A stretch of 64,000 nt of DNA from Hydrogenophaga taeniospiralis (GTDB lineage Bacteria > Pseudomonadota > Gammaproteobacteria > Burkholderiales > Burkholderiaceae_C), in the NCBI RefSeq assembly GCF_020510445.1, contig NZ_JAHBAG010000001.1, forward strand, positions 2,952,501 to 3,016,500. Reading direction: 5' to 3'. Below, piece after piece: positions 1 to 64,000 of the stretch. The notes beneath the pieces are model-generated. The model saw only the letters and a program-made list of their open reading frames with translations, searched no databases and was not told the DNA's origin. How positions within the stretch are numbered: position 1 is the stretch's first letter; each line of letters opens with the position of its first letter. The translations under genes and the position numbers were made by a program.

Positions 1-762
1 CGGGTGCTGGCCAATCATTTCCTGCCGGCTGAAGCCGCTCATGTCGGCATAGGCATCGTTGACGTCGACCACCAGGCGGTCGCTGAGGGACTGCACCAGG
101 CAGGCGGCGGGGTTGCCCCGGAACAGGGCCCTGAAACGCTCTTCGCTGGCGCGCAGATCGGCTTCGGCCTCCAGGGTCTGGTTCAGGCTGTGCGCCAGGC
201 GTCGGTAGGCTTTCATCAGGCGGTGGCGCCCGAAGAACACGCTCACCAGGATGGTGGCGATCACGGACGTTTGCACCAGCCAGACCGCCCAGCCCATCCG
301 CATGGCGCTGGGCACGAACACGCCGCGCTGCTCCAGCCAGTTGAACAGGCCCAGCACGAGGGTGCAGTAGAGGCCCACGGCGATCATGCCGCGGCGCGGC
401 AGGAAGCTGCCGGCCAGCACCACGGTCGCCACCATGGCGGTCACGGCGCTGCTGCGAACGCTGCCGTCGAGCGCCGTGGCCAGCGTGGTGCCCAGCAGCA
501 TGAAGCCGATCAGCGCATGGGCCACCAGCCGTATCCGGCCTTGGCGAAACGGCAGCCACAGCGTCCAGAGAACGACGGACAGCAGCGCGATCACCACGAC
601 CACGCGGGAGGCACCGTCGCGCAGGAACACGGCGGCCGCGATCGCCGGCGCGGCCAGACACAGGGTCAGCAGCAGCGCGCGCACCGCCTGCTCCTGGTGG
701 CGTTCGATCACGCCCGTCTGTCCCGGGGCCAGCGGATCGTCGGTCAAGGTGGAGTCTTCCAT
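1..762 (-). CDS. PAS-domain membrane sensor protein, C-terminus outside the window
   Basis: Reading the minus strand from the ATG at 762 gives 254 codons open to the window edge, so the protein is truncated at its C-terminus. The N-terminal part (about residues 25-165) holds several hydrophobic segments, a membrane sensor region. A short coiled linker (LNQTLEAEADLRASEERF) leads into a PAS domain starting near residue 205, with the usual VVDVNDAYADMSGFSRQEM core. Architecture resembles the complete kinase just upstream, whose stop codon lies 13 nt before this start, so the two are probably co-transcribed. Whether the missing part is a histidine kinase, GGDEF or other output cannot be seen. Confidence 0.8.
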   Translation of the reverse strand, partial: MEDSTLTDDPLAPGQTGVIERHQEQAVRALLLTLCLAAPAIAAAVFLRDGASRVVVVIALLSVVLWTLWLPFRQGRIRLVAHALIGFMLLGTTLATALDGSVRSSAVTAMVATVVLAGSFLPRRGMIAVGLYCTLVLGLFNWLEQRGVFVPSAMRMGWAVWLVQTSVIATILVSVFFGRHRLMKAYRRLAHSLNQTLEAEADLRASEERFRALFRGNPAACLVQSLSDRLVVDVNDAYADMSGFSRQEMIGQHP

Positions 763-775
763 GAGGGGGCAGTGG

Positions 776-3364
776 TTACGCGGTGGGGGAGGGGACTGGC
801 GGTGGGGGCGCGCCCACCGGCCCGGTGCCGGCCGCCAGCGTGAAGTGGAACACCGCGCCCTGGCCCGGCGCGGCCGAGCCGCTGATGTTGCCGCCGTGGC
901 GTTCCACGATGCGGCGCACCGTGGCCAGGCCGATGCCGGCGCCCTCGAACTCGCTGGGCATGTGCAGGCGCTGGAAGGGTTTGAACAGCTTGTCCGCGTA
1001 GGCCATGTTGAAGCCCGTGCCGTTGTCGCTCACGAAGAAGGCTGGCGCCGACGGCCCGTAGCCGGGTAGGCGGCCGAAGGTGATCCGGGCGTCGGCCTGG
1101 TCGCGCGAATATTTGACGGCGTTGCCCAGCAGGTTCTCCAGCGCGATGCGCACCAGCCGGGCGTCGCACTGGCAGTGGAGCTCGGGTTCGATGTGCCAGT
1201 GGATGCTGCGTTGGGGCTGCCGGCTGCGCTCGAACTCCAGGATGCAGTGCGCCATGTCGCTCAGGTCCACCAGCTCGCGTTTGAGCGTGCTCTGGCTGAT
1301 GCGCGCCAGGGCCAGCAGGTCGGCGATCAACTGACCCATGCGCCGGGTGGAGGCGAGCACGCGCTGGAGCAGCTGTTGTTCGTCGGGTTTCAGGCGGTCG
1401 TGCAGCTGCTCCGTGAGCAACTGCGTGAAGCCGTCGATGGCCCGCAGGGGGGACTTCAGGTCGTGCGACACGGAGTAGGCGAACGAGTCGAGCTCGGCGT
1501 TGAGCTTTTTCAGCTCGGCGGTGCGTTCGCTCACCCGCTGTTCCAGCGTTTCGTTCAGGCGCTGGATCTCGCGCTCGCGGCGCAGGCGCACCAGTTCGGC
1601 CCCGGCGCGGCTGGCAAAGATGGAAAACAGCGCTTCGATCTCGGGTTTCATCTCGATGGGGCGGGTCCACAGCGCGTTGATGACGCCGATGGGCGTGTCG
1701 TCGGCGTCGCGCAGCGACTGGCCCACATAGGCCTGAAAGCCGGCCCGCACCAGCGGGACGTAGTGGGGGAAATGCCGGGCGAGGTCGCTGGGGTAGACCA
1801 CCAGGCCGGGCTGGTCGATCGCCTGGCCGCAGGGCACGTGGTCAATGTCGAAGCTGAAACCGGCGCCTTCGATGCCATCGCGCGAGACCGCGAGCGTGCG
1901 CACCCGCCGCTGCGGGGCCAGTTCGCCCACGATGACCATGTCGGCCCCCAGCGCCTGGGCCATGTAGCGGGTGAGCTCGCTGAAGAAGGCTTCTCCGGTG
2001 TGGCCCGACACGCCCCGCGCGATGTAGAGCAACTGCGCCTCGCGCTGTTTTTCCGCGCTGGTGTCCACCGTGCAAGACAGCATGCATTCCTCGCCGTCGA
2101 TCTCGATGAGCTCGGCCCAGAGCCGGGCATCGGCCATGCTGCCGTCCTTGCGCCGCACACGGATGTCGTGCCCATGCACGTGCTCTTCGCGGCGCAGCCG
2201 TTCCACGAACGCGGCGCGCTCTGCGGCGCTGGACCAGGCGCCGGTTTCCAGCGATGTCCGGCCCTTGAGTTCGTCGCCGCGGTAGCCCTGCAGGCTTTCG
2301 CGGGACACGTTGACTTCCAGGTAGGTGCCGTCCGAGAGGCGGGTGATGGCCATGTTCAGGGGGCTGAAGTTGAAGGCCTTGGCGAAGCGCTCCTCGGAGC
2401 GGCGCAGGCGCTCGGTCGCCTGGGCCTGCCGGCTGATGTCGGCCACCGTGGTGATGATCAGCCGGTCCTCGGCGTCGTTGCCCAGCTCCGAGGAGATCAG
2501 GGCATCGAAGGTGCTGCCGTCGGCCCGCAACCCGGTGACGGGCTGTTCCGTCACACGGCGCAGCGCGAACAGGCGCTGCGCATGGACTTCGCGCTCGGCC
2601 GGGGCGCCCCAGAGGAAGTGATCGGTGCGACCCAGGACCTGTTCGCGGGTGTAGCCGTAGCAGCGCTCGAACGCGGGGTTCACGTCCAGAATCATGCCGG
2701 TGCGGGCCGACTGGGCGATCATGGGGCTGGGGTTGGTGCTGAAGATGAGGGCGAAGCGCTCCAGGCTGCGGTCGCGTTCCTGCTCGGTGCGCCTGCGCAG
2801 TTCCAGCTCCTGCATCTGCCGGTCGAAGGCCTGGCGCGCGCGCATGCGGCTGTAGAACACCATGATGCCCACCAGCACCAGCGTGGCCGAGTGGGTGAGC
2901 CAGACGCTGATGCCCACGTCGAAGCCGGCCGGGTGCAGCCAGCCCCGCGTTTCCGCGTAGCTCAGCAGCCCGAGCGCCGCCACGCTGAAGGCCACCGAAC
3001 CCACCAGGGCGGCGCGCCCGAGGAAGATGCCCGCGCCCGCCACCGCGGCCACGAACAACACCACCCCGGCCGTGCGCACGGAGCCGTAGGCCAACACCGC
3101 GAAGACCGCCGCGAAAAGCACCGAGAACACCAGCACGTGCGCGACGTAGCGCGTGTAGCCGCGGCGCAGCATGATCAGGGCGCCCCACCCGGTGAGGGCG
3201 ATCAGGGCCGGTGCGATGACTTGCTGCGGATAGGACGTGTTCAGGTAGACCAGCGGCGTGACCAGGGTGGCGACCGCGCCGATCAGCAGCGAGATTCTCT
3301 GCAGGGTGACCGGTCGGGACGCGCTGTCGGCGTCGGTGGGGTGCGATGGGCTGGGGTGGGGCAC
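776..3364 (-). CDS. Membrane PAS-PAS-GAF sensor histidine kinase
   Basis: An 862-residue hybrid-membrane sensor kinase. About six hydrophobic segments span residues 20-195, followed by two PAS domains (about 205-315 and 325-440), a GAF-like domain (about 450-600) and a C-terminal kinase core. The phospho-accepting His is near residue 634 in SHDLKSPLRAIDGF; the N-box is ENLLGNAVKYS, and the G-boxes are DNGTGF and GAGIGLATVRRI. The H-box style resembles bacteriophytochrome-type kinases. The longest reading frame starts at GTG 3364; there is no Met before the first membrane segment, so the exact start is uncertain. No response regulator gene is visible nearby; the next gene is a second PAS sensor. 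The stimulus is unknown. Confidence 0.9.
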   Translation of the reverse strand: MPHPSPSHPTDADSASRPVTLQRISLLIGAVATLVTPLVYLNTSYPQQVIAPALIALTGWGALIMLRRGYTRYVAHVLVFSVLFAAVFAVLAYGSVRTAGVVLFVAAVAGAGIFLGRAALVGSVAFSVAALGLLSYAETRGWLHPAGFDVGISVWLTHSATLVLVGIMVFYSRMRARQAFDRQMQELELRRRTEQERDRSLERFALIFSTNPSPMIAQSARTGMILDVNPAFERCYGYTREQVLGRTDHFLWGAPAEREVHAQRLFALRRVTEQPVTGLRADGSTFDALISSELGNDAEDRLIITTVADISRQAQATERLRRSEERFAKAFNFSPLNMAITRLSDGTYLEVNVSRESLQGYRGDELKGRTSLETGAWSSAAERAAFVERLRREEHVHGHDIRVRRKDGSMADARLWAELIEIDGEECMLSCTVDTSAEKQREAQLLYIARGVSGHTGEAFFSELTRYMAQALGADMVIVGELAPQRRVRTLAVSRDGIEGAGFSFDIDHVPCGQAIDQPGLVVYPSDLARHFPHYVPLVRAGFQAYVGQSLRDADDTPIGVINALWTRPIEMKPEIEALFSIFASRAGAELVRLRREREIQRLNETLEQRVSERTAELKKLNAELDSFAYSVSHDLKSPLRAIDGFTQLLTEQLHDRLKPDEQQLLQRVLASTRRMGQLIADLLALARISQSTLKRELVDLSDMAHCILEFERSRQPQRSIHWHIEPELHCQCDARLVRIALENLLGNAVKYSRDQADARITFGRLPGYGPSAPAFFVSDNGTGFNMAYADKLFKPFQRLHMPSEFEGAGIGLATVRRIVERHGGNISGSAAPGQGAVFHFTLAAGTGPVGAPPPPVPSPTA

Positions 3365-3448
3365 GGGTCGGCTCGGGTGGGGGCGCCGCAGTGGGGCCTG
3401 GGTTCAGGTTCCAAGCGGGCGCCGTCGGACCCCTGTTGTATCGGCCGA

Positions 3449-4324
3449 TCAGGCCGGGACTTGACTGCGGGCGCAGGGCACGCCGGGCGTGTTGCACCAC
3501 TCGCTCCAGCTGCCCGGGTAGAGCCGGGCCGTGCCCAGGCCCGCCACCTCCATGGCCAGCAGGTTGGGGATGGCGCTGACGCCGCTGCCGCAGTGGTGCA
3601 CCACCGTGGCGGGGTCGCGCTGGCCGAGCAGTGCGCGGAACTCGGCGCGCAGTTGTTCCGCGGGTTTGAACCGGCCATCGGGCCCCAGGTTTTCGCTGAA
3701 CGGCCGGTTCAGGGCGCCCGGGATGTGGCCGGCGACGGGGTCGAGGGGTTCAACCTCGCCCCGGAAACGGGCGTTGGCCCGCGCGTCGATCAGGGTCAGG
3801 CCGGCGTCGCCGATGCGCGCGGCGATCTCGCCGGTGGTGGCGGTGCCCACCCGGGCCGGGCCCAGTGGGTAGGGCGTGGCCTCGTCGGGCAGCGCCGGGC
3901 CGGGGCCGCTGTCTGTGGTGCCGCCGGTTTCCAGCCAGGCCTGCAGGCCGCCGTCAAGCACGGCCACCGCCTCGTGGCCGCACCACTTGAGCATCCACCA
4001 CAGGCGGCCACAGTAGTTGGCGCCCTGGCGGTCGTAGACCACCACCTGCGCGCCAGGCGCGAGGCCGGTGCGGCCCAGCCAGCCGGCCAGGCGCTCGCGC
4101 GAGGGCAGGGGGTGGCGCCCGCCGCTGGCGCGGTCGGGGCTGGCCTTGTCGCTCAGGTGGATGTCCAGGTCGGCGTGGATGGCGCCCGCGATGTGGCGGG
4201 TTTCGTATTGCGCGCGGCCGGCCTGCGGGTCCATCAGGTCGAAGCTGCAGTCGTAGATGCGCAGCGGCGCGCCGCTGTCCATCAGGTGTTGAAGTTCGGG
4301 GGCGGAGATCAGGGTGGAATGCAT
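3449..4324 (-). CDS. sseA: 3-mercaptopyruvate/thiosulfate sulfurtransferase (two rhodanese domains)
   Basis: A 291-residue tandem rhodanese protein that transfers sulfane sulfur to a thiol or cyanide acceptor. The N-terminal inactive domain includes HIAGAIHADLDIHLS and VVVYDRQGANYCGRLWWML; the C-terminal domain carries the active-site loop CGSGVSA with Cys near residue 245. CGSGV(T/S)A loops mark mercaptopyruvate sulfurtransferases rather than thiosulfate rhodaneses, so SseA is the best name. An in-frame ATG lies 18 codons upstream, but homologues start near MHSTLIS, and the hexamer CACAAT lies 6 nt before this ATG, suggesting a leaderless start. It runs in the same direction as the sensor kinases, 84 nt away. 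Confidence 0.9.
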   Translation of the reverse strand: MHSTLISAPELQHLMDSGAPLRIYDCSFDLMDPQAGRAQYETRHIAGAIHADLDIHLSDKASPDRASGGRHPLPSRERLAGWLGRTGLAPGAQVVVYDRQGANYCGRLWWMLKWCGHEAVAVLDGGLQAWLETGGTTDSGPGPALPDEATPYPLGPARVGTATTGEIAARIGDAGLTLIDARANARFRGEVEPLDPVAGHIPGALNRPFSENLGPDGRFKPAEQLRAEFRALLGQRDPATVVHHCGSGVSAIPNLLAMEVAGLGTARLYPGSWSEWCNTPGVPCARSQVPA

Positions 4325-4330
4325 CGGGCC

Positions 4331-4336
4331 ATTGTG
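4331..4336 (-). promoter_or_regulatory. -10-like hexamer 6 nt before the sseA start
   Basis: On the minus strand CACAAT is followed by 6 nt and then the sseA ATG. That spacing would place transcription initiation at or next to the start codon. No good -35 box is seen, and no Shine-Dalgarno sequence. Confidence 0.4.
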
Positions 4337-4408
4337 CGGCAGCCGCACGGTCTTGACGATGCCACCAGGGCGCTGCATCCCTGCCGCGGCGTGCAGGGTT
4401 TCACGGCC

Positions 4409-5299
4409 TCAGTGTTCTTCTGCGGGGGCGTTGGGCACCGCGCGCGTGCGCAGCACGGTGGCGGTGATGCCGCTGACGATGATCAGCCCCATGCCCAGCC
4501 AGCCGATCAGCGGCAGCCGGTCGCCGAACACGGTCAGGCTGTACAGGCCCGCGAAGACGATGCCCGAGTACTGCAAGTTGGCCACCACCAGGGTGGCGCC
4601 GCTGGCGTAGGCGCGCGTCATGCACAACTGCCCGAGCACCGCGAGCAGGCCAATCGGCAGCAGCCACAGCGCGCTGGGCCAGTGCCAGGCGCTCACCCCG
4701 GTGAACACCATGCCCAGCCCGCCCGCGAGCACCGCGCCGATGGAGAAATAGAACACCGTGCGGCTCTCGGGCTCGCCCAGGCGCGAGAGCGCCGTCACCT
4801 GCAGGTAGGCGAAGGCCGCGAAGAGGCCCGAGAGCAGCCCGACCAGGGCACCGAGCACCTGGTCCGGGGCCAGCGTGGGGCGCAGCATCATGGCCACGCC
4901 GCCGAAGCCGGCGAGCACCGCCAGGAACAGCGGCCCCTGTTGTTTGATGGGTGCGTTGCGGCCCTGCGTCAGCAGCGCGCCGCCGAGCAGGAAGGTGGCG
5001 ATCCAGACGCTGCTCATGTAGTTCAGCGTCATGGCCGTGGCCAGGGGCAGCGCGGCGATGGCGTAGAACCAGGCGGTGAGCGAGATCACCCCCACCACGC
5101 TGCGCCAGACGTGCATCATGGGCACCTGGGTGCGCAGCGAGACGCCGCGCAGGCGGGTCAGGCCGATCAGGAAGACCACCCCCACCATGCCCCGGTAGCA
5201 GACGATCTCGAAACTGTTGAAGTGCACCGACGCGAATTTGATGCAGACCCCCATGGAGGCGAACAGCAGCGAGGCCAACAGCATCCACAGGGCTTGCAC
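4409..5299 (-). CDS. DMT superfamily (EamA) transporter
   Basis: A 296-residue integral membrane protein with about ten hydrophobic helices arranged as two EamA halves, the usual layout and length for drug/metabolite transporters of the inner membrane. The N-terminal half begins MLLASLLFASMGVCIKFAS; the second half begins near GALVGLLSGLFAAFAYL. The longest frame starts with GTG at 5299 preceded by a G-rich tract; an ATG five codons on (5284) is the alternative. Its 5' side is occupied by a palindromic intergenic repeat, so its promoter, if separate from the upstream Rieske gene, must lie in or beyond that element. Substrate cannot be inferred. Confidence 0.85.
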   Translation of the reverse strand: MQALWMLLASLLFASMGVCIKFASVHFNSFEIVCYRGMVGVVFLIGLTRLRGVSLRTQVPMMHVWRSVVGVISLTAWFYAIAALPLATAMTLNYMSSVWIATFLLGGALLTQGRNAPIKQQGPLFLAVLAGFGGVAMMLRPTLAPDQVLGALVGLLSGLFAAFAYLQVTALSRLGEPESRTVFYFSIGAVLAGGLGMVFTGVSAWHWPSALWLLPIGLLAVLGQLCMTRAYASGATLVVANLQYSGIVFAGLYSLTVFGDRLPLIGWLGMGLIIVSGITATVLRTRAVPNAPAEEH

Positions 5300-5303
5300 G
5301 CTT

Positions 5304-5392
5304 CAACCCCCCTGCGCCGCCTGCGGCGTCACCCCCCCAGGGGGGCGCCACTGGCGGCCCGGCAAAGCCGGTTCCGCGGTGGCCTGGGGCAA
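5304..5392 (+). repeat. Dispersed GC-rich palindromic intergenic repeat, copy A
   Basis: One of five related elements in the window. It contains CCCCCCTGCGCCGC, a C-run/G-run hairpin (CCCCCCC AGGGGGG) and the hairpin core CCGGCAAAGCCGG followed by TTCCGCGGTGG. It lies between the Rieske oxygenase stop codon and the start of the DMT gene. The other copies are at 41640, 41776, 43348 (inverted) and 61778. Confidence 0.75.
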
Positions 5393-5406
5393 ATGCGCGC
5401 GGATGC

Positions 5407-6546
5407 TCACTCCGTTCGCATCCGCGACCTGTACCACTCGTGGAAATGCTGCATGCCGTCTTCCATCGGGCTTTGGTAGGGGCCGACCTCGTTGTCGCCG
5501 CGCAGCAGCAGCGCCTTGCGGCCTGCGTCCATGCGCTCACCGATCTCGTCGTCCTCGATGCAGGTTTCCATGTAGGCCGCCTGCTGGGCCTCGACGAATT
5601 CGCGCTCGAAAGCGGCGATTTCCTCGGGGTAATAGAACTCCACCATGTTGAGCGTCTTGTCCACGCTGACCGGGTGCAGGGTGGAGACGGTCAGCACATG
5701 CGGGTACCACTCCACCATGATGTGGGGGTAGTAGGTCAACCAGATCGCGCCGTGTTCGGGCGCCGCCCCGTTGCGGTACCGCATGAGCTGTTGCTGCCAG
5801 CGCTGGTACACCGGGCTGCCGGCCTTGCCCAGCAGGTTGGCCGCGCCCACGGTCTGCACCGAGTACTCGGGCTTGAATTCCCAGCGCAGGTCGTCACAGG
5901 TGACGAAGCCGCCCAGGCCGGGGTGGAACGGGACGACGTGGTAGTCCTCCAGATAGACCTCGATGAAGGTCTTCCAGTTGTAGTTGCATTCGTGCAGCTC
6001 GACGTGGTCCAGCACCATGCCCTCGAAATTGAGCGCCGCGCGCGGGCCCATGTTCGCCAGGTCGGCCTCGATGTCGCGCCCGTTGTCCTCGAACAGCAGG
6101 CCGTTCCAGGAGCGCAGCGGGTAGTTGTTCAGGTCCAGGCAGGGGTCGTGCTCGAAATGCGGCGCCCCCAGCAGGCCGCCGGCCTTGCCGCCCTGGCCGC
6201 CGCTGTAGGTCCAGCGGTGCAGCGGGCAGACGATGTTGCCCCCGGCGCTGCCGCTGCGGTTGTCACCCAGATTGCCGCGGCCCTTGAGCATGATGGCCTG
6301 GCGGTGGCGGCAGATGTTGGACACCAGTTCCACGCCGGCGTCGGTGCGCACCAGTGCCCGGCCACCCGCTTCCTGGGGCAGGGCGTGGTAGTCACCTCGG
6401 TTGGGAACCGCGAGTTCGTGTCCCACATAGCGGGGACCTCGCTGGAAGAGGGTTTCCAGTTCGCGCTGGAACAGCGCCTGGTCGAAATAGCTGGAAACCG
6501 GGAGTTGGCTTCTGGCCTGCTGGAGTTGAAGACTTAAATCAGACAT
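5407..6546 (-). CDS. Rieske non-heme iron oxygenase, alpha-subunit type
   Basis: A 379-residue protein of the ring-hydroxylating oxygenase alpha-subunit family, which oxidises aromatic or quaternary-amine substrates with electrons from a reductase partner. The Rieske [2Fe-2S] ligands are in NICRHRQ and CPLHRWTY; the stretch between them is about 25 residues, longer than the usual 16-17, with a Gly/Ser/Asn-rich insertion. The mononuclear iron site is in NWKTFIEVYLEDYHVVPFHPG. No ferredoxin, reductase or beta subunit is adjacent, so electron partners are encoded elsewhere. The start at ATG 6546 fits the family N-terminus. Substrate is not deducible. Confidence 0.88.
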   Translation of the reverse strand: MSDLSLQLQQARSQLPVSSYFDQALFQRELETLFQRGPRYVGHELAVPNRGDYHALPQEAGGRALVRTDAGVELVSNICRHRQAIMLKGRGNLGDNRSGSAGGNIVCPLHRWTYSGGQGGKAGGLLGAPHFEHDPCLDLNNYPLRSWNGLLFEDNGRDIEADLANMGPRAALNFEGMVLDHVELHECNYNWKTFIEVYLEDYHVVPFHPGLGGFVTCDDLRWEFKPEYSVQTVGAANLLGKAGSPVYQRWQQQLMRYRNGAAPEHGAIWLTYYPHIMVEWYPHVLTVSTLHPVSVDKTLNMVEFYYPEEIAAFEREFVEAQQAAYMETCIEDDEIGERMDAGRKALLLRGDNEVGPYQSPMEDGMQHFHEWYRSRMRTE

Positions 6547-6870
6547 GGAGGTCTTGACCTAGAGACTCCCCCTATGAAGGGGCAGGGTAAGCGCTGGTCG
6601 AAAATCGAATTCGCGCGGGATGGGTGGAGTGGTGCGTCCCTCCGGACAGGGGCTGTCCGTCAGTGATGAAAAAGGAGGCGGATTGTACCCCGGGGGTGTC
6701 GGCGAGGCCCCCGCTGGCGCCGGGTGGTCGGGCGCGGCACGCGGTTTCTTGGGCCACAGGGCTAAAATCCGCGATTCGGTGGGCTGGCCGGCCAGATGCG
6801 CGGCGCGCACCCCGTTGGGGCCGGCCGTGGCCCGCCCCCGCGGGCTCTCCGATTGCTTTGCAACTGCTCC
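6547..6870. other. Intergenic region between divergent Rieske gene and xseB
   Basis: A 324-nt divergent spacer. Short open frames on both strands here have no recognisable protein features and overlap each other, so I call none. A TAAAAT hexamer at 6763-6768 could be the -10 of the xseB-ispA-dxs transcript, about 100 nt before xseB, but no clear -35 accompanies it. A small hairpin (GGACA..TGTCC) lies near 6645-6660. Confidence 0.5.
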
Positions 6871-7140
6871 ATGACCTCACCCTCCACTCCCAAGAAAACC
6901 CCATCATCGGCCCGCGCCGGTGCGGCCAGTGACGTGGCCACCAGCTACGAAGCCGCTCAGGAAGAGCTGGAGCAACTGGTGGCCCAGCTCGACGCCGGCC
7001 AACTGCCCCTGGACCAACTGCTCACGCGCTACCAGCGCGGGGCCGAACTGCTCGCTTTCTGCCGCGGCCGGCTCGAAGCGGTGGAAAACCAGATCAAGGT
7101 GCTGGAAGGCGGCGAACTCAAACCCTGGGACGCCGCGTGA
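6871..7140 (+). CDS. xseB: Exodeoxyribonuclease VII small subunit
   Basis: An 89-residue protein matching the small subunit of ExoVII, which with XseA degrades single-stranded DNA to oligonucleotides. The conserved core is [34 protein letters not shown] and [14 protein letters not shown], two helices typical of the family, preceded by a Lys/Ser/Ala-rich N-terminal tail. The ATG at 6871 is chosen because it gives the family length; the open frame extends further upstream without similarity. Its TGA stop overlaps the GTG start of ispA by 4 nt, and xseB-ispA-dxs is a common proteobacterial operon. Confidence 0.93.
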
Positions 7141-8042
7141 ACACATTGCTTTCAGACACCCGCGCCTTCGTTGCCTGGCGCGAAGCGCAGCAGGCGGCGG
7201 TGGAACACGCTTTGTCCGGGTGGGTGCCGCTGGACGCGCCCGCCGGCCTGGGCGAGGCCATGCGCTACGCCGTGCTTGACGGGGGCAAACGCCTGCGCCC
7301 CTTGCTGGTGCTGGCCACCAGCGGTGCCGTGAACGGCGCGCCGGGTGCCGCGATGCGCGCGGCCTGCTCGGTGGAGCTGATCCACGCCTACTCGCTGGTG
7401 CACGACGACATGCCCTGCATGGACAACGATGTGCTGCGCCGGGGCAAGCCCACGGTGCATGTGCGGTTTGGCGAGGCCCAGGCCCTGCTCGCGGGCGACG
7501 CCCTGCAGGCCCTGGCTTTTGAGCTGCTGGTGCCGGGCGACGGCAGCCTGGAGGCGGGCATGTCCGCCACCCTGTGCCGGCTGCTGGCGCTCTCGGCCGG
7601 TGCCGAGGGCATGGCCGGCGGGCAGGCCGTGGACCTGGCCAGCGTCGGCTTGGCGCTGGACCAGGCCGCGCTGGAAGCCATGCACCGCCAGAAGACCGGT
7701 GCCCTGCTGCAGGCCAGCGTCATGATGGGCGCGGCCACGGGGCAGGCCTCCGAAACCACCCGCACGCAGCTGGCGCGTTACGGCGCCAGCCTGGGCCTGG
7801 CGTTCCAGGTGGTGGACGACATCCTCGACGTCACCGCCGATTCGGCCACCCTGGGCAAGACCGCGGGCAAGGACGCCGCCTGCGACAAACCCACCTTTGT
7901 TTCCCTGATGGGGCTGGACCAGGCGCAGGCCTACGCGGACCGCGTGCTGGACCAGGCGCACGATGCGCTGCGCCACAGCGGCCTGACCCACACCGACACC
8001 CTGCACGCCCTGGCCGACTGGGTGGGCCGCCGTGCCCACTGA
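7137..8042 (+). CDS. ispA: Farnesyl diphosphate synthase (polyprenyl synthetase)
   Basis: A 301-residue trans-isoprenyl diphosphate synthase that condenses IPP with DMAPP and GPP to form farnesyl diphosphate. The first Asp-rich motif is DDMPCMDND (inside [12 protein letters not shown]), the second is DDILD in [22 protein letters not shown] marks the diphosphate-binding region. Length and motifs match IspA. It starts with GTG in a GTGA overlap with xseB, indicating translational coupling. dxs follows 37 nt later, so the operon couples the entry enzyme of the MEP pathway with a downstream prenyltransferase. Confidence 0.95.
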
Positions 8043-8079
8043 TGAGCCCCGTCCCTCAAGAGACCCAAGCGACAACCCC

Positions 8080-9975
8080 ATGAACCCATTGCTGCCCACC
8101 ATCGAGTCGCCCGCAGATCTGCGGCGCCTCGCGCGCACCCAGTTGCAACCCCTGGCCAATGAGTTGCGGACGTTCGTGCTGGAGAGCGTGGCACGCACCG
8201 GCGGCCACCTCAGCTCCAACCTGGGCACGGTGGAGCTCACCGTGGCGCTGCACTACGTGTTCAACACCCCCGAGGACCGGCTGGTCTGGGACGTGGGCCA
8301 CCAGACCTACCCGCACAAGATCCTCACCGGTCGCCGCGACCGCATGCACAGCCTGCGCCAGCAGGGCGGCATCAGCGGTTTTCCGCGCCGCGAGGAAAGC
8401 GAATACGACACCTTCGGCACGGCGCATTCGTCCACCAGCATCTCGGCCGCGCTGGGCATGGCGCTGGCCTCCCGGATCAAGGGCGAGAAGCGCCATTCCG
8501 TGGCCATCATCGGCGACGGCGCCATGACGGCGGGCATGGCCTTCGAAGCGCTGAACAACGCGGGTGTGGCCGAAGGCCGGCTGCTGGTGGTGCTCAACGA
8601 CAACGACATGTCGATCAGTCCGCCGGTGGGCGCGCTCAACCGCTACCTGGCCCAGCTCATGAGCGGCCAGTTCTACGCCGCGGCGAAAAACGTGGGCAAG
8701 CAGGTGTTGCGCGGCGCGCCGCCCCTGTTCGAGCTGGCCAAGCGCCTGGAAGAACACGCCAAAGGCATGGTGGTGCCGGCCACGTTGTTCGAAAAATTCG
8801 GTTTCAACTACATCGGCCCGATCGACGGCCACGATCTCGACTCGCTCATCCCCACGCTGGAGAACATCCGCCACCTGCTGGAGACCGACAGCGGCCCGCA
8901 GTTCCTGCATGTGGTCACCAAGAAAGGCCAGGGCTACAAGCTGGCCGAAGCCGACCCGGTGGCCTACCACGGCCCGGGCAAGTTCGACCCCGCCGTGGGG
9001 CTGACGAAACCCGCCACGCCGCCCAAGACCACCTTCACCCAGGTGTTTGGCCAGTGGCTGTGCGACATGGCCGAGGCCGATCCGCGCCTGGTCGGCATCA
9101 CGCCGGCCATGCGCGAGGGTTCGGGCATGGTCGAATTCGAGCGCCGTTTTCCGGCCCGCTATTTCGACGTCGGCATCGCCGAACAGCACGCGGTCACCTT
9201 CGCCGCGGGCCTGGCCTGCGAGGGCATGAAGCCGGTGGTGGCGATCTATTCCACCTTCCTGCAGCGCGCCTACGACCAACTGATCCACGACGTGGCCCTG
9301 CAGAACCTGCCGGTGGTGTTCGCGCTGGACCGTGCGGGCCTGGTGGGGGCCGATGGCGCCACCCACGCGGGGGCGTACGACATCGCGTTCCTGCGCTGCA
9401 TCCCCAACATGGCCGTGGCCTGCCCGTCCGACGAGGCCGAATGCCGCCAGTTGCTGAGCACGGCCTTCGAACAGGACCACCCGGTGGCCGTGCGCTACCC
9501 GCGCGGTGCCGGTGTCGGCGCGGTGCAGCCCAGCGGGCTGGAGGCGCTGCCCTACGGCCGCGGCGAATGGACCCACAAAGGACGCGGCGTGGCGATCCTG
9601 GCGTTCGGCACCCTGCTGCACCCGGCGCTCGCGGCGGCGCAACGCCTGGGGGCGAGCGTGGCCAACATGCGCTGGGCCAAACCGCTGGACCTGGCGCTGT
9701 TGCGCGAACTCGCGGCCTCACACCAGGCGCTGGTGACGGTCGAGGAAGGCTGCCTCCAGGGCGGGGCCGGTAGCGCCGTGCTCGAAGCCCTGCAGGCCGA
9801 GGGCCTGACACTGCCGGTGCTGCAACTGGGGCTGCCCGACGAGTTCATCGAGCACGGTGACCCGGCCAGGCTGCTGGCCATGCTGGGGCTGGACGCCGCC
9901 GGCATTGAGCGCTCGGTGCGCGCACGCTTCGCGGACCTGCTCGACGCCGCTCCGGGCCTGAAAGTCGCGGCCTGA
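8080..9975 (+). CDS. dxs: 1-deoxy-D-xylulose-5-phosphate synthase
   Basis: A 631-residue thiamine-diphosphate transketolase-like enzyme joining pyruvate and glyceraldehyde-3-phosphate to give DXP, the first step of the MEP isoprenoid pathway and a precursor of thiamine and pyridoxal. Visible landmarks are [25 protein letters not shown], the ThDP/Mg motif [18 protein letters not shown], and [18 protein letters not shown] in the pyrimidine-binding domain. The start at ATG 8080 ([17 protein letters not shown]) matches homologues; an in-frame ATG at 8032 would overlap ispA and add a non-conserved extension. It is the last gene of the xseB-ispA-dxs operon. Confidence 0.96.
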
Positions 9976-10224
9976 TCGGCGCTGCGTCCGCTGCCGCGGG
10001 CTGAAGAAATTTCACGCCCCTGTTGAGCCTGCTTTCATGGGCCGGACCGGGGGTCGGCCGAAGCTTGCAGAACACTGAACACCTGTGCCAAAAGGGCGGT
10101 TCTTCGAGGGAAAACCCGCAAGAGGTGGGGGAGGGGTGTTCCTACAATGGCCCGGACTGTTGAAAGTCCCTGGCCGCATCAGAACCGGCCGGGTTGTGCA
10201 GAACCAACCACGGAGTCAATCAAT

Positions 10225-11304
10225 ATGGATCGTCGTTCCCTCATCAAGCACGCAGGCATCGCCGGTGTGCTGGCCGCAGGAGCCGCCCCCGCCGTTCATG
10301 CGCAGGCCGCCATCCGCTGGCGTCTGGCTTCCAGCTTCCCCAAGGCGCTGGACACCATCTACGGCGCAGCCGACGTGTTTGCCAAGAAGGTCGGCGAAAT
10401 GTCCGGCGGCAAGTTCAGCATCACGGTGCACCCCGGTGGTGAGCTCATGCCCGCCTTCGGTGTGGTGGACGGCGTGCAGGAAGGCACCGTGGAGTGCGCG
10501 CACACCGCGCCTTATTACTTCTTCGGCAAGGACGACACCTTCGCCATGGACTGCGCCATCCCCTTCGGTCTCAACAGCCGCCAGATGACGGCCTGGATGT
10601 ACGAAGGCAACGGCATGAAGCTGTTCCGTGAGTTCTACGAAGGCTACAACATCGTCAACTTCCCCATGGGCAACACCGGCGCCCAGATGGGCGGCTGGTA
10701 CCGCAAGGAAATCAAGACGCTGGAAGACATCAAGGGTCTGAAGATGCGCATCGGCGGTTTCGCCGGCAAGGTGCTCACCACCATGGGTGGCGTGCCGCAG
10801 AACATCCCCGGCGGCGAGATCTACCAGGCGCTGGAAAAAGGCACCATCGACGCCACCGAGTGGGTGGGTCCGTACGACGACCAGAAGCTGGGCTTCAACA
10901 AGGTCGCCAAGAACTACTACTACCCCGGCTGGTGGGAAGGCGGCCCGCAGCTCTCGCTGTACGTCAACAACAAGGCCTTCAACGCCCTGTCGGCAGAAAA
11001 CAAGGCCATCGTGGAGTGCGCGTCTGCCATCGCCCACACCACCATGCAGGCCAAGTACGACGCCCTGAACCCGGCCGCGCTCAAGCAACTGGTGGCCGCC
11101 GGTACCAAGGTGCTGCCGTTCCCCAAGGTCGTGATGGACGCCGCGTTCAAGAACTCGATGGCGCTGTACGACGACATCAGCTCCAAGAATCCGAAGTGGA
11201 AAAAGATCTACACGGACTACGCGGCTTTCCGCAAAGACCAGAACCTCTGGTTCCGTTTCACCGAAGCCCAGTTCGACCGCTACATGCAGTCGGCCAAGCT
11301 CTGA
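10225..11304 (+). CDS. dctP: TRAP transporter solute-binding protein, TakP-like, Tat-exported
   Basis: A 359-residue periplasmic binding protein for a TRAP transporter. The N-terminus MDRRSLIKHAGIAGVLAAG carries a twin-arginine motif (RRSLIK) and ends at an AHA-like cleavage site near residue 28, so export is probably by Tat in folded form. WVGPYDDQKLGF and YYYPGWWEGG are hallmark segments of the TakP group, which binds 2-oxo monocarboxylates such as pyruvate, as dimers. The ATG at 10225 gives a proper signal peptide. A strong terminator follows, then genes for the two membrane subunits. A TACAAT at 10143-10148 may be its -10, giving a leader of about 70 nt. Confidence 0.92.
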   Translation: MDRRSLIKHAGIAGVLAAGAAPAVHAQAAIRWRLASSFPKALDTIYGAADVFAKKVGEMSGGKFSITVHPGGELMPAFGVVDGVQEGTVECAHTAPYYFFGKDDTFAMDCAIPFGLNSRQMTAWMYEGNGMKLFREFYEGYNIVNFPMGNTGAQMGGWYRKEIKTLEDIKGLKMRIGGFAGKVLTTMGGVPQNIPGGEIYQALEKGTIDATEWVGPYDDQKLGFNKVAKNYYYPGWWEGGPQLSLYVNNKAFNALSAENKAIVECASAIAHTTMQAKYDALNPAALKQLVAAGTKVLPFPKVVMDAAFKNSMALYDDISSKNPKWKKIYTDYAAFRKDQNLWFRFTEAQFDRYMQSAKL

Positions 11305-11321
11305 TCGGTGCAGCGTCCGGC

Positions 11322-11350
11322 AAAAAGCCCCGCCCCGGCGGGGTTTTTTG
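11322..11350 (+). terminator. Rho-independent terminator after dctP
   Basis: GC-rich hairpin with arms AGCCCCGC and GCGGGG and a run of six T. It lies 18 nt after the dctP stop and before dctQ, so it probably reduces, rather than abolishes, transcription into the membrane-subunit genes. Confidence 0.85.
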
Positions 11351-11480
11351 CTCGGGCCTCGGCCGGCGCCCGACGGGGTGTCTGCCGGAGTCGTCCGTCA
11401 GGGCTTGTTCAGCCAGGGCGTGATCACTATGCATAGACTGACCGGTTGTCTTTGAACACCCAAACCCCGCGGGGAATTCC

Positions 11481-12101
11481 ATGAAGCTTTTATTAACGCT
11501 CTCGCGTCTGATCGACGCCATCAGCCAACTCATCGGCAAGCTGGCCATGTGGCTCATTCTGGCGGCCACCCTCATCAGCGCGGGCAATGCCATCGTGCGC
11601 AAGCTTTTCAACACCAGTTCCAACGGACTGCTGGAAATCCAGTGGTATCTGTTCGCGGCGGTGTTCATGCTGGGCGCGGGCTACGCCTTTATGCGCAACG
11701 CCCATGTGCGCATCGATTTCATCTCTTCCAAATTCAGTGCGCGCGGGCGCAACTGGGTCGACATCTTCGGCATTCTGGTGTTCCTGTTCCCCCTGTGCTA
11801 CATGATGGCCACGCTGGGCTGGCCGCTGTTCGAGCGCGCCTGGACCACGGGTGAGATGTCGTCCAACTCGGGTGGCTTGATTCGTTGGCCGGTGTTTCTC
11901 CTGATTCCCCTGGGTTTCACACTTTTGTCCGCGCAGGGCGTGAGCGAATTGATCAAACGCATTGCCTTCCTGACCGGCAACGGCCCCGATGCGCTGGCCC
12001 ACGAAGGCCCCAGCGACGAAGAGCTGCTGGCCCAGCAACTGCTCGAAGAAGAAGAGCAGGAGCGGCTGAAACAAGAACAACAACTCAAGGGAGTGCAGTG
12101 A
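11481..12101 (+). CDS. dctQ: TRAP transporter small membrane subunit
   Basis: A 206-residue four-helix inner-membrane protein matching TRAP small subunits (DctQ): helices near residues 18-42, 55-75, 92-115 and 130-155. The segment GLLEIQWYLFAAVFMLGAGYAFMRNAHVRID is typical of the TakQ/FcbT2 branch; I quote it only as its conserved start GLLEIQWYLF. The C-terminal 40 residues are a charged Glu/Gln-rich tail. GGGGAATTCC before the ATG may act as a ribosome site. Its stop codon overlaps or abuts the start of dctM. Confidence 0.92.
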   Translation: MKLLLTLSRLIDAISQLIGKLAMWLILAATLISAGNAIVRKLFNTSSNGLLEIQWYLFAAVFMLGAGYAFMRNAHVRIDFISSKFSARGRNWVDIFGILVFLFPLCYMMATLGWPLFERAWTTGEMSSNSGGLIRWPVFLLIPLGFTLLSAQGVSELIKRIAFLTGNGPDALAHEGPSDEELLAQQLLEEEEQERLKQEQQLKGVQ

Positions 12102-12103
12102 TC

Positions 12104-13912
12104 ATGGTTGAATTTCTGACTGCAAACTTCGTGCCGCTGATGTTCGGTGGCCTGTTGGTGTTCCTGCTCTCGGGGTTCCCGGTGGCGTTCGCGCTGGCCG
12201 CCACGGGCATGTTCTTCGGCTTCATCGGCATGGAAGTCGGGCTGTTTCCGTCCAACCTGTTCCAGGCTTTGCCGTTGCGGGTGTTTGGCATCATGCAGAA
12301 CGACACCCTGCTGGCGATCCCGTTCTTCACGCTCATGGGCATCATCCTGGAACGCAGCCGCATGGCCGAAGACCTGCTGGCCACGGTGGCGCAGGTGTTC
12401 GGTCCCGTGCGCGGCGGTCTCGCCGTGGCGGTGATCCTGGTGGGCGCCTTGCTGGCGGCCACCACGGGCGTTGTGGCCGCTGCGGTGATCTCGATGGGGC
12501 TGATCTCGCTGCCCATCATGCTGCGCTATGGTTACAACCGCACGATTGCAACCGGCACCATCACCGCTTCGGGCACCCTGGCGCAAGCCATTCCGCCGTC
12601 GCTGGTGTTGATCGTGCTGGCCGACCAGTTGGGCCGTTCGGTCGGTGACATGTACTCCGGTGGTCTGATCCCCGGCCTGATGCTGGTGGGCCTGTACCTG
12701 CTGTTCATTGCGGTCGTGGCCATCGTCAAACCCGATTGGGTGCCGGCTCTGCCAGCCGAAGCGCGGGTCTTCAACGAACCCAATGGCAGCAGTGGTCACC
12801 GGTCCTTGTTGATCCTGTTGGCGATTTGCGGCGTTGCGGGCTATGCGTGGTCGCAGGTGCATCAGTCCGTCATCAACCCCCTGATCGGGCGCGAGATGGA
12901 TGCGCCGGGTGACGAAATCGTCATCATGTCGCTCACGGTGGCCTCGTTCCTGGCGCTGTTCATGGCCCTGGTCAACAGCCTGTTCAAACTGGGTCTGCTG
13001 TCGCGACTGGCCGGTCAGGTGACCTTTGTGCTGATTCCGCCGCTGGTGCTCATCTTCCTGGTGCTGGGTACGATTTTCCTGGGCATTGCCACGCCCACCG
13101 AAGGTGGTGCCATGGGTGCCCTGGGCGCGCTGATCATGGCCGGTTCGCGCAAGCGCCTGTCGTGGAGCCTGATGACCCAGGCGCTGGAGAACACCACCAA
13201 GCTCGCGATCTTCGTGCTGTTCATCCTGATCGGCTCCACGGTGTTCAGCTTCACCTTCAACGCCGCCGACGGCCACATCTGGGTGGAACACCTGTTCGCC
13301 AAGTTGCCGGGTGGCCAGATGGGCTTCCTGCTGGTGGTGAACATACTGGTGTTCGTGCTGGGCATGTTCATCGACTTCTTTGAAATCGCCTTCATCGTGA
13401 TCCCCCTGCTCGCGCCGGTGGCCGACAAACTGGGCATCGACCTGATCTGGTTCGGCATCATCCTGGCGATGAACCTGCAGACCTCGTTCCTCACGCCGCC
13501 CTTCGGTTTCGCGCTGTTCTATCTGCGCAGTGTGGCCGCTCGCAGCGACTACACCGACCACATCACCAAGAAGCGCATTCCGGCGGTGACCACGGCACAG
13601 ATCTACAAGGGCTCGATCGCCTTCATCGTGCTGCAGCTCATCATGGTGGCGGTGGTCGTGTTCAACCCGGGGCTCGTCACCGGCAATCTGCAGAAAGCCG
13701 CCGTGGTCGACGACGCCACAGTGACCGACATGCTCAACAACATGCCAGGTATGGAGGAAGACACGCCAGCCGAGGGGGCCGAAGAAAGCGATCCCACCAA
13801 AGGCATGGAGGGCGCGGACTCCCAGCCCGCCGAACCCGCTGCGGGTGAAGCGCCGGCCGCCGAAGACGACCCGGCCAAGGCGCTGGAAGAGGCCATCAAA
13901 AAGGCCGAATGA
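12104..13912 (+). CDS. dctM: TRAP transporter large permease subunit
   Basis: A 602-residue large membrane subunit that forms the Na+-coupled elevator-type transport path. The first 90 residues contain the family start ([20 protein letters not shown]) and the middle and C-terminal helices include [20 protein letters not shown] and [19 protein letters not shown], both diagnostic of DctM. It is longer than the usual 430 residues, as in TakP/FcbT-type systems, which carry extra internal helices, and ends with an acidic Pro/Ala/Glu-rich tail of about 60 residues. ATG 12104 is used; a GTG at 12098 overlapping the dctQ stop is equally possible. Confidence 0.93.
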
Positions 13913-13937
13913 CGTTCACCGCGAGGAGCTTGACGAC

Positions 13938-14387
13938 ATGCAGATCGACGTGAAGGTGCTGGACCCGCGCATGGCGGACCAGTTGCCCGCCTACGCCACT
14001 CCCGGCAGCGCCGGCCTGGACCTGCGTGCCTGCCTGGACGCACCGCTGACCTTGGCGCCCAACGCCTGGCAACTGGTGCCCACCGGGCTGGCCATCCACC
14101 TGGCCGACCCGGGTTTCGCGGCCATGATCCTGCCGCGCTCCGGGCTTGGCCACAAGCACGGCATTGTCTTGGGCAATCTGGTGGGCCTGATCGACAGCGA
14201 TTACCAGGGCCAGCTCATGGTGAGCGCCTGGAACCGCAGCGACGTGGCCTTCACCATCGAGCCCATGGAGCGCATCGCGCAGATGGTCATCGTGCCGGTG
14301 GTGCAGGCACGCTTCAACCTCGTGGAAGACTTCGCACAGGCCAGTGAGCGGGGCGCCGGGGGCTACGGCTCCACCGGTCGGGGTTGA
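13938..14387 (+). CDS. dut: Deoxyuridine 5'-triphosphate nucleotidohydrolase (dUTPase)
   Basis: A 149-residue trimeric dUTPase that hydrolyses dUTP to dUMP and diphosphate, keeping uracil out of DNA and supplying dUMP for thymidylate. All five motifs are visible: [25 protein letters not shown] (catalytic Asp), RIAQMV and the C-terminal [10 protein letters not shown] lid that closes over the active site. GAGGAGC upstream of ATG 13938 is a plausible ribosome site, 25 nt after dctM, so it may be read through from the TRAP genes. Confidence 0.96.
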
Positions 14388-14413
14388 GCCACCGGTCTTC
14401 GCCGGCCGCAAAG

Positions 14414-14440
14414 AAAAAGGGCGCCTTCGGGCGCCCTTTT
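14414..14440. terminator. Bidirectional terminator between convergent dut and slyD
   Basis: Near-perfect hairpin AAAAGGGCGCC-TTCG-GGCGCCCTTTT with A and T tracts on either side, so it can end transcripts arriving from both genes. It carries a stable UUCG-type loop. Confidence 0.88.
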
Positions 14441-14462
14441 GCATGGGGGGCTCGACGGGCGG

Positions 14463-15017
14463 TCAGTGCAGCGTGCGGGGGCCCGGTGGCGTGTCGTCCA
14501 TGGTGCTGTCGGCCGGACCCTCGGTGTCCACCTGCATGCGGAAGAAGCCGGTGCCCAGCGTGCCGCGGCCCACTTCGCTGATCTGTGCCTCGCGCACGGT
14601 GTGCACCTTGAGCGTGATGCGCAGCGCGATGCCCGCCAGCGGGTGGTTGCCGTCCAGCACCACGTGTTCGGGGTAGATGTCGCTCACGAAATACAAGCGG
14701 TCTTGGGGCGCGGCCGGGTTGCAACCCGGGGGCAGACCCTCGAAGCCCATGCCTTCTTCGAGTTCCTCGGGGAACAGGTGGCGCGGTTCGAGGAACAGCA
14801 GGCGGTCGTCGTAGTCGCCGAAAGCGTTCTGGGGTTCCAGGTGCAGTTCCACCGTGTCACCGGCCGCATGGCCGAGCAGGGCTTCTTCGATTTTTGCGAG
14901 CAGGTCGCGCCCGCCCACCAGGAATTCAACGGGTTCGTCGAGCACGTCCAGCTCTTCACCCAGCGTGTCTTTGAGCGTCCAGGTCAGCGCCACGACGCAT
15001 TGTTCGGTGATTTTCAT
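14463..15017 (-). CDS. slyD: FKBP-type peptidyl-prolyl cis-trans isomerase, SlyD type
   Basis: A 184-residue FKBP with an insert-in-flap chaperone domain. The FKBP part includes LDVLDEPVEFLVG, IEEALLGHAAGDT and the returning strand GNHPLAGIALRITLKV; the flap insert contains FPEELEEGMGFEG. Proteins of this type isomerise Xaa-Pro bonds and act as folding chaperones; the His-rich metal-binding tail of E. coli SlyD is absent here. The start at ATG 15017 is chosen because the region upstream is occupied by the divergent roxA promoter and start; the two ATG codons are 14 bp apart. It converges on dut. Confidence 0.9.
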   Translation of the reverse strand: MKITEQCVVALTWTLKDTLGEELDVLDEPVEFLVGGRDLLAKIEEALLGHAAGDTVELHLEPQNAFGDYDDRLLFLEPRHLFPEELEEGMGFEGLPPGCNPAAPQDRLYFVSDIYPEHVVLDGNHPLAGIALRITLKVHTVREAQISEVGRGTLGTGFFRMQVDTEGPADSTMDDTPPGPRTLH

Positions 15018-15018
15018 C

Positions 15019-15030
15019 GGACAATTGTCC
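15019..15030. promoter_or_regulatory. 12-bp palindrome giving -10-like hexamers on both strands between slyD and roxA
   Basis: GGACAATTGTCC is a perfect palindrome that fills nearly all of the 14 bp between two divergent ATG codons. GACAAT lies 6 nt before each ATG, the spacing expected if transcription starts on the A of the start codon in both directions. No Shine-Dalgarno sequence is possible in this space. Confidence 0.55.
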
Positions 15031-15031
15031 C

Positions 15032-16183
15032 ATGACACAAGCCCCACACTCCAGCGCTGCAGAGACGCCCGACACCCCCCGCACCATGCTCGGTGGTCTT
15101 TCCCCCGCGCAGTTCATGCGCCGCTACTGGCAGAAAAAGCCCCTGCTGATTCGCAACGCCTTCCCCGGTTTCACCCCGTTCGTGAACCGGCAGGCGCTGT
15201 TTGCCATGGCGGCCGACGAGGTCGTGGAGTCGCGGATGATCGTGCACAAGGCCTCGGGCTGGACGCTGCGGCACGGTCCGTTCGCCCGCACGGTCTTCCC
15301 GCCGCTCAAGCAGCCGCGCTGGACGCTGTTGGTGCAGGGGGTGGACCTGCACCTGGACACCGGGCGCGAGCTGCTGGAGCGTTTCCGCTTTGTGCCCGAC
15401 GCCCGGCTGGACGACCTGATGATCTCCTGGGCCAGCGACGGTGGCGGTGTCGGGCCCCATTTCGACAGCTACGACGTGTTCCTGCTCCAGGCCAGCGGCC
15501 AGCGCCACTGGCGCATCGGCCGCCAGAAAGACCTGTCGCTCGAACCGGACGTGCCACTGAAGATCCTCAGCCACTTCGAGCCCGAAGAAGAGCACCTGCT
15601 CAACCCCGGCGACATGCTCTACCTGCCGCCGCGCTGGGCGCACGACGGCGTGGCCGTGGGCGACGACTGCATGACCTACTCCATCGGTTTTCGCGTGCCG
15701 CAGCGCGGCGGTCTCGCGGGTGAGCTGTTGCAGCGCATGGCCGACGAGTTCGACGACACCACGCTCTACCGGGACCCGGACCAGGCCGCGACCGACACAC
15801 CGGCCGCCATGCCTCCGGCCCTGGAGGCCTTTGCCGCCGACGCGCTGCAGCGGCTGCTGGCCGAGCGCCAGTCGCTGGCCTGCGCGCTGGGCGAGGTCAT
15901 GACCGAGCCCAAACCCAAGGTCTGGTTCGAAGAGCCGCAGCACGACTGGGTGCCTGGTGCGCTGACGCTGGACCGGCGCACCCGCATGATGTACGACGCG
16001 CGCCATGTGTTCATCAACGGCGAGGGCTTTCGTGCCGCTGGGGCCGACGCCCGGCTGATGCGCAGCCTGGCCGACACGCGCTGCCTGGGCGCGCGGCAGG
16101 TGGCGCTGGCCAGCCCCGCCGCGCTGGCGCTGCTGCAGGACTGGTTTGAGGCCGGCTGGCTGCACTGCGCACCGACAGCCTGA
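15032..16183 (+). CDS. roxA: Ribosomal protein uL16 3-hydroxylase (JmjC/cupin oxygenase, YcfD/RoxA family)
   Basis: A 383-residue Fe(II)/2-oxoglutarate oxygenase of the ribosomal-oxygenase family, which in E. coli hydroxylates an Arg of ribosomal protein uL16. The metal-binding HxD is in GGVGPHFDSYDVFLLQ and the second His is in LPPRWAHDGVAVG; QRHWRIG and NPGDMLYLPP are typical. The C-terminal third is the winged-helix/dimerisation region of the family. Length matches YcfD. It diverges from slyD through a 14-bp gap and would have no 5' leader if the -10-like hexamer is real. The next gene follows after 27 nt. Confidence 0.92.
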   Translation: MTQAPHSSAAETPDTPRTMLGGLSPAQFMRRYWQKKPLLIRNAFPGFTPFVNRQALFAMAADEVVESRMIVHKASGWTLRHGPFARTVFPPLKQPRWTLLVQGVDLHLDTGRELLERFRFVPDARLDDLMISWASDGGGVGPHFDSYDVFLLQASGQRHWRIGRQKDLSLEPDVPLKILSHFEPEEEHLLNPGDMLYLPPRWAHDGVAVGDDCMTYSIGFRVPQRGGLAGELLQRMADEFDDTTLYRDPDQAATDTPAAMPPALEAFAADALQRLLAERQSLACALGEVMTEPKPKVWFEEPQHDWVPGALTLDRRTRMMYDARHVFINGEGFRAAGADARLMRSLADTRCLGARQVALASPAALALLQDWFEAGWLHCAPTA

Positions 16184-16210
16184 GTTCATCCTTCTTCAGG
16201 AGGTCTCCAC

Positions 16211-16729
16211 ATGACCCACAGCGATGGCAACAGCGAACCGGTTCCGCAGGCCCTGCCCGTGGGGCGCATCGAGGGCCGGGAGGCCTTTGCCGGGCTGATC
16301 CGGCAGGCGCTGGCCTGCGCGGCGCGCGAAGGCTGGCCGCAGCTCGTGCTGAGCGACCCCGACTTCGCCGACTGGCCCCTGGGTGAGCGCGCGGTGGTGG
16401 ACTCGCTGCAGGCCTGGTCCGGCCGTGGCCGGCACATCCAGTTCATGGCGCGCGACTTCGCGCCCTTGCGGCAGCTGCATCCGCGCCTGGTGCAATGGCG
16501 CACGACCTGGTCACACCTGGTGGAGGCCCATGCCTGCACGGGCGCCACTGGGGCCGACCTTCCCAGTGCGATCTGGTCACCGGGCTGGACCCTGGAACGG
16601 CTCGATGTGCTGCGCTGCACCCTGGTGGCCAGCGACGACGCCGAGCGGCGGGTGGCGCTGCGCGAGCGGCTTGATGCCTGCTGGCACAAGGGCAGCCCCT
16701 CGTTCGCTGCGACCACCCTGGGTTTGTGA
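16211..16729 (+). CDS. Conserved hypothetical protein
   Basis: A 172-residue soluble protein with no signal peptide or membrane helix. Trp- and Arg-rich segments such as GWPQLVLSDPDFADWPLG and RDFAPLRQLHPRLVQWR resemble small uncharacterised phospholipase-D-like or DUF7931-type domains, but I cannot assign it. AGGAGGT ends 6 nt before the ATG, a strong ribosome site, and it lies 27 nt after roxA, so the two form an operon. No catalytic motif is evident. Confidence 0.75.
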   Translation: MTHSDGNSEPVPQALPVGRIEGREAFAGLIRQALACAAREGWPQLVLSDPDFADWPLGERAVVDSLQAWSGRGRHIQFMARDFAPLRQLHPRLVQWRTTWSHLVEAHACTGATGADLPSAIWSPGWTLERLDVLRCTLVASDDAERRVALRERLDACWHKGSPSFAATTLGL

Positions 16730-16866
16730 CGAATCGCTCTTTGGCAACAGATGGTTGTGAGAAAAAGAAAAAAGTTGATAGGGGTAAATGGGGATGGTTT
16801 TTTGAACCTATCATTGATCTCCAGTCGGGAGACCGCACAACGGTTGTCTGACTGGGTCAATCAATC
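16730..16866 (+). ncRNA. AT-rich structured intergenic region, possible small RNA or long 3' UTR
   Basis: In a window of high GC this stretch is markedly A/T-rich, with runs such as GAGAAAAAGAAAAAAG. It holds inverted repeats TGATAGG/CCTATCA (about 16776-16812) and a longer stem, CAGTC and AGAC pairing with GTCT and GACTG (16821-16853), just before a T9 terminator. It could be the 3' UTR of the roxA operon or an independent small RNA. No convincing promoter is seen, so this is a low-confidence call. Confidence 0.3.
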
Positions 16867-16892
16867 CCGGATGCCGCATTCGGTTTTTTTTT
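16867..16892 (+). terminator. Rho-independent terminator with nine T
   Basis: Arms CCGGATG and CATTCGG (one G-T pair) with loop CCG, directly followed by nine T. It lies 137 nt after the hypothetical gene and 59 nt before the lipoprotein gene. Confidence 0.75.
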
Positions 16893-16951
16893 GGTTGATT
16901 CACAAAAATCGAAATGAATGTTTGTCTGTCTCATCCATAGGAATTGATGCC

Positions 16952-17251
16952 ATGAAAAAAACCCTCCTGCTCGCCAGTCTGCTTGCCGCGATGGCCCTGA
17001 CCGCTTGCGGTAAAAAAGAAGAAGCTGCTGTGGAAGCTCCGGCGCCTGCCGCAGCACCGGCCCCCGCTGACGCGGCACCGGCCCCGGCACCCGCTCCGAC
17101 GCCTGCAGAAGCCGCAGGTGCTGCCGCTGACGCTGCCAAGGACGCCGCCGGAGCCACTGTCGATGCCGCGAAGGAAGCCGCTGACAAGGCCGCCGAAGCT
17201 GCCAAGGCCGCTACGGACGCCGCCAAGGAAGCCGTCAAGCCGGCGCAGTGA
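16952..17251 (+). CDS. Small Ala-rich lipoprotein
   Basis: A 99-residue protein with a lipoprotein signal peptide (MKKTLLLASLLAAMALTAC, lipobox LTAC, Cys at residue 19) followed by a low-complexity Ala/Pro segment and then about 45 residues of Ala/Lys/Asp repeats (AADAAKDAAGATVDAAKEAA) that would form an amphipathic helix or coiled coil. TAGGAATTGATGCC precedes the ATG. Mature N-terminus CGKKEE suggests sorting to the outer membrane (no Asp at +2). Proteins like this are common in Comamonadaceae but uncharacterised. A 19-bp inverted-repeat terminator follows. Confidence 0.85.
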   Translation: MKKTLLLASLLAAMALTACGKKEEAAVEAPAPAAAPAPADAAPAPAPAPTPAEAAGAAADAAKDAAGATVDAAKEAADKAAEAAKAATDAAKEAVKPAQ

Positions 17252-17284
17252 TCCGGTTCCGAGGCACCTCGTCGTCGGTGCCCT

Positions 17285-17324
17285 GGACGTGAAAAAGCCG
17301 CCCGAGGGCGGCTTTTTCACGTCC
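17285..17324. terminator. Long bidirectional terminator hairpin
   Basis: Two perfect 19-nt arms (GGACGTGAAAAAGCCGCCC and its complement) with a 2-nt centre, containing A5 and T5 tracts. It separates the convergent lipoprotein and bamC genes and can terminate both. Confidence 0.9.
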
Positions 17325-17355
17325 GCGCTGCGCCGGACCGTAGCGCAGGCAGGGG

Positions 17356-18477
17356 TTATTTCAGGTCGTCGGCCAGCAATTGAATGATGCGCTGGGCGTT
17401 GGCCGTGGTGTCCGGCTGGCCCTGGGCATTGAGCACCGAGACGGTGCTGCTGGTGTCGTTGCCGCCGCGCACCACCACGCGGTATTTTGCCGGCGTGGGT
17501 TCGGCCGCGGAACCGCCGAACAGGCGCCCGAAGAAGCCCGGCTTCTTGGTGTCGGTGGTGGCGGTGGCCGGCACGTAGCGCACAAAGTAGACGCCCTGGG
17601 TGCGATCGCGGTCTTCCACGGTGAAGCCGGTGCGGTCCAGCGAGAGGCCCACGCGGCGCCAGGCGCGATCGAAACCATCTTCGAGCTGTACCACCGGCTG
17701 GTTGTTCACCGTGGCCACGCGGGCGGCGGCCTGAGGCGGTGCGGAGGCCGCGATGGCTTTGGACTGGACTTCGCTCACGCCGAGCTTGACCATCAGGCGC
17801 CGCAGGAATTCGGTTTCCAGTTCAACGTCGGACGGGCGCGGTTGCCAGATGGTCTGGTCTTTCTGGGTGCTGGTGTAGACCTCGATCATGCCCCGATGGC
17901 TGATGTAGATCTCGGTGCCGCCAGCGGGATTGCGCTCCAGCCGGGTGCGGAATTTGTCGCGTTCGCCGGTGGAATACAGGTTGTCGAACACCTTGCCGAT
18001 GGTGGAGCGGATGAAATCCTGGGGCAGTTTGGCGCGGTTTTCGGCCCAGTCCGTTTCCATCACCCCCAGTTTTTCCTGGTCGAGTTCGAGCAGGAAACCG
18101 TTTTCCTGCCAGAAATCGCGCACCGGGCCCCAGAGCTTGTCGGCCGGTCGATCGATCACCAGCCAGCGCTGGTTGCCCGCGCGCTCGATGCGCACGTCGC
18201 CCACGCTGTTGACCGCGGTGGTGCTGTCCGACGCTTGGGCCGGCTGGGCCGACTGGTAGCCGCTGGCGGTGACCACCGAGCCCGGCACGTTGTAGCGCGA
18301 GTCCCGGCTGAGCTGGGTCAGGTCGGGCGGCACCTCCAGCGTGCTGCCGCGTTGCGCGGTCTTGTAGTCGATCTTGTCTTCCTGCAGCACGGAGCAACCC
18401 GTGGCCAGCGTCGCCGCCAGCGTGATCAGGCCAAGGCGGGCAAATGAAGGCATGGGGCTGGGTTTGTGAAGGTGCAT
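17356..18477 (-). CDS. bamC: Outer-membrane assembly lipoprotein BamC
   Basis: A 373-residue lipoprotein of the BAM complex, which folds beta-barrels into the outer membrane. The signal peptide ends at LATGC (Cys near residue 28), followed by the extended N-terminal segment DKIDYKTAQRG and LEVPPDLTQL that contacts BamD in E. coli, then two helix-grip domains (about 90-220 and 265-370). It lies downstream of dapA with a 49-nt gap, the same order as dapA-bamC (dapA-nlpB) in enterobacteria. The start at ATG 18477 is the longest; ATG 18453 (MPSFARLG) would give a more compact signal peptide. Confidence 0.92.
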   Translation of the reverse strand: MHLHKPSPMPSFARLGLITLAATLATGCSVLQEDKIDYKTAQRGSTLEVPPDLTQLSRDSRYNVPGSVVTASGYQSAQPAQASDSTTAVNSVGDVRIERAGNQRWLVIDRPADKLWGPVRDFWQENGFLLELDQEKLGVMETDWAENRAKLPQDFIRSTIGKVFDNLYSTGERDKFRTRLERNPAGGTEIYISHRGMIEVYTSTQKDQTIWQPRPSDVELETEFLRRLMVKLGVSEVQSKAIAASAPPQAAARVATVNNQPVVQLEDGFDRAWRRVGLSLDRTGFTVEDRDRTQGVYFVRYVPATATTDTKKPGFFGRLFGGSAAEPTPAKYRVVVRGGNDTSSTVSVLNAQGQPDTTANAQRIIQLLADDLK

Positions 18478-18526
18478 GGTCTGGCTTTGCGGAAAAGGAA
18501 AAGCAGGAGAAAAGGCGTCGGCCCGC

Positions 18527-19414
18527 TCAATCGATCAGGCCGCTGTCTTTGAGCGCGGATTCAACCACAGGTTCAAAGGCGCGGGACATGGGGGTCAGCG
18601 GCAGGCGCATGGTTTCCGCGCACAGGCCCATGCGGGCCATGGCCCATTTCAGCGGGATCGGGTTGGCTTCGACGAACAGGTTCTTGTGCACCGGCATCAG
18701 CCGGAACTGGATGTCCATGGCCTTGCGAATGTCGCCCGAAATGGCGGCCATGCACAGCTCGTGCATCAGGCGCGGGGCGATGTTGGCCGTCACGCTGATG
18801 TTGCCCTGGCCGCCGCAGAGCATGAGCGCCACGGCGGTGGGGTCGTCACCCGAGTAGATGGCAAAGCCTTCCGGCGCTTCGCGGATCAGCCATTGCGCGC
18901 GTTCGATGTTGCCGGTGGCTTCCTTGATGCCAACGATGCCGGGCACCTGCGCCAGGCGCAGCGCCGTGTCGACCGACATGTCGGCCACGCTGCGGCCCGG
19001 CACGTTGTAAAGCACGACGGGCAGGTCGCCCGTGGCTTCGGCGATGGCCTTGAAGTGCTGGTACTGGCCTTCCTGGGTCGGCTTGTTGTAGTAGGGCACG
19101 ACCTGCAGCTGGCAGTCGGCACCGACGCTGCGCGCGAACTTCGCCAGCTCGATGGCTTCGGCGGTGGAGTTGGCGCCGCAGCCGGCCATGATGGGCACGC
19201 GTTTGGCGGCCTGTTCGACCGCCACGCGGATGATCTCGCAGTGTTCTTCGACCGTGACGGTGGGCGATTCGCCCGTGGTGCCGACCACGCCGATGCAGTC
19301 GGTACCTTCGGCGATGTGCCAGTCGATGAGTTTGCGCAGGGTGGGGTAGTCCACGCTGCCGTCTTCTTGCATGGGCGTGACCAGGGCCACGATGCTGCCG
19401 GTGATGGGGTTCAT
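18527..19414 (-). CDS. dapA: 4-hydroxy-tetrahydrodipicolinate synthase
   Basis: A 295-residue class I aldolase-type TIM barrel that condenses pyruvate with aspartate semialdehyde in lysine and diaminopimelate synthesis. The Schiff-base Lys is in [12 protein letters not shown]; the catalytic Tyr is in LYNVPGR, and the substrate-binding GTTGESPTV motif is near residue 45. The ATG at 19414 is the family start. A TAGAAT hexamer (complement of 19491-19496) about 75 nt upstream, inside the end of the methyltransferase gene, may be its -10. bamC follows on the same strand. Confidence 0.96.
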
Positions 19415-19493
19415 AGCTAAAGGCTCAAGTGGTGGGCACCTGCGCAACGGCCGACCAAAGGGGCGGCGTCAGCGGGCGCACGAATCTGACATT

Positions 19494-20048
19494 CTACCCA
19501 GTGGCATCCAGCGGATACCGCTCGGGCAGACCCGGGAGATCCGGACGTTTTCGCACCGCCGCGATGCGCTGCACGAAGCGCTCGGGCCGGTCGATGAAGC
19601 CGTCCTCGAAGACCACCACGTGCAGGCCGGTTGTGGCCTGCAGCAGCTCGCCGGGGCGGAGCAGGAAATCGGGTCGTGACGGCTTGCCCACGGTCTCGTT
19701 TCCCTGGGCAAAGGTCTCGTAGATCAGCACGCCGCCCGGTGCCACGCTGGACACGATCTGCGCCAGCAGGGGGCGCCAGAGGTAGTTCGTCACCACCACC
19801 GCGTCGAACGTTTCGTCCGCGAAGGGCCAGGGGCCGTTCTCGATGTCGGCCTGCACCGCGCGCCCCAGCCCGGACACGGCTTCGATGGCTTCGGCCGAGC
19901 GGTCCACGCCCGTCACCGGATGGCCGCGCCCAGCGAGCCAACGCAGATGGCGGCCATGGCCGCAGGCCACGTCGAGCACCGACCCCGCGACGGGAACCAG
20001 ATGCGACCAGCGCTGTACCCAGGCCGAGGGCGCTTCGGTGCCGTGCAT
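19494..20048 (-). CDS. Class I SAM-dependent methyltransferase
   Basis: A 184-residue Rossmann-fold methyltransferase. The SAM-binding loop is VLDVACGHGRHLRWLA, with the acidic motif II VTGVDRS and motif IV DAVVVTNYLWRPL. It resembles tellurite-resistance TehB/small-molecule methyltransferases, though the substrate is unknown. Its ATG immediately follows the TAG of a 42-residue peptide gene, and that gene overlaps the upstream MFS transporter, so the three are translated as a coupled unit. The stop is 79 nt before dapA, whose promoter may lie in its 3' end. Confidence 0.85.
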   Translation of the reverse strand: MHGTEAPSAWVQRWSHLVPVAGSVLDVACGHGRHLRWLAGRGHPVTGVDRSAEAIEAVSGLGRAVQADIENGPWPFADETFDAVVVTNYLWRPLLAQIVSSVAPGGVLIYETFAQGNETVGKPSRPDFLLRPGELLQATTGLHVVVFEDGFIDRPERFVQRIAAVRKRPDLPGLPERYPLDATG

Positions 20049-20177
20049 CTAGAAACAGCTCCAGAGCTGGTCGGCCAGGTTCACGAGAAAGTCGGGCCGC
20101 TGGTAGAGCGCAAGGGTGCCCAGCAGGACCAACAGCACGCCGGCCCAGACCAGGGTCTTGAGCGCCAACGGTCTCAT
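20049..20177 (-). CDS. 42-residue single-span membrane peptide
   Basis: Starts MRPLALKTLVWAGVLLVLLG and ends LADQLWSCF. Residues 8-25 form one hydrophobic helix preceded by Arg and Lys, so it should insert with the N-terminus inside. The evidence that it is real is architectural: its ATG overlaps the TGA of the MFS gene as ATGA, and its TAG is directly followed by the ATG of the methyltransferase gene, with no spare base on either side. Shadow frames rarely fit both neighbours so exactly. Function is unknown; it may be a small partner of the transporter. Confidence 0.75.
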   Translation of the reverse strand: MRPLALKTLVWAGVLLVLLGTLALYQRPDFLVNLADQLWSCF

Positions 20178-21418
20178 GCGGCCGCTCCCGCGCGCTGCGG
20201 GCCGCCGCGGACGATGGGCGACTCGCGCACCGGCAGATTGATCAGCGCGGCGAACACCCCCAGCGCGATCGAGATATACCAGACGACGTCGTAGCTGCCA
20301 GTGCGGTCGTACAGATAGCCACCCAGCCACACGCCCAGGAAACTGCCGATCTGGTGGCTGAAGAACACGAAGCCGCCCAGCATGGACAAATGCGCCACGC
20401 CAAAGATCTGCGCCACCACGGCGTTGGTCGGCGGCACGGTGGACAGCCACAGCACGCCCATGACGGCGGAAAACACATACACGCTGGCGGGCGAGAGCGG
20501 CACGATCAGGAAGATGCTGATGGCCACGGCCCGTGCCAGGTAGATGAAGGCCAGGATGTGGCGCTTGGCCATGCGCTGGCCCAGCGCGCCCGCGGCGTAG
20601 GTGCCGATCACGTTGAACAGGCCGATCAGCGCCAGCGCGTAGCTCGCCACCTGGGGCGACAGGCCGTTGTCTTTCAGGTAGCTCGGCATGTGCACGCCGA
20701 TGAACACCACCTGGAAGCCACAGACGAAATAGCCGGCCATCAAGAGCTGGAAGCTGCGGTAGCGAAACGCCTCGCGCAGCGCATGAAGAATGGTCTGTTC
20801 GCGCCGGGGCGGCGAACCTCCCGCAAAGCCCGGTTCGCGCAGGCCCATGGCCAGCGGCATGATGAGCAGGACCGCGGCGCCCAGGAACAGCAGCGCTTCC
20901 TGCCAGCCGAAGCGGCTGATGAGCCAGCCCTCGATCGGCACCATCAGGAACTGGCCGAACGAGCCGGCCGCGGCCGCCACGCCCATGGCCCAGGAGCGCT
21001 TGTCGGCCGGGATCTGGCGCCCGATCACGCCGTAGATCACGGCGTAGGTGGTACCCGCCTGGGCCGCACCGATCAGGATGCCGGCGGTCAGCGCAAAGCC
21101 GACCGGGCTGGTGGACCAGGCCATGCCGGCCAGGCCCAGCGCGTAGAGCACCGCGCCTCCCAGCAGCACGCGCATGGCGCCAAAACGGTCGGCCGCCATG
21201 CCGGCGAAGATGCCGAACACCCCCCAGGACAGGTTCTGGATCGCCAGCGCAAAGGCGAAGGTCTCGCGCGTCCAGCCCTGGGCCGTGGTGACGGGCTGCA
21301 GCCACAGGCCGAAGCCGTGGCGGATGCCCATGGAGAGGGTGACGATGAAGGCACCGCAGGCGAGCACCTGGAGGGTCGAGAGTCGGGGCGCGGGGGTGGT
21401 GGCCAATGGCGATGTCAT
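20174..21418 (-). CDS. MFS transporter
   Basis: A 414-residue, twelve-helix major facilitator protein of the inner membrane. Landmarks are MGIRHGFGLWLQPV in helix 1, the loop 2-3 region FAGMAADRFGAMRVLLGG (a GxxADRxG motif A variant) and the central loop LREPGFAGGSPPRREQ. It resembles oxalate/formate or monocarboxylate-type MFS carriers common in Comamonadaceae, but substrate is not certain. TACAGT lies 6 nt before the ATG on this strand. Its stop overlaps the 42-residue peptide gene by 4 nt. Confidence 0.87.
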   Translation of the reverse strand: MTSPLATTPAPRLSTLQVLACGAFIVTLSMGIRHGFGLWLQPVTTAQGWTRETFAFALAIQNLSWGVFGIFAGMAADRFGAMRVLLGGAVLYALGLAGMAWSTSPVGFALTAGILIGAAQAGTTYAVIYGVIGRQIPADKRSWAMGVAAAAGSFGQFLMVPIEGWLISRFGWQEALLFLGAAVLLIMPLAMGLREPGFAGGSPPRREQTILHALREAFRYRSFQLLMAGYFVCGFQVVFIGVHMPSYLKDNGLSPQVASYALALIGLFNVIGTYAAGALGQRMAKRHILAFIYLARAVAISIFLIVPLSPASVYVFSAVMGVLWLSTVPPTNAVVAQIFGVAHLSMLGGFVFFSHQIGSFLGVWLGGYLYDRTGSYDVVWYISIALGVFAALINLPVRESPIVRGGPQRAGAAA

Positions 21419-21424
21419 CCCGAG

Positions 21425-21430
21425 ACTGTA
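21425..21430 (-). promoter_or_regulatory. -10-like hexamer 6 nt before the MFS gene start
   Basis: TACAGT followed by CTCGGG and then ATG on the minus strand. The spacing fits a leaderless transcript; no Shine-Dalgarno sequence is present. Confidence 0.4.
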
Positions 21431-21571
21431 GCGAATCCGCTCATTTCGCGGGTGTCACCCCGGCGCGTGGGGTCATGAAATCGGCGGCCCCGATTGATGC
21501 GCGGAACGAATCGCCGGAGATGGCGGGTGTTTCCTCTGTATTTGCATCCAGTGGTTTTTGATCGGGGCGCA

Positions 21572-21577
21572 TACAAT
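21572..21577 (+). promoter_or_regulatory. -10-like hexamer 8 nt before parE
   Basis: TACAAT is a near-consensus -10 and the parE ATG begins 8 nt later, leaving little or no 5' leader. The 8 nt are C-rich with no ribosome site. The -35 region is poor. Confidence 0.5.
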
Positions 21578-21585
21578 CCGCCCCC

Positions 21586-23552
<1,967 letters not shown>

Positions 23553-23556
<4 letters not shown>

Positions 23557-24314
23557 GCCGCAACACACTCCGTTGGCCCCGGGCCCTGGCGTTGGGGTGG
23601 CTGCTGGTGTGGGCGCTGGGATGGTCCGCGCCCGCCGCAGCGGAAATCTGGGGCTATGTGGACAAGCGCGGCGTGTCGCACTTCGCCGACCACCAGGTGG
23701 ACCGGCGTTACGAGCTGTTCTACGGCGGCGGTGCCCGGTCCGCGGGCGTGTCACGGGAACTGCCGCGTGGGGACGCCCATGCCTCACCCAGCGTGCAGGC
23801 GGTTTTTCAGGTTTCCACCTCGTACAAGGCGGTGCGCCACCTGATCCGCGAGGCGGCCACGGCGTACGGGCTGGAATACGAGCTGCTCAAGGCGGTGATC
23901 GCCACCGAATCGGGGTTCAATGCCCATGCGGTCAGCCCCAAGGGCGCCATCGGCCTGATGCAACTCATGCCCGACACCGCGCAGCGCTTTGGCGTGAAAG
24001 CCAGAGCCAATGAATCGCTGCAGGAGCGCCTGACCGATCCGCGCACCAATCTGCAGGCGGGCGCGCGTTACCTGGCCTGGCTGCTGAAGTATTTCGACGG
24101 CCAGACCGAGCTGGCGCTGGCGGCCTACAACGCCGGCGAGGGCGCGGTGCTGCGCGCCGGGCGCCAGATCCCGAACTACCGGGAAACCCAGAACTATGTG
24201 CGCAAGGTGACACAACTGCGGCAATCGCTGCAGCCGCCGCGCGCCCTGAGCCAGCGCTATGTGCCGGAGCCCGCAGACATGCAGGCCAGGGCCCAGACAC
24301 CCGCGCCGCTCTGA
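23553..24314 (+). CDS. Periplasmic lytic transglycosylase with DUF4124-like N-terminus
   Basis: A 253-residue exported protein. The signal peptide runs to about residue 30 (APAAAAE), then a short DUF4124-like segment ([17 protein letters not shown]), then an SLT domain of the Slt70/MltC type (about 85-210): [24 protein letters not shown] with the catalytic Glu, and [12 protein letters not shown]. It cleaves glycan strands of murein, forming 1,6-anhydromuropeptides. It starts at TTG in a TTGA overlap with parE and is followed by parC, so it is embedded in the topoisomerase IV operon. Confidence 0.88.
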
Positions 24315-24337
24315 ACCGGATTCACGCAACAGACTTC

Positions 24338-26677
<2,340 letters not shown>

Positions 26678-26682
26678 CGGGC

Positions 26683-26856
26683 ATGGACGGCACCGGCCTT
26701 CTCGTGTTGCTGGCCAGCGGTGCCGTGACCTTTCTGGTGGGTCGCTTCGTCGGCAGGCGTTACCGTGCCCGCCGCGCCGCGCAGCAGGCGCAGCGCGAGC
26801 TGGCCGGGCAAAGCCGCCAGGTGCGGCGCGCACAGGCACGCAAGAACCGGCGCTGA
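26683..26856 (+). CDS. 57-residue small membrane protein
   Basis: Starts MDGTGLLVLLASGAVTFLVG: one hydrophobic helix (about 6-22), then a strongly basic tail rich in Arg, Gln and Ala (RRYRARRAAQQAQRELAGQ). It begins 5 nt after the parC stop, with GGAGTGACGGGC upstream of the ATG, so it is translated from the same mRNA. The basic cytoplasmic tail could contact membrane lipid or nucleic acid, but this is inference. I do not recognise a family. Confidence 0.65.
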   Translation: MDGTGLLVLLASGAVTFLVGRFVGRRYRARRAAQQAQRELAGQSRQVRRAQARKNRR

Positions 26857-27008
26857 CCCGCCCCGGTTGGGGCGCGGCTTGGTGCCGTTTGACCTTGGTT
26901 GAGGCGGGGGCGCCAACGCGCGCGACAATGGCGCGCGCCGGGTTGAGTTCCGGCCCATCGCTGCCCTGTGCGGTGGTCTTGCAACCCTGCTGAAAGCAAA
27001 GGATCGCC

Positions 27009-28160
27009 ATGAAGTCGTTGGGCAAACGGGCCGAAGGCCTTCGCCTGGAGCGCATGAAGGCCTCGGTGCAATGGCTGGGCGAGGGTTTCCGCAATGTGTT
27101 TCCCGTCGCGCCCGGCCTGCGCGACCCCCATGCGCCGTTCCCGGGCGTGCGCGATTTCCTGTGCGGCGGCGAGCGCCGCGTGCCCAGCGCGCCGCTGCCT
27201 TCGGTCGATCCGCGCGAGGCCTGGGCCAGGCCGCCGCAGAGCGGTTTGCGCGCCACCTGGCTTGGCCACTCCACCGTGATGATCGAGATCGAAGGCAAAC
27301 GCGTGCTGACCGATCCGGTCTGGGGCCTGCGCGCCTCGCCGTCGAACCTGGTGGGCCCCAAGCGCTTTCAGCCCGTGCCGGTCGCGTTGAAGCAACTGCC
27401 ACCGGTGGACGTGGCCCTGGTCTCGCACGACCACTACGATCACCTGGACTACCCCACCGTGCGCGAGCTGAACCGGCGCGAGGTGCCCTTCGTCACATCG
27501 CTCGGCGTGGGCGCGCATCTGCAGGCCTGGGGTGTGCCACCCGAGCGCATCACCGAGCTGGACTGGTGGGAAAGCCATCGCCTGCCCGGCAGCGAGGTCA
27601 CCATCACCGCCGCGCCCTCGCAGCATTTTTCCGGCCGCAACCTCAAAGACCGCAACGCCACGCTGTGGTCTTCACTGGTGGTCCGCTCGCCGCGCCACAG
27701 TGTGTTCTTCAGCGGTGACACCGGCCTCACCGGCGAATACAGCGAGATCCGGGACCGCCTCGGTCCGTTCGATCTGGTCATGCTCGAAGTGGGCGCCTTC
27801 CATCCCGCGTGGGGCGACATCCACCTCGGGCCGGACAACGCGCTCAAGGCCCACCAATTGCTGGGCGGTGGCGTGTTGTTGCCGGTCCATTGGGGCACCT
27901 TCGCCCTGGCCATGCACGCCTGGGACCAACCCGCCGAAGTCTTGCTCGCACAGGCCGAGCGGCAGAACACCCCCCTGCTGATGCCCATCCTGGGTCAGGC
28001 TGTCGAGCCCGCGCATGCGGAGAAGACCCGGCCCTGGTGGCGCAGCGTGGAAACCCAGGCCGCGCCCGCCGCGGCGCCCCCGCGCGCGGGCACGGCCAGC
28101 GAGCCCGCACCGGAGCCCGACGCAGCGCTGCCCAAGGGCATGAGCTGGCCGCTCGATTGA
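27009..28160 (+). CDS. Metallo-beta-lactamase-fold hydrolase, NAPE-PLD-like
   Basis: A 383-residue MBL-fold protein of the UlaG/NAPE-PLD-like group. The metal ligands are in VSHDHYDHLDY; further ligands are His in SQHFSGRN, Asp in FFSGDTG and His in LPVHWGTF. WLGHSTVMIEIEG and DRNATLWSSLVV are typical of the branch that includes N-acyl-phosphatidylethanolamine phospholipase D. There is no signal peptide; the last 60 residues are an Ala/Pro-rich extension. CAAAGGATCGCC precedes the ATG. The gene runs with the downstream deaminase-like gene, 67 nt away. Substrate is unknown. Confidence 0.87.
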   Translation: MKSLGKRAEGLRLERMKASVQWLGEGFRNVFPVAPGLRDPHAPFPGVRDFLCGGERRVPSAPLPSVDPREAWARPPQSGLRATWLGHSTVMIEIEGKRVLTDPVWGLRASPSNLVGPKRFQPVPVALKQLPPVDVALVSHDHYDHLDYPTVRELNRREVPFVTSLGVGAHLQAWGVPPERITELDWWESHRLPGSEVTITAAPSQHFSGRNLKDRNATLWSSLVVRSPRHSVFFSGDTGLTGEYSEIRDRLGPFDLVMLEVGAFHPAWGDIHLGPDNALKAHQLLGGGVLLPVHWGTFALAMHAWDQPAEVLLAQAERQNTPLLMPILGQAVEPAHAEKTRPWWRSVETQAAPAAAPPRAGTASEPAPEPDAALPKGMSWPLD

Positions 28161-28227
28161 GCGCCGTGCTTCCGCCAGGGAGCCACGAGGCACCTGGACT
28201 TCGATCACACCCCAGAAACACACCGCC

Positions 28228-29508
28228 ATGAACCCGACCGAGCCTCTCTTCGGCCCCCACCTCAAAGGCTTTCCCACCGGGCAAACGCCGCTCATGCGCG
28301 AGCAGATCGCCAGGCAGGGCTGGCAACTGCTGCGGGGCGATCTGGCCCTGCCACTGGCGGTGATCAGGCAGTCCGCCCTGCAGCACAACCTGCACTGGAT
28401 GCGCGACTTCTGCGCGCAGCGCGGCCTGTACCTTGCGCCGCACGGCAAGACCAGCATGTCGCCCGAGCTCTGGCAGATGCAGCTGGACGCCGGGGCTTGG
28501 GGTATCAGCTTCGCCACCGTGTTCCAGGCGGCGGTGGGTGCGCGCCACGGTGTGCCGGTGCTGCTGATCGCCAACCAGGTGATCCAGCGCGCCGAGCTGG
28601 ACGCGCTGGCGGTGTTGCACGCCGAACGCCCCGCGCTGCGTTCCATGTTCCTCGTCGATTCGGTGGGACAGGTGGACGCCATCGAAGCCTGGGCCACGGC
28701 ACGCGGTTTCGCAGGCCGGTTCGAGGTGTTGTTGGAACTGGGCATCGCCGGTCAGCGCACCGGCTGCCGCACCGCCGACGAGGCGCGGCAAGCCGCGCAG
28801 CGCATCCACGCCAGCCCGGTGCTGCAACTGGCCGGCATCGAGTGCTACGAAGGCACCACCGCCACCTGCGACCACGCCAAAGACCGCGCCACCGTGCAGG
28901 ACCTGATGGACCGCGTGGAGGCAACAGCCCGCGAAGCCATCGCGCAAGGCTGGTTCGCGCAAGACGAAGTCATCCTCAGCGCCGGTGGCTCCGCCATCTT
29001 CGATCTCGTGGCCGAACGCCTCACGCCGAACCTCGGCCGCCCTGTGCGCGGCGTGCTGCGCTCGGGTTGTTACCTCACGCACGACCACCAGCGCTACACG
29101 CGGTACCTCTGCTGTGTGGCCGAGCGCCTGAACCTGCGCGAGACCCTCAAGCCCGCGCTGGAGGTGCTGGCCTGCGTGCAGAGCGGCCCCGAGCCCGGCC
29201 TGGCGTTGCTCAGCATGGGCCGGCGCGACGTGTCGCACGACCTCGACCTGCCGCTGCCCATCTGGCGCTCGGACGGGCAGGGCGGTGCACCGAAGGCGGT
29301 GCCCGCGCACTGGCGCATTGACGTCCTGAATGACCAGCACGCCTACCTGCGCTACGACCCATCGGCCCCGAAGGACGAATGGCCGGCGCTCGGCGAAACC
29401 GTGGCCTCGGGCATTTCACACCCCTGCACCACGTTCGACAAATGGCGCTGGCTGCCGGTGGTGGACGACGGCTACCGCGTGGTGGACGCGGTCACGACCT
29501 GGTTCTGA
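28228..29508 (+). CDS. PLP-dependent amino-acid deaminase / D-threonine aldolase-like enzyme
   Basis: A 426-residue fold-type III PLP enzyme (alanine-racemase N-terminal domain). The PLP Lys is in LAPHGKTSMSPEL; the C-terminal beta domain carries SHPCTTFDKW, whose His-x-Cys matches the zinc ligands of eukaryotic-type D-serine dehydratase. These enzymes deaminate D-serine or D-threonine or cleave D-3-hydroxyamino acids; the bacterial members are often simply called amino-acid deaminases. There is no membrane segment. It lies 67 nt after the MBL-fold gene. The exact substrate remains open. Confidence 0.82.
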   Translation: MNPTEPLFGPHLKGFPTGQTPLMREQIARQGWQLLRGDLALPLAVIRQSALQHNLHWMRDFCAQRGLYLAPHGKTSMSPELWQMQLDAGAWGISFATVFQAAVGARHGVPVLLIANQVIQRAELDALAVLHAERPALRSMFLVDSVGQVDAIEAWATARGFAGRFEVLLELGIAGQRTGCRTADEARQAAQRIHASPVLQLAGIECYEGTTATCDHAKDRATVQDLMDRVEATAREAIAQGWFAQDEVILSAGGSAIFDLVAERLTPNLGRPVRGVLRSGCYLTHDHQRYTRYLCCVAERLNLRETLKPALEVLACVQSGPEPGLALLSMGRRDVSHDLDLPLPIWRSDGQGGAPKAVPAHWRIDVLNDQHAYLRYDPSAPKDEWPALGETVASGISHPCTTFDKWRWLPVVDDGYRVVDAVTTWF

Positions 29509-29682
29509 ACACCGGCAACGCGCCGGCTGTACGCAAGGAACACCTCGTCGCGCACCCACCCCAGCCGCGACCGCGCCTTGAGGTTGGTCCTGGCCGTGGT
29601 CAGGTCCATTCGGACCTTGCCGCCTGCATGTTTTGGTTGGAGGCGGTTGTGTGGGTTGCGGGCATGGGCGGAGGTTCTGACG

Positions 29683-30267
29683 TCACAGCTTGCCAGCCTC
29701 TTGCCACCACTGATCCCTGGGGATGCGTGCGGCCCACGCGTTGAAACGCACGCGGTGCGCCTCCCACGGTTCGGCCAGCGGCGCACGTGGGTCCAGGCTC
29801 AGGCCATAGGCCATGCCTTCGACAAACCACGTGGGCATGAACAGGCGGCGCATCACGCCCAGGCGCTGGCCCTGCAACACGTGGATCAGTTCGTGGCGGA
29901 CGTAGTAGGGTTTCCAGGCGCGAGGGCCGATGACGATGCCCCAGTTGGCGATGGTGACCGCCGACCGCGCGCCCAGCCCGAAGCTGTCGGCACAGGCATT
30001 GGTGGAGCAAAAGATGACGCGGGGAGGGCGCTGCAGCGGCGCGATGGTGTTCGATACGAACGCGACGGCCTCGGCGTGGAGCGCGTTCGCCGCCTGCAGC
30101 CGCTGCGGGTCGTCCACGCACACGGGAGCCTCAGCGCCACAAGCAATCCCCACCAGCCCTGGTGCCAGCACGCGGACCGGCTTTACCAGCACCCACGCCG
30201 CCAGCGGGACGACGACGAACCGCAGGAGCGCGAGGCGCTGGACGGCGGGACGTTTGGCGTTGTTCAT
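29683..30267 (-). CDS. Putative membrane-anchored HExxH metalloprotein
   Basis: A 194-residue protein starting MNNAKRPAVQRLALLRFVVV: a basic N-terminus then a hydrophobic anchor (about residues 14-40). The soluble part contains VRHELIHVLQ, an HExxH zinc-protease motif, and WFVEGMAYGL about 20 residues later, whose Glu could be the third ligand as in gluzincins. Two Cys pairs (IACGAEAPVC and FCSTNAC) suggest a periplasmic, disulfide-bonded fold. A longer in-frame start exists (30435) but lacks a signal. It is alone between convergent and codirectional neighbours. Proteolytic activity is inferred only. Confidence 0.65.
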   Translation of the reverse strand: MNNAKRPAVQRLALLRFVVVPLAAWVLVKPVRVLAPGLVGIACGAEAPVCVDDPQRLQAANALHAEAVAFVSNTIAPLQRPPRVIFCSTNACADSFGLGARSAVTIANWGIVIGPRAWKPYYVRHELIHVLQGQRLGVMRRLFMPTWFVEGMAYGLSLDPRAPLAEPWEAHRVRFNAWAARIPRDQWWQEAGKL

Positions 30268-30398
30268 GCTTGAGCGCTGCGCGCGCCATTCGGCACAAGC
30301 CCCAGGCGCTGCGAGCCGATTGAGCAGCCGGCCGGCTTTCCTGAGCGGGACAGGCCGCATGGGCGTGTCCTCACGCCCATCCCGGATGCTGCTTGGGC

Positions 30399-30869
30399 TC
30401 AGCCCAGCTCGGCGATCAGCTCGATCTCCACACAAGCGCCCAACGGGATCTGCGCCACGCCGAACGCGCTGCGGGCGTGGGCGCCGGCTTTCGGGCCGAA
30501 GACTTCGCCCAGCAGTTCGCTGCAGCCGTTGGTGACGAGGTGTTGCTCGGTGTAGGTGGCGGTGCTGTTGACCAGGCTCATGACCTTGACGATGCGCGTC
30601 ACGTCGTCGAGCGTCTTGCCGGCGGCCAGGCAGGCGGCGGCGAGCGTGCCCATGAGGTCGATGGCGATGGCGCGGGCGGCGAGCTTGCCCTCTTCGGTGG
30701 TCATGGTCAGGCCGAGCTGACCGACCCAGGGTTTGCCGTCTTTCTTGGCGATGTGGCCGCTCAGAAAGACGAGCTTGCCGGTCTGCACGAAGGGCACGTA
30801 GGCGGCGGCGGGAATGGCCACGGGGGGCAGTTCGATGCCGAGTTGGGAAAGCTTGTCGTAGACGCTCAT
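30399..30869 (-). CDS. RidA family (YjgF/YER057c/UK114) protein
   Basis: A 156-residue RidA-superfamily protein; relatives hydrolyse reactive enamine/imine intermediates such as 2-aminoacrylate. The strand GKLVFLSGHIA and the terminal RSAFGVAQIPLGACVEIELIAEL, which keeps the conserved Arg, are recognisable. It is longer than the 128-residue RidA, as in the YjgH-like subgroup. The start at 30869 (MSVYDKLSQLG) has CTGGAGC upstream; a TAGAAT at 30898-30903 (minus strand) may be its -10. It diverges from rmuC. Confidence 0.87.
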   Translation of the reverse strand: MSVYDKLSQLGIELPPVAIPAAAYVPFVQTGKLVFLSGHIAKKDGKPWVGQLGLTMTTEEGKLAARAIAIDLMGTLAAACLAAGKTLDDVTRIVKVMSLVNSTATYTEQHLVTNGCSELLGEVFGPKAGAHARSAFGVAQIPLGACVEIELIAELG

Positions 30870-30936
30870 GAGATGCTCCAGAAAAGGGAAGCGGGTCATT
30901 CTATAGAGCGACCTGAGGGGCCTTCTGGCACTCACC

Positions 30937-30942
30937 GATAAT
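30937..30942 (+). promoter_or_regulatory. -10-like hexamer 7 nt before rmuC
   Basis: GATAAT, then CGTTCGC, then the rmuC ATG. There is no Shine-Dalgarno sequence. This is one of twelve such arrangements in the window. Confidence 0.45.
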
Positions 30943-30949
30943 CGTTCGC

Positions 30950-32476
30950 ATGTTTGAAGCTGTGTCGTTCTGGATGGTGTTGGGTGTGCTGCTGCAGGTG
31001 TTGATCCTGCTGGCGTTGTTGTGGCTGCTGTTGCGGCGCCGGCCCGTGGACGTCGAGGAACAGGCGCATCGCCAGGCGCTGCTGGCCACACTGCAAAACC
31101 AGGGGCAGCAGACCACCCAGCGCATCGAGCGCGTGGAAAGTGAGCTGCGCCGCGAGATCGGTGACAACGCGCGCGGTGGCCGGCAGGAAATCCAGCAGAC
31201 TCTGGCCACCTTTCAGGAAACCCTCACGCGCCAGGACGCCGAGGCCACCCGCACACAGAACACCCAGCTCGATGCGTTCGCCCAGCAGCTGCTGCAGCTG
31301 CGCGGCACCCTGGGCGACACGCTGACGCAACAGCTGCAGGCGATCAGCCTGGGCATGGGGCAGCAGGCCGCGGAAGCCACGCGCACGCAGAACGCGCAGA
31401 TCGACGCTTTTGCTCAGCAGCTGGTGCAGCTGCGCGGCACGCTGGGCGACACGCTGACCAGCCAGCTCAAGGCGATGATGGAGAGCAACGAGCGCCGGCT
31501 GGGGGAGATGCGCGCCACCCTCGAAGGCCAGCTCACGCAACTGCAGCAGAACAACGCCGCCAAGCTCGACGAGATGCGCGCCACGGTGGACGAAAAACTG
31601 CAGAGCACGCTGCAGGCCCGCCTGGGTGAGAGCTTCAAGCAGGTGGCCGACCGGCTGGAGCAGGTGCACAAGGGCCTGGGCGAGATGCAGACGCTGGCGC
31701 AGGGCGTGGGCGATCTGAAGCACCTGCTGACCAATGTGAAGACCCGCGGCATGTTCGGCGAAGCCCAGCTCGGCGCCTTGCTGGAGCAGGTGTTCGCGCC
31801 CGACCAGTACGCCACCCAGGTGGCCACGCGCCCGGGCAGCCGCAACGTGGTCGATTTCGCCATCAAGCTGCCGGGCCGGGGCGACGAAGGCGCGCCCTGC
31901 TGGCTGCCGATCGACGCCAAGTTCCCGAACGAGGACTACGAGCGCCTGCTCGACGCCCAGCAGCGTGCCGACGTGGAAGGCGCCGAGCTGGCCGCGCGCG
32001 GGCTGGAGCAGCGCATCCGGCTCGAAGCCAAAAGCATGGCCGACAAGTACCTGGAGCCGCCGCACACGACCGACTTCGCGATCCTGTTCCTGCCCACCGA
32101 AGGCCTGTACGCCGAGGTGCTGCGCCGCCCGGGGCTGATGGAGGTGCTGCAGCGTGAGTACCGCGTCACGCTCGCCGGTCCGACCACGCTGATGGCCATG
32201 CTCAACTCGCTGCAGATGGGCTTTCGCACCCTGGCGCTGGAGAAACGCAGCAGCGAGGTCTGGCAGGTGCTGGGCGCGGTCAAGACCGAGTTCGGCAAGT
32301 TCGGCGATGTGCTGGCCAAGGTCAAGGCCCAGACCCAGACCGTGCTCAACACCCTGGACAGCGCCGAGACCCGCAGCCGCGCCATGGGCCGCGCGCTCAA
32401 GACCGTGGAGGCGTTGCCGCAGGAGCAGGCCAGCGCCTTGCTGCCACTGGACCCGTTGGGCGACGACGGGGTGTAG
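30950..32476 (+). CDS. rmuC: DNA recombination protein RmuC
   Basis: A 508-residue protein with an N-terminal membrane helix (about 7-28), a long coiled coil (about 35-230) and the conserved RmuC nuclease-like domain (about 240-440): KTRGMFGEAQLGALLEQ, PIDAKFPNEDYERLLDA, ILFLPTEGLYAEVLRR. RmuC limits recombination at inverted repeats. The coiled coil holds a tandem repeat of about 44 residues (ATRTQNTQLDAFAQQLLQL and ATRTQNAQIDAFAQQLVQL). It is divergent from ridA and followed by nhaD. Confidence 0.93.
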   Translation: MFEAVSFWMVLGVLLQVLILLALLWLLLRRRPVDVEEQAHRQALLATLQNQGQQTTQRIERVESELRREIGDNARGGRQEIQQTLATFQETLTRQDAEATRTQNTQLDAFAQQLLQLRGTLGDTLTQQLQAISLGMGQQAAEATRTQNAQIDAFAQQLVQLRGTLGDTLTSQLKAMMESNERRLGEMRATLEGQLTQLQQNNAAKLDEMRATVDEKLQSTLQARLGESFKQVADRLEQVHKGLGEMQTLAQGVGDLKHLLTNVKTRGMFGEAQLGALLEQVFAPDQYATQVATRPGSRNVVDFAIKLPGRGDEGAPCWLPIDAKFPNEDYERLLDAQQRADVEGAELAARGLEQRIRLEAKSMADKYLEPPHTTDFAILFLPTEGLYAEVLRRPGLMEVLQREYRVTLAGPTTLMAMLNSLQMGFRTLALEKRSSEVWQVLGAVKTEFGKFGDVLAKVKAQTQTVLNTLDSAETRSRAMGRALKTVEALPQEQASALLPLDPLGDDGV

Positions 32477-32512
32477 GCGCCATCCGTCAGCCCTTTCTCA
32501 GCTGTCGCTTCA

Positions 32513-32518
32513 TACAAT
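32513..32518 (+). promoter_or_regulatory. Putative -10 of nhaD
   Basis: TACAAT 57 nt before the nhaD ATG, with a weak TTTCTC near -35. The resulting leader contains TGAGGAGAC next to the start, a good ribosome site, in contrast to the leaderless-looking genes. Confidence 0.4.
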
Positions 32519-32575
32519 ACCTGGCTGCAAGAAAACCGGCGGCCGTGGAGCCCCCAACAACATTGAGGAGACAAA

Positions 32576-33859
32576 ATGCTTACTGCCGTGGTCGTGATTT
32601 TTGTTTTGGCCTATGCCGCCATCGCACTGGAACACCCCATCAAGATCAACAAGGCGGCTTCGGCGCTGATTGGCGCCGGCCTGCTGTGGACGGTGTACGC
32701 GATGTCCAACGGCGACGCCCATCTGGTGGGCGAACAGCTGAACGAATCGCTGATGGGCACCGCCCAGATCGTGTTCTTCCTGATCGGTGCCATGACCATC
32801 GTCGAGGTGGTCGACGCCCATGATGGTTTCGAAGTCATCACCACCCGCATCAAGACCACCAAACTTTCCACGCTGATGTGGCTGGTGGGCTTCGTCACGT
32901 TTTTCTTGAGTTCCATTCTGGACAACCTGACCACGACCATCGTCATGATTTCGCTCATGAAGAAGCTGCTGGACAAACAGGGTGATCGGCTGTTCTTCGC
33001 CGGCATCATCGTCATCGCAGCCAATGCGGGCGGCGCCTGGAGTCCCATCGGCGATGTGACCACGACCATGTTGTGGATCGGTGGCCAGATCACCGCCATG
33101 GAAATCATCAAGGGCGTGTTCCTTCCCTCCATGGTCAATCTGATGGTGCCCTTGGCCATCACGGCCTATGTGCTGCGGGGCCGCCTGGTTGAAGCGCCCC
33201 AGAAGGTCGAAGTCCGCGAAGGACACCACACCACTTCGTTTGAGAAGAACATGATGTTCTTCCTGGGTTTGGGCATTTTGGTGGCCGTGCCGGCCTTCAA
33301 GACCATCACCCACCTGCCGCCCTTCATGGGGGTGCTGTTCGGGTTGGGCATCCTGTGGCTGGCGGGTGACCTGATCCACAAGAACAAGAACGAGGACGAC
33401 AAGTATTCCTTGACCCTGGCGCACGCGCTCTCGCGCATCGACATGGGCTCCATCGTGTTCTTCATCGGCATTCTGTTGTCGGTGGCCACGCTGGAACACA
33501 CCCACATCCTGACCTCGCTGGCCGGCTGGCTGGACCAGACCGTGGGGCGCCAGGACATCATCGTGATCCTCATTGGCCTGGTCAGCGCCATCGTGGACAA
33601 CGTGCCGCTGGTGGCTGCATCCATGGGCATGTACAGCCTGGATCAATACCCCCCTGACAGCTTCCTGTGGGAGTTCATGGCGTACTGCGCCGGTACCGGC
33701 GGCTCCATCCTGATCATCGGTTCGGCCGCGGGTGTGGCGGCCATGGGACTGGAAAAGATCCACTTCTTCTGGTATGTCAAAAAGATCAGTGGCCTGGCCC
33801 TGGTGGGCTATCTGGCCGGTGCGGCCGTGTACATCGTTCAATACGGCCTGTTGCACTGA
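32576..33859 (+). CDS. nhaD: Na+/H+ antiporter NhaD type
   Basis: A 427-residue inner-membrane protein of the ion transporter superfamily with about eleven hydrophobic helices. The block SSILDNLTTTIVMISLMKKL and the segment IVIAANAGGAWSPIGDVTTTMLW are characteristic of NhaD-type antiporters, as is IVDNVPLVAASMGMY near the C-terminus; these Asp/Thr/Asn residues are implicated in Na+ transport. TGAGGAGACAAA gives a strong ribosome site. Together with nhaA 1.3 kb downstream it forms a sodium/pH homeostasis cluster, with an MFS transporter between. Confidence 0.93.
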   Translation: MLTAVVVIFVLAYAAIALEHPIKINKAASALIGAGLLWTVYAMSNGDAHLVGEQLNESLMGTAQIVFFLIGAMTIVEVVDAHDGFEVITTRIKTTKLSTLMWLVGFVTFFLSSILDNLTTTIVMISLMKKLLDKQGDRLFFAGIIVIAANAGGAWSPIGDVTTTMLWIGGQITAMEIIKGVFLPSMVNLMVPLAITAYVLRGRLVEAPQKVEVREGHHTTSFEKNMMFFLGLGILVAVPAFKTITHLPPFMGVLFGLGILWLAGDLIHKNKNEDDKYSLTLAHALSRIDMGSIVFFIGILLSVATLEHTHILTSLAGWLDQTVGRQDIIVILIGLVSAIVDNVPLVAASMGMYSLDQYPPDSFLWEFMAYCAGTGGSILIIGSAAGVAAMGLEKIHFFWYVKKISGLALVGYLAGAAVYIVQYGLLH

Positions 33860-33868
33860 CACCCGGGA

Positions 33869-35062
33869 TTGCCGGTTGATGAACATCGTTTGAAGCCTAC
33901 GCAACGAACCGAACTCGCCCGGTTGATCACCGCCCAGGTGTGCCTGCACGCCTGCATGACCGGCTTTCGCATGGCCGCGCCACTGATGGCGCTGCGCGAG
34001 GGCCGCAGCCCGGTCGCGGTGGGCACGCTGCTGGCGCTGTTCGCGTTGGCCCAGGTGTTTCTGGCCTTGCCGGCCGGCCGCTACGCCGACCGCCGGGGCC
34101 TCAGGAAGCCGGTGCTGCTGGCCGTGGGCGTGGCCACCGGGGGCGCGTTGCTCGCGGTGTTGTTCCCGATGTATGGCGTGTTGTGTTTCACCGCCTTGAC
34201 CTGCGGGGGCGCCACCGGGATGGCCGTGATTGCGCTGCAGCGCCATGTGGGGCGGCTCGCGACAGATGCCACCGCGCTCAAGCAGGTGTTCAGCTGGATG
34301 GCCATCGGGCCGTCCATTTCCAACTTCCTGGGCCCGCTCGCCGCGGGCGTGATGATCGACAGCTTCGGCTTTCGCGCCGCGTTCCTGTTGCTCGCGCTGC
34401 TGCCCTCGTTGGCCTGGTTCTGGATGCGGGGCACGGTGGATCACGAGCCGGTGGCCCCGGAGCAGCGAAACGCCAGCGGATCGCCATGGAACCTGTTGCG
34501 CGATGCTGCGTTCCGCCGCCTCATGCTGATCAACTGGATGCTGGCCTCGTGTTGGGACGTGCACACCTTCATCGTGCCTGTGATTGGACACGAGCGGGGC
34601 CTGAGCGCGACCGCGATCGGCGCCGTCCTGGGGGCCTTTGCGCTGGCCGCCACCGCCATCCGGTTGGTCATGCCCTGGCTGGCCGCGCACCTGCGCGAGT
34701 CGGTGGTGATCGGCACGGCCATGGTGTCGACCGCGCTGTTGTTTGCGCTGTACCCCCTGGTGCAGGCGACCTGGGCGATGGGGCTGTTGTCCATCCTGCT
34801 GGGGTTGGCGCTGGGGTCGGTGCAGCCGATGGTCATGAGCACGTTGCACCAGCTCACGCCCCGGCACCGGCACGGTGAAGCGCTGGGCATGCGGGCCATG
34901 GCCATCAACGGATCGAGCGTGGTGATGCCGCTGCTCTTTGGTTCGGTCGGAGCGCTGGTGGGCGTGGCCTGGGTGTTCTGGGTGGTGGGCGCGGTGGTGG
35001 GCGCGGGCTCGCGCCTCGCCTGGCGCTTGCCACATTCCTTCGGTTCGCGCCCGGGCGAGTGA
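33869..35062 (+). CDS. MFS transporter
   Basis: A 397-residue, twelve-helix major facilitator. Motif A is seen as LPAGRYADRRGLRKPVLL between helices 2 and 3; the central loop carries VDHEPVAPEQRN. No substrate is evident; its position between nhaD and nhaA suggests an efflux or pH-related role, but this is only association. It starts 9 nt after the nhaD stop, probably at TTG 33869 or TTG 33890; there is no nearby in-frame ATG before helix 1, so the start is uncertain. Confidence 0.83.
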   Translation: MPVDEHRLKPTQRTELARLITAQVCLHACMTGFRMAAPLMALREGRSPVAVGTLLALFALAQVFLALPAGRYADRRGLRKPVLLAVGVATGGALLAVLFPMYGVLCFTALTCGGATGMAVIALQRHVGRLATDATALKQVFSWMAIGPSISNFLGPLAAGVMIDSFGFRAAFLLLALLPSLAWFWMRGTVDHEPVAPEQRNASGSPWNLLRDAAFRRLMLINWMLASCWDVHTFIVPVIGHERGLSATAIGAVLGAFALAATAIRLVMPWLAAHLRESVVIGTAMVSTALLFALYPLVQATWAMGLLSILLGLALGSVQPMVMSTLHQLTPRHRHGEALGMRAMAINGSSVVMPLLFGSVGALVGVAWVFWVVGAVVGAGSRLAWRLPHSFGSRPGE

Positions 35063-35135
35063 GCCGGCCTGCGGTGCGCTCGGGCCGCCTGTGGGGACTT
35101 GGGCGATCTGTGGACACTTCGCCCGAACCTCCCCC

Positions 35136-35141
35136 TAAGAT
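35136..35141 (+). promoter_or_regulatory. -10-like hexamer 6 nt before nhaA
   Basis: TAAGAT, then CGCTCC, then ATG; no ribosome site. Confidence 0.4.
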
Positions 35142-35147
35142 CGCTCC

Positions 35148-36293
35148 ATGAACACAGCACAACGAGATGGCCTTTTGTTGGCGGGCAGCGCGGTGGTCGG
35201 CATGGCCCTGATGAACAGCCCGATGTCCGACGGCATGCAGCAACTGCTGGCGTTGCCCTTCCAGGTGGGGGTGGGCGGGTACGTGCTTGCCAAGCCATTG
35301 GAGTTGTGGATCAACGACTTTCTGATGGCCATCTTTTTTCTGCTGGTGGGGGTGGAGATCAAGCACGAGTGGCTTCACGGCGCTCTGGCCACGCCGCAGG
35401 CGCGCATCCTGCCGTTTGGTGCGGCCGTGGGGGGCATGGCGGTCCCCGCTCTGATTTTTGTGCTGTTCAACTGGAACCAGCCACCCAACCTCGCGGGCTG
35501 GGCCATTCCTGCGGCCACGGATATTGCGTTTGCCATCGGTCTCATGGCGCTCGCAGCCCCGAACATCCGTGGTGCGCTGCTGGCGTTCCTGACGGCCGTG
35601 GCGGTGCTGGACGATCTGGGCGCGATCATCGTGATCGCGCTGTTCTACACCGATCAGTTGAGCAAGACCATGCTGGGTTTTGCCGCCGTGGGGGTGGGTG
35701 CGTTGTTCATCCTCTCCAGCCTGCGGGTGCAGCGCATCTGGCCTTATGTGGCGGTGGCCCTGTTTCTTTGGGTCTGCGTGCTCAAGTCGGGTGTGCACGC
35801 CACGCTCGCGGGCGTGGTGGTGGGCCTGTTCCTGCCGGCGGCGCAGGATGGCAACAGCCCGGCGGAGAAACTGGACCATGCCCTCAAACCCTGGGTGAGC
35901 TGGCTGATCCTGCCGCTGTTCGGGGTGGTGAACGCGGGGGTGTCGCTGGCGGGCTTTTCATGGGCCGCCCTGGCCCAGCCGGTGACCCTGGGCGTGGCGG
36001 GGGGGCTGCTGCTGGGTAAACCTTTCGGCATTCTGGCGGGTACCTGGGTCGCGAGCCGGCTTGGCGGTGGCTTGCCCGATGGGCTGCGCCTGCGCGACTA
36101 TGTGCCGGTGGCGTGCTTCTGCGGCATTGGATTCACCATGGCGTTGTTCATTTCCACGCTGGCCTACCCGCCGGGCAGCGATCCAGGCGATGCGGCCAAG
36201 CTCGGCGTTTTGCTGGGAACCGTTTGCGCCTTTGCGTTGGGGGCTCTGGTGGCCCGCTGGGACGGGTCAGGCCGCTCGCCTGCAAGCGCCTGA
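35148..36293 (+). CDS. nhaA: Na+/H+ antiporter NhaA
   Basis: A 381-residue inner-membrane antiporter exchanging two H+ for one Na+ (or Li+). The paired Asp of helix V are in AVAVLDDLGAIIVIALFY; ELWINDFLMAIFFLLVGVEIK (helix II, shown here only as its start ELWINDFLMAIFFL), PAATDIAFAIGLMAL and CGIGFTMALFISTLA are NhaA signatures. Length matches E. coli NhaA (388). It follows the MFS gene by 85 nt and ends 13 nt before the convergent tetR stop. Confidence 0.95.
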   Translation: MNTAQRDGLLLAGSAVVGMALMNSPMSDGMQQLLALPFQVGVGGYVLAKPLELWINDFLMAIFFLLVGVEIKHEWLHGALATPQARILPFGAAVGGMAVPALIFVLFNWNQPPNLAGWAIPAATDIAFAIGLMALAAPNIRGALLAFLTAVAVLDDLGAIIVIALFYTDQLSKTMLGFAAVGVGALFILSSLRVQRIWPYVAVALFLWVCVLKSGVHATLAGVVVGLFLPAAQDGNSPAEKLDHALKPWVSWLILPLFGVVNAGVSLAGFSWAALAQPVTLGVAGGLLLGKPFGILAGTWVASRLGGGLPDGLRLRDYVPVACFCGIGFTMALFISTLAYPPGSDPGDAAKLGVLLGTVCAFALGALVARWDGSGRSPASA

Positions 36294-36306
36294 CCGGGGC
36301 ATTCAT

Positions 36307-37008
36307 TCACCCGATTGGCTCGGGTACGGGTGTCTTGGCCCGGGTATTCGCGGCGCGTCGGGCCGAGGTTCTTTCCCCCGCTTTGATCGGAAAACCGAGC
36401 CCGCTCAGGAAGGTGTCGACCACCTGCCGGCCACTGCGCCGCAGGTCAAATGCCTTGGGGTCGAGCAGCCAGTTCTGGATCAGGCCGTCGATCATCACGT
36501 GCAGACCGAGCGCCGCGCTCTGCACGGGGATGGCGAGGGTCAGCCCCTGCTGGTTCGCCGCCGACTGCAACACCTCGGCGGTCTGCCGCATGCAGTCGTT
36601 GCGGCCCTGCAGGTGGCGTGCGCGCACCGCGTGCATTTCGTCGTGGTATTCCACCTGCAGGGTGGCGATTTCGAAAACGCGGCGCGTGCGCTCGTCGGTG
36701 GCGGTCTTGTGCAGGGCGTGCGCGATGGCATCGCGCAGGGCTTGCAGTGGGTCCTCCAGGTCCGAGGGTTTTTTCCCTGTCCCATTCAGGGTTTCTTCCA
36801 GTGGCAAAACCACGCGTTCCATCATCGCGTTGAATAGATCGGCCTTGTCCCTGAAGTGCCAGTAGATGGCGCCGCGGGTGGTGCCGGCGGCCACGGCGAT
36901 GTCGTTGAGCGAGGTGCGCGAGACCCCGCGCTTCTGAAACAGGTGCTCGGCCGCGTCGAGCAGGCTGTGGCGGGTGGCCTCGGCGTCGGCCTTGGTGCGT
37001 CGAACCAT
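36307..37008 (-). CDS. TetR/AcrR-family repressor of the RND efflux operon
   Basis: A 233-residue regulator. The HTH (about 12-55) reads RHSLLDAAEHLFQKRG, TSLNDIAVAAGTTRGAIYWHF, the pattern of AcrR/TtgR/MexR-type efflux repressors (I show AGTTRGAIYWHF as the recognition part). The C-terminal ligand domain is hydrophobic with VFEIATLQVEYHDEM. It is divergent from the efflux genes, and the 32-bp palindrome between them fits its operator. ATG 37008 (MVRRTKADAEATR) is the family start; the frame continues upstream through the operator. The last 25 residues are Arg/Thr/Pro-rich. Confidence 0.92.
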   Translation of the reverse strand: MVRRTKADAEATRHSLLDAAEHLFQKRGVSRTSLNDIAVAAGTTRGAIYWHFRDKADLFNAMMERVVLPLEETLNGTGKKPSDLEDPLQALRDAIAHALHKTATDERTRRVFEIATLQVEYHDEMHAVRARHLQGRNDCMRQTAEVLQSAANQQGLTLAIPVQSAALGLHVMIDGLIQNWLLDPKAFDLRRSGRQVVDTFLSGLGFPIKAGERTSARRAANTRAKTPVPEPIG

Positions 37009-37062
37009 GTGATGTCTCCAGTCGATTGACCTTATGGAAATGTGGGGGCTTGTTGGGTTGGG

Positions 37063-37094
37063 ACTATACATACATTCACGAATGTATGTATAGT
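37063..37094. promoter_or_regulatory. AcrR/TtgR-like operator, perfect 15-bp inverted repeat
   Basis: Arms ACTATACATACATTC and GAATGTATGTATAGT flank AC. The core TACATACATTC..GAATGTATGTA is nearly the same as the known E. coli AcrR operator. Both ends form -10-like hexamers (TATAGT) pointing outward, so bound repressor would block both the regulator and pump promoters. Confidence 0.85.
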
Positions 37095-37186
37095 TCGACC
37101 CCTTGCCCTCGTTGGTCATCGCTCGCGACGGTCATGTCAGCCGCTTCTCAGGCGGCTTCCCCGATTTCATTGCCCTAAGGATTCCC

Positions 37187-38479
37187 ATGCCTGCTCAGAG
37201 TCCCCAGTCTTCCGTTTCGTTCAACCCCCCGCTGGCGACATCCGGTCGCGCCGTGCAGTGGGCCCGCCGCCTGTCGGTGATCTCCGCCGCTGTGTTGCTG
37301 GTGGCCTGCGGCAAAGGGGAGGCGCCGGCCGCCGCAGCGCCAGGCGGCGGCATGCCCGCGCCCGAGGTGGGCGTGGTCAAGGTCGCACCGGGCGATGTGG
37401 GCCTGTTGACCGAGTTGCCGGGCCGGCTGGAGGCCTCGCGCGTGGCCCAGGTGCGGGCACGGGCGGCGGGCATCCTGCAGCAGCGGCTGTTCCGCGAAGG
37501 CAGCGATGTGAAGGCCGGTCAGGCGCTGTTCCGCATCGACCCGGCACCGTACGCCGCCGCCCAGCAGAGTGCGCAGGCCAGTCTGGCCCGGGCCCAGGCC
37601 AACCAGGCCCAGGCCACGGCGCTGGCCGAACGCTACAAGCCGTTGGTGGCGGAGAACGCGATCAGCCAGCAGGAGTACGCCAACGCGGTGGCGGCCCAGA
37701 AAGCCGCCGAGGCCGACGTGGCGGTGGCCAAGGCGGCGGTGCAGACCGCCAGCATCAACCTGAACTACGCGAACGTGACGGCGCCGATCTCGGGCCGCAT
37801 CGGCCGCGCGCTGGTGACCGAGGGTGCGCTGGTGGGGCAGGGCGAGGTGACCCAGCTGGCCGTGATCCAGCAGGTGGACCCGATGTATGTGAACTTCACC
37901 CAGTCGGCGGCGGAGACCATGAAGCTGCAGCGTGCGCTGGAGAGTGGCCAGCTCAAGGGCGCGGGCGTCGGCGCGGCCAGCGTGCGTGTGGTGCTGGAAG
38001 ACGGCAGCGAATACCCCAAGGCGGGACGCCTGCTGTTCTCCGATCTGTCGGTGGACCCCACCACCGGCCAGGTCACGCTGCGTGCCGAAGTGCCCAACCC
38101 CGGCGGCGCGCTGCTGCCGGGCCTGTACGTGCGGGTGCGCCTGGAGCAGGCGACCGCGCGCGATGCCATCGCGCTGCCGCAGCAGGCGGTGACGCGCTCG
38201 GCCCAGGGCGACTCGGTGTCGGTGGTGGCCGCTGACGGCAAGATCGAGCAACGCACGGTGAAGATCGGTGGCCAGCAAGCGGGGCAGTGGGTGGTGCTGG
38301 ACGGGCTGAAGGCCGGTGAGCAGGTGATGGTGGACGGCTTCCAGAAGCTGCAGATGATGCCGCCGGGCACACCGGTCAAGGCTGTTCCCTGGCAGGCGCC
38401 GGGCACCGCACCCGCCGCAGCCGCGCCCGCCGCTGCCCCTGCAGAAGCTCCGGCCAAAGCTCCGGCTGCGTCGAAGTAA
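37187..38479 (+). CDS. RND efflux periplasmic adaptor (membrane fusion lipoprotein)
   Basis: A 430-residue AcrA/MexA-type adaptor. A hydrophobic signal ends at LLVAC (Cys near residue 41), giving a lipid anchor. The lipoyl halves are VGLLTELPGRLEASRVAQVRAR (in part) and NLNYANVTAPISGRIGRAL, the helical hairpin has AISQQEYANAVAAQKAAEAD, and the beta-barrel/proximal part is GSEYPKAGRLLFSDLSVDPT. The C-terminal 35 residues are an Ala/Pro/Lys tail. The ATG at 37187 is 93 nt after the operator. The pump gene follows after 11 nt. Confidence 0.93.
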   Translation: MPAQSPQSSVSFNPPLATSGRAVQWARRLSVISAAVLLVACGKGEAPAAAAPGGGMPAPEVGVVKVAPGDVGLLTELPGRLEASRVAQVRARAAGILQQRLFREGSDVKAGQALFRIDPAPYAAAQQSAQASLARAQANQAQATALAERYKPLVAENAISQQEYANAVAAQKAAEADVAVAKAAVQTASINLNYANVTAPISGRIGRALVTEGALVGQGEVTQLAVIQQVDPMYVNFTQSAAETMKLQRALESGQLKGAGVGAASVRVVLEDGSEYPKAGRLLFSDLSVDPTTGQVTLRAEVPNPGGALLPGLYVRVRLEQATARDAIALPQQAVTRSAQGDSVSVVAADGKIEQRTVKIGGQQAGQWVVLDGLKAGEQVMVDGFQKLQMMPPGTPVKAVPWQAPGTAPAAAAPAAAPAEAPAKAPAASK

Positions 38480-38490
38480 GGAGCGCCGGC

Positions 38491-41400
38491 ATGGCAAGAT
38501 TTTTCATCGACCGGCCCATCTTTGCGTGGGTGATCGCGCTCTTCATCATGGTGATGGGCGCGGTGTCCATCACCCAGCTGCCGATCGCGCAGTACCCACC
38601 GGTGGCGCCTCCGTCCATCGTCATCAACGCCACCTACCCCGGTGCTTCGGCCCAGACGCTGGAAGACAGCGTGCTGTCGGTCATCGAGCAGGAAATGAAC
38701 GGCTCGCCCGGCCTGATCTACATGGAAGCCGTGGCCCAGGCCAACGGCACCGGCAGCATCACGCTGAGCTTCGAGCCCGGCACCAACGCCGACCTGGCGC
38801 AGGTGGACGTGCAGAACCGCCTCTCGCGGGCCACGCCGCGCCTGCCCTCGGCGGTGACGCAGCAGGGTGTGCGCGTGGACAAGTCGCGCAACAACTTCCT
38901 GCTGTTCACGATCCTCTCCAGCGACGACCCGGCCTGGGACCCGGTGGCCCTGGGCGACTACGCCTCGCGCAGCATCGTGCCCGAGCTGCAGCGCCTGCCC
39001 GGCGTGGGCCAGGCCCAGCTGTTCGGCACCGAGCGCGCCATGCGGGTCTGGATCGATCCGGCCAAGCTGCTGGGCTTCAACCTGAGCGCGGCCGACGTGA
39101 CCAACGCCATCCGCGCCCAGAACGCTCAGGTCTCGGCCGGTGAAATCGGCGCGCTGCCCAACGTGGCGGGCCAAAGCATCGCCGCCACCGTGGTGGTCAA
39201 CGGCCAGCTCGCCAGCGTGGAGCAGTTCGGCAACATCGTGCTGCGCGCCAGCGCCGACGGCGCCAGCGTGCGCCTGAAAGACGTGGCCCGCATCGAGCTC
39301 GGCGCCCAGGCCTACGCCACCTCGGCGCGCCTGAACGGCAAGCCGTCCACCGGCATCGGCGTGCAGCTCTCGCCCAGCGGCAATGCGCTGGCCACGGCCG
39401 AGGCGGTGCGCGCGAAGATGACCGAGCTGGAGCGCTTTTTCCCCAAGGGCATGTCCTGGGCCATTCCCTACGACAGCTCCAAGTTCGTGAAGATCTCCAT
39501 CCAGGAAGTGGCCAAGACCCTGGCCGAGGCGGTCGCGCTGGTGTTCCTGGTGATGTTCCTGTTCCTGCAGAACTGGCGCTACACGCTGATCCCGACGCTG
39601 GTGGTGCCGGTGGCGCTGCTGGGCACCTTCGCCGGCCTGCTGGCGATGGGCTTCTCCATCAACGTGCTGACCATGTTCGGCATGGTGCTGGTGATCGGTA
39701 TCGTGGTGGACGACGCCATCGTGGTGGTGGAGAACGTCGAGCGCATCATGAGCGAAGAGGGGCTGCCGCCGCTGCAGGCCACGCGCAAGGCCATGGGCCA
39801 GATCTCGGGCGCCATCATCGGCGTGACCGTGGTGCTGATCTCCGTGTTCGTGCCACTGGCCTTCTTCAGCGGCTCCGTGGGCAACATCTACCGCCAGTTC
39901 GCGGCGGTGATGGGCATGTCCATCGGCTTCTCGGCCTTCATGGCCTTGTCGCTCACGCCAGCGCTCTGTGCCACGCTGCTCAAGCAGGTTGAGGCGGGCC
40001 ATGCGCACGCCAAGACCGGCTTCTTCGGCTGGTTCAACCGCGGTTTCTCGCGCACCGCCAAAGGCTACGAAGGTGGCGTGGCCAAGCTGCTGCCGCGCGC
40101 CGGCCGCACGCTGGTGATCTATGTGGCCATCGTCGCCGCCGCCGCGGTGGTCTACCTGCGTCTGCCGACCTCGTTCCTGCCCAACGAAGACCAGGGCAAC
40201 CTGCTGGTGAACGTGCAACTGCCGCCGGGCGCCACGCAGGCGCGCACGCTGGAGGTGATGAAGCAGGTGGAAGGCTTCATGCTCCAGCAGCCCGAGGTGC
40301 AGAGCATGGTCGGTGTGCTGGGCTTCAGCTTCTCGGGCCAGGGCCAGAACGCCGCACTTGCTTTCGTCACGCTCAAGGACTGGTCCGAACGCTCCGGCGA
40401 AGGCAGCTCGGCCCAGGCCGTGGCCGGCCGCGCCTTCGGAGCGCTCTCGGGCATCCGCGACGCGTTCATCTTCCCGCTGAGCCCGCCGCCCATTCCCGAG
40501 CTCGGCGCCTCGTCCGGCTTCAGCTTCCGGCTGCAGGACCGCGCGGGTCGGGGCCACGACGCGCTGCTGGCCGCGCGCAACCAGATGCTGGGCATGGCCT
40601 CGCAGAGCAAGCTGCTCACCCAAGTGCGCCCGGACGGCCTGGAAGATGCACCGCAGCTGCAGATCGACATCGACCGCGACAAGGCCAACGCCCAGGGCGT
40701 CGGGTTCGACGCGATCAACAGCGCCATCGGCACCGCGCTGGGCTCCAGCTACGTCAACGACTTCCCCAACGCGGGTCGTCTGCAGCGGGTGGTGGTGCAG
40801 GCCGATGCCCTGGCGCGCATGCAGCCCGAGGACCTGTTGCGCATCAACGTGCTCAACAGCAAGGCGCAGGCGGTGCCGCTGTCGGCCTTCGCCACCACAC
40901 GCTGGGTCACCGGCCCGATGCAGACCGTGCGCTACAACGGCTACCCGTCCATGCGCATCAGCGGCAGCGCCGCGCCGGGCGTGAGCACCGGCCAGGCCAT
41001 GGCCGAGATGGAGGCGCTGGCGGCGAAGTTGCCGCAAGGCTTCGGTTTTGAGTGGACCGGTCAGTCGCGCGAGGAAAAGCTCGCGGGCTCGCAGGCGCTG
41101 ATCCTCTATGGCTTCGCGGTCCTGGCGGTGTTCCTCTGTCTGGCCGCGCTGTACGAGAGCTGGAGCATTCCGCTGTCGGTGGTGCTGGTGGTGCCGCTGG
41201 GCGTGCTCGGCGTGCTGCTCGCCACGCTGTTGCGGGGTTACTCGAACGACGTGTACTTCCAGGTCGGCCTGATCACCATCATCGGCCTGTCGGCGAAGAA
41301 CGCGATCCTGATCATCGAATTCGCCAAGGACCTGCAGGCCCAGGGCAAGGGTGTGATCGAGGCGGCGCTCGCGGCGGCGCACCTGCGGTTCCGTCCCATC

Positions 41401-41637
41401 ATCATGACCTCGCTGGCGTTCACGCTGGGCGTGTTGCCCCTGGCCCTGTCGGGCGGCGCGGGCTCGGCCAGCCAGCGGGCCATCGGCACCGGCGTGATCG
41501 GCGGCATGCTCACGGGCACGGTGCTGGCGGTGGTGTTCGTGCCGATCTTCTTTGTGGTGGTGCGCTCCCTGTTCAAGGGCAGCGATCGCCAGCACCGTCG
41601 GGAAGCCGAAGAGGCCGAACACCATGGCGTGCATTGA
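38491..41637 (+). CDS. RND multidrug efflux permease (AcrB/MexB, HAE-1 family)
   Basis: A 1048-residue trimeric inner-membrane pump that uses the proton gradient to expel hydrophobic drugs through the adaptor and outer channel. The proton-relay Asp pair is in VIGIVVDDAIVVVENVERI, and the helix-10 Lys in LSAKNAILIIEFAKDL. The start MARFFIDRPIFAWVIALFIM and the periplasmic GPLEDSVL-like region (ASAQTLEDSVLSVIEQ) are typical of HAE-1 pumps. Length equals AcrB. It is followed by two intergenic repeats, then the outer-channel gene. Confidence 0.96.
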   Translation: MARFFIDRPIFAWVIALFIMVMGAVSITQLPIAQYPPVAPPSIVINATYPGASAQTLEDSVLSVIEQEMNGSPGLIYMEAVAQANGTGSITLSFEPGTNADLAQVDVQNRLSRATPRLPSAVTQQGVRVDKSRNNFLLFTILSSDDPAWDPVALGDYASRSIVPELQRLPGVGQAQLFGTERAMRVWIDPAKLLGFNLSAADVTNAIRAQNAQVSAGEIGALPNVAGQSIAATVVVNGQLASVEQFGNIVLRASADGASVRLKDVARIELGAQAYATSARLNGKPSTGIGVQLSPSGNALATAEAVRAKMTELERFFPKGMSWAIPYDSSKFVKISIQEVAKTLAEAVALVFLVMFLFLQNWRYTLIPTLVVPVALLGTFAGLLAMGFSINVLTMFGMVLVIGIVVDDAIVVVENVERIMSEEGLPPLQATRKAMGQISGAIIGVTVVLISVFVPLAFFSGSVGNIYRQFAAVMGMSIGFSAFMALSLTPALCATLLKQVEAGHAHAKTGFFGWFNRGFSRTAKGYEGGVAKLLPRAGRTLVIYVAIVAAAAVVYLRLPTSFLPNEDQGNLLVNVQLPPGATQARTLEVMKQVEGFMLQQPEVQSMVGVLGFSFSGQGQNAALAFVTLKDWSERSGEGSSAQAVAGRAFGALSGIRDAFIFPLSPPPIPELGASSGFSFRLQDRAGRGHDALLAARNQMLGMASQSKLLTQVRPDGLEDAPQLQIDIDRDKANAQGVGFDAINSAIGTALGSSYVNDFPNAGRLQRVVVQADALARMQPEDLLRINVLNSKAQAVPLSAFATTRWVTGPMQTVRYNGYPSMRISGSAAPGVSTGQAMAEMEALAAKLPQGFGFEWTGQSREEKLAGSQALILYGFAVLAVFLCLAALYESWSIPLSVVLVVPLGVLGVLLATLLRGYSNDVYFQVGLITIIGLSAKNAILIIEFAKDLQAQGKGVIEAALAAAHLRFRPIIMTSLAFTLGVLPLALSGGAGSASQRAIGTGVIGGMLTGTVLAVVFVPIFFVVVRSLFKGSDRQHRREAEEAEHHGVH

Positions 41638-41639
41638 TA

Positions 41640-41725
41640 TGAAACACCCCCGCCGCGCTGCGCGCGACCCCCTCGAGGGGGCGGCACTGGCCGTCCGGCA
41701 AAGCCGGCCCGGCGGTGCCCTTGGT
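41640..41725 (+). repeat. Dispersed palindromic intergenic repeat, copy B1
   Basis: Starts 3 nt after the pump stop codon. It holds ACCCCCTCGAGGGGG, a C/G-run hairpin, and the core TCCGGCAAAGCCGG. It is the more diverged of two tandem copies. Confidence 0.7.
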
Positions 41726-41775
41726 TGCACCGTTTCATACGTTGCGGGTCACGCTCCGGTGTGGTGGACAACCGA

Positions 41776-41872
41776 TATGAACACCCCCTTGCGCTGCTTC
41801 GCGTCTTCCCCCCAAAGGGGGGACCACACCAGCAGCCCGGCAAAGCCGGTTCTGCGGTGTGTGCTGGACGGC
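41776..41872 (+). repeat. Dispersed palindromic intergenic repeat, copy B2
   Basis: TATGAACACCCCCTTGCGCTGC, then CCCCCCAAAGGGGGG, then CACACCAGCAGCCCGGCAAAGCCGG and TTCTGCGGTGTGTGCTGG (elements listed separately). It is the second of two tandem copies; CACACC can pair with GGTGTG around the inner hairpin. It ends 53 nt before the outer-channel gene. Confidence 0.75.
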
Positions 41873-41925
41873 GCTTCTTCTTTCGTTGCATCGCGCATTT
41901 TGCGCAGCTCGGTGGAGCAACAGTC

Positions 41926-43320
41926 ATGAAATCTCGTTCTAACCTGCGCCTCGGCGCCCTGGCCCTGGCAGCTCTTGCGCTGACCGGCTGCTCTTTCATT
42001 CCCACCTACGAACGGCCGGCCGCTCCGGTGGCCGCCGACTGGCCCGGCGCTGTGCCCGGTGGTGCGGCGGGCTCGCCCGCGGCGGCCGAGATCGCCTGGT
42101 CCGACTTCGTCACCGATGCGCGGCTGCGCGAAATCATCGGCCTGGCGATCCAGAACAACCGCGACCTGCGGGTGGCGGTGCTCAACATCGAGCAGGTGCG
42201 GGCGCAGTACCAGATCCGCCGTGCCGACCGCTTCCCCACGCTGAACCTGGCCGCCACCGGCAACCGCCAGACCAGCACCGACGACAGCATCACCAGCGTC
42301 TACACCGCCGGGCTCGCCATGAGCAGCTGGGAGCTCGACTTCTTTGGCCGCGTGGCCAGCCTCAAAGAGGTGGCGCTGGCGCAGTACCTGGCCAGCGAAG
42401 AGGCGCGCAAAGCGGCGCAGACCAGTCTGGTGGCGTCGGTCGCCAGCACCTGGCTGAGCCTGCAGGCCAGCGACGAGCTGCTCGCGCTCACGCAGCGCAC
42501 CCTGGCCACGCGCCAGGATTCGCTGCGCCTGACCAAGCTGCGCTTTGACAACGGTGCGGCCTCGGCGCTCGACCTGCGCCAGGCCGAGTCGCTGACCGCG
42601 GCGGCCGAGTCCGCGCTGGCCCAGCAGCAGCGCCAGCGCGCGCTGGACCTCAACGCGCTCACCCTGCTCGTGGGGCAGCCGCTGCCGGCGCCGCTCGCCG
42701 ATCCCGCGAGAGAAGCGGTCACCACGCAGTCGCTGTTCCGTGATGTGCCCGCCGGTCTGCCCTCGGACCTGCTCACCCGCCGTGCCGACATCCGCCAGGC
42801 CGAACAGCAGCTGATCGGCGCCAACGCCAACATCGGCGCCGCGCGCGCGGCCTTCTTCCCGCGCATCTCGCTCACCGCCAGCGTGGGCTCGGCCAGCAGC
42901 GAACTCTCGGGTCTGTTCAAGGACGGCTCCTGGGGCTTCACGCTGGCGCCGCAGGCGCTGCTGCCCATCTTCGATGCGGGCCGCAACCAGGCAGGCCTGG
43001 CGTCGGCCAAAGCGGGCCGCGAGATCGCGGTGGCGCAGTACGAGAAGGCGATCCAGACGGCGTTCCGCGAGGTCGCCGATGCGCTGGCCGGGCGCGCCAC
43101 GCTGGGCGAACAGCTGCGCGCCCAGCAGGCCCAGGCCACGGCCGAGGCCGAGCGCTTCCGCCTGGCCGAGCTGCGCTACCGCAATGGCGTGGCCAGTTTC
43201 CTCGACGTGCTCGATGCGCAGCGCTCCCTGTTCGCCACCCAGCAGGCCCTGACACAGACCCGCCTGGTGCAACAGCAGAACCAGGTCGCGCTCTACAAGG
43301 CGCTTGGCGGAGGCTATTGA
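41926..43320 (+). CDS. RND efflux outer-membrane channel (OprM/NodT family lipoprotein)
   Basis: A 464-residue TolC-like channel. The signal peptide ends at LALTGC (Cys near residue 24), followed by SFIPTYERPAAPV; two similar halves follow, each with a coiled-coil hairpin: LREIIGLAIQNNRDLRVAVLNIEQ begins the first, and the second half contains LLTRRADIRQAEQQLIGANANI and LRYRNGVASFLDVLDAQRSL. These are the NodT-family signatures. GGTGGAGCAA before the ATG is the ribosome site. It completes the adaptor-pump-channel operon, though 288 nt with two repeats separate it from the pump gene. Confidence 0.94.
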   Translation: MKSRSNLRLGALALAALALTGCSFIPTYERPAAPVAADWPGAVPGGAAGSPAAAEIAWSDFVTDARLREIIGLAIQNNRDLRVAVLNIEQVRAQYQIRRADRFPTLNLAATGNRQTSTDDSITSVYTAGLAMSSWELDFFGRVASLKEVALAQYLASEEARKAAQTSLVASVASTWLSLQASDELLALTQRTLATRQDSLRLTKLRFDNGAASALDLRQAESLTAAAESALAQQQRQRALDLNALTLLVGQPLPAPLADPAREAVTTQSLFRDVPAGLPSDLLTRRADIRQAEQQLIGANANIGAARAAFFPRISLTASVGSASSELSGLFKDGSWGFTLAPQALLPIFDAGRNQAGLASAKAGREIAVAQYEKAIQTAFREVADALAGRATLGEQLRAQQAQATAEAERFRLAELRYRNGVASFLDVLDAQRSLFATQQALTQTRLVQQQNQVALYKALGGGY

Positions 43321-43347
43321 TCGGGCCTCTCCGAAGCGAAGTGCCCG

Positions 43348-43432
43348 ACGCAGCACACACCGCGGAACCGGCTTTGCCGGGCCGCTGGTGTGGTCCCCTG
43401 GGGGAAGTCGCGCAGCGGCGCAGGGGGGTCAA
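43348..43432 (-). repeat. Dispersed palindromic intergenic repeat, copy C (inverted)
   Basis: Read on the minus strand it begins exactly after the stop codon of the LOG-family gene: CCCCCCTGCGCCGCTGCGCG, then CCCCCAGGGG, then CACACCAGCGGCCCGGCAAAGCCGG, then CCGCGGTGTGTGCTG. It lies between the convergent efflux channel and LOG genes. Confidence 0.75.
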
Positions 43433-44301
43433 ACGCTGGGCAAATCGTAAAAACGCATGATGTAGTCCCAAGCCGCCTGCGGGTCGTCCACGTACTCGAA
43501 CAGCTTCAGGTCTTCGGGCGAAATCATGCCTTCCTCGACCAGCACGTCCAGGTTGATCAGGCGCTTCCAGTGTTCGCTGCCGAACAGCACGATGGGCACC
43601 GGCTTGGCCTTCTTGCACTGCACCAGGGTGATCACCTCGAACAGCTCGTCCAGCGTGCCGAAGCCGCCGGGGAAGGCCACCAGCGCCTTGGCGCGCATCA
43701 TGAAATGCATCTTGCGCAGCGCGAAGTAGTGGAACTTGAAGCTGAGCTCGGGTGAGATGTAGGGGTTGGCCGACTGTTCGTGGGGCAGGGCGATGTTCAG
43801 CCCCACGTTGAGTGCGCCCTCGTCGTGGGCGCCGCGGCTGGCCGCTTCCATGATGCCGGGGCCGCCGCCGGTGCAGATGAACAACTGGTCTTCCTTCGGG
43901 CAGCGGGCGCTGTAGCGCGCCACGATGCGACCGAACTCGCGCGCGTGTCCGTAGTGGCGGGCGTTGCGCACCATGGCGCGGGCGCGTGCCACGGCCTGGG
44001 GGTCGCCGCTGGACTCGGCGTCGATCATGCGTGCCCGGGCGATCTCGGGCTCGTGCACGCGCGCGCTGCCAAACACCACGATGGTGTTTTCAATGCCCAG
44101 ATCGCGCTGGGCCAGGTCGGGCTTGAGCATTTCCAGCTGGAAGCGGATGCCGCGGGTCTCGCGGCGCAGCAGGAATTCGGGGTCGGCAAAGGCCAGACGG
44201 TAGGCGTCGGCCTGCAGCGGATGGCCTTCGCTGGCGTGCGACTGCAGTTCGGCCCAGGCATCGGCCAGGCGGCGTTCTTTCAGGTCTTGGGTGGCTTCCA
44301 T
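43429..44301 (-). CDS. LOG-family Rossmann protein (TIGR00730-like)
   Basis: A 290-residue protein of the lysine-decarboxylase-like/LOG family, relatives of which are cytokinin-riboside or nucleotide phosphoribohydrolases (PpnN-like). The active-site motif PGGFGTLDELFE and the preceding GGGPGIMEAASRGAHDEG are diagnostic. An N-terminal extension of about 80 residues precedes the Rossmann core. ATG 44301 is chosen because AAGGAGCC lies 6 nt upstream; an ATG six codons earlier lacks this. The stop touches repeat copy C. The AEC permease gene precedes it on the same strand. Confidence 0.88.
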   Translation of the reverse strand: MEATQDLKERRLADAWAELQSHASEGHPLQADAYRLAFADPEFLLRRETRGIRFQLEMLKPDLAQRDLGIENTIVVFGSARVHEPEIARARMIDAESSGDPQAVARARAMVRNARHYGHAREFGRIVARYSARCPKEDQLFICTGGGPGIMEAASRGAHDEGALNVGLNIALPHEQSANPYISPELSFKFHYFALRKMHFMMRAKALVAFPGGFGTLDELFEVITLVQCKKAKPVPIVLFGSEHWKRLINLDVLVEEGMISPEDLKLFEYVDDPQAAWDYIMRFYDLPSV

Positions 44302-44361
44302 GGGGGCTCCTTGTTGCATGTGTTGGATTGTCTGTCCTGTCGCCCGGCACCCCGGGGCGGC

Positions 44362-45240
44362 TCAGAGGCCGATGGCCAGCGCCAGTGGCACGAAGGCCAC
44401 GGCCAGTGCGTTGCCGAGCATGATCATCGCCCCCACCTTGTCGGGTTCCTGGTGGTAACGGTCCGCCAGCATGAACTGCATCACCGCCGGCGGCAAGGCC
44501 GCGAACAGCAGCAACTGGCCACGCGCGGCGCCCTCCAGTCCCAGCGCCCAGGCCAGCGGAATGCCGATGGCCAGCCCGATCAGCGGCCGTGCCAGCGCGC
44601 CCAGCAGACCGAGCGCCAGACCGCTGCGGGTCAGGGCCGTGAGCCGCACGCCGAGCGCGAACAGCATCATGGGCAGCATCGCGTCGCCCAGCAGCTTCAG
44701 ACCGGACAACACCACCTCGGGCGGGCGCAGGTCGGCCAGGGCGCTGACGAAGCCGAGCGCGGTGGCGATCATCAGCGGGCTGGTGAGCAGGTCGCGGGTG
44801 CGGGCGTGGCTGCTGGTGATGCGCGCGCCGAGCGAGAAGTGGAACAGGTTGCTGACCGAGAACAGCGCCACGGCGGCGCCGAAGTGCGCCGGCCCAAAGG
44901 CCAGCAGGGCCAGGGGCAGGCCCATGTTGCCGCAGTTGTTGAACATCACCACCGGCACCAGGGTGCGTGGCTGCGCACCAAAGGCGCGGGCCAGCGGCCA
45001 GGCCAGCAGCCCGCTGCCGAGGATCAGCACTGTGCCCCCGATCAGCAGCGGCACGTGGTCCGCGAGTTGGAAGTCGCGCGAGGCCAGCGCCGAATACACC
45101 AGCAAGGGGGCCAGCACATCGAGCGCGATGCGGTTGAACGCCGTGAGGTCGGGCCGCTGGCGGCGCGCATAACCGTAGCCGATGGCCACGATCAGGAACA
45201 CCGGGATGATGACGTCGGCGATACGGGTGATGAGGTCCAT
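44362..45240 (-). CDS. AEC (auxin efflux carrier) family permease
   Basis: A 292-residue protein with ten hydrophobic helices, starting MDLITRIADVIIPVFLIVA. The AEC family exports organic acids such as malonate or malate in bacteria. FNNCGNMGLPLALLAFG carries the conserved NxG(N)xGxP signature of helix 4, and LPPAVMQFMLADRY matches the second half's A-x-x-N/Q motif. It lies between efp and the LOG gene on the minus strand, with a terminator upstream, so it needs its own promoter near 45240-45260. Substrate is unknown. Confidence 0.85.
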   Translation of the reverse strand: MDLITRIADVIIPVFLIVAIGYGYARRQRPDLTAFNRIALDVLAPLLVYSALASRDFQLADHVPLLIGGTVLILGSGLLAWPLARAFGAQPRTLVPVVMFNNCGNMGLPLALLAFGPAHFGAAVALFSVSNLFHFSLGARITSSHARTRDLLTSPLMIATALGFVSALADLRPPEVVLSGLKLLGDAMLPMMLFALGVRLTALTRSGLALGLLGALARPLIGLAIGIPLAWALGLEGAARGQLLLFAALPPAVMQFMLADRYHQEPDKVGAMIMLGNALAVAFVPLALAIGL

Positions 45241-45258
45241 GTGGGCCTTGATGAAAGC

Positions 45259-45284
45259 GAAAAGGCTCCCGCAGGAGCCTTTTC
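45259..45284 (-). terminator. Terminator of efp
   Basis: Perfect 11-bp hairpin, GAAAAGGCTCC and GGAGCCTTTTC, loop CGCA, with a T tract on the minus strand. It lies 70 nt after the efp stop and 18 nt before the AEC permease start. Confidence 0.85.
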
Positions 45285-45353
45285 AACGAACCGGTTCGAT
45301 ATCCGTTTTCCGCGGCACCGGAGCGCCACCCGCGGCGCGGGGGGTGTTTCGCT

Positions 45354-45908
45354 TCAGACGCGCTTGCGGTATTCGCCGGTGCGGGTGTCGATTTCGATGC
45401 GGTCGCCCTGGGCCACGAACAGCGGTACGGAGATTTCGAAACCGGTGGCGATCTTGGCGGGCTTGAGCACCTTGCCGGACGTGTCGCCCTTGACGGCGGG
45501 CTCGGTCCAGGTGATTTCGCGCTCGACGCTGGTGGGCAGTTCGACCGAGATGGCCTTGCCGTCGTAGAACACCACTTCAACGGCCATGCCGTCTTCCAGG
45601 TAGTTCAGGGCGTCGCCCATGTTTTCGGCTTCGACTTCGTACTGGTTGTAGTCGGCGTCCATGCAGACGTACATCGGGTCGGCGAAGTAGGAGTAGGTGC
45701 AATCCTTCTTGTCCAGAATGATCTGGTCCATCTTGTCGTCGGCCCGGCAGACCACTTCGGTGGCCATGTTGTTGAGCAGGGCCTTGAGCTTCAGGCGCAC
45801 CGTGGCCGCACCACGGCCACCGCGGGCGTATTCGGTTTTCAGGACGATCATCGGGTCCTTGCCGTGCATGATCACATTGCCGGCGCGGAGTTCTTGAGCG
45901 ATTTTCAT
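45354..45908 (-). CDS. efp: Translation elongation factor P, Arg32-type
   Basis: A 184-residue EF-P that rescues ribosomes stalled at polyproline. It has the three-domain layout, with [16 protein letters not shown] at the start and EYRKRV at the end. The loop that reaches the peptidyl-transferase centre reads [11 protein letters not shown], and counting from Met1 places Arg at residue 32, the residue rhamnosylated by EarP; the Lys34 type used with EpmA is absent. The earP gene lies just upstream on the same strand. ATG 45908 fits the family start; TTATGAAAAT surrounds it, with AAGGA about 6 nt upstream. A terminator follows. Confidence 0.96.
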
Positions 45909-46057
45909 AAGGATTCCAACGGTTGGGCCGCTTGTTCCTGTCGGGACCGAAGGACCCGGGAACGGTGCTGATGGCTGCGATCTGTGCGGCGAGGCAGATG
46001 GCGGGAGGAAAAGGCCGTTTCGGTAACCCGGACCAGTTTTCCGCAAAGCCTTGAATT

Positions 46058-47197
46058 TTATCGCTTTTCGGCGACGAATCCGAGCAGCTGGGTTGTCAGG
46101 TCGGTCTGGTCCAGCAGACGCTGGCGGGCCGCTTCGGCGCAGGCACGCCAACTATCCACCACGGACCAGCCGGGCCAGACAGCGCCCGTCGCGGTTTCGA
46201 TGCCGTTCCAGACGCGGTGAAACGTCCGCAACGAGGGCGGTGCCTGCAGCCAGTCGAGAAAGGCTTCGAGCTTGGCGTGGTGGGCGTCGTCGTGTTGCGG
46301 GTAGATGTGCCAGACGAAGGGGCGGCCGGCCCAGAGCGCGCGCACCAGTGAGTCTTCGCCGCGTACGAGATTGAGGTCGCAGCTCCAGAGCAGGTGGTCG
46401 TAGTCGCGCTGGGTCAGGGCGGGGAGGGTGTGCAGCCTGCAGCCGGGCCCTGGCTCCCCGCACTCGGACGCCGCAGCGGCCACCGCCAGTGAGGCCCGAC
46501 CCGACGTGACCAGCCAGTCGCTGGCCTGCGCGTCCTGGCTCGCCTGCCTCAGGACCACGGGCAGGGCGCTGGGTTCGTAGCAAAACAGGCTCACGCGGCG
46601 CGCGGCGGCCAGCGGCAACGCCCGCGAGCGCAGCCAGGTGGGTGCGTCAAAGGCCGCCTGTCGGGCGGTCAGATCGGCCTCGCGCAGCAGACCGCCGGTG
46701 GCGGGCGTGAAGCCTGGGTAGAAAAACCACGTGGTCAGGCCCTTGAGCGGCCCGCTCATGATGGGCGATGGCAGTCGGTGCGAACGCTCCACATAGGACT
46801 CGGCGCTCATGTACTCCAGGTTGAGCCAGACCGGCGGCCGCTGCCCCAGAAGCAGGGCGGCGGCAAGGTGGTCCTTGATTTCCGGTGGCAGATGGCAGCC
46901 GAAGGTCTCGACCCAGACGTCGGCCACGGGCAGGCTGGCGGGCAGCGCCGGTGGCAGCGGCTGCGTCCAGTGCAGCACCTGGATGCCCGGCACCTGCCCG
47001 AGCAGCGCGCCGGGCACCATCCAGGCCAGGTGTTCGGGTTGGTCGATCCACAGCCGCACCTGGTGGCCACGTGAGGCCAAGTCCGCGCAGAAGCGCCAGC
47101 ACACGCCCGCGTCGCCCAGGTTGTCGATGACCTGGCAGAAAACGTCCCAGCGCAGGGAGGGGAGCGGGCGGTGGGTGGACAGATCGTTTGTTGACAT
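46058..47197 (-). CDS. earP: EF-P arginine rhamnosyltransferase EarP
   Basis: A 379-residue GT-B fold glycosyltransferase that transfers rhamnose from dTDP-L-rhamnose to Arg32 of EF-P. The catalytic N-terminal motif is [13 protein letters not shown] with Asp25 and Asp29 (four apart, as in characterised EarP); the nucleotide-sugar site is [19 protein letters not shown], with Glu conserved. The protein is followed by efp, 149 nt downstream, and Arg32 is present there, so the pair is complete. CAAGAT lies 7 nt before the ATG. It diverges from uvrC. Confidence 0.95.
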
Positions 47198-47246
47198 GGG
47201 CGTGATCTTGCCACCGGCCGGCGCTGCGGGTGGCGGGTGCGCCGTT

Positions 47247-47252
47247 CACAAT
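47247..47252 (+). promoter_or_regulatory. -10-like hexamer 7 nt before uvrC
   Basis: CACAAT, then ACCGCCC, then ATG. The divergent earP has CAAGAT 7 nt before its own ATG (minus strand, 47205-47210), so the intergenic region would hold two leaderless starts 62 bp apart. Confidence 0.45.
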
Positions 47253-47259
47253 ACCGCCC

Positions 47260-49380
47260 ATGTCCCGACCCGAATCCGATGCACCGCATTCCGAACAACT
47301 GCTGAGCGAAGTGGCGGCCCTGCCGGGCCTGCCGGGCGTCTACCGCTATTTCGATGCGCAGGGCCAGTTGCTCTACGTGGGCAAGGCGCGCAATCTGAAA
47401 AAGCGGGTGGCGAGCTATTTCCAGAAGAACCACGACGGCACGCGCATCGGCCACATGGTGAGCAAGATCGTGCGCATGGAGACCACGGTGGTGCGCTCCG
47501 AGGCCGAGGCGCTGCTGCTGGAAAACAACCTCATCAAGACGCTGGCGCCGAAGTTCAACATCCTGTTTCGCGACGACAAGAGCTACCCCTATCTGAAGAT
47601 CACCGGCACGCGCGAGACCTTCCGCACCGCGGGCCGCCAGCCGCCGCCCTCGCTCGCGTTTCCGCGCATGGCCTATTACCGCGGCGTGGTGGACCGGCGC
47701 CACAGCTACTACGGCCCGTACCCGAGCGCCTGGGCGGTGAAGGAGTCGATCACGCTGCTGCAGAAGGTGTTCCGGCTGCGCACCTGCGAAGACACGGTGT
47801 TCGCCAACCGCACCCGGCCTTGCCTGCTGTACCAGATCAAGCGCTGCAGCGGCCCCTGCGTGGACCTGATCGACAGCGAGGCCTACGCGCGCGACGTGGC
47901 CGATGCCGAGCGCTTCCTGCGCGGCGAAACGCAGGCCGTGCTCGACACGCTGGAGCAGCGCATGATGGCGCACGCCGAGAAGCTCGAATTCGAGCAGGCT
48001 GCCGAACTGCGCAACCAGATCACGGCGCTCTCGCGCGTGTTGCACCAGCAGGCGGTGGACAACGTGTCGGACCAGGACGTGGACGTGCTGGCGGTGAAGG
48101 TGCAGGGCGGTCGCGCCTGCGTGAACCTGGCCATGATCCGCGGAGGGCGCCACCTGGGCGACCGGCCGTACTTTCCCACCCACGTGGAAGACGCCACCGC
48201 CATCGACAGCCTGATGAGCGACGACGAGACCGCCGAGGCGCCGTCCGCCGACCCCGCCGAGCGCGTGGCGATCCAGGTTCTGGAAGCCTTCATCGCCCAG
48301 CACTATCTGGGCGTGGCCATGCCGCACACCCTGGTGACCAGCCACCCCGTGGGCCGGCCGTTGCTGGACGCGCTCACCGAGCAGATCGGCGCCAAGGTCA
48401 ATGCCGTGCACCATCCGCGTGAGCACCGCCGCATCTGGCTGGAGATGGCGCAGAAGAACGCCGATATCGCGCTGGCGCGGCTGTTGGCCGAAGAGGGCTC
48501 GCAACAGGCCCGAACCCGCGCCCTGGCCGATGCGCTGAACCTGCCCGACGACCAGCTCGATGCGCTGCGCATCGAGTGCTTCGACATCTCGCACACCGCG
48601 GGCGAATCGACCCAGGCCTCGTGCGTGGTGTTCGAGGCCCACAAGATGCAGAACAGCCAGTACCGCCGTTACAAGATCGAAGGCATCACGCCCGGCGACG
48701 ACTACGCCGCCATGCGCCAGGTGCTGCTGCGGCGCTACGGCAAGATCGCCGAGGCGCTGCGGGCGGAAGACGCTGCGCCAGCCGCCCCCCAGCCGGCGGC
48801 GGTCGATCCCGCCGCGGCCGACCCGGTCCCGGCCGTTGCCCCAGCGCCTGTGGACGGGGCCACCGCAGCGACCAGTGCGCCGGACGATGTCGCCGCCACC
48901 GAACCCTCGGTCGAGTCCGTCGCCGGCCCGCGCATGCCCGACCTGGTGCTGGTGGATGGCGGCAAGGGTCAGGTGAGCATGGCGCGCGAGGTGTTCCAGC
49001 AGCTCGGCCTGGACCTCTCGCTCATCGTGGGCGTGGAAAAAGGCGAGGGTCGCAAGGTGGGCCTGGAAGAGCTGGTGTTCGCCGACGGCCGGGAAAAGGT
49101 GTACCTGGGCCACGACTCGGCCGCGCTCATGCTCGTGGCCCAGATCCGCGACGAAGCGCACCGCTTCGCCATCACGGGCATGCGCGCCCAGCGCGCCAAG
49201 GTGCGCACCGGTGGCAGCCGGCTCGAAGACATTCCCGGCGTGGGGCCGAAAAAACGGGCCCGTCTGCTGCAGCGTTTTGGTGGCGTGCGCGGCGTGGCCT
49301 CTGCCAGTGTGGACGACCTCTGCACGGTGGAAGGCATTTCCACCGAACTGGCCGATGCCATCTACCGGGCGCTGCATTGA
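47260..49380 (+). CDS. uvrC: Excinuclease ABC subunit C
   Basis: A 706-residue nucleotide-excision-repair endonuclease that makes both incisions. The GIY-YIG domain is at the N-terminus ([20 protein letters not shown]); the UVR motif near residue 240 is [15 protein letters not shown], the RNase-H-like nuclease carries [19 protein letters not shown] and HRFAITGMR, and the HhH tandem is [17 protein letters not shown]. It is about 95 residues longer than E. coli UvrC; much of the difference is an Ala/Pro/Val-rich insert of about 56 residues (48763-48930) just before [13 protein letters not shown] 47260 is preferred; an upstream in-frame start (47230) lacks support. Confidence 0.95.
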
Positions 49381-49448
49381 ACCGGGTTTCGGAGATGGCC
49401 TGCCAGGCGGCAAAACCCCCGTGACGATTCGCGCAGGTGGCGCTCCGC

Positions 49449-49454
49449 CATAAT
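49449..49454 (+). promoter_or_regulatory. -10-like hexamer 6 nt before pgsA
   Basis: CATAAT, then CGCGGC, then ATG; no ribosome site. Confidence 0.45.
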
Positions 49455-49460
49455 CGCGGC

Positions 49461-50030
49461 ATGTTCTTCAACCTTCCCACCCTGCTGACCTGGGCGCGCA
49501 TCGTCGCCATCCCGCTGATCATTGGGGTGTTCTATCTGGAAGGCATGAACCCGGCACGGCAGAATCTGATCGCCACGGTGATGTTTGTGGTGTTCGCCGC
49601 CACCGACTGGGCCGACGGCTTTCTGGCGCGCAAGCTCAACCAGACCTCGGCCTTCGGCGCTTTCCTGGACCCCGTGGCCGACAAGTTCCTGGTCTGTGCC
49701 AGCCTGCTGGTGCTGGTGCATCTGGAGCGGGCCGACGTGTTCGTGGCGCTCATCATCATCGGCCGCGAAATCGCCATTTCTTCCCTGCGCGAGTGGATGG
49801 CCATCATCGGCGCGACCAAGAGCGTGGCGGTGCACATGATCGGCAAGCTCAAGACCACGGTGCAGATGACGGCGATCCCCTTCCTGCTGTTCAACGGCAA
49901 GCTGTTCGGGGTGATCGACACGCATCTGTGGGGCACCTGGCTGATCTGGATTTCGGCGGTGCTGACCGTCTGGTCCATGGTGTATTACCTGCAAAAAGCC
50001 CTGCCGGAAATCCGCGCCCGTTCGCACTGA
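49461..50030 (+). CDS. pgsA: CDP-diacylglycerol-glycerol-3-phosphate 3-phosphatidyltransferase
   Basis: A 189-residue multispanning enzyme of phosphatidylglycerol synthesis. The CDP-alcohol phosphotransferase motif is DWADGFLARKLNQTSAFG and FLDPVADKF, i.e. D-x2-D-G-x2-A-R-x8-G-x3-D-x3-D, which binds the divalent ions. The start MFFNLPTLLTWARIVAIP is typical of PgsA. uvrC-pgsA order is common in proteobacteria. It ends 23 nt before the DMT permease gene. Confidence 0.95.
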   Translation: MFFNLPTLLTWARIVAIPLIIGVFYLEGMNPARQNLIATVMFVVFAATDWADGFLARKLNQTSAFGAFLDPVADKFLVCASLLVLVHLERADVFVALIIIGREIAISSLREWMAIIGATKSVAVHMIGKLKTTVQMTAIPFLLFNGKLFGVIDTHLWGTWLIWISAVLTVWSMVYYLQKALPEIRARSH

Positions 50031-50053
50031 GCGCGCCCGCGCGCTTCTCCCCC

Positions 50054-50959
50054 ATGACATCTCCCGTGCAAGACAACGCGTGGCTGCGCGCCATGCCCTG
50101 GGTGTTCGTGCTGATCTGGAGCACCGGCTTCATCGTGGCGCGCTACGGCATGCCACACGCGCCGCCCATGAAGTTCCTGGCGGTGCGTTATGCACTCTCC
50201 ATCCTGTGCTTCCTGCCCTGGATCTGGTTCGCCGGGGTCCGGTGGCCGAAGAGCCGCGCCCAGTGGCTGCACCTGTTGGTCACCGGGGTGCTGATGCACG
50301 CGGGCTACCTCGGTGGTGTCTGGGCCGCGGTCAAGGCCGGCATGGGTTCGGGTCTGTCTGCGTTGATCGTCGGCATCCAGCCGGTGCTCACCGCGGTCTG
50401 GCTCAGTTCCATGGGAGGCCCCGGTTCCCACGTGTCGCGCCGCCAGTGGGTCGGTCTGCTGCTGGGCTTTGCCGGCCTGGTGCTGGTGGTCTTGCGCAAG
50501 TTCGGCGCGGGCGGGCCGGGCGACCAGGCCAATTGGCTCAACCTCTGTTTTGCCGTGATGGCGCTGTTCGCCATCACCACCGGCACGCTGTACCAGAAGC
50601 GTTTCGTGCAGCCCTGCGACGTGCGCAGCGCCAACACCGTACAGCTGATCGCGGCGCTGGTGGTGACGCTGCCGCTGGCGTTGCTGGAGACCGAGGCCAT
50701 GCGCTGGAACGCCGAGCTGGCCGGCGCCATGGCCTGGTCGGTGCTGGGGCTCACACTGGGCGGCAGTTCGCTGCTCTACATGCTGATCCAGCGTGGCGCG
50801 GCGGCCTCGGTCACCAGTCTGATGTACCTGGTGCCGCCCTGTACGGCGCTGATCGCCTGGGGCCTGTTCGGTGAGCCGATCACGGTGGTGACCGTGGCGG
50901 GCATCGCGCTCACCGCTTTCGGGGTGAGCCTGGTGGTGCGGCCACCAAAGCCGGCCTGA
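50054..50959 (+). CDS. DMT superfamily (EamA) transporter
   Basis: A 301-residue, ten-helix permease with two EamA halves: it starts WVFVLIWSTGFIVARYGMPH, and the second half contains LTLGGSSLLYMLIQRG and VPPCTALIAWGLFGEPI. It is probably co-transcribed with pgsA. Its last 50 nt overlap the 3' end of the convergent LysR gene, so both proteins' C-termini are encoded by complementary strands of the same DNA. Confidence 0.86.
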   Translation: MTSPVQDNAWLRAMPWVFVLIWSTGFIVARYGMPHAPPMKFLAVRYALSILCFLPWIWFAGVRWPKSRAQWLHLLVTGVLMHAGYLGGVWAAVKAGMGSGLSALIVGIQPVLTAVWLSSMGGPGSHVSRRQWVGLLLGFAGLVLVVLRKFGAGGPGDQANWLNLCFAVMALFAITTGTLYQKRFVQPCDVRSANTVQLIAALVVTLPLALLETEAMRWNAELAGAMAWSVLGLTLGGSSLLYMLIQRGAAASVTSLMYLVPPCTALIAWGLFGEPITVVTVAGIALTAFGVSLVVRPPKPA

Positions 50960-51881
50960 ACCTCCAGGGTTCGTCGGCAAAGCGCTGCGCCAGAAAGTCG
51001 ACCAGCAGCCGGATGCGCCGCGGCACCTGGGGCCGGTAGGGCGCCAGCCAATGAATGTGTGCATCGGGCATGGCGTAGGCTGGCAATACCCGCACCAGTT
51101 CGCCGCTGGCCAGTTGCGGCGCGATGTCCCACAGGCTGCGCAGCATGATGCCGTGCCCCGACAGACACCAGTCGCGCACCATCTCACCCGAGTTGCTGGA
51201 CAACGGTCCACGCACCGGCGTGTGCCGCACCGTCGATTCCCCTTCGCGTTGCAGGCGCCAGTGGTCAAAGCGCTGGCCCGGCCCGCCCCCGTTTTCCCGC
51301 ACCACGAGGCAGGCGTGGTCGGCGAGGTCCTGCAACTGGCGGGGTGTGCCGTGCTGCTGGAGGTAGCGAGGCGCGGCCACCAGCACACGCTGGTTGCCTG
51401 CGAGCCGGCGCGAGACCCATTCGGTGGCCCGCTCGCCGGGCGCGTTCCAGAGCCAGATGGCGCCGTCAAAACCGTCCACCGCCAGATCGGGCAGTTGTTC
51501 GGTGAGCTGCAGCTGGACCTGGGTGCCCGGGTGGCGGGCCTGGAAGTCCGCGAGCGCGGGCCCGACCCAAAGCCGGCCGAAACCGAAGGTGGCCGCCAGG
51601 CGGATGGGGCCGGCCGGCTCGGCCTGACGTTCCCGCAGTTCGGACTCGACCTCGTCAAAGGCCCGCAGCAGGTGGACGGCGCGTTCGCACAGGGTGTCGC
51701 CCTCGGCCGTGGGGCTCACGCGCCGGGTGGTGCGCTGGAACAGGCGCAGGCCCAGGCGGGCCTCCAGCGCGGCCAGGCGTTTGGTGACCGCCGAGGGCGC
51801 CAGCTGCAGCGCCTTGGCCGCCATCACCAGGCTGCCGTGCTGGCGCACGGCGAGCACGAGTTCAAGATCGGAGCGGTCCAA
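50910..51881 (-). CDS. LysR-family transcriptional regulator
   Basis: A 323-residue LysR regulator. The HTH is at the N-terminus: DLELVLAVRQHGSLVMAAKAL and APSAVTKRLAALEARLG. The effector domain begins near residue 90 (GPIRLAATFGFGRLWVGP). The start codon is TTG 51881, supported by AAGGA 6 nt before it. It diverges from the hydrolase-dehydrogenase pair across 65 bp; in E. coli the LysR protein DmlR controls the D-malate dehydrogenase gene dmlA, a relative of the second gene of that pair, so this protein is a likely activator of it. Confidence 0.9.
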   Translation of the reverse strand: MDRSDLELVLAVRQHGSLVMAAKALQLAPSAVTKRLAALEARLGLRLFQRTTRRVSPTAEGDTLCERAVHLLRAFDEVESELRERQAEPAGPIRLAATFGFGRLWVGPALADFQARHPGTQVQLQLTEQLPDLAVDGFDGAIWLWNAPGERATEWVSRRLAGNQRVLVAAPRYLQQHGTPRQLQDLADHACLVVRENGGGPGQRFDHWRLQREGESTVRHTPVRGPLSSNSGEMVRDWCLSGHGIMLRSLWDIAPQLASGELVRVLPAYAMPDAHIHWLAPYRPQVPRRIRLLVDFLAQRFADEPWRFRPALVAAPPGSPRKR

Positions 51882-51906
51882 TTGTTTCCTTAGGAGAATG
51901 AATTGA

Positions 51907-51926
51907 TTGCTAAATTATTGCTGCAA
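51907..51926. promoter_or_regulatory. Candidate LysR-binding site
   Basis: TTGC and GCAA flank 12 nt in the A/T-rich 65-bp gap between the LysR gene and the hydrolase gene. ATTGCT is also directly repeated 11 bp apart (51906 and 51917), one helical turn. Both fit a LysR recognition box, but the match to T-N11-A is not exact. Confidence 0.35.
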
Positions 51927-51946
51927 CGGGGGCTATGCTTGCGCCC

Positions 51947-52843
51947 ATGTTGAACGGTTTTCTGCCCCACACCGTGGAACGCGATGGCGTGCAACTGCAC
52001 ACGCGCGTGGCCGGCGAGGGGCCTCCCCTGTTGTTGTTGCACGGCCATCCGCAGACCATGGTCATGTGGCACCGCGTGGCGCCCGCGCTGGCCGAACGCT
52101 TCACCGTGGTGTTGATGGACCTGCGCGGCTACGGCGATTCCGCCCGCCCCGCGCCCGACGATGCGCACCAGGCCCATAGCAAACGCGAGATGGCGTGCGA
52201 TGCGTTGGCGGTGATGGCGCACCACGGCTTTCAGCGCTTCGATGTGCTGGCGCACGACCGCGGCGCCCGCGTGGCCCACCGGCTCGCGGCCGACCAGCCG
52301 CGGGCGGTGCGCCGGCTGATGCTGCTCGACATCGCGCCCACCTTGGCCATGTACGCGCAGACCTCCGAGGCGTTCGCGCGGGCGTACTGGCACTGGTTCT
52401 TCCTGATCCAGCCGCCACCCCTGCCGGAGGCGCTGATCGCGTCCGACCCCGCGCGTTACGTGCGCAACGTGATGGGCAGCCGGTACGCGGGACTCGCCCC
52501 GTTCGACGCTGCGGCACTGGCCGAGTACGAACGCTGCGCCGCGCTGCCCGGCACGGCAACTTCGATCTGCGAGGACTACCGCGCCAGCGCCAGCATTGAT
52601 CTCGAACACGACCGCGCCGACGTCGCGGCCGGCCATCGGCTCACGCAGCCTCTGCGCGTGTTGTGGGGCGAGCACGGCACGGTGGCGCGCTGTTTCGATG
52701 TGCTGGCGCTGTGGCGCGAGCGCGCCATCGAGGTGTCGGGCCGCAGCCTGCCCTGTGGCCACTACTTGGCGGAAGAGGCCCCAGCGCTTCTGACCGCCGA
52801 AGCCTTTTCATTCTTTTCAGTGGATACCCAGGAGAACCCATGA
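51947..52843 (+). CDS. Alpha/beta hydrolase of the fluoroacetate dehalogenase / epoxide hydrolase type
   Basis: A 298-residue alpha/beta hydrolase. The oxyanion region is LLLLHGHPQTMVMW, the nucleophile is Asp in AHDRGARVAHRLA (not Ser), and the catalytic His is in CGHYLAEEAP. RAYWHWFFLIQPPPLPE resembles the RAYWHW segment of fluoroacetate dehalogenases, whose His/Trp hold the halide. ATG 51947 (MLNGFLPHTVERDG) aligns with that family; ATG 51935 is an alternative. Its stop overlaps the tartrate dehydrogenase start as ATGA, so a hydroxy acid product is plausible. Dehalogenase or epoxide-hydrolase activity is not decided by sequence. Confidence 0.82.
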   Translation: MLNGFLPHTVERDGVQLHTRVAGEGPPLLLLHGHPQTMVMWHRVAPALAERFTVVLMDLRGYGDSARPAPDDAHQAHSKREMACDALAVMAHHGFQRFDVLAHDRGARVAHRLAADQPRAVRRLMLLDIAPTLAMYAQTSEAFARAYWHWFFLIQPPPLPEALIASDPARYVRNVMGSRYAGLAPFDAAALAEYERCAALPGTATSICEDYRASASIDLEHDRADVAAGHRLTQPLRVLWGEHGTVARCFDVLALWRERAIEVSGRSLPCGHYLAEEAPALLTAEAFSFFSVDTQENP

Positions 52844-53931
52844 GCAAACACCGCATCGCGGTCATCGCCGGCGACGGCATCGGCCAGGAAGTCATGCCCG
52901 AAGGCATTCGTGTGCTGGAGGCCGCGGCCTCCAAGTTCAACATCCCGTTGCAGTTCGACCACTTCGACTTTTCGAGCTGCGACTATTTCGAAAAGCACGG
53001 GAAGATGCTGCCCGACGACTGGAAGGAGCAGATTGGCGGCCACGACGCGATCTACTTTGGCGCCGTGGGCTGGCCCGACAGGGTGCCCGATCACGTCTCG
53101 CTCTGGGGCTCGCTGTTGTTGTTTCGCCGCGAGTTCGACCAATACGTCAACGTGCGTCCCGCCCGGCTCATGCCGGGCGTGACCGCGCCGGTGGTGCGCC
53201 GCGATGGCAGCCCGCGCCAGCCGGGCGAGATCGACATGGTGATCGTGCGCGAAAACACCGAAGGCGAGTACTCCAGCATCGGCGGGCGCATGTACGCCGG
53301 CACCGAGCGCGAGATCGTGGTGCAGGAAACGGTGATGTCGCGCATCGGCGTGGACCGCGTGTTGCGCTATGCGTTTGAAGTGGCGCGCTCGCGACCCAAG
53401 AAGCACCTGACCAGCGCCACCAAGTCCAACGGCATCGCGATCACCATGCCCTACTGGGACGAGCGCGTGGCCGAGATGGCCCAACAGTACCCGGACGTGA
53501 AGGTGGACAAGTTCCACATCGACATCCTCACCGCGCACTTCGTGCAGCGCCCCGACTTCTTCGATGTGGTGGTGGGCAGCAACCTGTTTGGCGACATCCT
53601 GTCCGATCTGGGTCCGGCCTGCACCGGCACCATCGGCATCGCGCCCAGCGCCAACCTCAACCCGACGCGCCAGCACCCTTCGCTGTTCGAACCGGTGCAC
53701 GGCTCGGCGCCGGACATCGCGGGCAAAGGGATCGCCAACCCGATCGGCCAGATCTGGTGCGGCGCCATGATGCTCGACCACCTGGGCCATCGCGACGCGC
53801 ACGACGCGGTGATGCGCGCCATCGAGTCGGTGCTGCAGCCGGGCAGTGGTGCGCCGCGCACGCCCGATCTGGGGGGCACGGCGGGCACCGCCGATGTGGG
53901 CCTTGCCATAGCGCAGGCGCTCGGTGCCTGA
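52840..53931 (+). CDS. Tartrate/D-malate dehydrogenase (decarboxylating)
   Basis: A 363-residue member of the beta-decarboxylating dehydrogenase family (isopropylmalate dehydrogenase group). The start HRIAVIAGDGIGQEVMPEG, the segment DHVSLWGSLLLFRREFDQYVNVRP and the NAD/metal site VVVGSNLFGDILSDLG are those of TtuC/DmlA-type enzymes, which oxidise tartrate or D-malate with NAD+ and Mn2+. Family members cannot be told apart by eye. GGAGAACCC precedes the ATG, which overlaps the hydrolase stop; the two are translationally coupled. Confidence 0.9.
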   Translation: MSKHRIAVIAGDGIGQEVMPEGIRVLEAAASKFNIPLQFDHFDFSSCDYFEKHGKMLPDDWKEQIGGHDAIYFGAVGWPDRVPDHVSLWGSLLLFRREFDQYVNVRPARLMPGVTAPVVRRDGSPRQPGEIDMVIVRENTEGEYSSIGGRMYAGTEREIVVQETVMSRIGVDRVLRYAFEVARSRPKKHLTSATKSNGIAITMPYWDERVAEMAQQYPDVKVDKFHIDILTAHFVQRPDFFDVVVGSNLFGDILSDLGPACTGTIGIAPSANLNPTRQHPSLFEPVHGSAPDIAGKGIANPIGQIWCGAMMLDHLGHRDAHDAVMRAIESVLQPGSGAPRTPDLGGTAGTADVGLAIAQALGA

Positions 53932-54053
53932 CGAAGATCATGTGTGCTGCGACCCGGATGTGCCATATTTCACGCCACCGGTTTCGCAGGTGATCAAAGC
54001 GTCTAGAATCTCGCGTTCCGTTCAGGCGGCCCGTGCCGCGGTGCCAGTGCGTA

Positions 54054-54083
54054 TTGACAGCGGGCCAGCCCCGTGGGTCTAAT
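54054..54083 (+). promoter_or_regulatory. Sigma70-type promoter for hupB
   Basis: TTGACA at 54054-54059 and TCTAAT at 54078-54083 with an 18-nt spacer, the best consensus promoter in the window. It implies a leader of about 135 nt. A weaker pair (TTTCGC, TAGAAT at 54004-54009) lies upstream. The rest of the 292-nt spacer from 53932 has no gene. Confidence 0.7.
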
Positions 54084-54223
54084 CACCTGGCATTGCTTCC
54101 GGTCCCGCCGCCTGACAAATACGATCTAGAGCGATCAAGGTTTTTTGCCCGCGGACGCTGCACCGTTTCTGGCAAGCAACTTGTCCATACAGATTCTTCC
54201 AATCACTTCATGAGGGGCTATTT

Positions 54224-54496
54224 GTGAACAAAACAGAACTCGTCGAGCACATTGCAAAGCATGCCGATATTTCCAAGGCGGCCGCAACCCGTGCGCTGGA
54301 CTCCACCATCACCGCGATCCGCACCACGCTGAAAAAGGGTGGCACGGTTTCCTTGGTGGGTTTTGGTTCTTTTGCTGTGACCAAACGTCCCGCCCGCAAG
54401 GGACGCAACCCCCGCACCGGCGCTGAGATTAAAATCAAGGCCGCCAAGGTGCCGAAGTTCCGTCCGGGCAAGGCACTGAAGGATGCGCTGAACTGA
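54224..54496 (+). CDS. hupB: DNA-binding protein HU
   Basis: A 90-residue HU-family protein that bends and compacts DNA. The sequence [20 protein letters not shown] and the arm [20 protein letters not shown] with the conserved Arg-Asn-Pro of the DNA-bending loop are diagnostic. It starts with GTG at 54224 after GAGGGGC. A strong promoter with a long leader precedes it, and tRNA-Val follows 21 nt after the stop, before the next terminator, so the transcript probably carries both. ppiD follows, the same order as hupB-ppiD in E. coli. Confidence 0.96.
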
Positions 54497-54517
54497 AGCG
54501 CCTCCGGTTTTCCGGTG

Positions 54518-54593
54518 GGGTGCTTAGCTCAGTCGGTAGAGCGGCGCCCTTACAAGGCGTAGGTCGGCGGTTCGACCCCGTCAGCACCCACCA
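54518..54593 (+). tRNA. tRNA-Val (anticodon UAC)
   Basis: A 76-nt cloverleaf. The acceptor arms GGGTGCT and AGCACCC pair, followed by A and an encoded CCA. The anticodon loop is CTTACAA, anticodon TAC, reading GUA and wobble valine codons. D-arm TTAGCTCAGTCGGTAGAGC and T-arm GGTTCGACC are regular. Confidence 0.95.
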
Positions 54594-54599
54594 CCATCG

Positions 54600-54628
54600 A
54601 AAAGGCGAACCCGGGTTCGCCTTTTTTG
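54600..54628 (+). terminator. Rho-independent terminator after tRNA-Val
   Basis: Perfect hairpin AAAAGGCGAACCC and GGGTTCGCCTTTT followed by more T. It ends the hupB/tRNA-Val transcript before ppiD. Confidence 0.88.
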
Positions 54629-54685
54629 TTGTCGGCTCAGGCACTTGTCCGCCGGAGCCGACTTCCTGTTTCAGGGTTTCAAGGC

Positions 54686-56605
54686 ATGTTCGATTCCATC
54701 CGCAATCACAAGAAGTACCTGATGGGTTTCTTGATGATTTTGATCATCCCTTCCTTTGTGCTGTTCGGCATCCAGGGCTTCACCGACTTCAATGCGCGGG
54801 GTGAACCGGTGGCCTCGGTGGATGGGCAGGACATCACCAAGACCGAATGGGACCAGGCGCACCAGGCCGAGTCGCAGCGCCTGCGCGAGGCCATGCCCAC
54901 GATCGATGCCAAGCTGCTGGACAGCGATCAGGCGCGCTACGCCACGCTGGAGCGCATGGTGCGCGAACGCGTGCTGGCGACGGCGGCGCAGAAGTTCAAC
55001 CTGTACACCAGCGATCAACGGCTGGCCAACGAACTGCAGGGCAATCAGATGATCGCCGCGTTGCGCAAGCCCGACGGCACGCTCGACGTGGAAGCCTATC
55101 GCCAACTCGTGGGGCGCCAGGGTATGACGCCCGAGATGTTCGAAGCCCGGGTGCGCACCGACCTCTCGCAGCAACAGGTCGTGCAAGGCATTCAGGGCTC
55201 GGGTTTCGCGCCCGGCGCGCTGGCCGAGGTGTCGCTCAACGCATTCTTCGAGCGCCGGGAAGTGCGCGTGGCGCGTTTCGCCGCCAGCGACTTCGCGGCC
55301 CGCGTGTCGCCCAGCGACGCCGAGATCGAAACCTTCTACAACGCGAACCCGGCGTTGTTCCAGGCCCCCGAGCAAGCCGATGTGGAGTACCTGGTGCTTG
55401 ACGCCGCGGCATTGCAGCAATCGATCGTGTTGGCCGAGGCCGACGTGCGCGCCTATTACGACCAGAACGCCAGCCGCCTCTCCGGTGACGAAGAGCGCCG
55501 CGCCAGCCACATCCTGCTGAGCGTGCCGGCGGGTGCATCGGCGGCCGACAAGGACAAGGTGCGTGAACGCGCGTCGGCCTTGTTGGCCCAGGTGCGCCAG
55601 GCACCCCAGACCTTTGCGGCGGTGGCGAAAGCCAATTCGCAGGACCCCGGTTCGGCCGCCAACGGGGGCGATCTGGACTTCTTCGCCCGCGGGGCCATGG
55701 TCAAGCCTTTTGAAGACGTGGTGTTCTCGCTCGCCAAGGGCGGCATTTCCGATCTGGTGGAAACCGAGTTCGGTTTCCACATCATCCAGCTCACCGACAT
55801 CAAGGCGCCCAAGCGGCGCAGCTTTGACGAGATGCGCGCCGAGATCGAGGCCAGCCTGAAGAAAGAGCAAGCACAGAAGCAGTTCGCTGAAACCGCCGAA
55901 GCCTTCAGCAACATGGTGTACGAACAGGCCGACAGCCTGAAGCCCGCCGCCGACCGTTTCAAGCTGACGCTGCGCACCGCCAAGGGGCTGACCCGTCAAT
56001 CCCGGCCCGATGCGGGTGTGTTGGCCAACGAACGCCTGCTCGGCGCCATTTTTGCCCCGGACTCGATCGAGAAAAAGCGCAACACCGAGGCCGTCGAAAC
56101 CGCGTCGGGCCAACTGGCCTCGGCACGGGTCGTGCAATACACCGCCGCACGGACCCAGCCGTTGGCCGAAGTGCGTGACCGGGTGCGTGCCCTGCTGGTG
56201 GCCCAGCGTTCGGCCGAACTGGCCAAGAGCGAAGGCATGAAGCAGCTCGATGCCTGGAAATCCGGTGGCGAAGCCACGGGCCTGGCCGCGGCACTCACGG
56301 TGTCGCGCGACAAGGCGCAGGGGCTGGCCCAGCCGGTGCTCAATGCCGCGCTCAGCGCCGATCCGCGTGCGCTGCCGGCCTGGGTCGGCGTGGACCTGGG
56401 CGATCAGGGATACGCCGTGGTGAAGGTTGAGAAGGTGTTGCCCCGCGAGACGCGGGACGCACCGGTTCTGGCGCAGGAGGTTCAGCAGTACAGCCAGTGG
56501 TGGGCATCGGCCGAGAGCCAGGCCTATTACGAGGCGCTCAAGGAGCGCTTCAAGGTTCGCATGCTGGTGCCGGAACCCGCCGCTGCGCCGGCCGCTGCGC
56601 GCTGA
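54686..56605 (+). CDS. ppiD: Periplasmic membrane-anchored peptidyl-prolyl isomerase (PpiD/SurA-like)
   Basis: A 639-residue chaperone anchored by one N-terminal helix (MGFLMILIIPSFVLFGIQGF, about residues 13-32). The SurA-N-like domain follows, then a parvulin domain (about 270-370) with RRASHILLSVPAG and ANGGDLDFFARGAMVKPFEDVVFSL and FGFHIIQLTDI. The C-terminal SurA-like helices resume to the end. PpiD assists folding of translocated outer-membrane and periplasmic proteins at the Sec translocon. ATG 54686 (MFDSIRNHKKYLMG) fits the family. It follows hupB-tRNA-Val, as in E. coli. Confidence 0.93.
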   Translation: MFDSIRNHKKYLMGFLMILIIPSFVLFGIQGFTDFNARGEPVASVDGQDITKTEWDQAHQAESQRLREAMPTIDAKLLDSDQARYATLERMVRERVLATAAQKFNLYTSDQRLANELQGNQMIAALRKPDGTLDVEAYRQLVGRQGMTPEMFEARVRTDLSQQQVVQGIQGSGFAPGALAEVSLNAFFERREVRVARFAASDFAARVSPSDAEIETFYNANPALFQAPEQADVEYLVLDAAALQQSIVLAEADVRAYYDQNASRLSGDEERRASHILLSVPAGASAADKDKVRERASALLAQVRQAPQTFAAVAKANSQDPGSAANGGDLDFFARGAMVKPFEDVVFSLAKGGISDLVETEFGFHIIQLTDIKAPKRRSFDEMRAEIEASLKKEQAQKQFAETAEAFSNMVYEQADSLKPAADRFKLTLRTAKGLTRQSRPDAGVLANERLLGAIFAPDSIEKKRNTEAVETASGQLASARVVQYTAARTQPLAEVRDRVRALLVAQRSAELAKSEGMKQLDAWKSGGEATGLAAALTVSRDKAQGLAQPVLNAALSADPRALPAWVGVDLGDQGYAVVKVEKVLPRETRDAPVLAQEVQQYSQWWASAESQAYYEALKERFKVRMLVPEPAAAPAAAR

Positions 56606-56652
56606 GTTTGAAATCGGCCCGTTCCCGCTCCGGTGGGGCGGGTTCTTCGCGC

Positions 56653-56658
56653 TATAAT
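56653..56658 (+). promoter_or_regulatory. -10 box of tRNA-His
   Basis: A perfect TATAAT 11 nt before the tRNA, 47 nt after the ppiD stop. The -35 region is not obvious, as is common for GC-rich tRNA promoters. Confidence 0.6.
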
Positions 56659-56669
56659 GCAAGGCTTGC

Positions 56670-56746
56670 GGTGGCTGTAGCTCAGTTGGTAGAGTCCAGG
56701 ATTGTGATTCCTGTTGTCGTGGGTTCGAGCCCCATCAGCCACCCCA
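56670..56746 (+). tRNA. tRNA-His (anticodon GUG)
   Basis: Acceptor arms GTGGCTG and CAGCCAC pair; G at 56670 is the extra G-1 that pairs with discriminator C, the identity feature of tRNA-His. Anticodon loop TTGTGAT gives GTG. The encoded CCA ends at 56746. Confidence 0.95.
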
Positions 56747-56754
56747 AAAAATTC

Positions 56755-56790
56755 AAGGCGCTACAGCTGCAATGGCTGTAGCGCCTTTTT
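56755..56790 (+). terminator. Terminator after tRNA-His
   Basis: 13-bp hairpin AAGGCGCTACAGC and GCTGTAGCGCCTT, 7-nt loop, then T run. It may also serve the convergent oxidoreductase gene from the other side. Confidence 0.85.
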
Positions 56791-56809
56791 CATGTTTCTC
56801 CATTCGGCG

Positions 56810-57913
56810 CTACGTGAGCGCCGCATCGGGCACGGGCAACTCGCGCCGCTCCGCCGCACTTTGAGTGCCCAGATCGAGCAGCCGCATCACGTCCAGCGCC
56901 TGGGGCGCGGGCACGGGGTTGGGGGCCAGGCCGCGCAAGGCATCGCGGATTCCGGCGTAAAAATCCGGATAGCGCCCCGGCGCCGTGGGCCAGTCCTGTT
57001 CCATCGGTGCGGCATCCGTTAGCGCGTCTGGCGCCAGCACGGCCAGCCGTCCCACCGCCGGATCGTGTCCCCACGCCTGTGGGTGCGCGGCGTCGGGCTT
57101 CTGCCCGGCTTTGAGCGCGTCTTCCTGGCGGTCCAGGCCCCACTTCACCCAGCTGCCTCGGGTGCCGTGGAGCGCGAAACGCGGGCCGGGCAGGGCGGAC
57201 AGCGCACTGCCATGCAGATCGGCGCGCAGGCCACTGGCCCAGCGCAGGCGGGCATGGAACAGATCGGTGGCCTGGGCGCCGTCGCGCGCGGCCACGAGGT
57301 CGGCGGCGATCGCCACCGGCCGTCCAAACAGCTGCATGGCCTGATCGAGCAGGTGAGGCCCCAGGTCCATCCACAGGCCCGCTCCCGGCCCGTCCGCATC
57401 GCGCCAGCGCGTCCGAACCACGGGTCGGAAGCGGTCAAAGTGCATCTGGGCGTGGACCATGCGGCCCAGTTGGCCACTCTGGACCAGCGCTTGTGCGGTC
57501 AGCATGTCGCCGTCCCAGCGCCGGTTGTGGAACACGCTCAGCAGCAGACCCCGCTGCCTGGCCTCGGCGATCAGCTCCTCGGCCTGGGCCGCGTTCAGGG
57601 TGAAAGGCTTGTCCACGACGACCGCGCGTCCAGCCTGCAACGCGGCCAGGGCCAGGGGGTGGTGGCTGTCGTTGGGGGTGGGGATGACCACGAGGTCGAC
57701 GTCGTCGCGGGCCAGTATCGCGCGGGCATCGGGTTCGACCGGCATGCCCGGGCCCAGCGCCGCGCGAACGGCTTCGGGTCGGCTGCTCACCACGGCCACG
57801 AGATCGAGCCCGGGCGTGCTCATGATCAACGGCCCATGGAACACCTGGCTGGAGCCGCCCCAGCCGATCAGGCCGACACGAATGGTTTTCTGGGTGAGCG
57901 CTGGTGGGTTCAT
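56810..57913 (-). CDS. Gfo/Idh/MocA-family oxidoreductase
   Basis: A 367-residue NAD(P)-dependent oxidoreductase, an inositol-dehydrogenase-like protein. The dinucleotide loop is [16 protein letters not shown] near residue 15, and [18 protein letters not shown] and [10 protein letters not shown] (the conserved Lys of EKP-type motifs) follow. The catalytic-domain segment [15 protein letters not shown] carries the conserved His. It resembles YhhX-like members. ATG 57913 (MNPPALTQ) is used; it follows the quinone oxidoreductase gene by 41 nt, so they share an operon. Substrate unknown. Confidence 0.88.
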
Positions 57914-57954
57914 GGCCCGTTTGTACACGCCTCGCGGCGTCCTGCGCGGGGTGT

Positions 57955-58941
57955 TCAGTTCACCAGCACCAGTTTTCCCTTCACCGAGCGCGAACCCATG
58001 ATGGCGTAGGCCCTGGGCAGTTCGCTCATGGGCAGGGTCTGGTCGATCACCGGTTTGACCTGGCCTTTGGCGTACATGCCGGCCAGGGTCTGCATCATCT
58101 GGGCATCGGCCTGCGGTTCGCGGCGCGCGAAGTCGCCCCAGAACACGCCCACGATGCTCGCGCCCTTGAGCAGGGTCAGGTTCAGCGGCAGGCTGGGAAT
58201 GGGGCCGCTGGCAAAGCCCACCACCAGGTAGCGCCCGCGCCAGGCGATGGAGCGGAACGCGGGTTCGGCGAAGTCACCACCCACCGGGTCGTAGATCACA
58301 TCCGGCCCCTTGCCGTCGGTGAGGCGCTTGATCTCGTCGCGCAGGCCCGCCTGTGGCGTGTGCACGCTGTAGTTGATGGTGGCGTCGGCACCCAGCCGAC
58401 GGCAGAGTTCGCACTTCTCGTCGTTGGACGCTGCGGCGATCACGCGCGCGCCAGCGGCCTTGGCGATCTGGATCGCGGCCGTGCCCACGCCGCCGGCCGC
58501 GCCGAGCACCAACACGGTTTCGCCGGCCTTGAGCGCGGCGCGGTCCATGAGCGCGTGCCACGAGGTGGCGTAGATCATGGTGAAGGCCGCCGCGTCCACC
58601 GGCGGAAACCCGGGCGGCAGCGGCATGCACAGCACAGCGGGGGCCAGGGTGTGGGTGCCAAAGCCGCCCGTGCCGCTCAGGCAGGCCACGCTCTGGCCCA
58701 CCTGCAGGTGTTTCACGCCTTCGCCCACCGCGCGCACCACGCCCGCGTATTCCGAGCCGGGCACGAAGGGCAGGGCGGGCTTCATCTGGTACTTGTTCTG
58801 CACGATCAGCAGATCGGGAAAGTTCAGGCTGGCGGCCTGGATCTCGATCAGCACCTCACCCGCCTTGGGCTCGGGGGTGGGCAGTTCTTTCCAAGTGAGG
58901 GCTTCGACGCCCACAGGGTTCTCGCACAGCCAGGCTTGCAT
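57955..58941 (-). CDS. Zinc-independent quinone oxidoreductase (MDR superfamily)
   Basis: A 328-residue NADPH:quinone oxidoreductase-like member of the medium-chain dehydrogenase/reductase family. The start [11 protein letters not shown] and [16 protein letters not shown] are typical; the NADP site is [26 protein letters not shown] and the closing segment is GKLVLVN. Catalytic zinc Cys residues are absent, as in quinone reductases of this group. GGAGAGACC precedes ATG 58941. It precedes the Gfo/Idh gene on the same strand and is divergent from surE. Confidence 0.9.
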
Positions 58942-59084
58942 GGTCTCTCCTCGTTGGACAATGGTCATCGAACGATGATAGGCACCGCGCAGGCCGCGCC
59001 CCATCGGGTAAGCCCGCTTTGCTGTCGCTGTGGGGACCGCGGAAAACCACCGGGTATCCGCCGGTCATGGGCATGCAATCACCC

Positions 59085-59090
59085 TAGAAT
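59085..59090 (+). promoter_or_regulatory. -10-like hexamer 7 nt before surE
   Basis: TAGAAT, then TGCTTCA, then ATG, with no ribosome site. The surE-pcm-nlpD genes would be a leaderless operon. Confidence 0.45.
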
Positions 59091-59097
59091 TGCTTCA

Positions 59098-59919
59098 ATG
59101 AAAATCCTCATCTCCAACGACGATGGTTACCAGGCACCGGGTATCGTCGCGCTGTACGAAGCGCTCAAGGGGCTGGCCGAGGTGGAGGTGGTGGCACCCG
59201 AGCACAACAACAGCGCCAAGTCCAACGCCCTGACGCTGCATTCGCCGCTGTACGTGCACACGGCGGCCAACGGTTTTCGCTACATCAACGGCACGCCCGC
59301 CGACTGCGTGCACATCGCCCTGACCGGCCTGCTCGGCTACCGGCCCGACCTGGTGGTCTCGGGCATCAACAACGGCGCCAACATGGGCGACGACACGATC
59401 TATTCGGGCACGGTCGGCGCGGCCATGGAAGGCTACCTGTTCGGCATACCCGCGATCGCGTTCTCGCAGACCGAAAAGGGTTGGGCCCACCTGGACACCG
59501 CCGCCCAGAAGGCCGCCCAGCTGGTGGCCCAGCTGCTGCCGTCGGTGGGCGAAGCGGCCCAGCGCGGCGAGCCCTGGCTGCTCAACGTGAACATCCCGAA
59601 CCGGCCCGCGAACGAGATCCGGGGTTTCAAGGTGGCCCGGCTGGGTCGGCGCCATGCGGCCGAGCAGGTGATTTCGCAGACCAACCCGCGTGGCGACACC
59701 ATGTACTGGATCGGCGGGGCCGGCCCCGCCAAGGACGACACCGAAGGCACCGATTTCCACGCCGCGGCCCAGGGCTACGCCACCATCACGCCGCTGCAGG
59801 TGGATCTGACGGACCACGACCGTTTGCCGTACTGGGCGCCCACGGCGGTGCACCTGTCGCAGCCGGCCGAGCAGGCCGTCCTGGCGGGTGAGGTCCCGCA
59901 GGCCGGAGCGTCGGCATGA
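59098..59919 (+). CDS. surE: 5'/3'-nucleotidase SurE
   Basis: A 273-residue metal-dependent survival protein, hydrolysing nucleoside monophosphates and short polyphosphate. The Asp pair is in [37 protein letters not shown] and [22 protein letters not shown] complete the family signature. It is 20 residues longer than E. coli SurE at the C-terminus. Its TGA overlaps the pcm start as ATGA, and nlpD follows, the classical surE-pcm-nlpD order. Confidence 0.95.
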
Positions 59920-60767
59920 AACGCCATCTGCCAGGCCCGGCCACGTCCGCCGGCCCGACGCCGCCCAAGCCCCGTCCCGGCTTTCCGGCGCGGCTGGTGT
60001 CGTCGCCAGCGACCCTGGCAGCGAAAGTGCCACGTACCGTGGCGACATCCCCTGCGGCCAGTGCCCGATCCGCGGCCTCCTCCCGCTCGCCCGGCCCATC
60101 GCCACAGGCGCCCAGCGGCACCGGCATGGACTCCCAGGCCGTGCGGTGGGCGATGGTGCGCAAGCTCGAGGCCCAAGGGGTGAGCCACCCGGCGGTACTG
60201 GCCGCCATGCGCACGGTCGAGCGGCACCGGTTCGTGGACTCGGCGCTGGCCAATCAGGCCTATGAAGACACCAGTTTGCCTATTGGTCTGGGGCAAACCA
60301 TATCCAAACCCAATGTGGTGGCGCGCATGAGCGAGCTGCTGTGCCAGGGGCGCAGCGAAAAGCTGGGCCGGGTGCTGGAAATCGGCACCGGTTGTGGTTA
60401 CCAGGCCGCCGTGCTCAGCCATCTGGCGCGCGAGGTGTACAGCATCGAGCGGCTGCGGGGCCTGCACGACAAGGCGCGTGAGAACCTTCGGGGCATGCGC
60501 CTGTCCAATCTGCACCTTTTGTTTGGCGACGGCATGCTCGGGTACGTCAAAGGAGCGCCTTACGCGGCCATCATCGCCGCTGCAGGCGGGAACGACATCC
60601 CCGATGCCTGGATCGATCAGCTGGCGGTGGGCGGGCGCCTTGTGGCGCCGGCCGTCACCGGGTCGGGTCGCCAGAATCTGGTGGTGATCGACAAGACAGC
60701 CACCGGCGTGGTGCGCACAGTGCTGGAAGCCGTGCTGTTCGTGCCACTAAAATCGGGAGTCGCATGA
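59916..60767 (+). CDS. pcm: Protein-L-isoaspartate O-methyltransferase
   Basis: A 283-residue repair methyltransferase that methylates isoaspartyl residues in damaged proteins. The SAM site is [46 protein letters not shown] and [12 protein letters not shown] are Pcm signatures. An N-terminal extension of about 70 Pro/Ser/Ala-rich residues precedes the enzyme. An in-frame ATG at 60126 would give 213 residues, near the 208 of E. coli. The upstream ATG is kept because it overlaps the surE stop, but translation may begin internally. Confidence 0.92.
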
Positions 60768-60853
60768 AGTTCACTCTGCCAATCGCAGGGTTGACGTGTT
60801 TTTATCCGGGTCTGCCTCTCATGGCAGAACCCTTGCAACAGCTGGGAAATTGC

Positions 60854-61777
60854 ATGAACAAGCGTTTGAAACCGGTGCTGGACCGCGGTGCACAGGTGGT
60901 CCGTCCCGCGTGGCAAGGCGCCGCGGTGTTGACGGTGCTGGCGGCCCTGCTGGTGACGGCGGGTTGCTCTTCGCGTCGCGTGATGCAGCCCGCGCCGGTG
61001 GAGGACCGTTCCGGCGCCACGCGTCCGACGGACGTCAAGCCCCTGCCCGGGGCTGAAAACGCCGGCAAACCCGGTTATTTCACCGTTCGGCCAGGCGACA
61101 CGCTGTACCGCATCGCACTGGAAAGTGGCCAGAGCTGGCGCGATGTCCAGGCCTGGAACAACCTGGCCAATCCGAACGTGCTGGAGGTCGGGCAGGTGTT
61201 GCGTGTGGCACCTCCCGTGGGTGCGGCTCCAACGACCGCCGCTCCGGGCGCGGTTGTCGCCACGCCTGGGGTGTCGTCCACCTCGCCCGTGACGCCCTCT
61301 GGCGTCGTTTCGCGCCCGCTGTCGCCTGCGGGCACGACGAACACCGCCACGCCGACGCCCACACCCACCCCGTCCACTCCCGCCGCGCCCGAAACGCCGA
61401 TGGGCGCCGACGAGTTGAGTTTCGTCTGGCCCGCGCAGGGCACGGTCGTGGCCACCTTTGACGAGGCCAAGAACAAGGGCGTGTCGATCGCCGGGCGCAT
61501 TGGCGACCCGGTGCTGGCCGCCGCCGATGGTCGTGTGGTGTACGCCGGTGCCGGCCTCAGGGGCTATGGCAACCTGATCATTCTCAAGCACAACAACACC
61601 TACCTCACCGCCTACGCACACAACCAGGCCTTGCTGGTGCGCGAAGACCAGTCGGTGCGCCAGGGTCAGAAGATCGCCGAGATGGGCAGCAGTGACACGG
61701 ACCGCGTCAAGCTGCATTTCGAGGTGCGGCGCCAGGGCAAGCCGGTCGATCCGCTCAGCTTCCTGCCGAAGAGGTAA
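60854..61777 (+). CDS. nlpD: LysM/M23 murein-hydrolase activator lipoprotein NlpD
   Basis: A 307-residue outer-membrane lipoprotein activator of amidases. The signal ends at LVTAGC (Cys near residue 38), then a LysM domain (YFTVRPGDTLYRIALESG), a Thr/Pro linker with TPTPTPTPS, and a LytM-type M23 domain (about 210-305). The zinc-binding residues are lost: the HxxxD pair is KGVSIAG, and the second HxH reads KLHFEV. It should therefore activate AmiC-like enzymes rather than cut murein. ATG 60854 gives a proper lipoprotein; ATG 60764 overlaps pcm but adds an unrelated 30-residue leader. Confidence 0.9.
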   Translation: MNKRLKPVLDRGAQVVRPAWQGAAVLTVLAALLVTAGCSSRRVMQPAPVEDRSGATRPTDVKPLPGAENAGKPGYFTVRPGDTLYRIALESGQSWRDVQAWNNLANPNVLEVGQVLRVAPPVGAAPTTAAPGAVVATPGVSSTSPVTPSGVVSRPLSPAGTTNTATPTPTPTPSTPAAPETPMGADELSFVWPAQGTVVATFDEAKNKGVSIAGRIGDPVLAAADGRVVYAGAGLRGYGNLIILKHNNTYLTAYAHNQALLVREDQSVRQGQKIAEMGSSDTDRVKLHFEVRRQGKPVDPLSFLPKR

Positions 61778-61862
61778 CCCCCCCTGCGCCGCTGCGCGGC
61801 TTCCCCCCAGGGGGACCACACCTTTGGACCGGCGGAGCCGGATCCTCGGTGTGTGCTGGATG
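61778..61862 (+). repeat. Dispersed palindromic intergenic repeat, copy D
   Basis: Begins immediately after the nlpD TAA: CCCCCCCTGCGCCGCTGCGCG, then CCCCCCAGGGGG, ACCACACC, GGACCGGCGGAGCCGG (diverged core) and CTCGGTGTGTGCTGG, all given as separate segments. The first segment is quoted without its last base. It lies between nlpD and the exonuclease gene. Confidence 0.75.
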
Positions 61863-61910
61863 TGATCTCGCGCTCCGGTGGCGCCTCGAAACGCTTAGGG
61901 GGACAACTCC

Positions 61911-62696
61911 ATGGCTTGGCCTGTTCTGGTTTTCGACATCGAATCCATCCCGGACATCGAGGGCCTGCGTGCGCTGCGCGGCGAATCCGCCGAGGCCAGT
62001 GACGAGCAGGTTTACGCGGCCTGGCTGGCGGAGCGCAAGGAGAAAGGGCAGAGCGACTTCATGCCGCTGCACCTGCAGCGCGTGCTGGTGATCAGTGTGG
62101 TGTTTCGCAACGCCGAGGGGCTGCGCATCCATTCCTTCGTGGACCGCGATGGCCAGAGCGAAGGCAAGGTCGTGCAGACCTTCTTCAACACCATTGAAAA
62201 GCACCAGCCCCAGCTGGTGAGTTGGAACGGCGGCGGCTTTGACCTGCCGGTGCTGCACTACCGCGGTCTGCGCCACGGCGTGGAAGCCAGCAAGTACTGG
62301 GACATGGGTGAGGACGACCGCGAGTACAAGTGGAACAACTACATCGGTCGTTACCACATGCGCCACCTGGACCTGATGGACCTGCTGGCGATGTACAGCC
62401 CGAAGAACAATGCGCCGCTCGATGCCATGGCCAAGCTTTGCGGTTTTCCCGGCAAGCTCGGCATGGATGGCTCGCAGGTGTACGCGCAATACCTCGCCGG
62501 GCAGACCGATGACATCCGCCGCTACTGCGAGACCGACGTGATGAATACCTACCTGGTGTATTGCCGTTTCCAGAAGATGCGTGGCGGCCTGACCGAGGCC
62601 GAGTACGAGCAGGAGATCACCCACGTCAAAGAGACCCTGGGTCAACTGGCGCCCACCGAGAGCCACTGGGACGAGTACCTCAAAGCCTGGGCTTGA
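61911..62696 (+). CDS. PolB-like DEDDy 3'-5' exonuclease
   Basis: A 261-residue predicted exonuclease of the PolB proofreading-domain type, standing alone without a polymerase. Exo I is VFDIESIPD (Asp, Glu), Exo II is SWNGGGFDLPVL, and Exo III is RRYCETDVMNTYLVY, i.e. YxxxD, so it is DEDDy. LDLMDLLAMY is also conserved. The C-terminus (HVKETLGQLAPTESHW) is charged. TTAGGGGGACAACTCC precedes the ATG. It follows nlpD after a repeat. rlmD begins 37 nt later; a role in DNA or RNA end-processing is inferred only. Confidence 0.87.
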   Translation: MAWPVLVFDIESIPDIEGLRALRGESAEASDEQVYAAWLAERKEKGQSDFMPLHLQRVLVISVVFRNAEGLRIHSFVDRDGQSEGKVVQTFFNTIEKHQPQLVSWNGGGFDLPVLHYRGLRHGVEASKYWDMGEDDREYKWNNYIGRYHMRHLDLMDLLAMYSPKNNAPLDAMAKLCGFPGKLGMDGSQVYAQYLAGQTDDIRRYCETDVMNTYLVYCRFQKMRGGLTEAEYEQEITHVKETLGQLAPTESHWDEYLKAWA

Positions 62697-62721
62697 AGCG
62701 GCATCCCGTCTCGCGTCCTGA

Positions 62722-62727
62722 GACAAT
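62722..62727 (+). promoter_or_regulatory. -10-like hexamer 6 nt before rlmD
   Basis: GACAAT, then TGGAGG, then ATG. Unlike the other cases TGGAGG could also serve as a ribosome site, so this one is the least clear. Confidence 0.35.
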
Positions 62728-62733
62728 TGGAGG

Positions 62734-64000
62734 ATGACCGCACCCCTCGCCCACGAAAACAGCCTGCTCACCACCGCGCGCGACGACGCGCCCGCCGCCG
62801 CCGACGCCTCCTTGCCCGAGGGCTGGCTGGCGGTCGAATCCCTCGACATCGATGCCCAGGGCATCGCCCGCCGCCCGGACGGCAAAGTCGTCTTCATCGA
62901 AGGCGCCTTGCCCTTCGAGGTGGTCAGCACCAGCGTGCACCGCAAGAAGAACAACTGGGAGGCGGGCGTCGTCACCGCCATCCACCGCGAATCCTCGCAG
63001 CGCGTGCGCCCGGGTTGCCCGCATTTCGGGCTGCACGCCGGCGCCTGTGGCGGCTGCAAGATGCAGCACCTGCACGAGGGCGCTCAGGTGGCCATCAAGC
63101 AGCGCGTGTTGGAGGACAACCTCTGGCACCTGGGCAAGGTGAAGGCGCAGACGATGCTGCGCCCCATCGAAGGACCGGCCTGGGGCTACCGCTACCGCGC
63201 ACGCCTGTCGGTGCGTTTCGTGCACAAGAAGGGCGAGGTGCTGATCGGCTTTCACGAGCGCAAGAGTCGCTACGTGGCCGACATGCAGGTCTGCCCGGTG
63301 CTGCCCCCCCACGTGAGCGCGATGATGATGCCGCTGCGCGAGCTGATCTTCGGCATGGACGCGCGCGAAACCTGCCCGCAGATCGAATTGGCCTGTGGCG
63401 ACGAGGTCACGGCGCTGGTGCTGCGCCACCTGGAGCCTCTGTCCGAAGACGATACGGCCCGGCTGCGCGCTTTTGGCGCGCAACACGGTGTGCAGTGGTG
63501 GTTGCAGGCCAAGGGGCCGGACACCGTGAAGCTGCTGGACGAGGGTGGGCCGCTGTTGTCGTATGCGCTGCCCGACTTCGGCATCACCATGCCGTTCAAG
63601 CCCACCGATTTCACCCAGGTCAATCCACACATCAACCGCGTGCTGGTGACGCGTGCACTGCGCCTGCTGGAGGCCCGGAAACCTGAGCGCGTGATCGACT
63701 GGTTCTGTGGTTTGGGCAATTTCACCCTGCCCATTGCCACCCAGGCGGGCGAGGTGCTGGGTATCGAGGGCAGCGAGACCCTGGTGGCGCGTTCACGCGA
63801 AAACCTGGCCGGCAACCAGGCCGGGCGAACCACCCCGCTGGCGCCCACCCGCTTCGTGGCGCGCAACCTGTTCGAGATGACGCCGGCCCAGCTGGTGGCC
63901 GACGGTGTGGCTGACAAATGGCTGGTCGATCCGCCGCGCGAAGGCGCATTCGCGCTCGCCAAGGCGCTGGCCGACCTGCACCAGCAGCCCGAACTGCGGG
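62734..64000 (+). CDS. rlmD: 23S rRNA (uracil1939-C5)-methyltransferase RlmD, truncated by window edge
   Basis: About 422 codons are present; the C-terminus lies outside. RlmD methylates U1939 of 23S rRNA using SAM and holds a [4Fe-4S] cluster. A TRAM-like N-terminal domain (about 25-90) precedes the cluster Cys residues in [14 protein letters not shown], where the first gap is four residues longer than the CPHFGVCGGC of E. coli, and VCPVL. The methyltransferase domain shows [24 protein letters not shown] and LVDPPREG. The nucleophilic Cys is beyond the edge. The start at ATG 62734 is the first with family similarity. Confidence 0.94.

Follow-up and report, generated by a model that had tools for sequence, protein, structure and literature searches.

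Results

Divergent slyD and roxA genes lie 14 bp apart in H. taeniospiralis

The analyzed window, a stretch of 64,000 nucleotides from Hydrogenophaga taeniospiralis, contains a slyD gene and a roxA gene in divergent orientation (Table 1). Between the CAT that marks the slyD start on the minus strand (15015-15017) and the ATG of roxA (15032-15034) lie only 14 bp, which read CGGACAATTGTCCC on the plus strand. This spacer contains GGACAATTGTCC, a perfect palindrome of 12 bp, and the hexamer GACAAT is found 6 nt from the ATG on each strand, with an overlap of 2 bp between the two hexamers. The initial annotation had described this geometry, and the gap, the palindrome and the position of both hexamers were all confirmed in the sequence.

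Table 1. Features of the slyD-roxA locus, with positions counted from the first base of the window
Feature	Position	Strand	Basis
slyD CDS, SlyD-like FKBP prolyl isomerase/chaperone	14463..15017	-	start-codon complement at 15015-15017; sequence and homology
roxA CDS, ycfD-type ribosomal protein uL16 arginine hydroxylase	15032..16183	+	sequence, domains, homology
Intergenic spacer, 14 bp	15018..15031	.	sequence; 14 bp in 50/50 genus sequences
Palindrome GGACAATTGTCC, 12 bp	15019..15030	.	perfect in H. taeniospiralis; the widely kept part is the xAxAATTxTx core only
Predicted roxA -10 hexamer GACAAT, 6 nt before ATG	15020..15025	+	sequence, genus and family comparison
Predicted slyD -10 hexamer GACAAT, 6 nt before ATG	15024..15029	-	sequence, family comparison; 15024-15025 common to the roxA hexamer
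Predicted TGn extension of the slyD -10	15030..15032	-	T(-15) lies opposite the A in the ATG of roxA
Predicted first base of the roxA transcript, the A of its ATG	15032	+	inferred from the -10 position
Predicted first base of the slyD transcript, the A of its ATG or the preceding G	15017	-	inferred from the -10 position

Judged by homology, the first gene is probably slyD, and the name roxA holds for the second. The best PDB matches of the first protein are SlyD proteins (8g01, E 1e-15, and 2k8i); it reaches 63 bits against an NCBIfam equivalog cut-off of 174 bits and gave no Pfam match at E 0.001. Its nearest named relatives belong to Hydrogenophaga, the closest being from H. taeniospiralis with 97% SlyD identity. 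The second protein matches the structure of the uL16 arginine hydroxylase 4ccl (E 4e-48), as well as 4lit and 4nub, and combines a JmjC_2 domain (PF08007, 126.5 bits) with a ROXA-like_wH domain (PF20514, 39.3 bits), the domain composition of RoxA/YcfD. The host genome contains a second SlyD-like gene with 37% identity (G000:C1:4503894-4504343), and at least two SlyD matches were found in 60 of 67 genus genomes.

For both genes, alternative starts were considered. The slyD frame stays open back to a GTG at 15047 inside roxA, and automatic annotation may therefore start slyD 10 codons too early; we dropped this start because the SlyD homology begins at MKI. A downstream roxA start at ATG 15086 was dropped as a general start on the evidence of related loci: roxA could be parsed in 64 of 81 rows (17 not parsed), and 14 of these 64 loci offer no in-frame ATG, GTG or TTG ahead of the conserved motif other than the ATG at 14 bp from slyD.

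Signals upstream of the start codons in the host

In the host locus, no Shine-Dalgarno word (GGAG, GAGG or AGGA) precedes slyD or roxA. GACAAT agrees with TATAAT in four of six positions: the first base is G, so that the T at -12 is absent, and the A at -11 and the final T are kept. Leaderless (TA-led) genes are described as carrying a -10-like signal some 12 bp ahead of their start codon, which replaces the Shine-Dalgarno sequence (PMC3160421, in extract). With GACAAT 6 nt from the ATG and an A at -11, a signal at this distance is present on both strands. A conventional promoter was not detected, as a scan of positions 14800-15300 gave no -35/-10 pair; shuffled sequences also gave 0.0, which makes this a weak test.

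We counted A.AAT upstream of 312 genes in a 464-kb sample of the host, for which gene calling was crude (ATG open reading frames of at least 150 codons with high GC3, taken from the upstream-most ATG). The motif lies 6 nt before the ATG in seven genes and 7 nt before it in four; at the remaining spacings between 2 and 44 nt, counts were 0-3. Because of this peak at 6-7 nt, comprising eleven genes, the host seems to use leaderless-type starts elsewhere as well. Two of the eleven are slyD and roxA, and the nine further genes (sample L270-L289 plus the window) are candidates for leaderless mRNAs. Leaderless mRNAs have been mapped in relatives within the Burkholderiales. Transcription starts mapped in B. 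cenocepacia coincide exactly with the start codon in 72 genes and fall within 10 nt in 42 genes, 24 of these transcripts being tRNAs (PMC4603805, in extract). In Cupriavidus metallidurans, leaderless transcripts are given as 4.67% of the primary starts (PMC7563307, in extract).

The compact arrangement is conserved within the genus

The expression CAT-N3-ANAATTNT-N3-ATG occurs once in the host genome and is present in 62 of the 67 genus genomes searched. In all 62 carriers of a slyD orthologue the pattern lies at slyD, and this placement, as well as that of the 21 family matches mentioned below, was judged by eye from coordinates. The five genomes without the pattern (G025, G029, G042, G046 and G062) have as their sole SlyD match a distant paralogue of 36-41% identity, and one genome, G030, has two pattern loci at slyD. 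A reversed pattern used as a control was found in none of the 67 genomes. Among 150 genomes of the family, 28 contain the pattern, with 21 cases at slyD and seven elsewhere, the latter corresponding to a background of about 0.05 per genome. The exact 12-mer palindrome is found at one place in the 5.28-Mb host genome, and near-copies with up to two mismatches were not enriched in the window (three matches vs 1.94 expected). Going by these pattern searches, the slyD-roxA arrangement is not due to chance.

The seven sites of the compact two-way pattern away from slyD (G195:C1:97757, G116:C61:2344, G185:C1:955302, G096:C18:296443, G157:C1:1568993, G184:C20:26187 and G110:C9:50682) are either chance matches or other compact divergent pairs.

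The initial annotation had suggested checking whether the 14-bp distance is fixed in relatives, and indeed the spacer measures 14 bp in all 50 distinct genus sequences, which stem from 50 of the 62 genomes. In the same sequences, slyD begins at the usual start in 34 cases and is extended by four codons in eight and by eight codons in another eight. In all 50, the core and the roxA ATG are separated by 3 nt, even with variable codons following the ATG. The distance between start codon and hexamer is thus held while the adjoining protein ends change. Such constant spacing would be unnecessary for an ordinary 5' leader, but necessary for a transcript beginning at the ATG, and fits leaderless mRNAs.

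Nine of the 14 spacer columns are invariant and the most variable one reaches 1.21 bits, with the restriction that CAT, A.AATT.T and ATG were fixed by the search pattern, which all 50 sequences had. The variable columns are bases one to three of the spacer, base three of the slyD hexamer and the penultimate base of the spacer. In the flanks, the entropy amounts to 0.9-1.8 bits towards roxA and, past TTTCAT, to 0.5-1.6 bits towards slyD, the latter raised by the inserted slyD codons in 16 of the 50 rows.

Three arrangements of the two genes occur in the family

Extended -10 promoters are characterized by a TG at -15/-14. We surveyed this signal in the family set of 150 genomes, 140 of which had a SlyD match at E 1e-30; two without a tblastn match were left out and 138 were readable. 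For slyD, every in-frame ATG within 15 codons upstream was considered as a start, and for roxA every in-frame ATG or GTG. A TGn-extended -10 (TGnRAnnAT) was found 6-8 nt before an in-frame slyD ATG in 115 of the 138 genomes, with a peak at 6-7 nt (6 nt in 90, 7 nt in 15 and 8 nt in 10 genomes). In two genomes the spacing is 16-18 nt, and in 21 the expression was not found. Only one of 414 control windows matched, and the position of the slyD signal is preserved even in genomes with a SlyD identity as low as roughly 45-50%.

This range bears on another explanation of the conserved block, namely coding constraint together with common ancestry and no promoter at all. Relatedness alone keeps sequences alike, and the first two slyD codons are coding. 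However, the flanks vary much more than the non-coding spacer in the same 50 genus sequences, and the slyD signal stays in place across most of the family and to the low SlyD identities just given. We consider this explanation highly improbable.

By the position of the shared core, the 138 genomes fall into three classes. In the compact class (36 genomes), the roxA ATG is located exactly 3 nt from the core in 27, 5-7 nt from it in seven, and at 3 nt with an unverified frame in the remaining two. The displaced class (35 genomes) keeps the core beside slyD; roxA starts further off in 32, which would have leadered roxA transcripts, and its start was not found in three. The separate class (67 genomes) has no shared core at slyD. 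A roxA start candidate is available for 55 of these genomes, and 43 of the 55 show A.AAT 5-8 nt upstream (19 at 6 nt, 17 at 7 nt).

Both genes have their own leaderless-type -10 in 34 of the 138 genomes, with 24-105 bp between the start codons in 33 of them and 363 bp in one. In view of these separate elements, the compact form may stem from the merging of two leaderless-type promoters. On a tree of RoxA N-termini, comprising 121 of the 138 family sequences (17 with fewer than 50 usable residues parsed were dropped), the presence or absence of the core requires 16 changes, compared with a mean of 39.7 after shuffling; this tree is poorly resolved, with 56 of its 118 inner branches open.

The symmetry of the element decays outside the -10 positions

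What is retained of the palindrome is the core xAxAATTxTx, supplying each strand with a -10. The full set of six pairs was counted in 6 of 36 compact and in 0 of 35 displaced sequences; the search expression itself had set three of these pairs. Since the slyD expression also fixes the TG, this dinucleotide was re-counted with the position left free, a count limited to the 71 core-bearing sequences. On the slyD side, 34 of the 36 compact and 34 of the 35 displaced sequences have TG at -15/-14, as in an extended -10 promoter, but on the roxA side only 7 of 36 and 1 of 35. In the compact form, T(-15) of the slyD promoter complements the A of the roxA ATG. As the displaced form retains the TG without the roxA ATG, the TG is kept for the predicted slyD promoter. 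The symmetry is best read, from these comparisons, as a consequence of AATT belonging to both -10 elements. Two points of the initial annotation need amending: the perfect palindrome is not maintained among the relatives, and the element, called symmetric there, differs between its two directions in strength signals.

The palindrome could also represent an operator for a dimeric regulator of both genes, with the promoters located elsewhere. Its perfect symmetry in H. taeniospiralis would suit such a role, but the loss of symmetry outside the -10 positions in the compact and displaced sequences does not, the single exact copy in the genome gives no sign of a regulon, and an operator would have no need of a fixed distance to both ATGs. 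We rejected this reading on account of the decaying symmetry and the single copy, and assign it very little probability.

In the displaced class (e.g., L131, L134 and L136), a CAAAC-like stretch precedes TGCGACAATT on the slyD strand; where this stretch corresponds to -18, 97% of 34 sequences have A. The stretch could be the AT-rich -18 contact that, according to PMC12825309, compensates for a missing -35.

Ribosome-binding words are scarce and roxA often carries a -10-like signal of its own

Words of the type GGAG, GAGG or AGGA are scarce upstream of both genes. They precede roxA in 10 of 36 genomes of the compact, 4 of 32 of the displaced and 1 of 54 of the separate class; for slyD, the corresponding counts are 3 of 36, 0 of 35 and 1 of 67. 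In many genera, an AGGAG is located beside the slyD start (CATAGGAGAATTGTCGCAG), namely in 19 of 35 displaced and 4 of 36 compact sequences, and the displaced cases are unexplained as a ribosome site for either gene. Since the word is commoner where roxA is displaced and cannot use it, AGGAG is probably not retained for ribosome binding at roxA, and we do not favor this assignment.

Outside the family, roxA was followed at the level of the order. At E 1e-40 it was detected in 97 of 120 genomes, 94 of these being non-family members, and 39 of the 94 upstream regions were taken; five had no start candidate, leaving 34. A -10 hexamer with at least four of six matches lies 5-8 nt before the start in 18 of the 34, at a background of 0.9 per spacing for 12-41 nt. 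TATAAT itself accounts for 13 of the 18 signals, and 10 of the 18 are found at exactly 6 nt. In the other 16 regions, no -10-like hexamer was detected at 5-8 nt. A divergent SlyD-like neighbor gene is present in 13 of the 39 loci, with a weak match in one more. Because of these hexamers at 5-8 nt, the leaderless look of roxA is, on sequence grounds, not confined to the compact arrangement. The arrangement is common, but not universal, given the 21 family genomes without a slyD signal and the 16 of 34 outgroup regions without a roxA signal.

These data allow us to weigh the reading in which the core is a promoter for slyD only, its symmetry in the roxA direction is incidental, and roxA is transcribed with an ordinary leader from a promoter inside slyD. 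The slyD signals are the stronger ones and are retained when roxA moves away, as shown by the TGn in nearly all displaced sequences; likewise, a Shine-Dalgarno-like word lies upstream of roxA in the 10 compact relatives listed above. On the other hand, AGGAG is commonest where it is useless to roxA, and no -35/-10 pair was found nearby, weak as that test is. The roxA ATG keeps its 3-nt distance to the core throughout the genus despite variable following codons. Moreover, A.AAT precedes roxA at 5-8 nt in most genomes without a shared core, and the signal is often TATAAT in other families, so that roxA looks leaderless independently of slyD. Taken together, we regard a slyD-only promoter as unlikely.

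Discussion

In our view, the 14-bp spacer is quite probably a bidirectional promoter of the sigma-70 type, in which two overlapping -10 elements would give rise to two leaderless mRNAs. The observations behind this reading are the sequence and spacing of the element, its conservation, the asymmetry of the TGn and the scarcity of Shine-Dalgarno sites. Two -10 hexamers on opposite strands would overlap tail to tail by 2 bp within the core xAxAATTxTx, and RNA polymerase would bind in either orientation, but presumably not in both at once. Transcription is predicted to begin at, or within one nucleotide of, the A of each ATG, which would put the two starts 15 bp apart, and both mRNAs would be leaderless and translated by leaderless initiation. 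On the slyD side, the promoter would depend on a TGn-extended -10 without a recognizable -35, and slyD is likely the stronger direction; roxA, which usually has no TGn, is predicted to be the weaker one. Two leaderless mRNAs from one bidirectional promoter had already been proposed in the initial annotation. The position of the -10 elements, the missing Shine-Dalgarno words and the 14-bp spacing favor this part. Counting against the reading are the four-of-six match of GACAAT, the family and outgroup genomes without the slyD or roxA signal, the 32 genomes with a displaced roxA, the seven compact genomes with the roxA ATG at 5-7 nt, the Shine-Dalgarno-like words before roxA in 10 compact genomes and the uncommon start spacing.

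Bidirectional promoters are described as having reciprocally overlapping -10 elements and divergent starts 7-25 bp apart, with 18 bp as the commonest distance (PMC10268837, in extract); spacings of 10 and 23 bp are also common (PMC12825309, in extract). The slyD-roxA element resembles the promoters in these extracts in its overlapping -10 elements on opposite strands, its divergent genes and predicted starts within the range of 7-25 bp: the hexamers share positions 15024-15025, and 62 of the 67 genomes of the genus contain the core. Its predicted start spacing of 15 bp departs from the common values of 18, 10 and 23 bp, which allow small variations and are a preference and not a requirement. 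A further difference is that both transcripts are predicted to be leaderless and that one TGn uses a base paired with the other start codon.

With the TA-led leaderless genes, as far as the extract of PMC3160421 describes them, the locus shares the -10-like signal about 12 bp upstream and the lack of a Shine-Dalgarno sequence. Here, however, two divergent genes would use one element, and the hexamer begins with G instead of T; of the consensus TANNNT, the host keeps the A and the T, and TATAAT is found at 5-8 nt in 13 of the 34 outgroup roxA regions.

The slyD side resembles extended -10 promoters in the TGn directly before the -10 and in the lack of a recognizable -35, and differs in that, in the compact form, the T of the TGn is paired with the initial base in the neighbor's start codon. 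Bidirectional promoters and leaderless genes are both known, and the predicted combination of the two is what distinguishes this locus. A limited literature search found no description of the slyD-roxA pair.

A more far-reaching proposal is possible, but we put it forward only tentatively. The element may represent a tail-to-tail class of bidirectional promoters, with starts 15 bp apart and the A of each ATG paired with the opposite -15. Within the family, two older leaderless promoters that were once separate may have fused into this element, which may have been frozen since, coupling slyD and roxA by competition for the polymerase.

If the preferred reading of a shared bidirectional promoter is true, an 8-bp core serving two leaderless mRNAs would come near the lower size limit of a promoter that drives two protein-coding genes. 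Promoter merging could be studied in the family as a natural series, from separate promoters through a shared core with displaced roxA to the fully merged form. A chaperone and a ribosome-modifying enzyme would also be linked with leaderless translation and with competition over a single polymerase.
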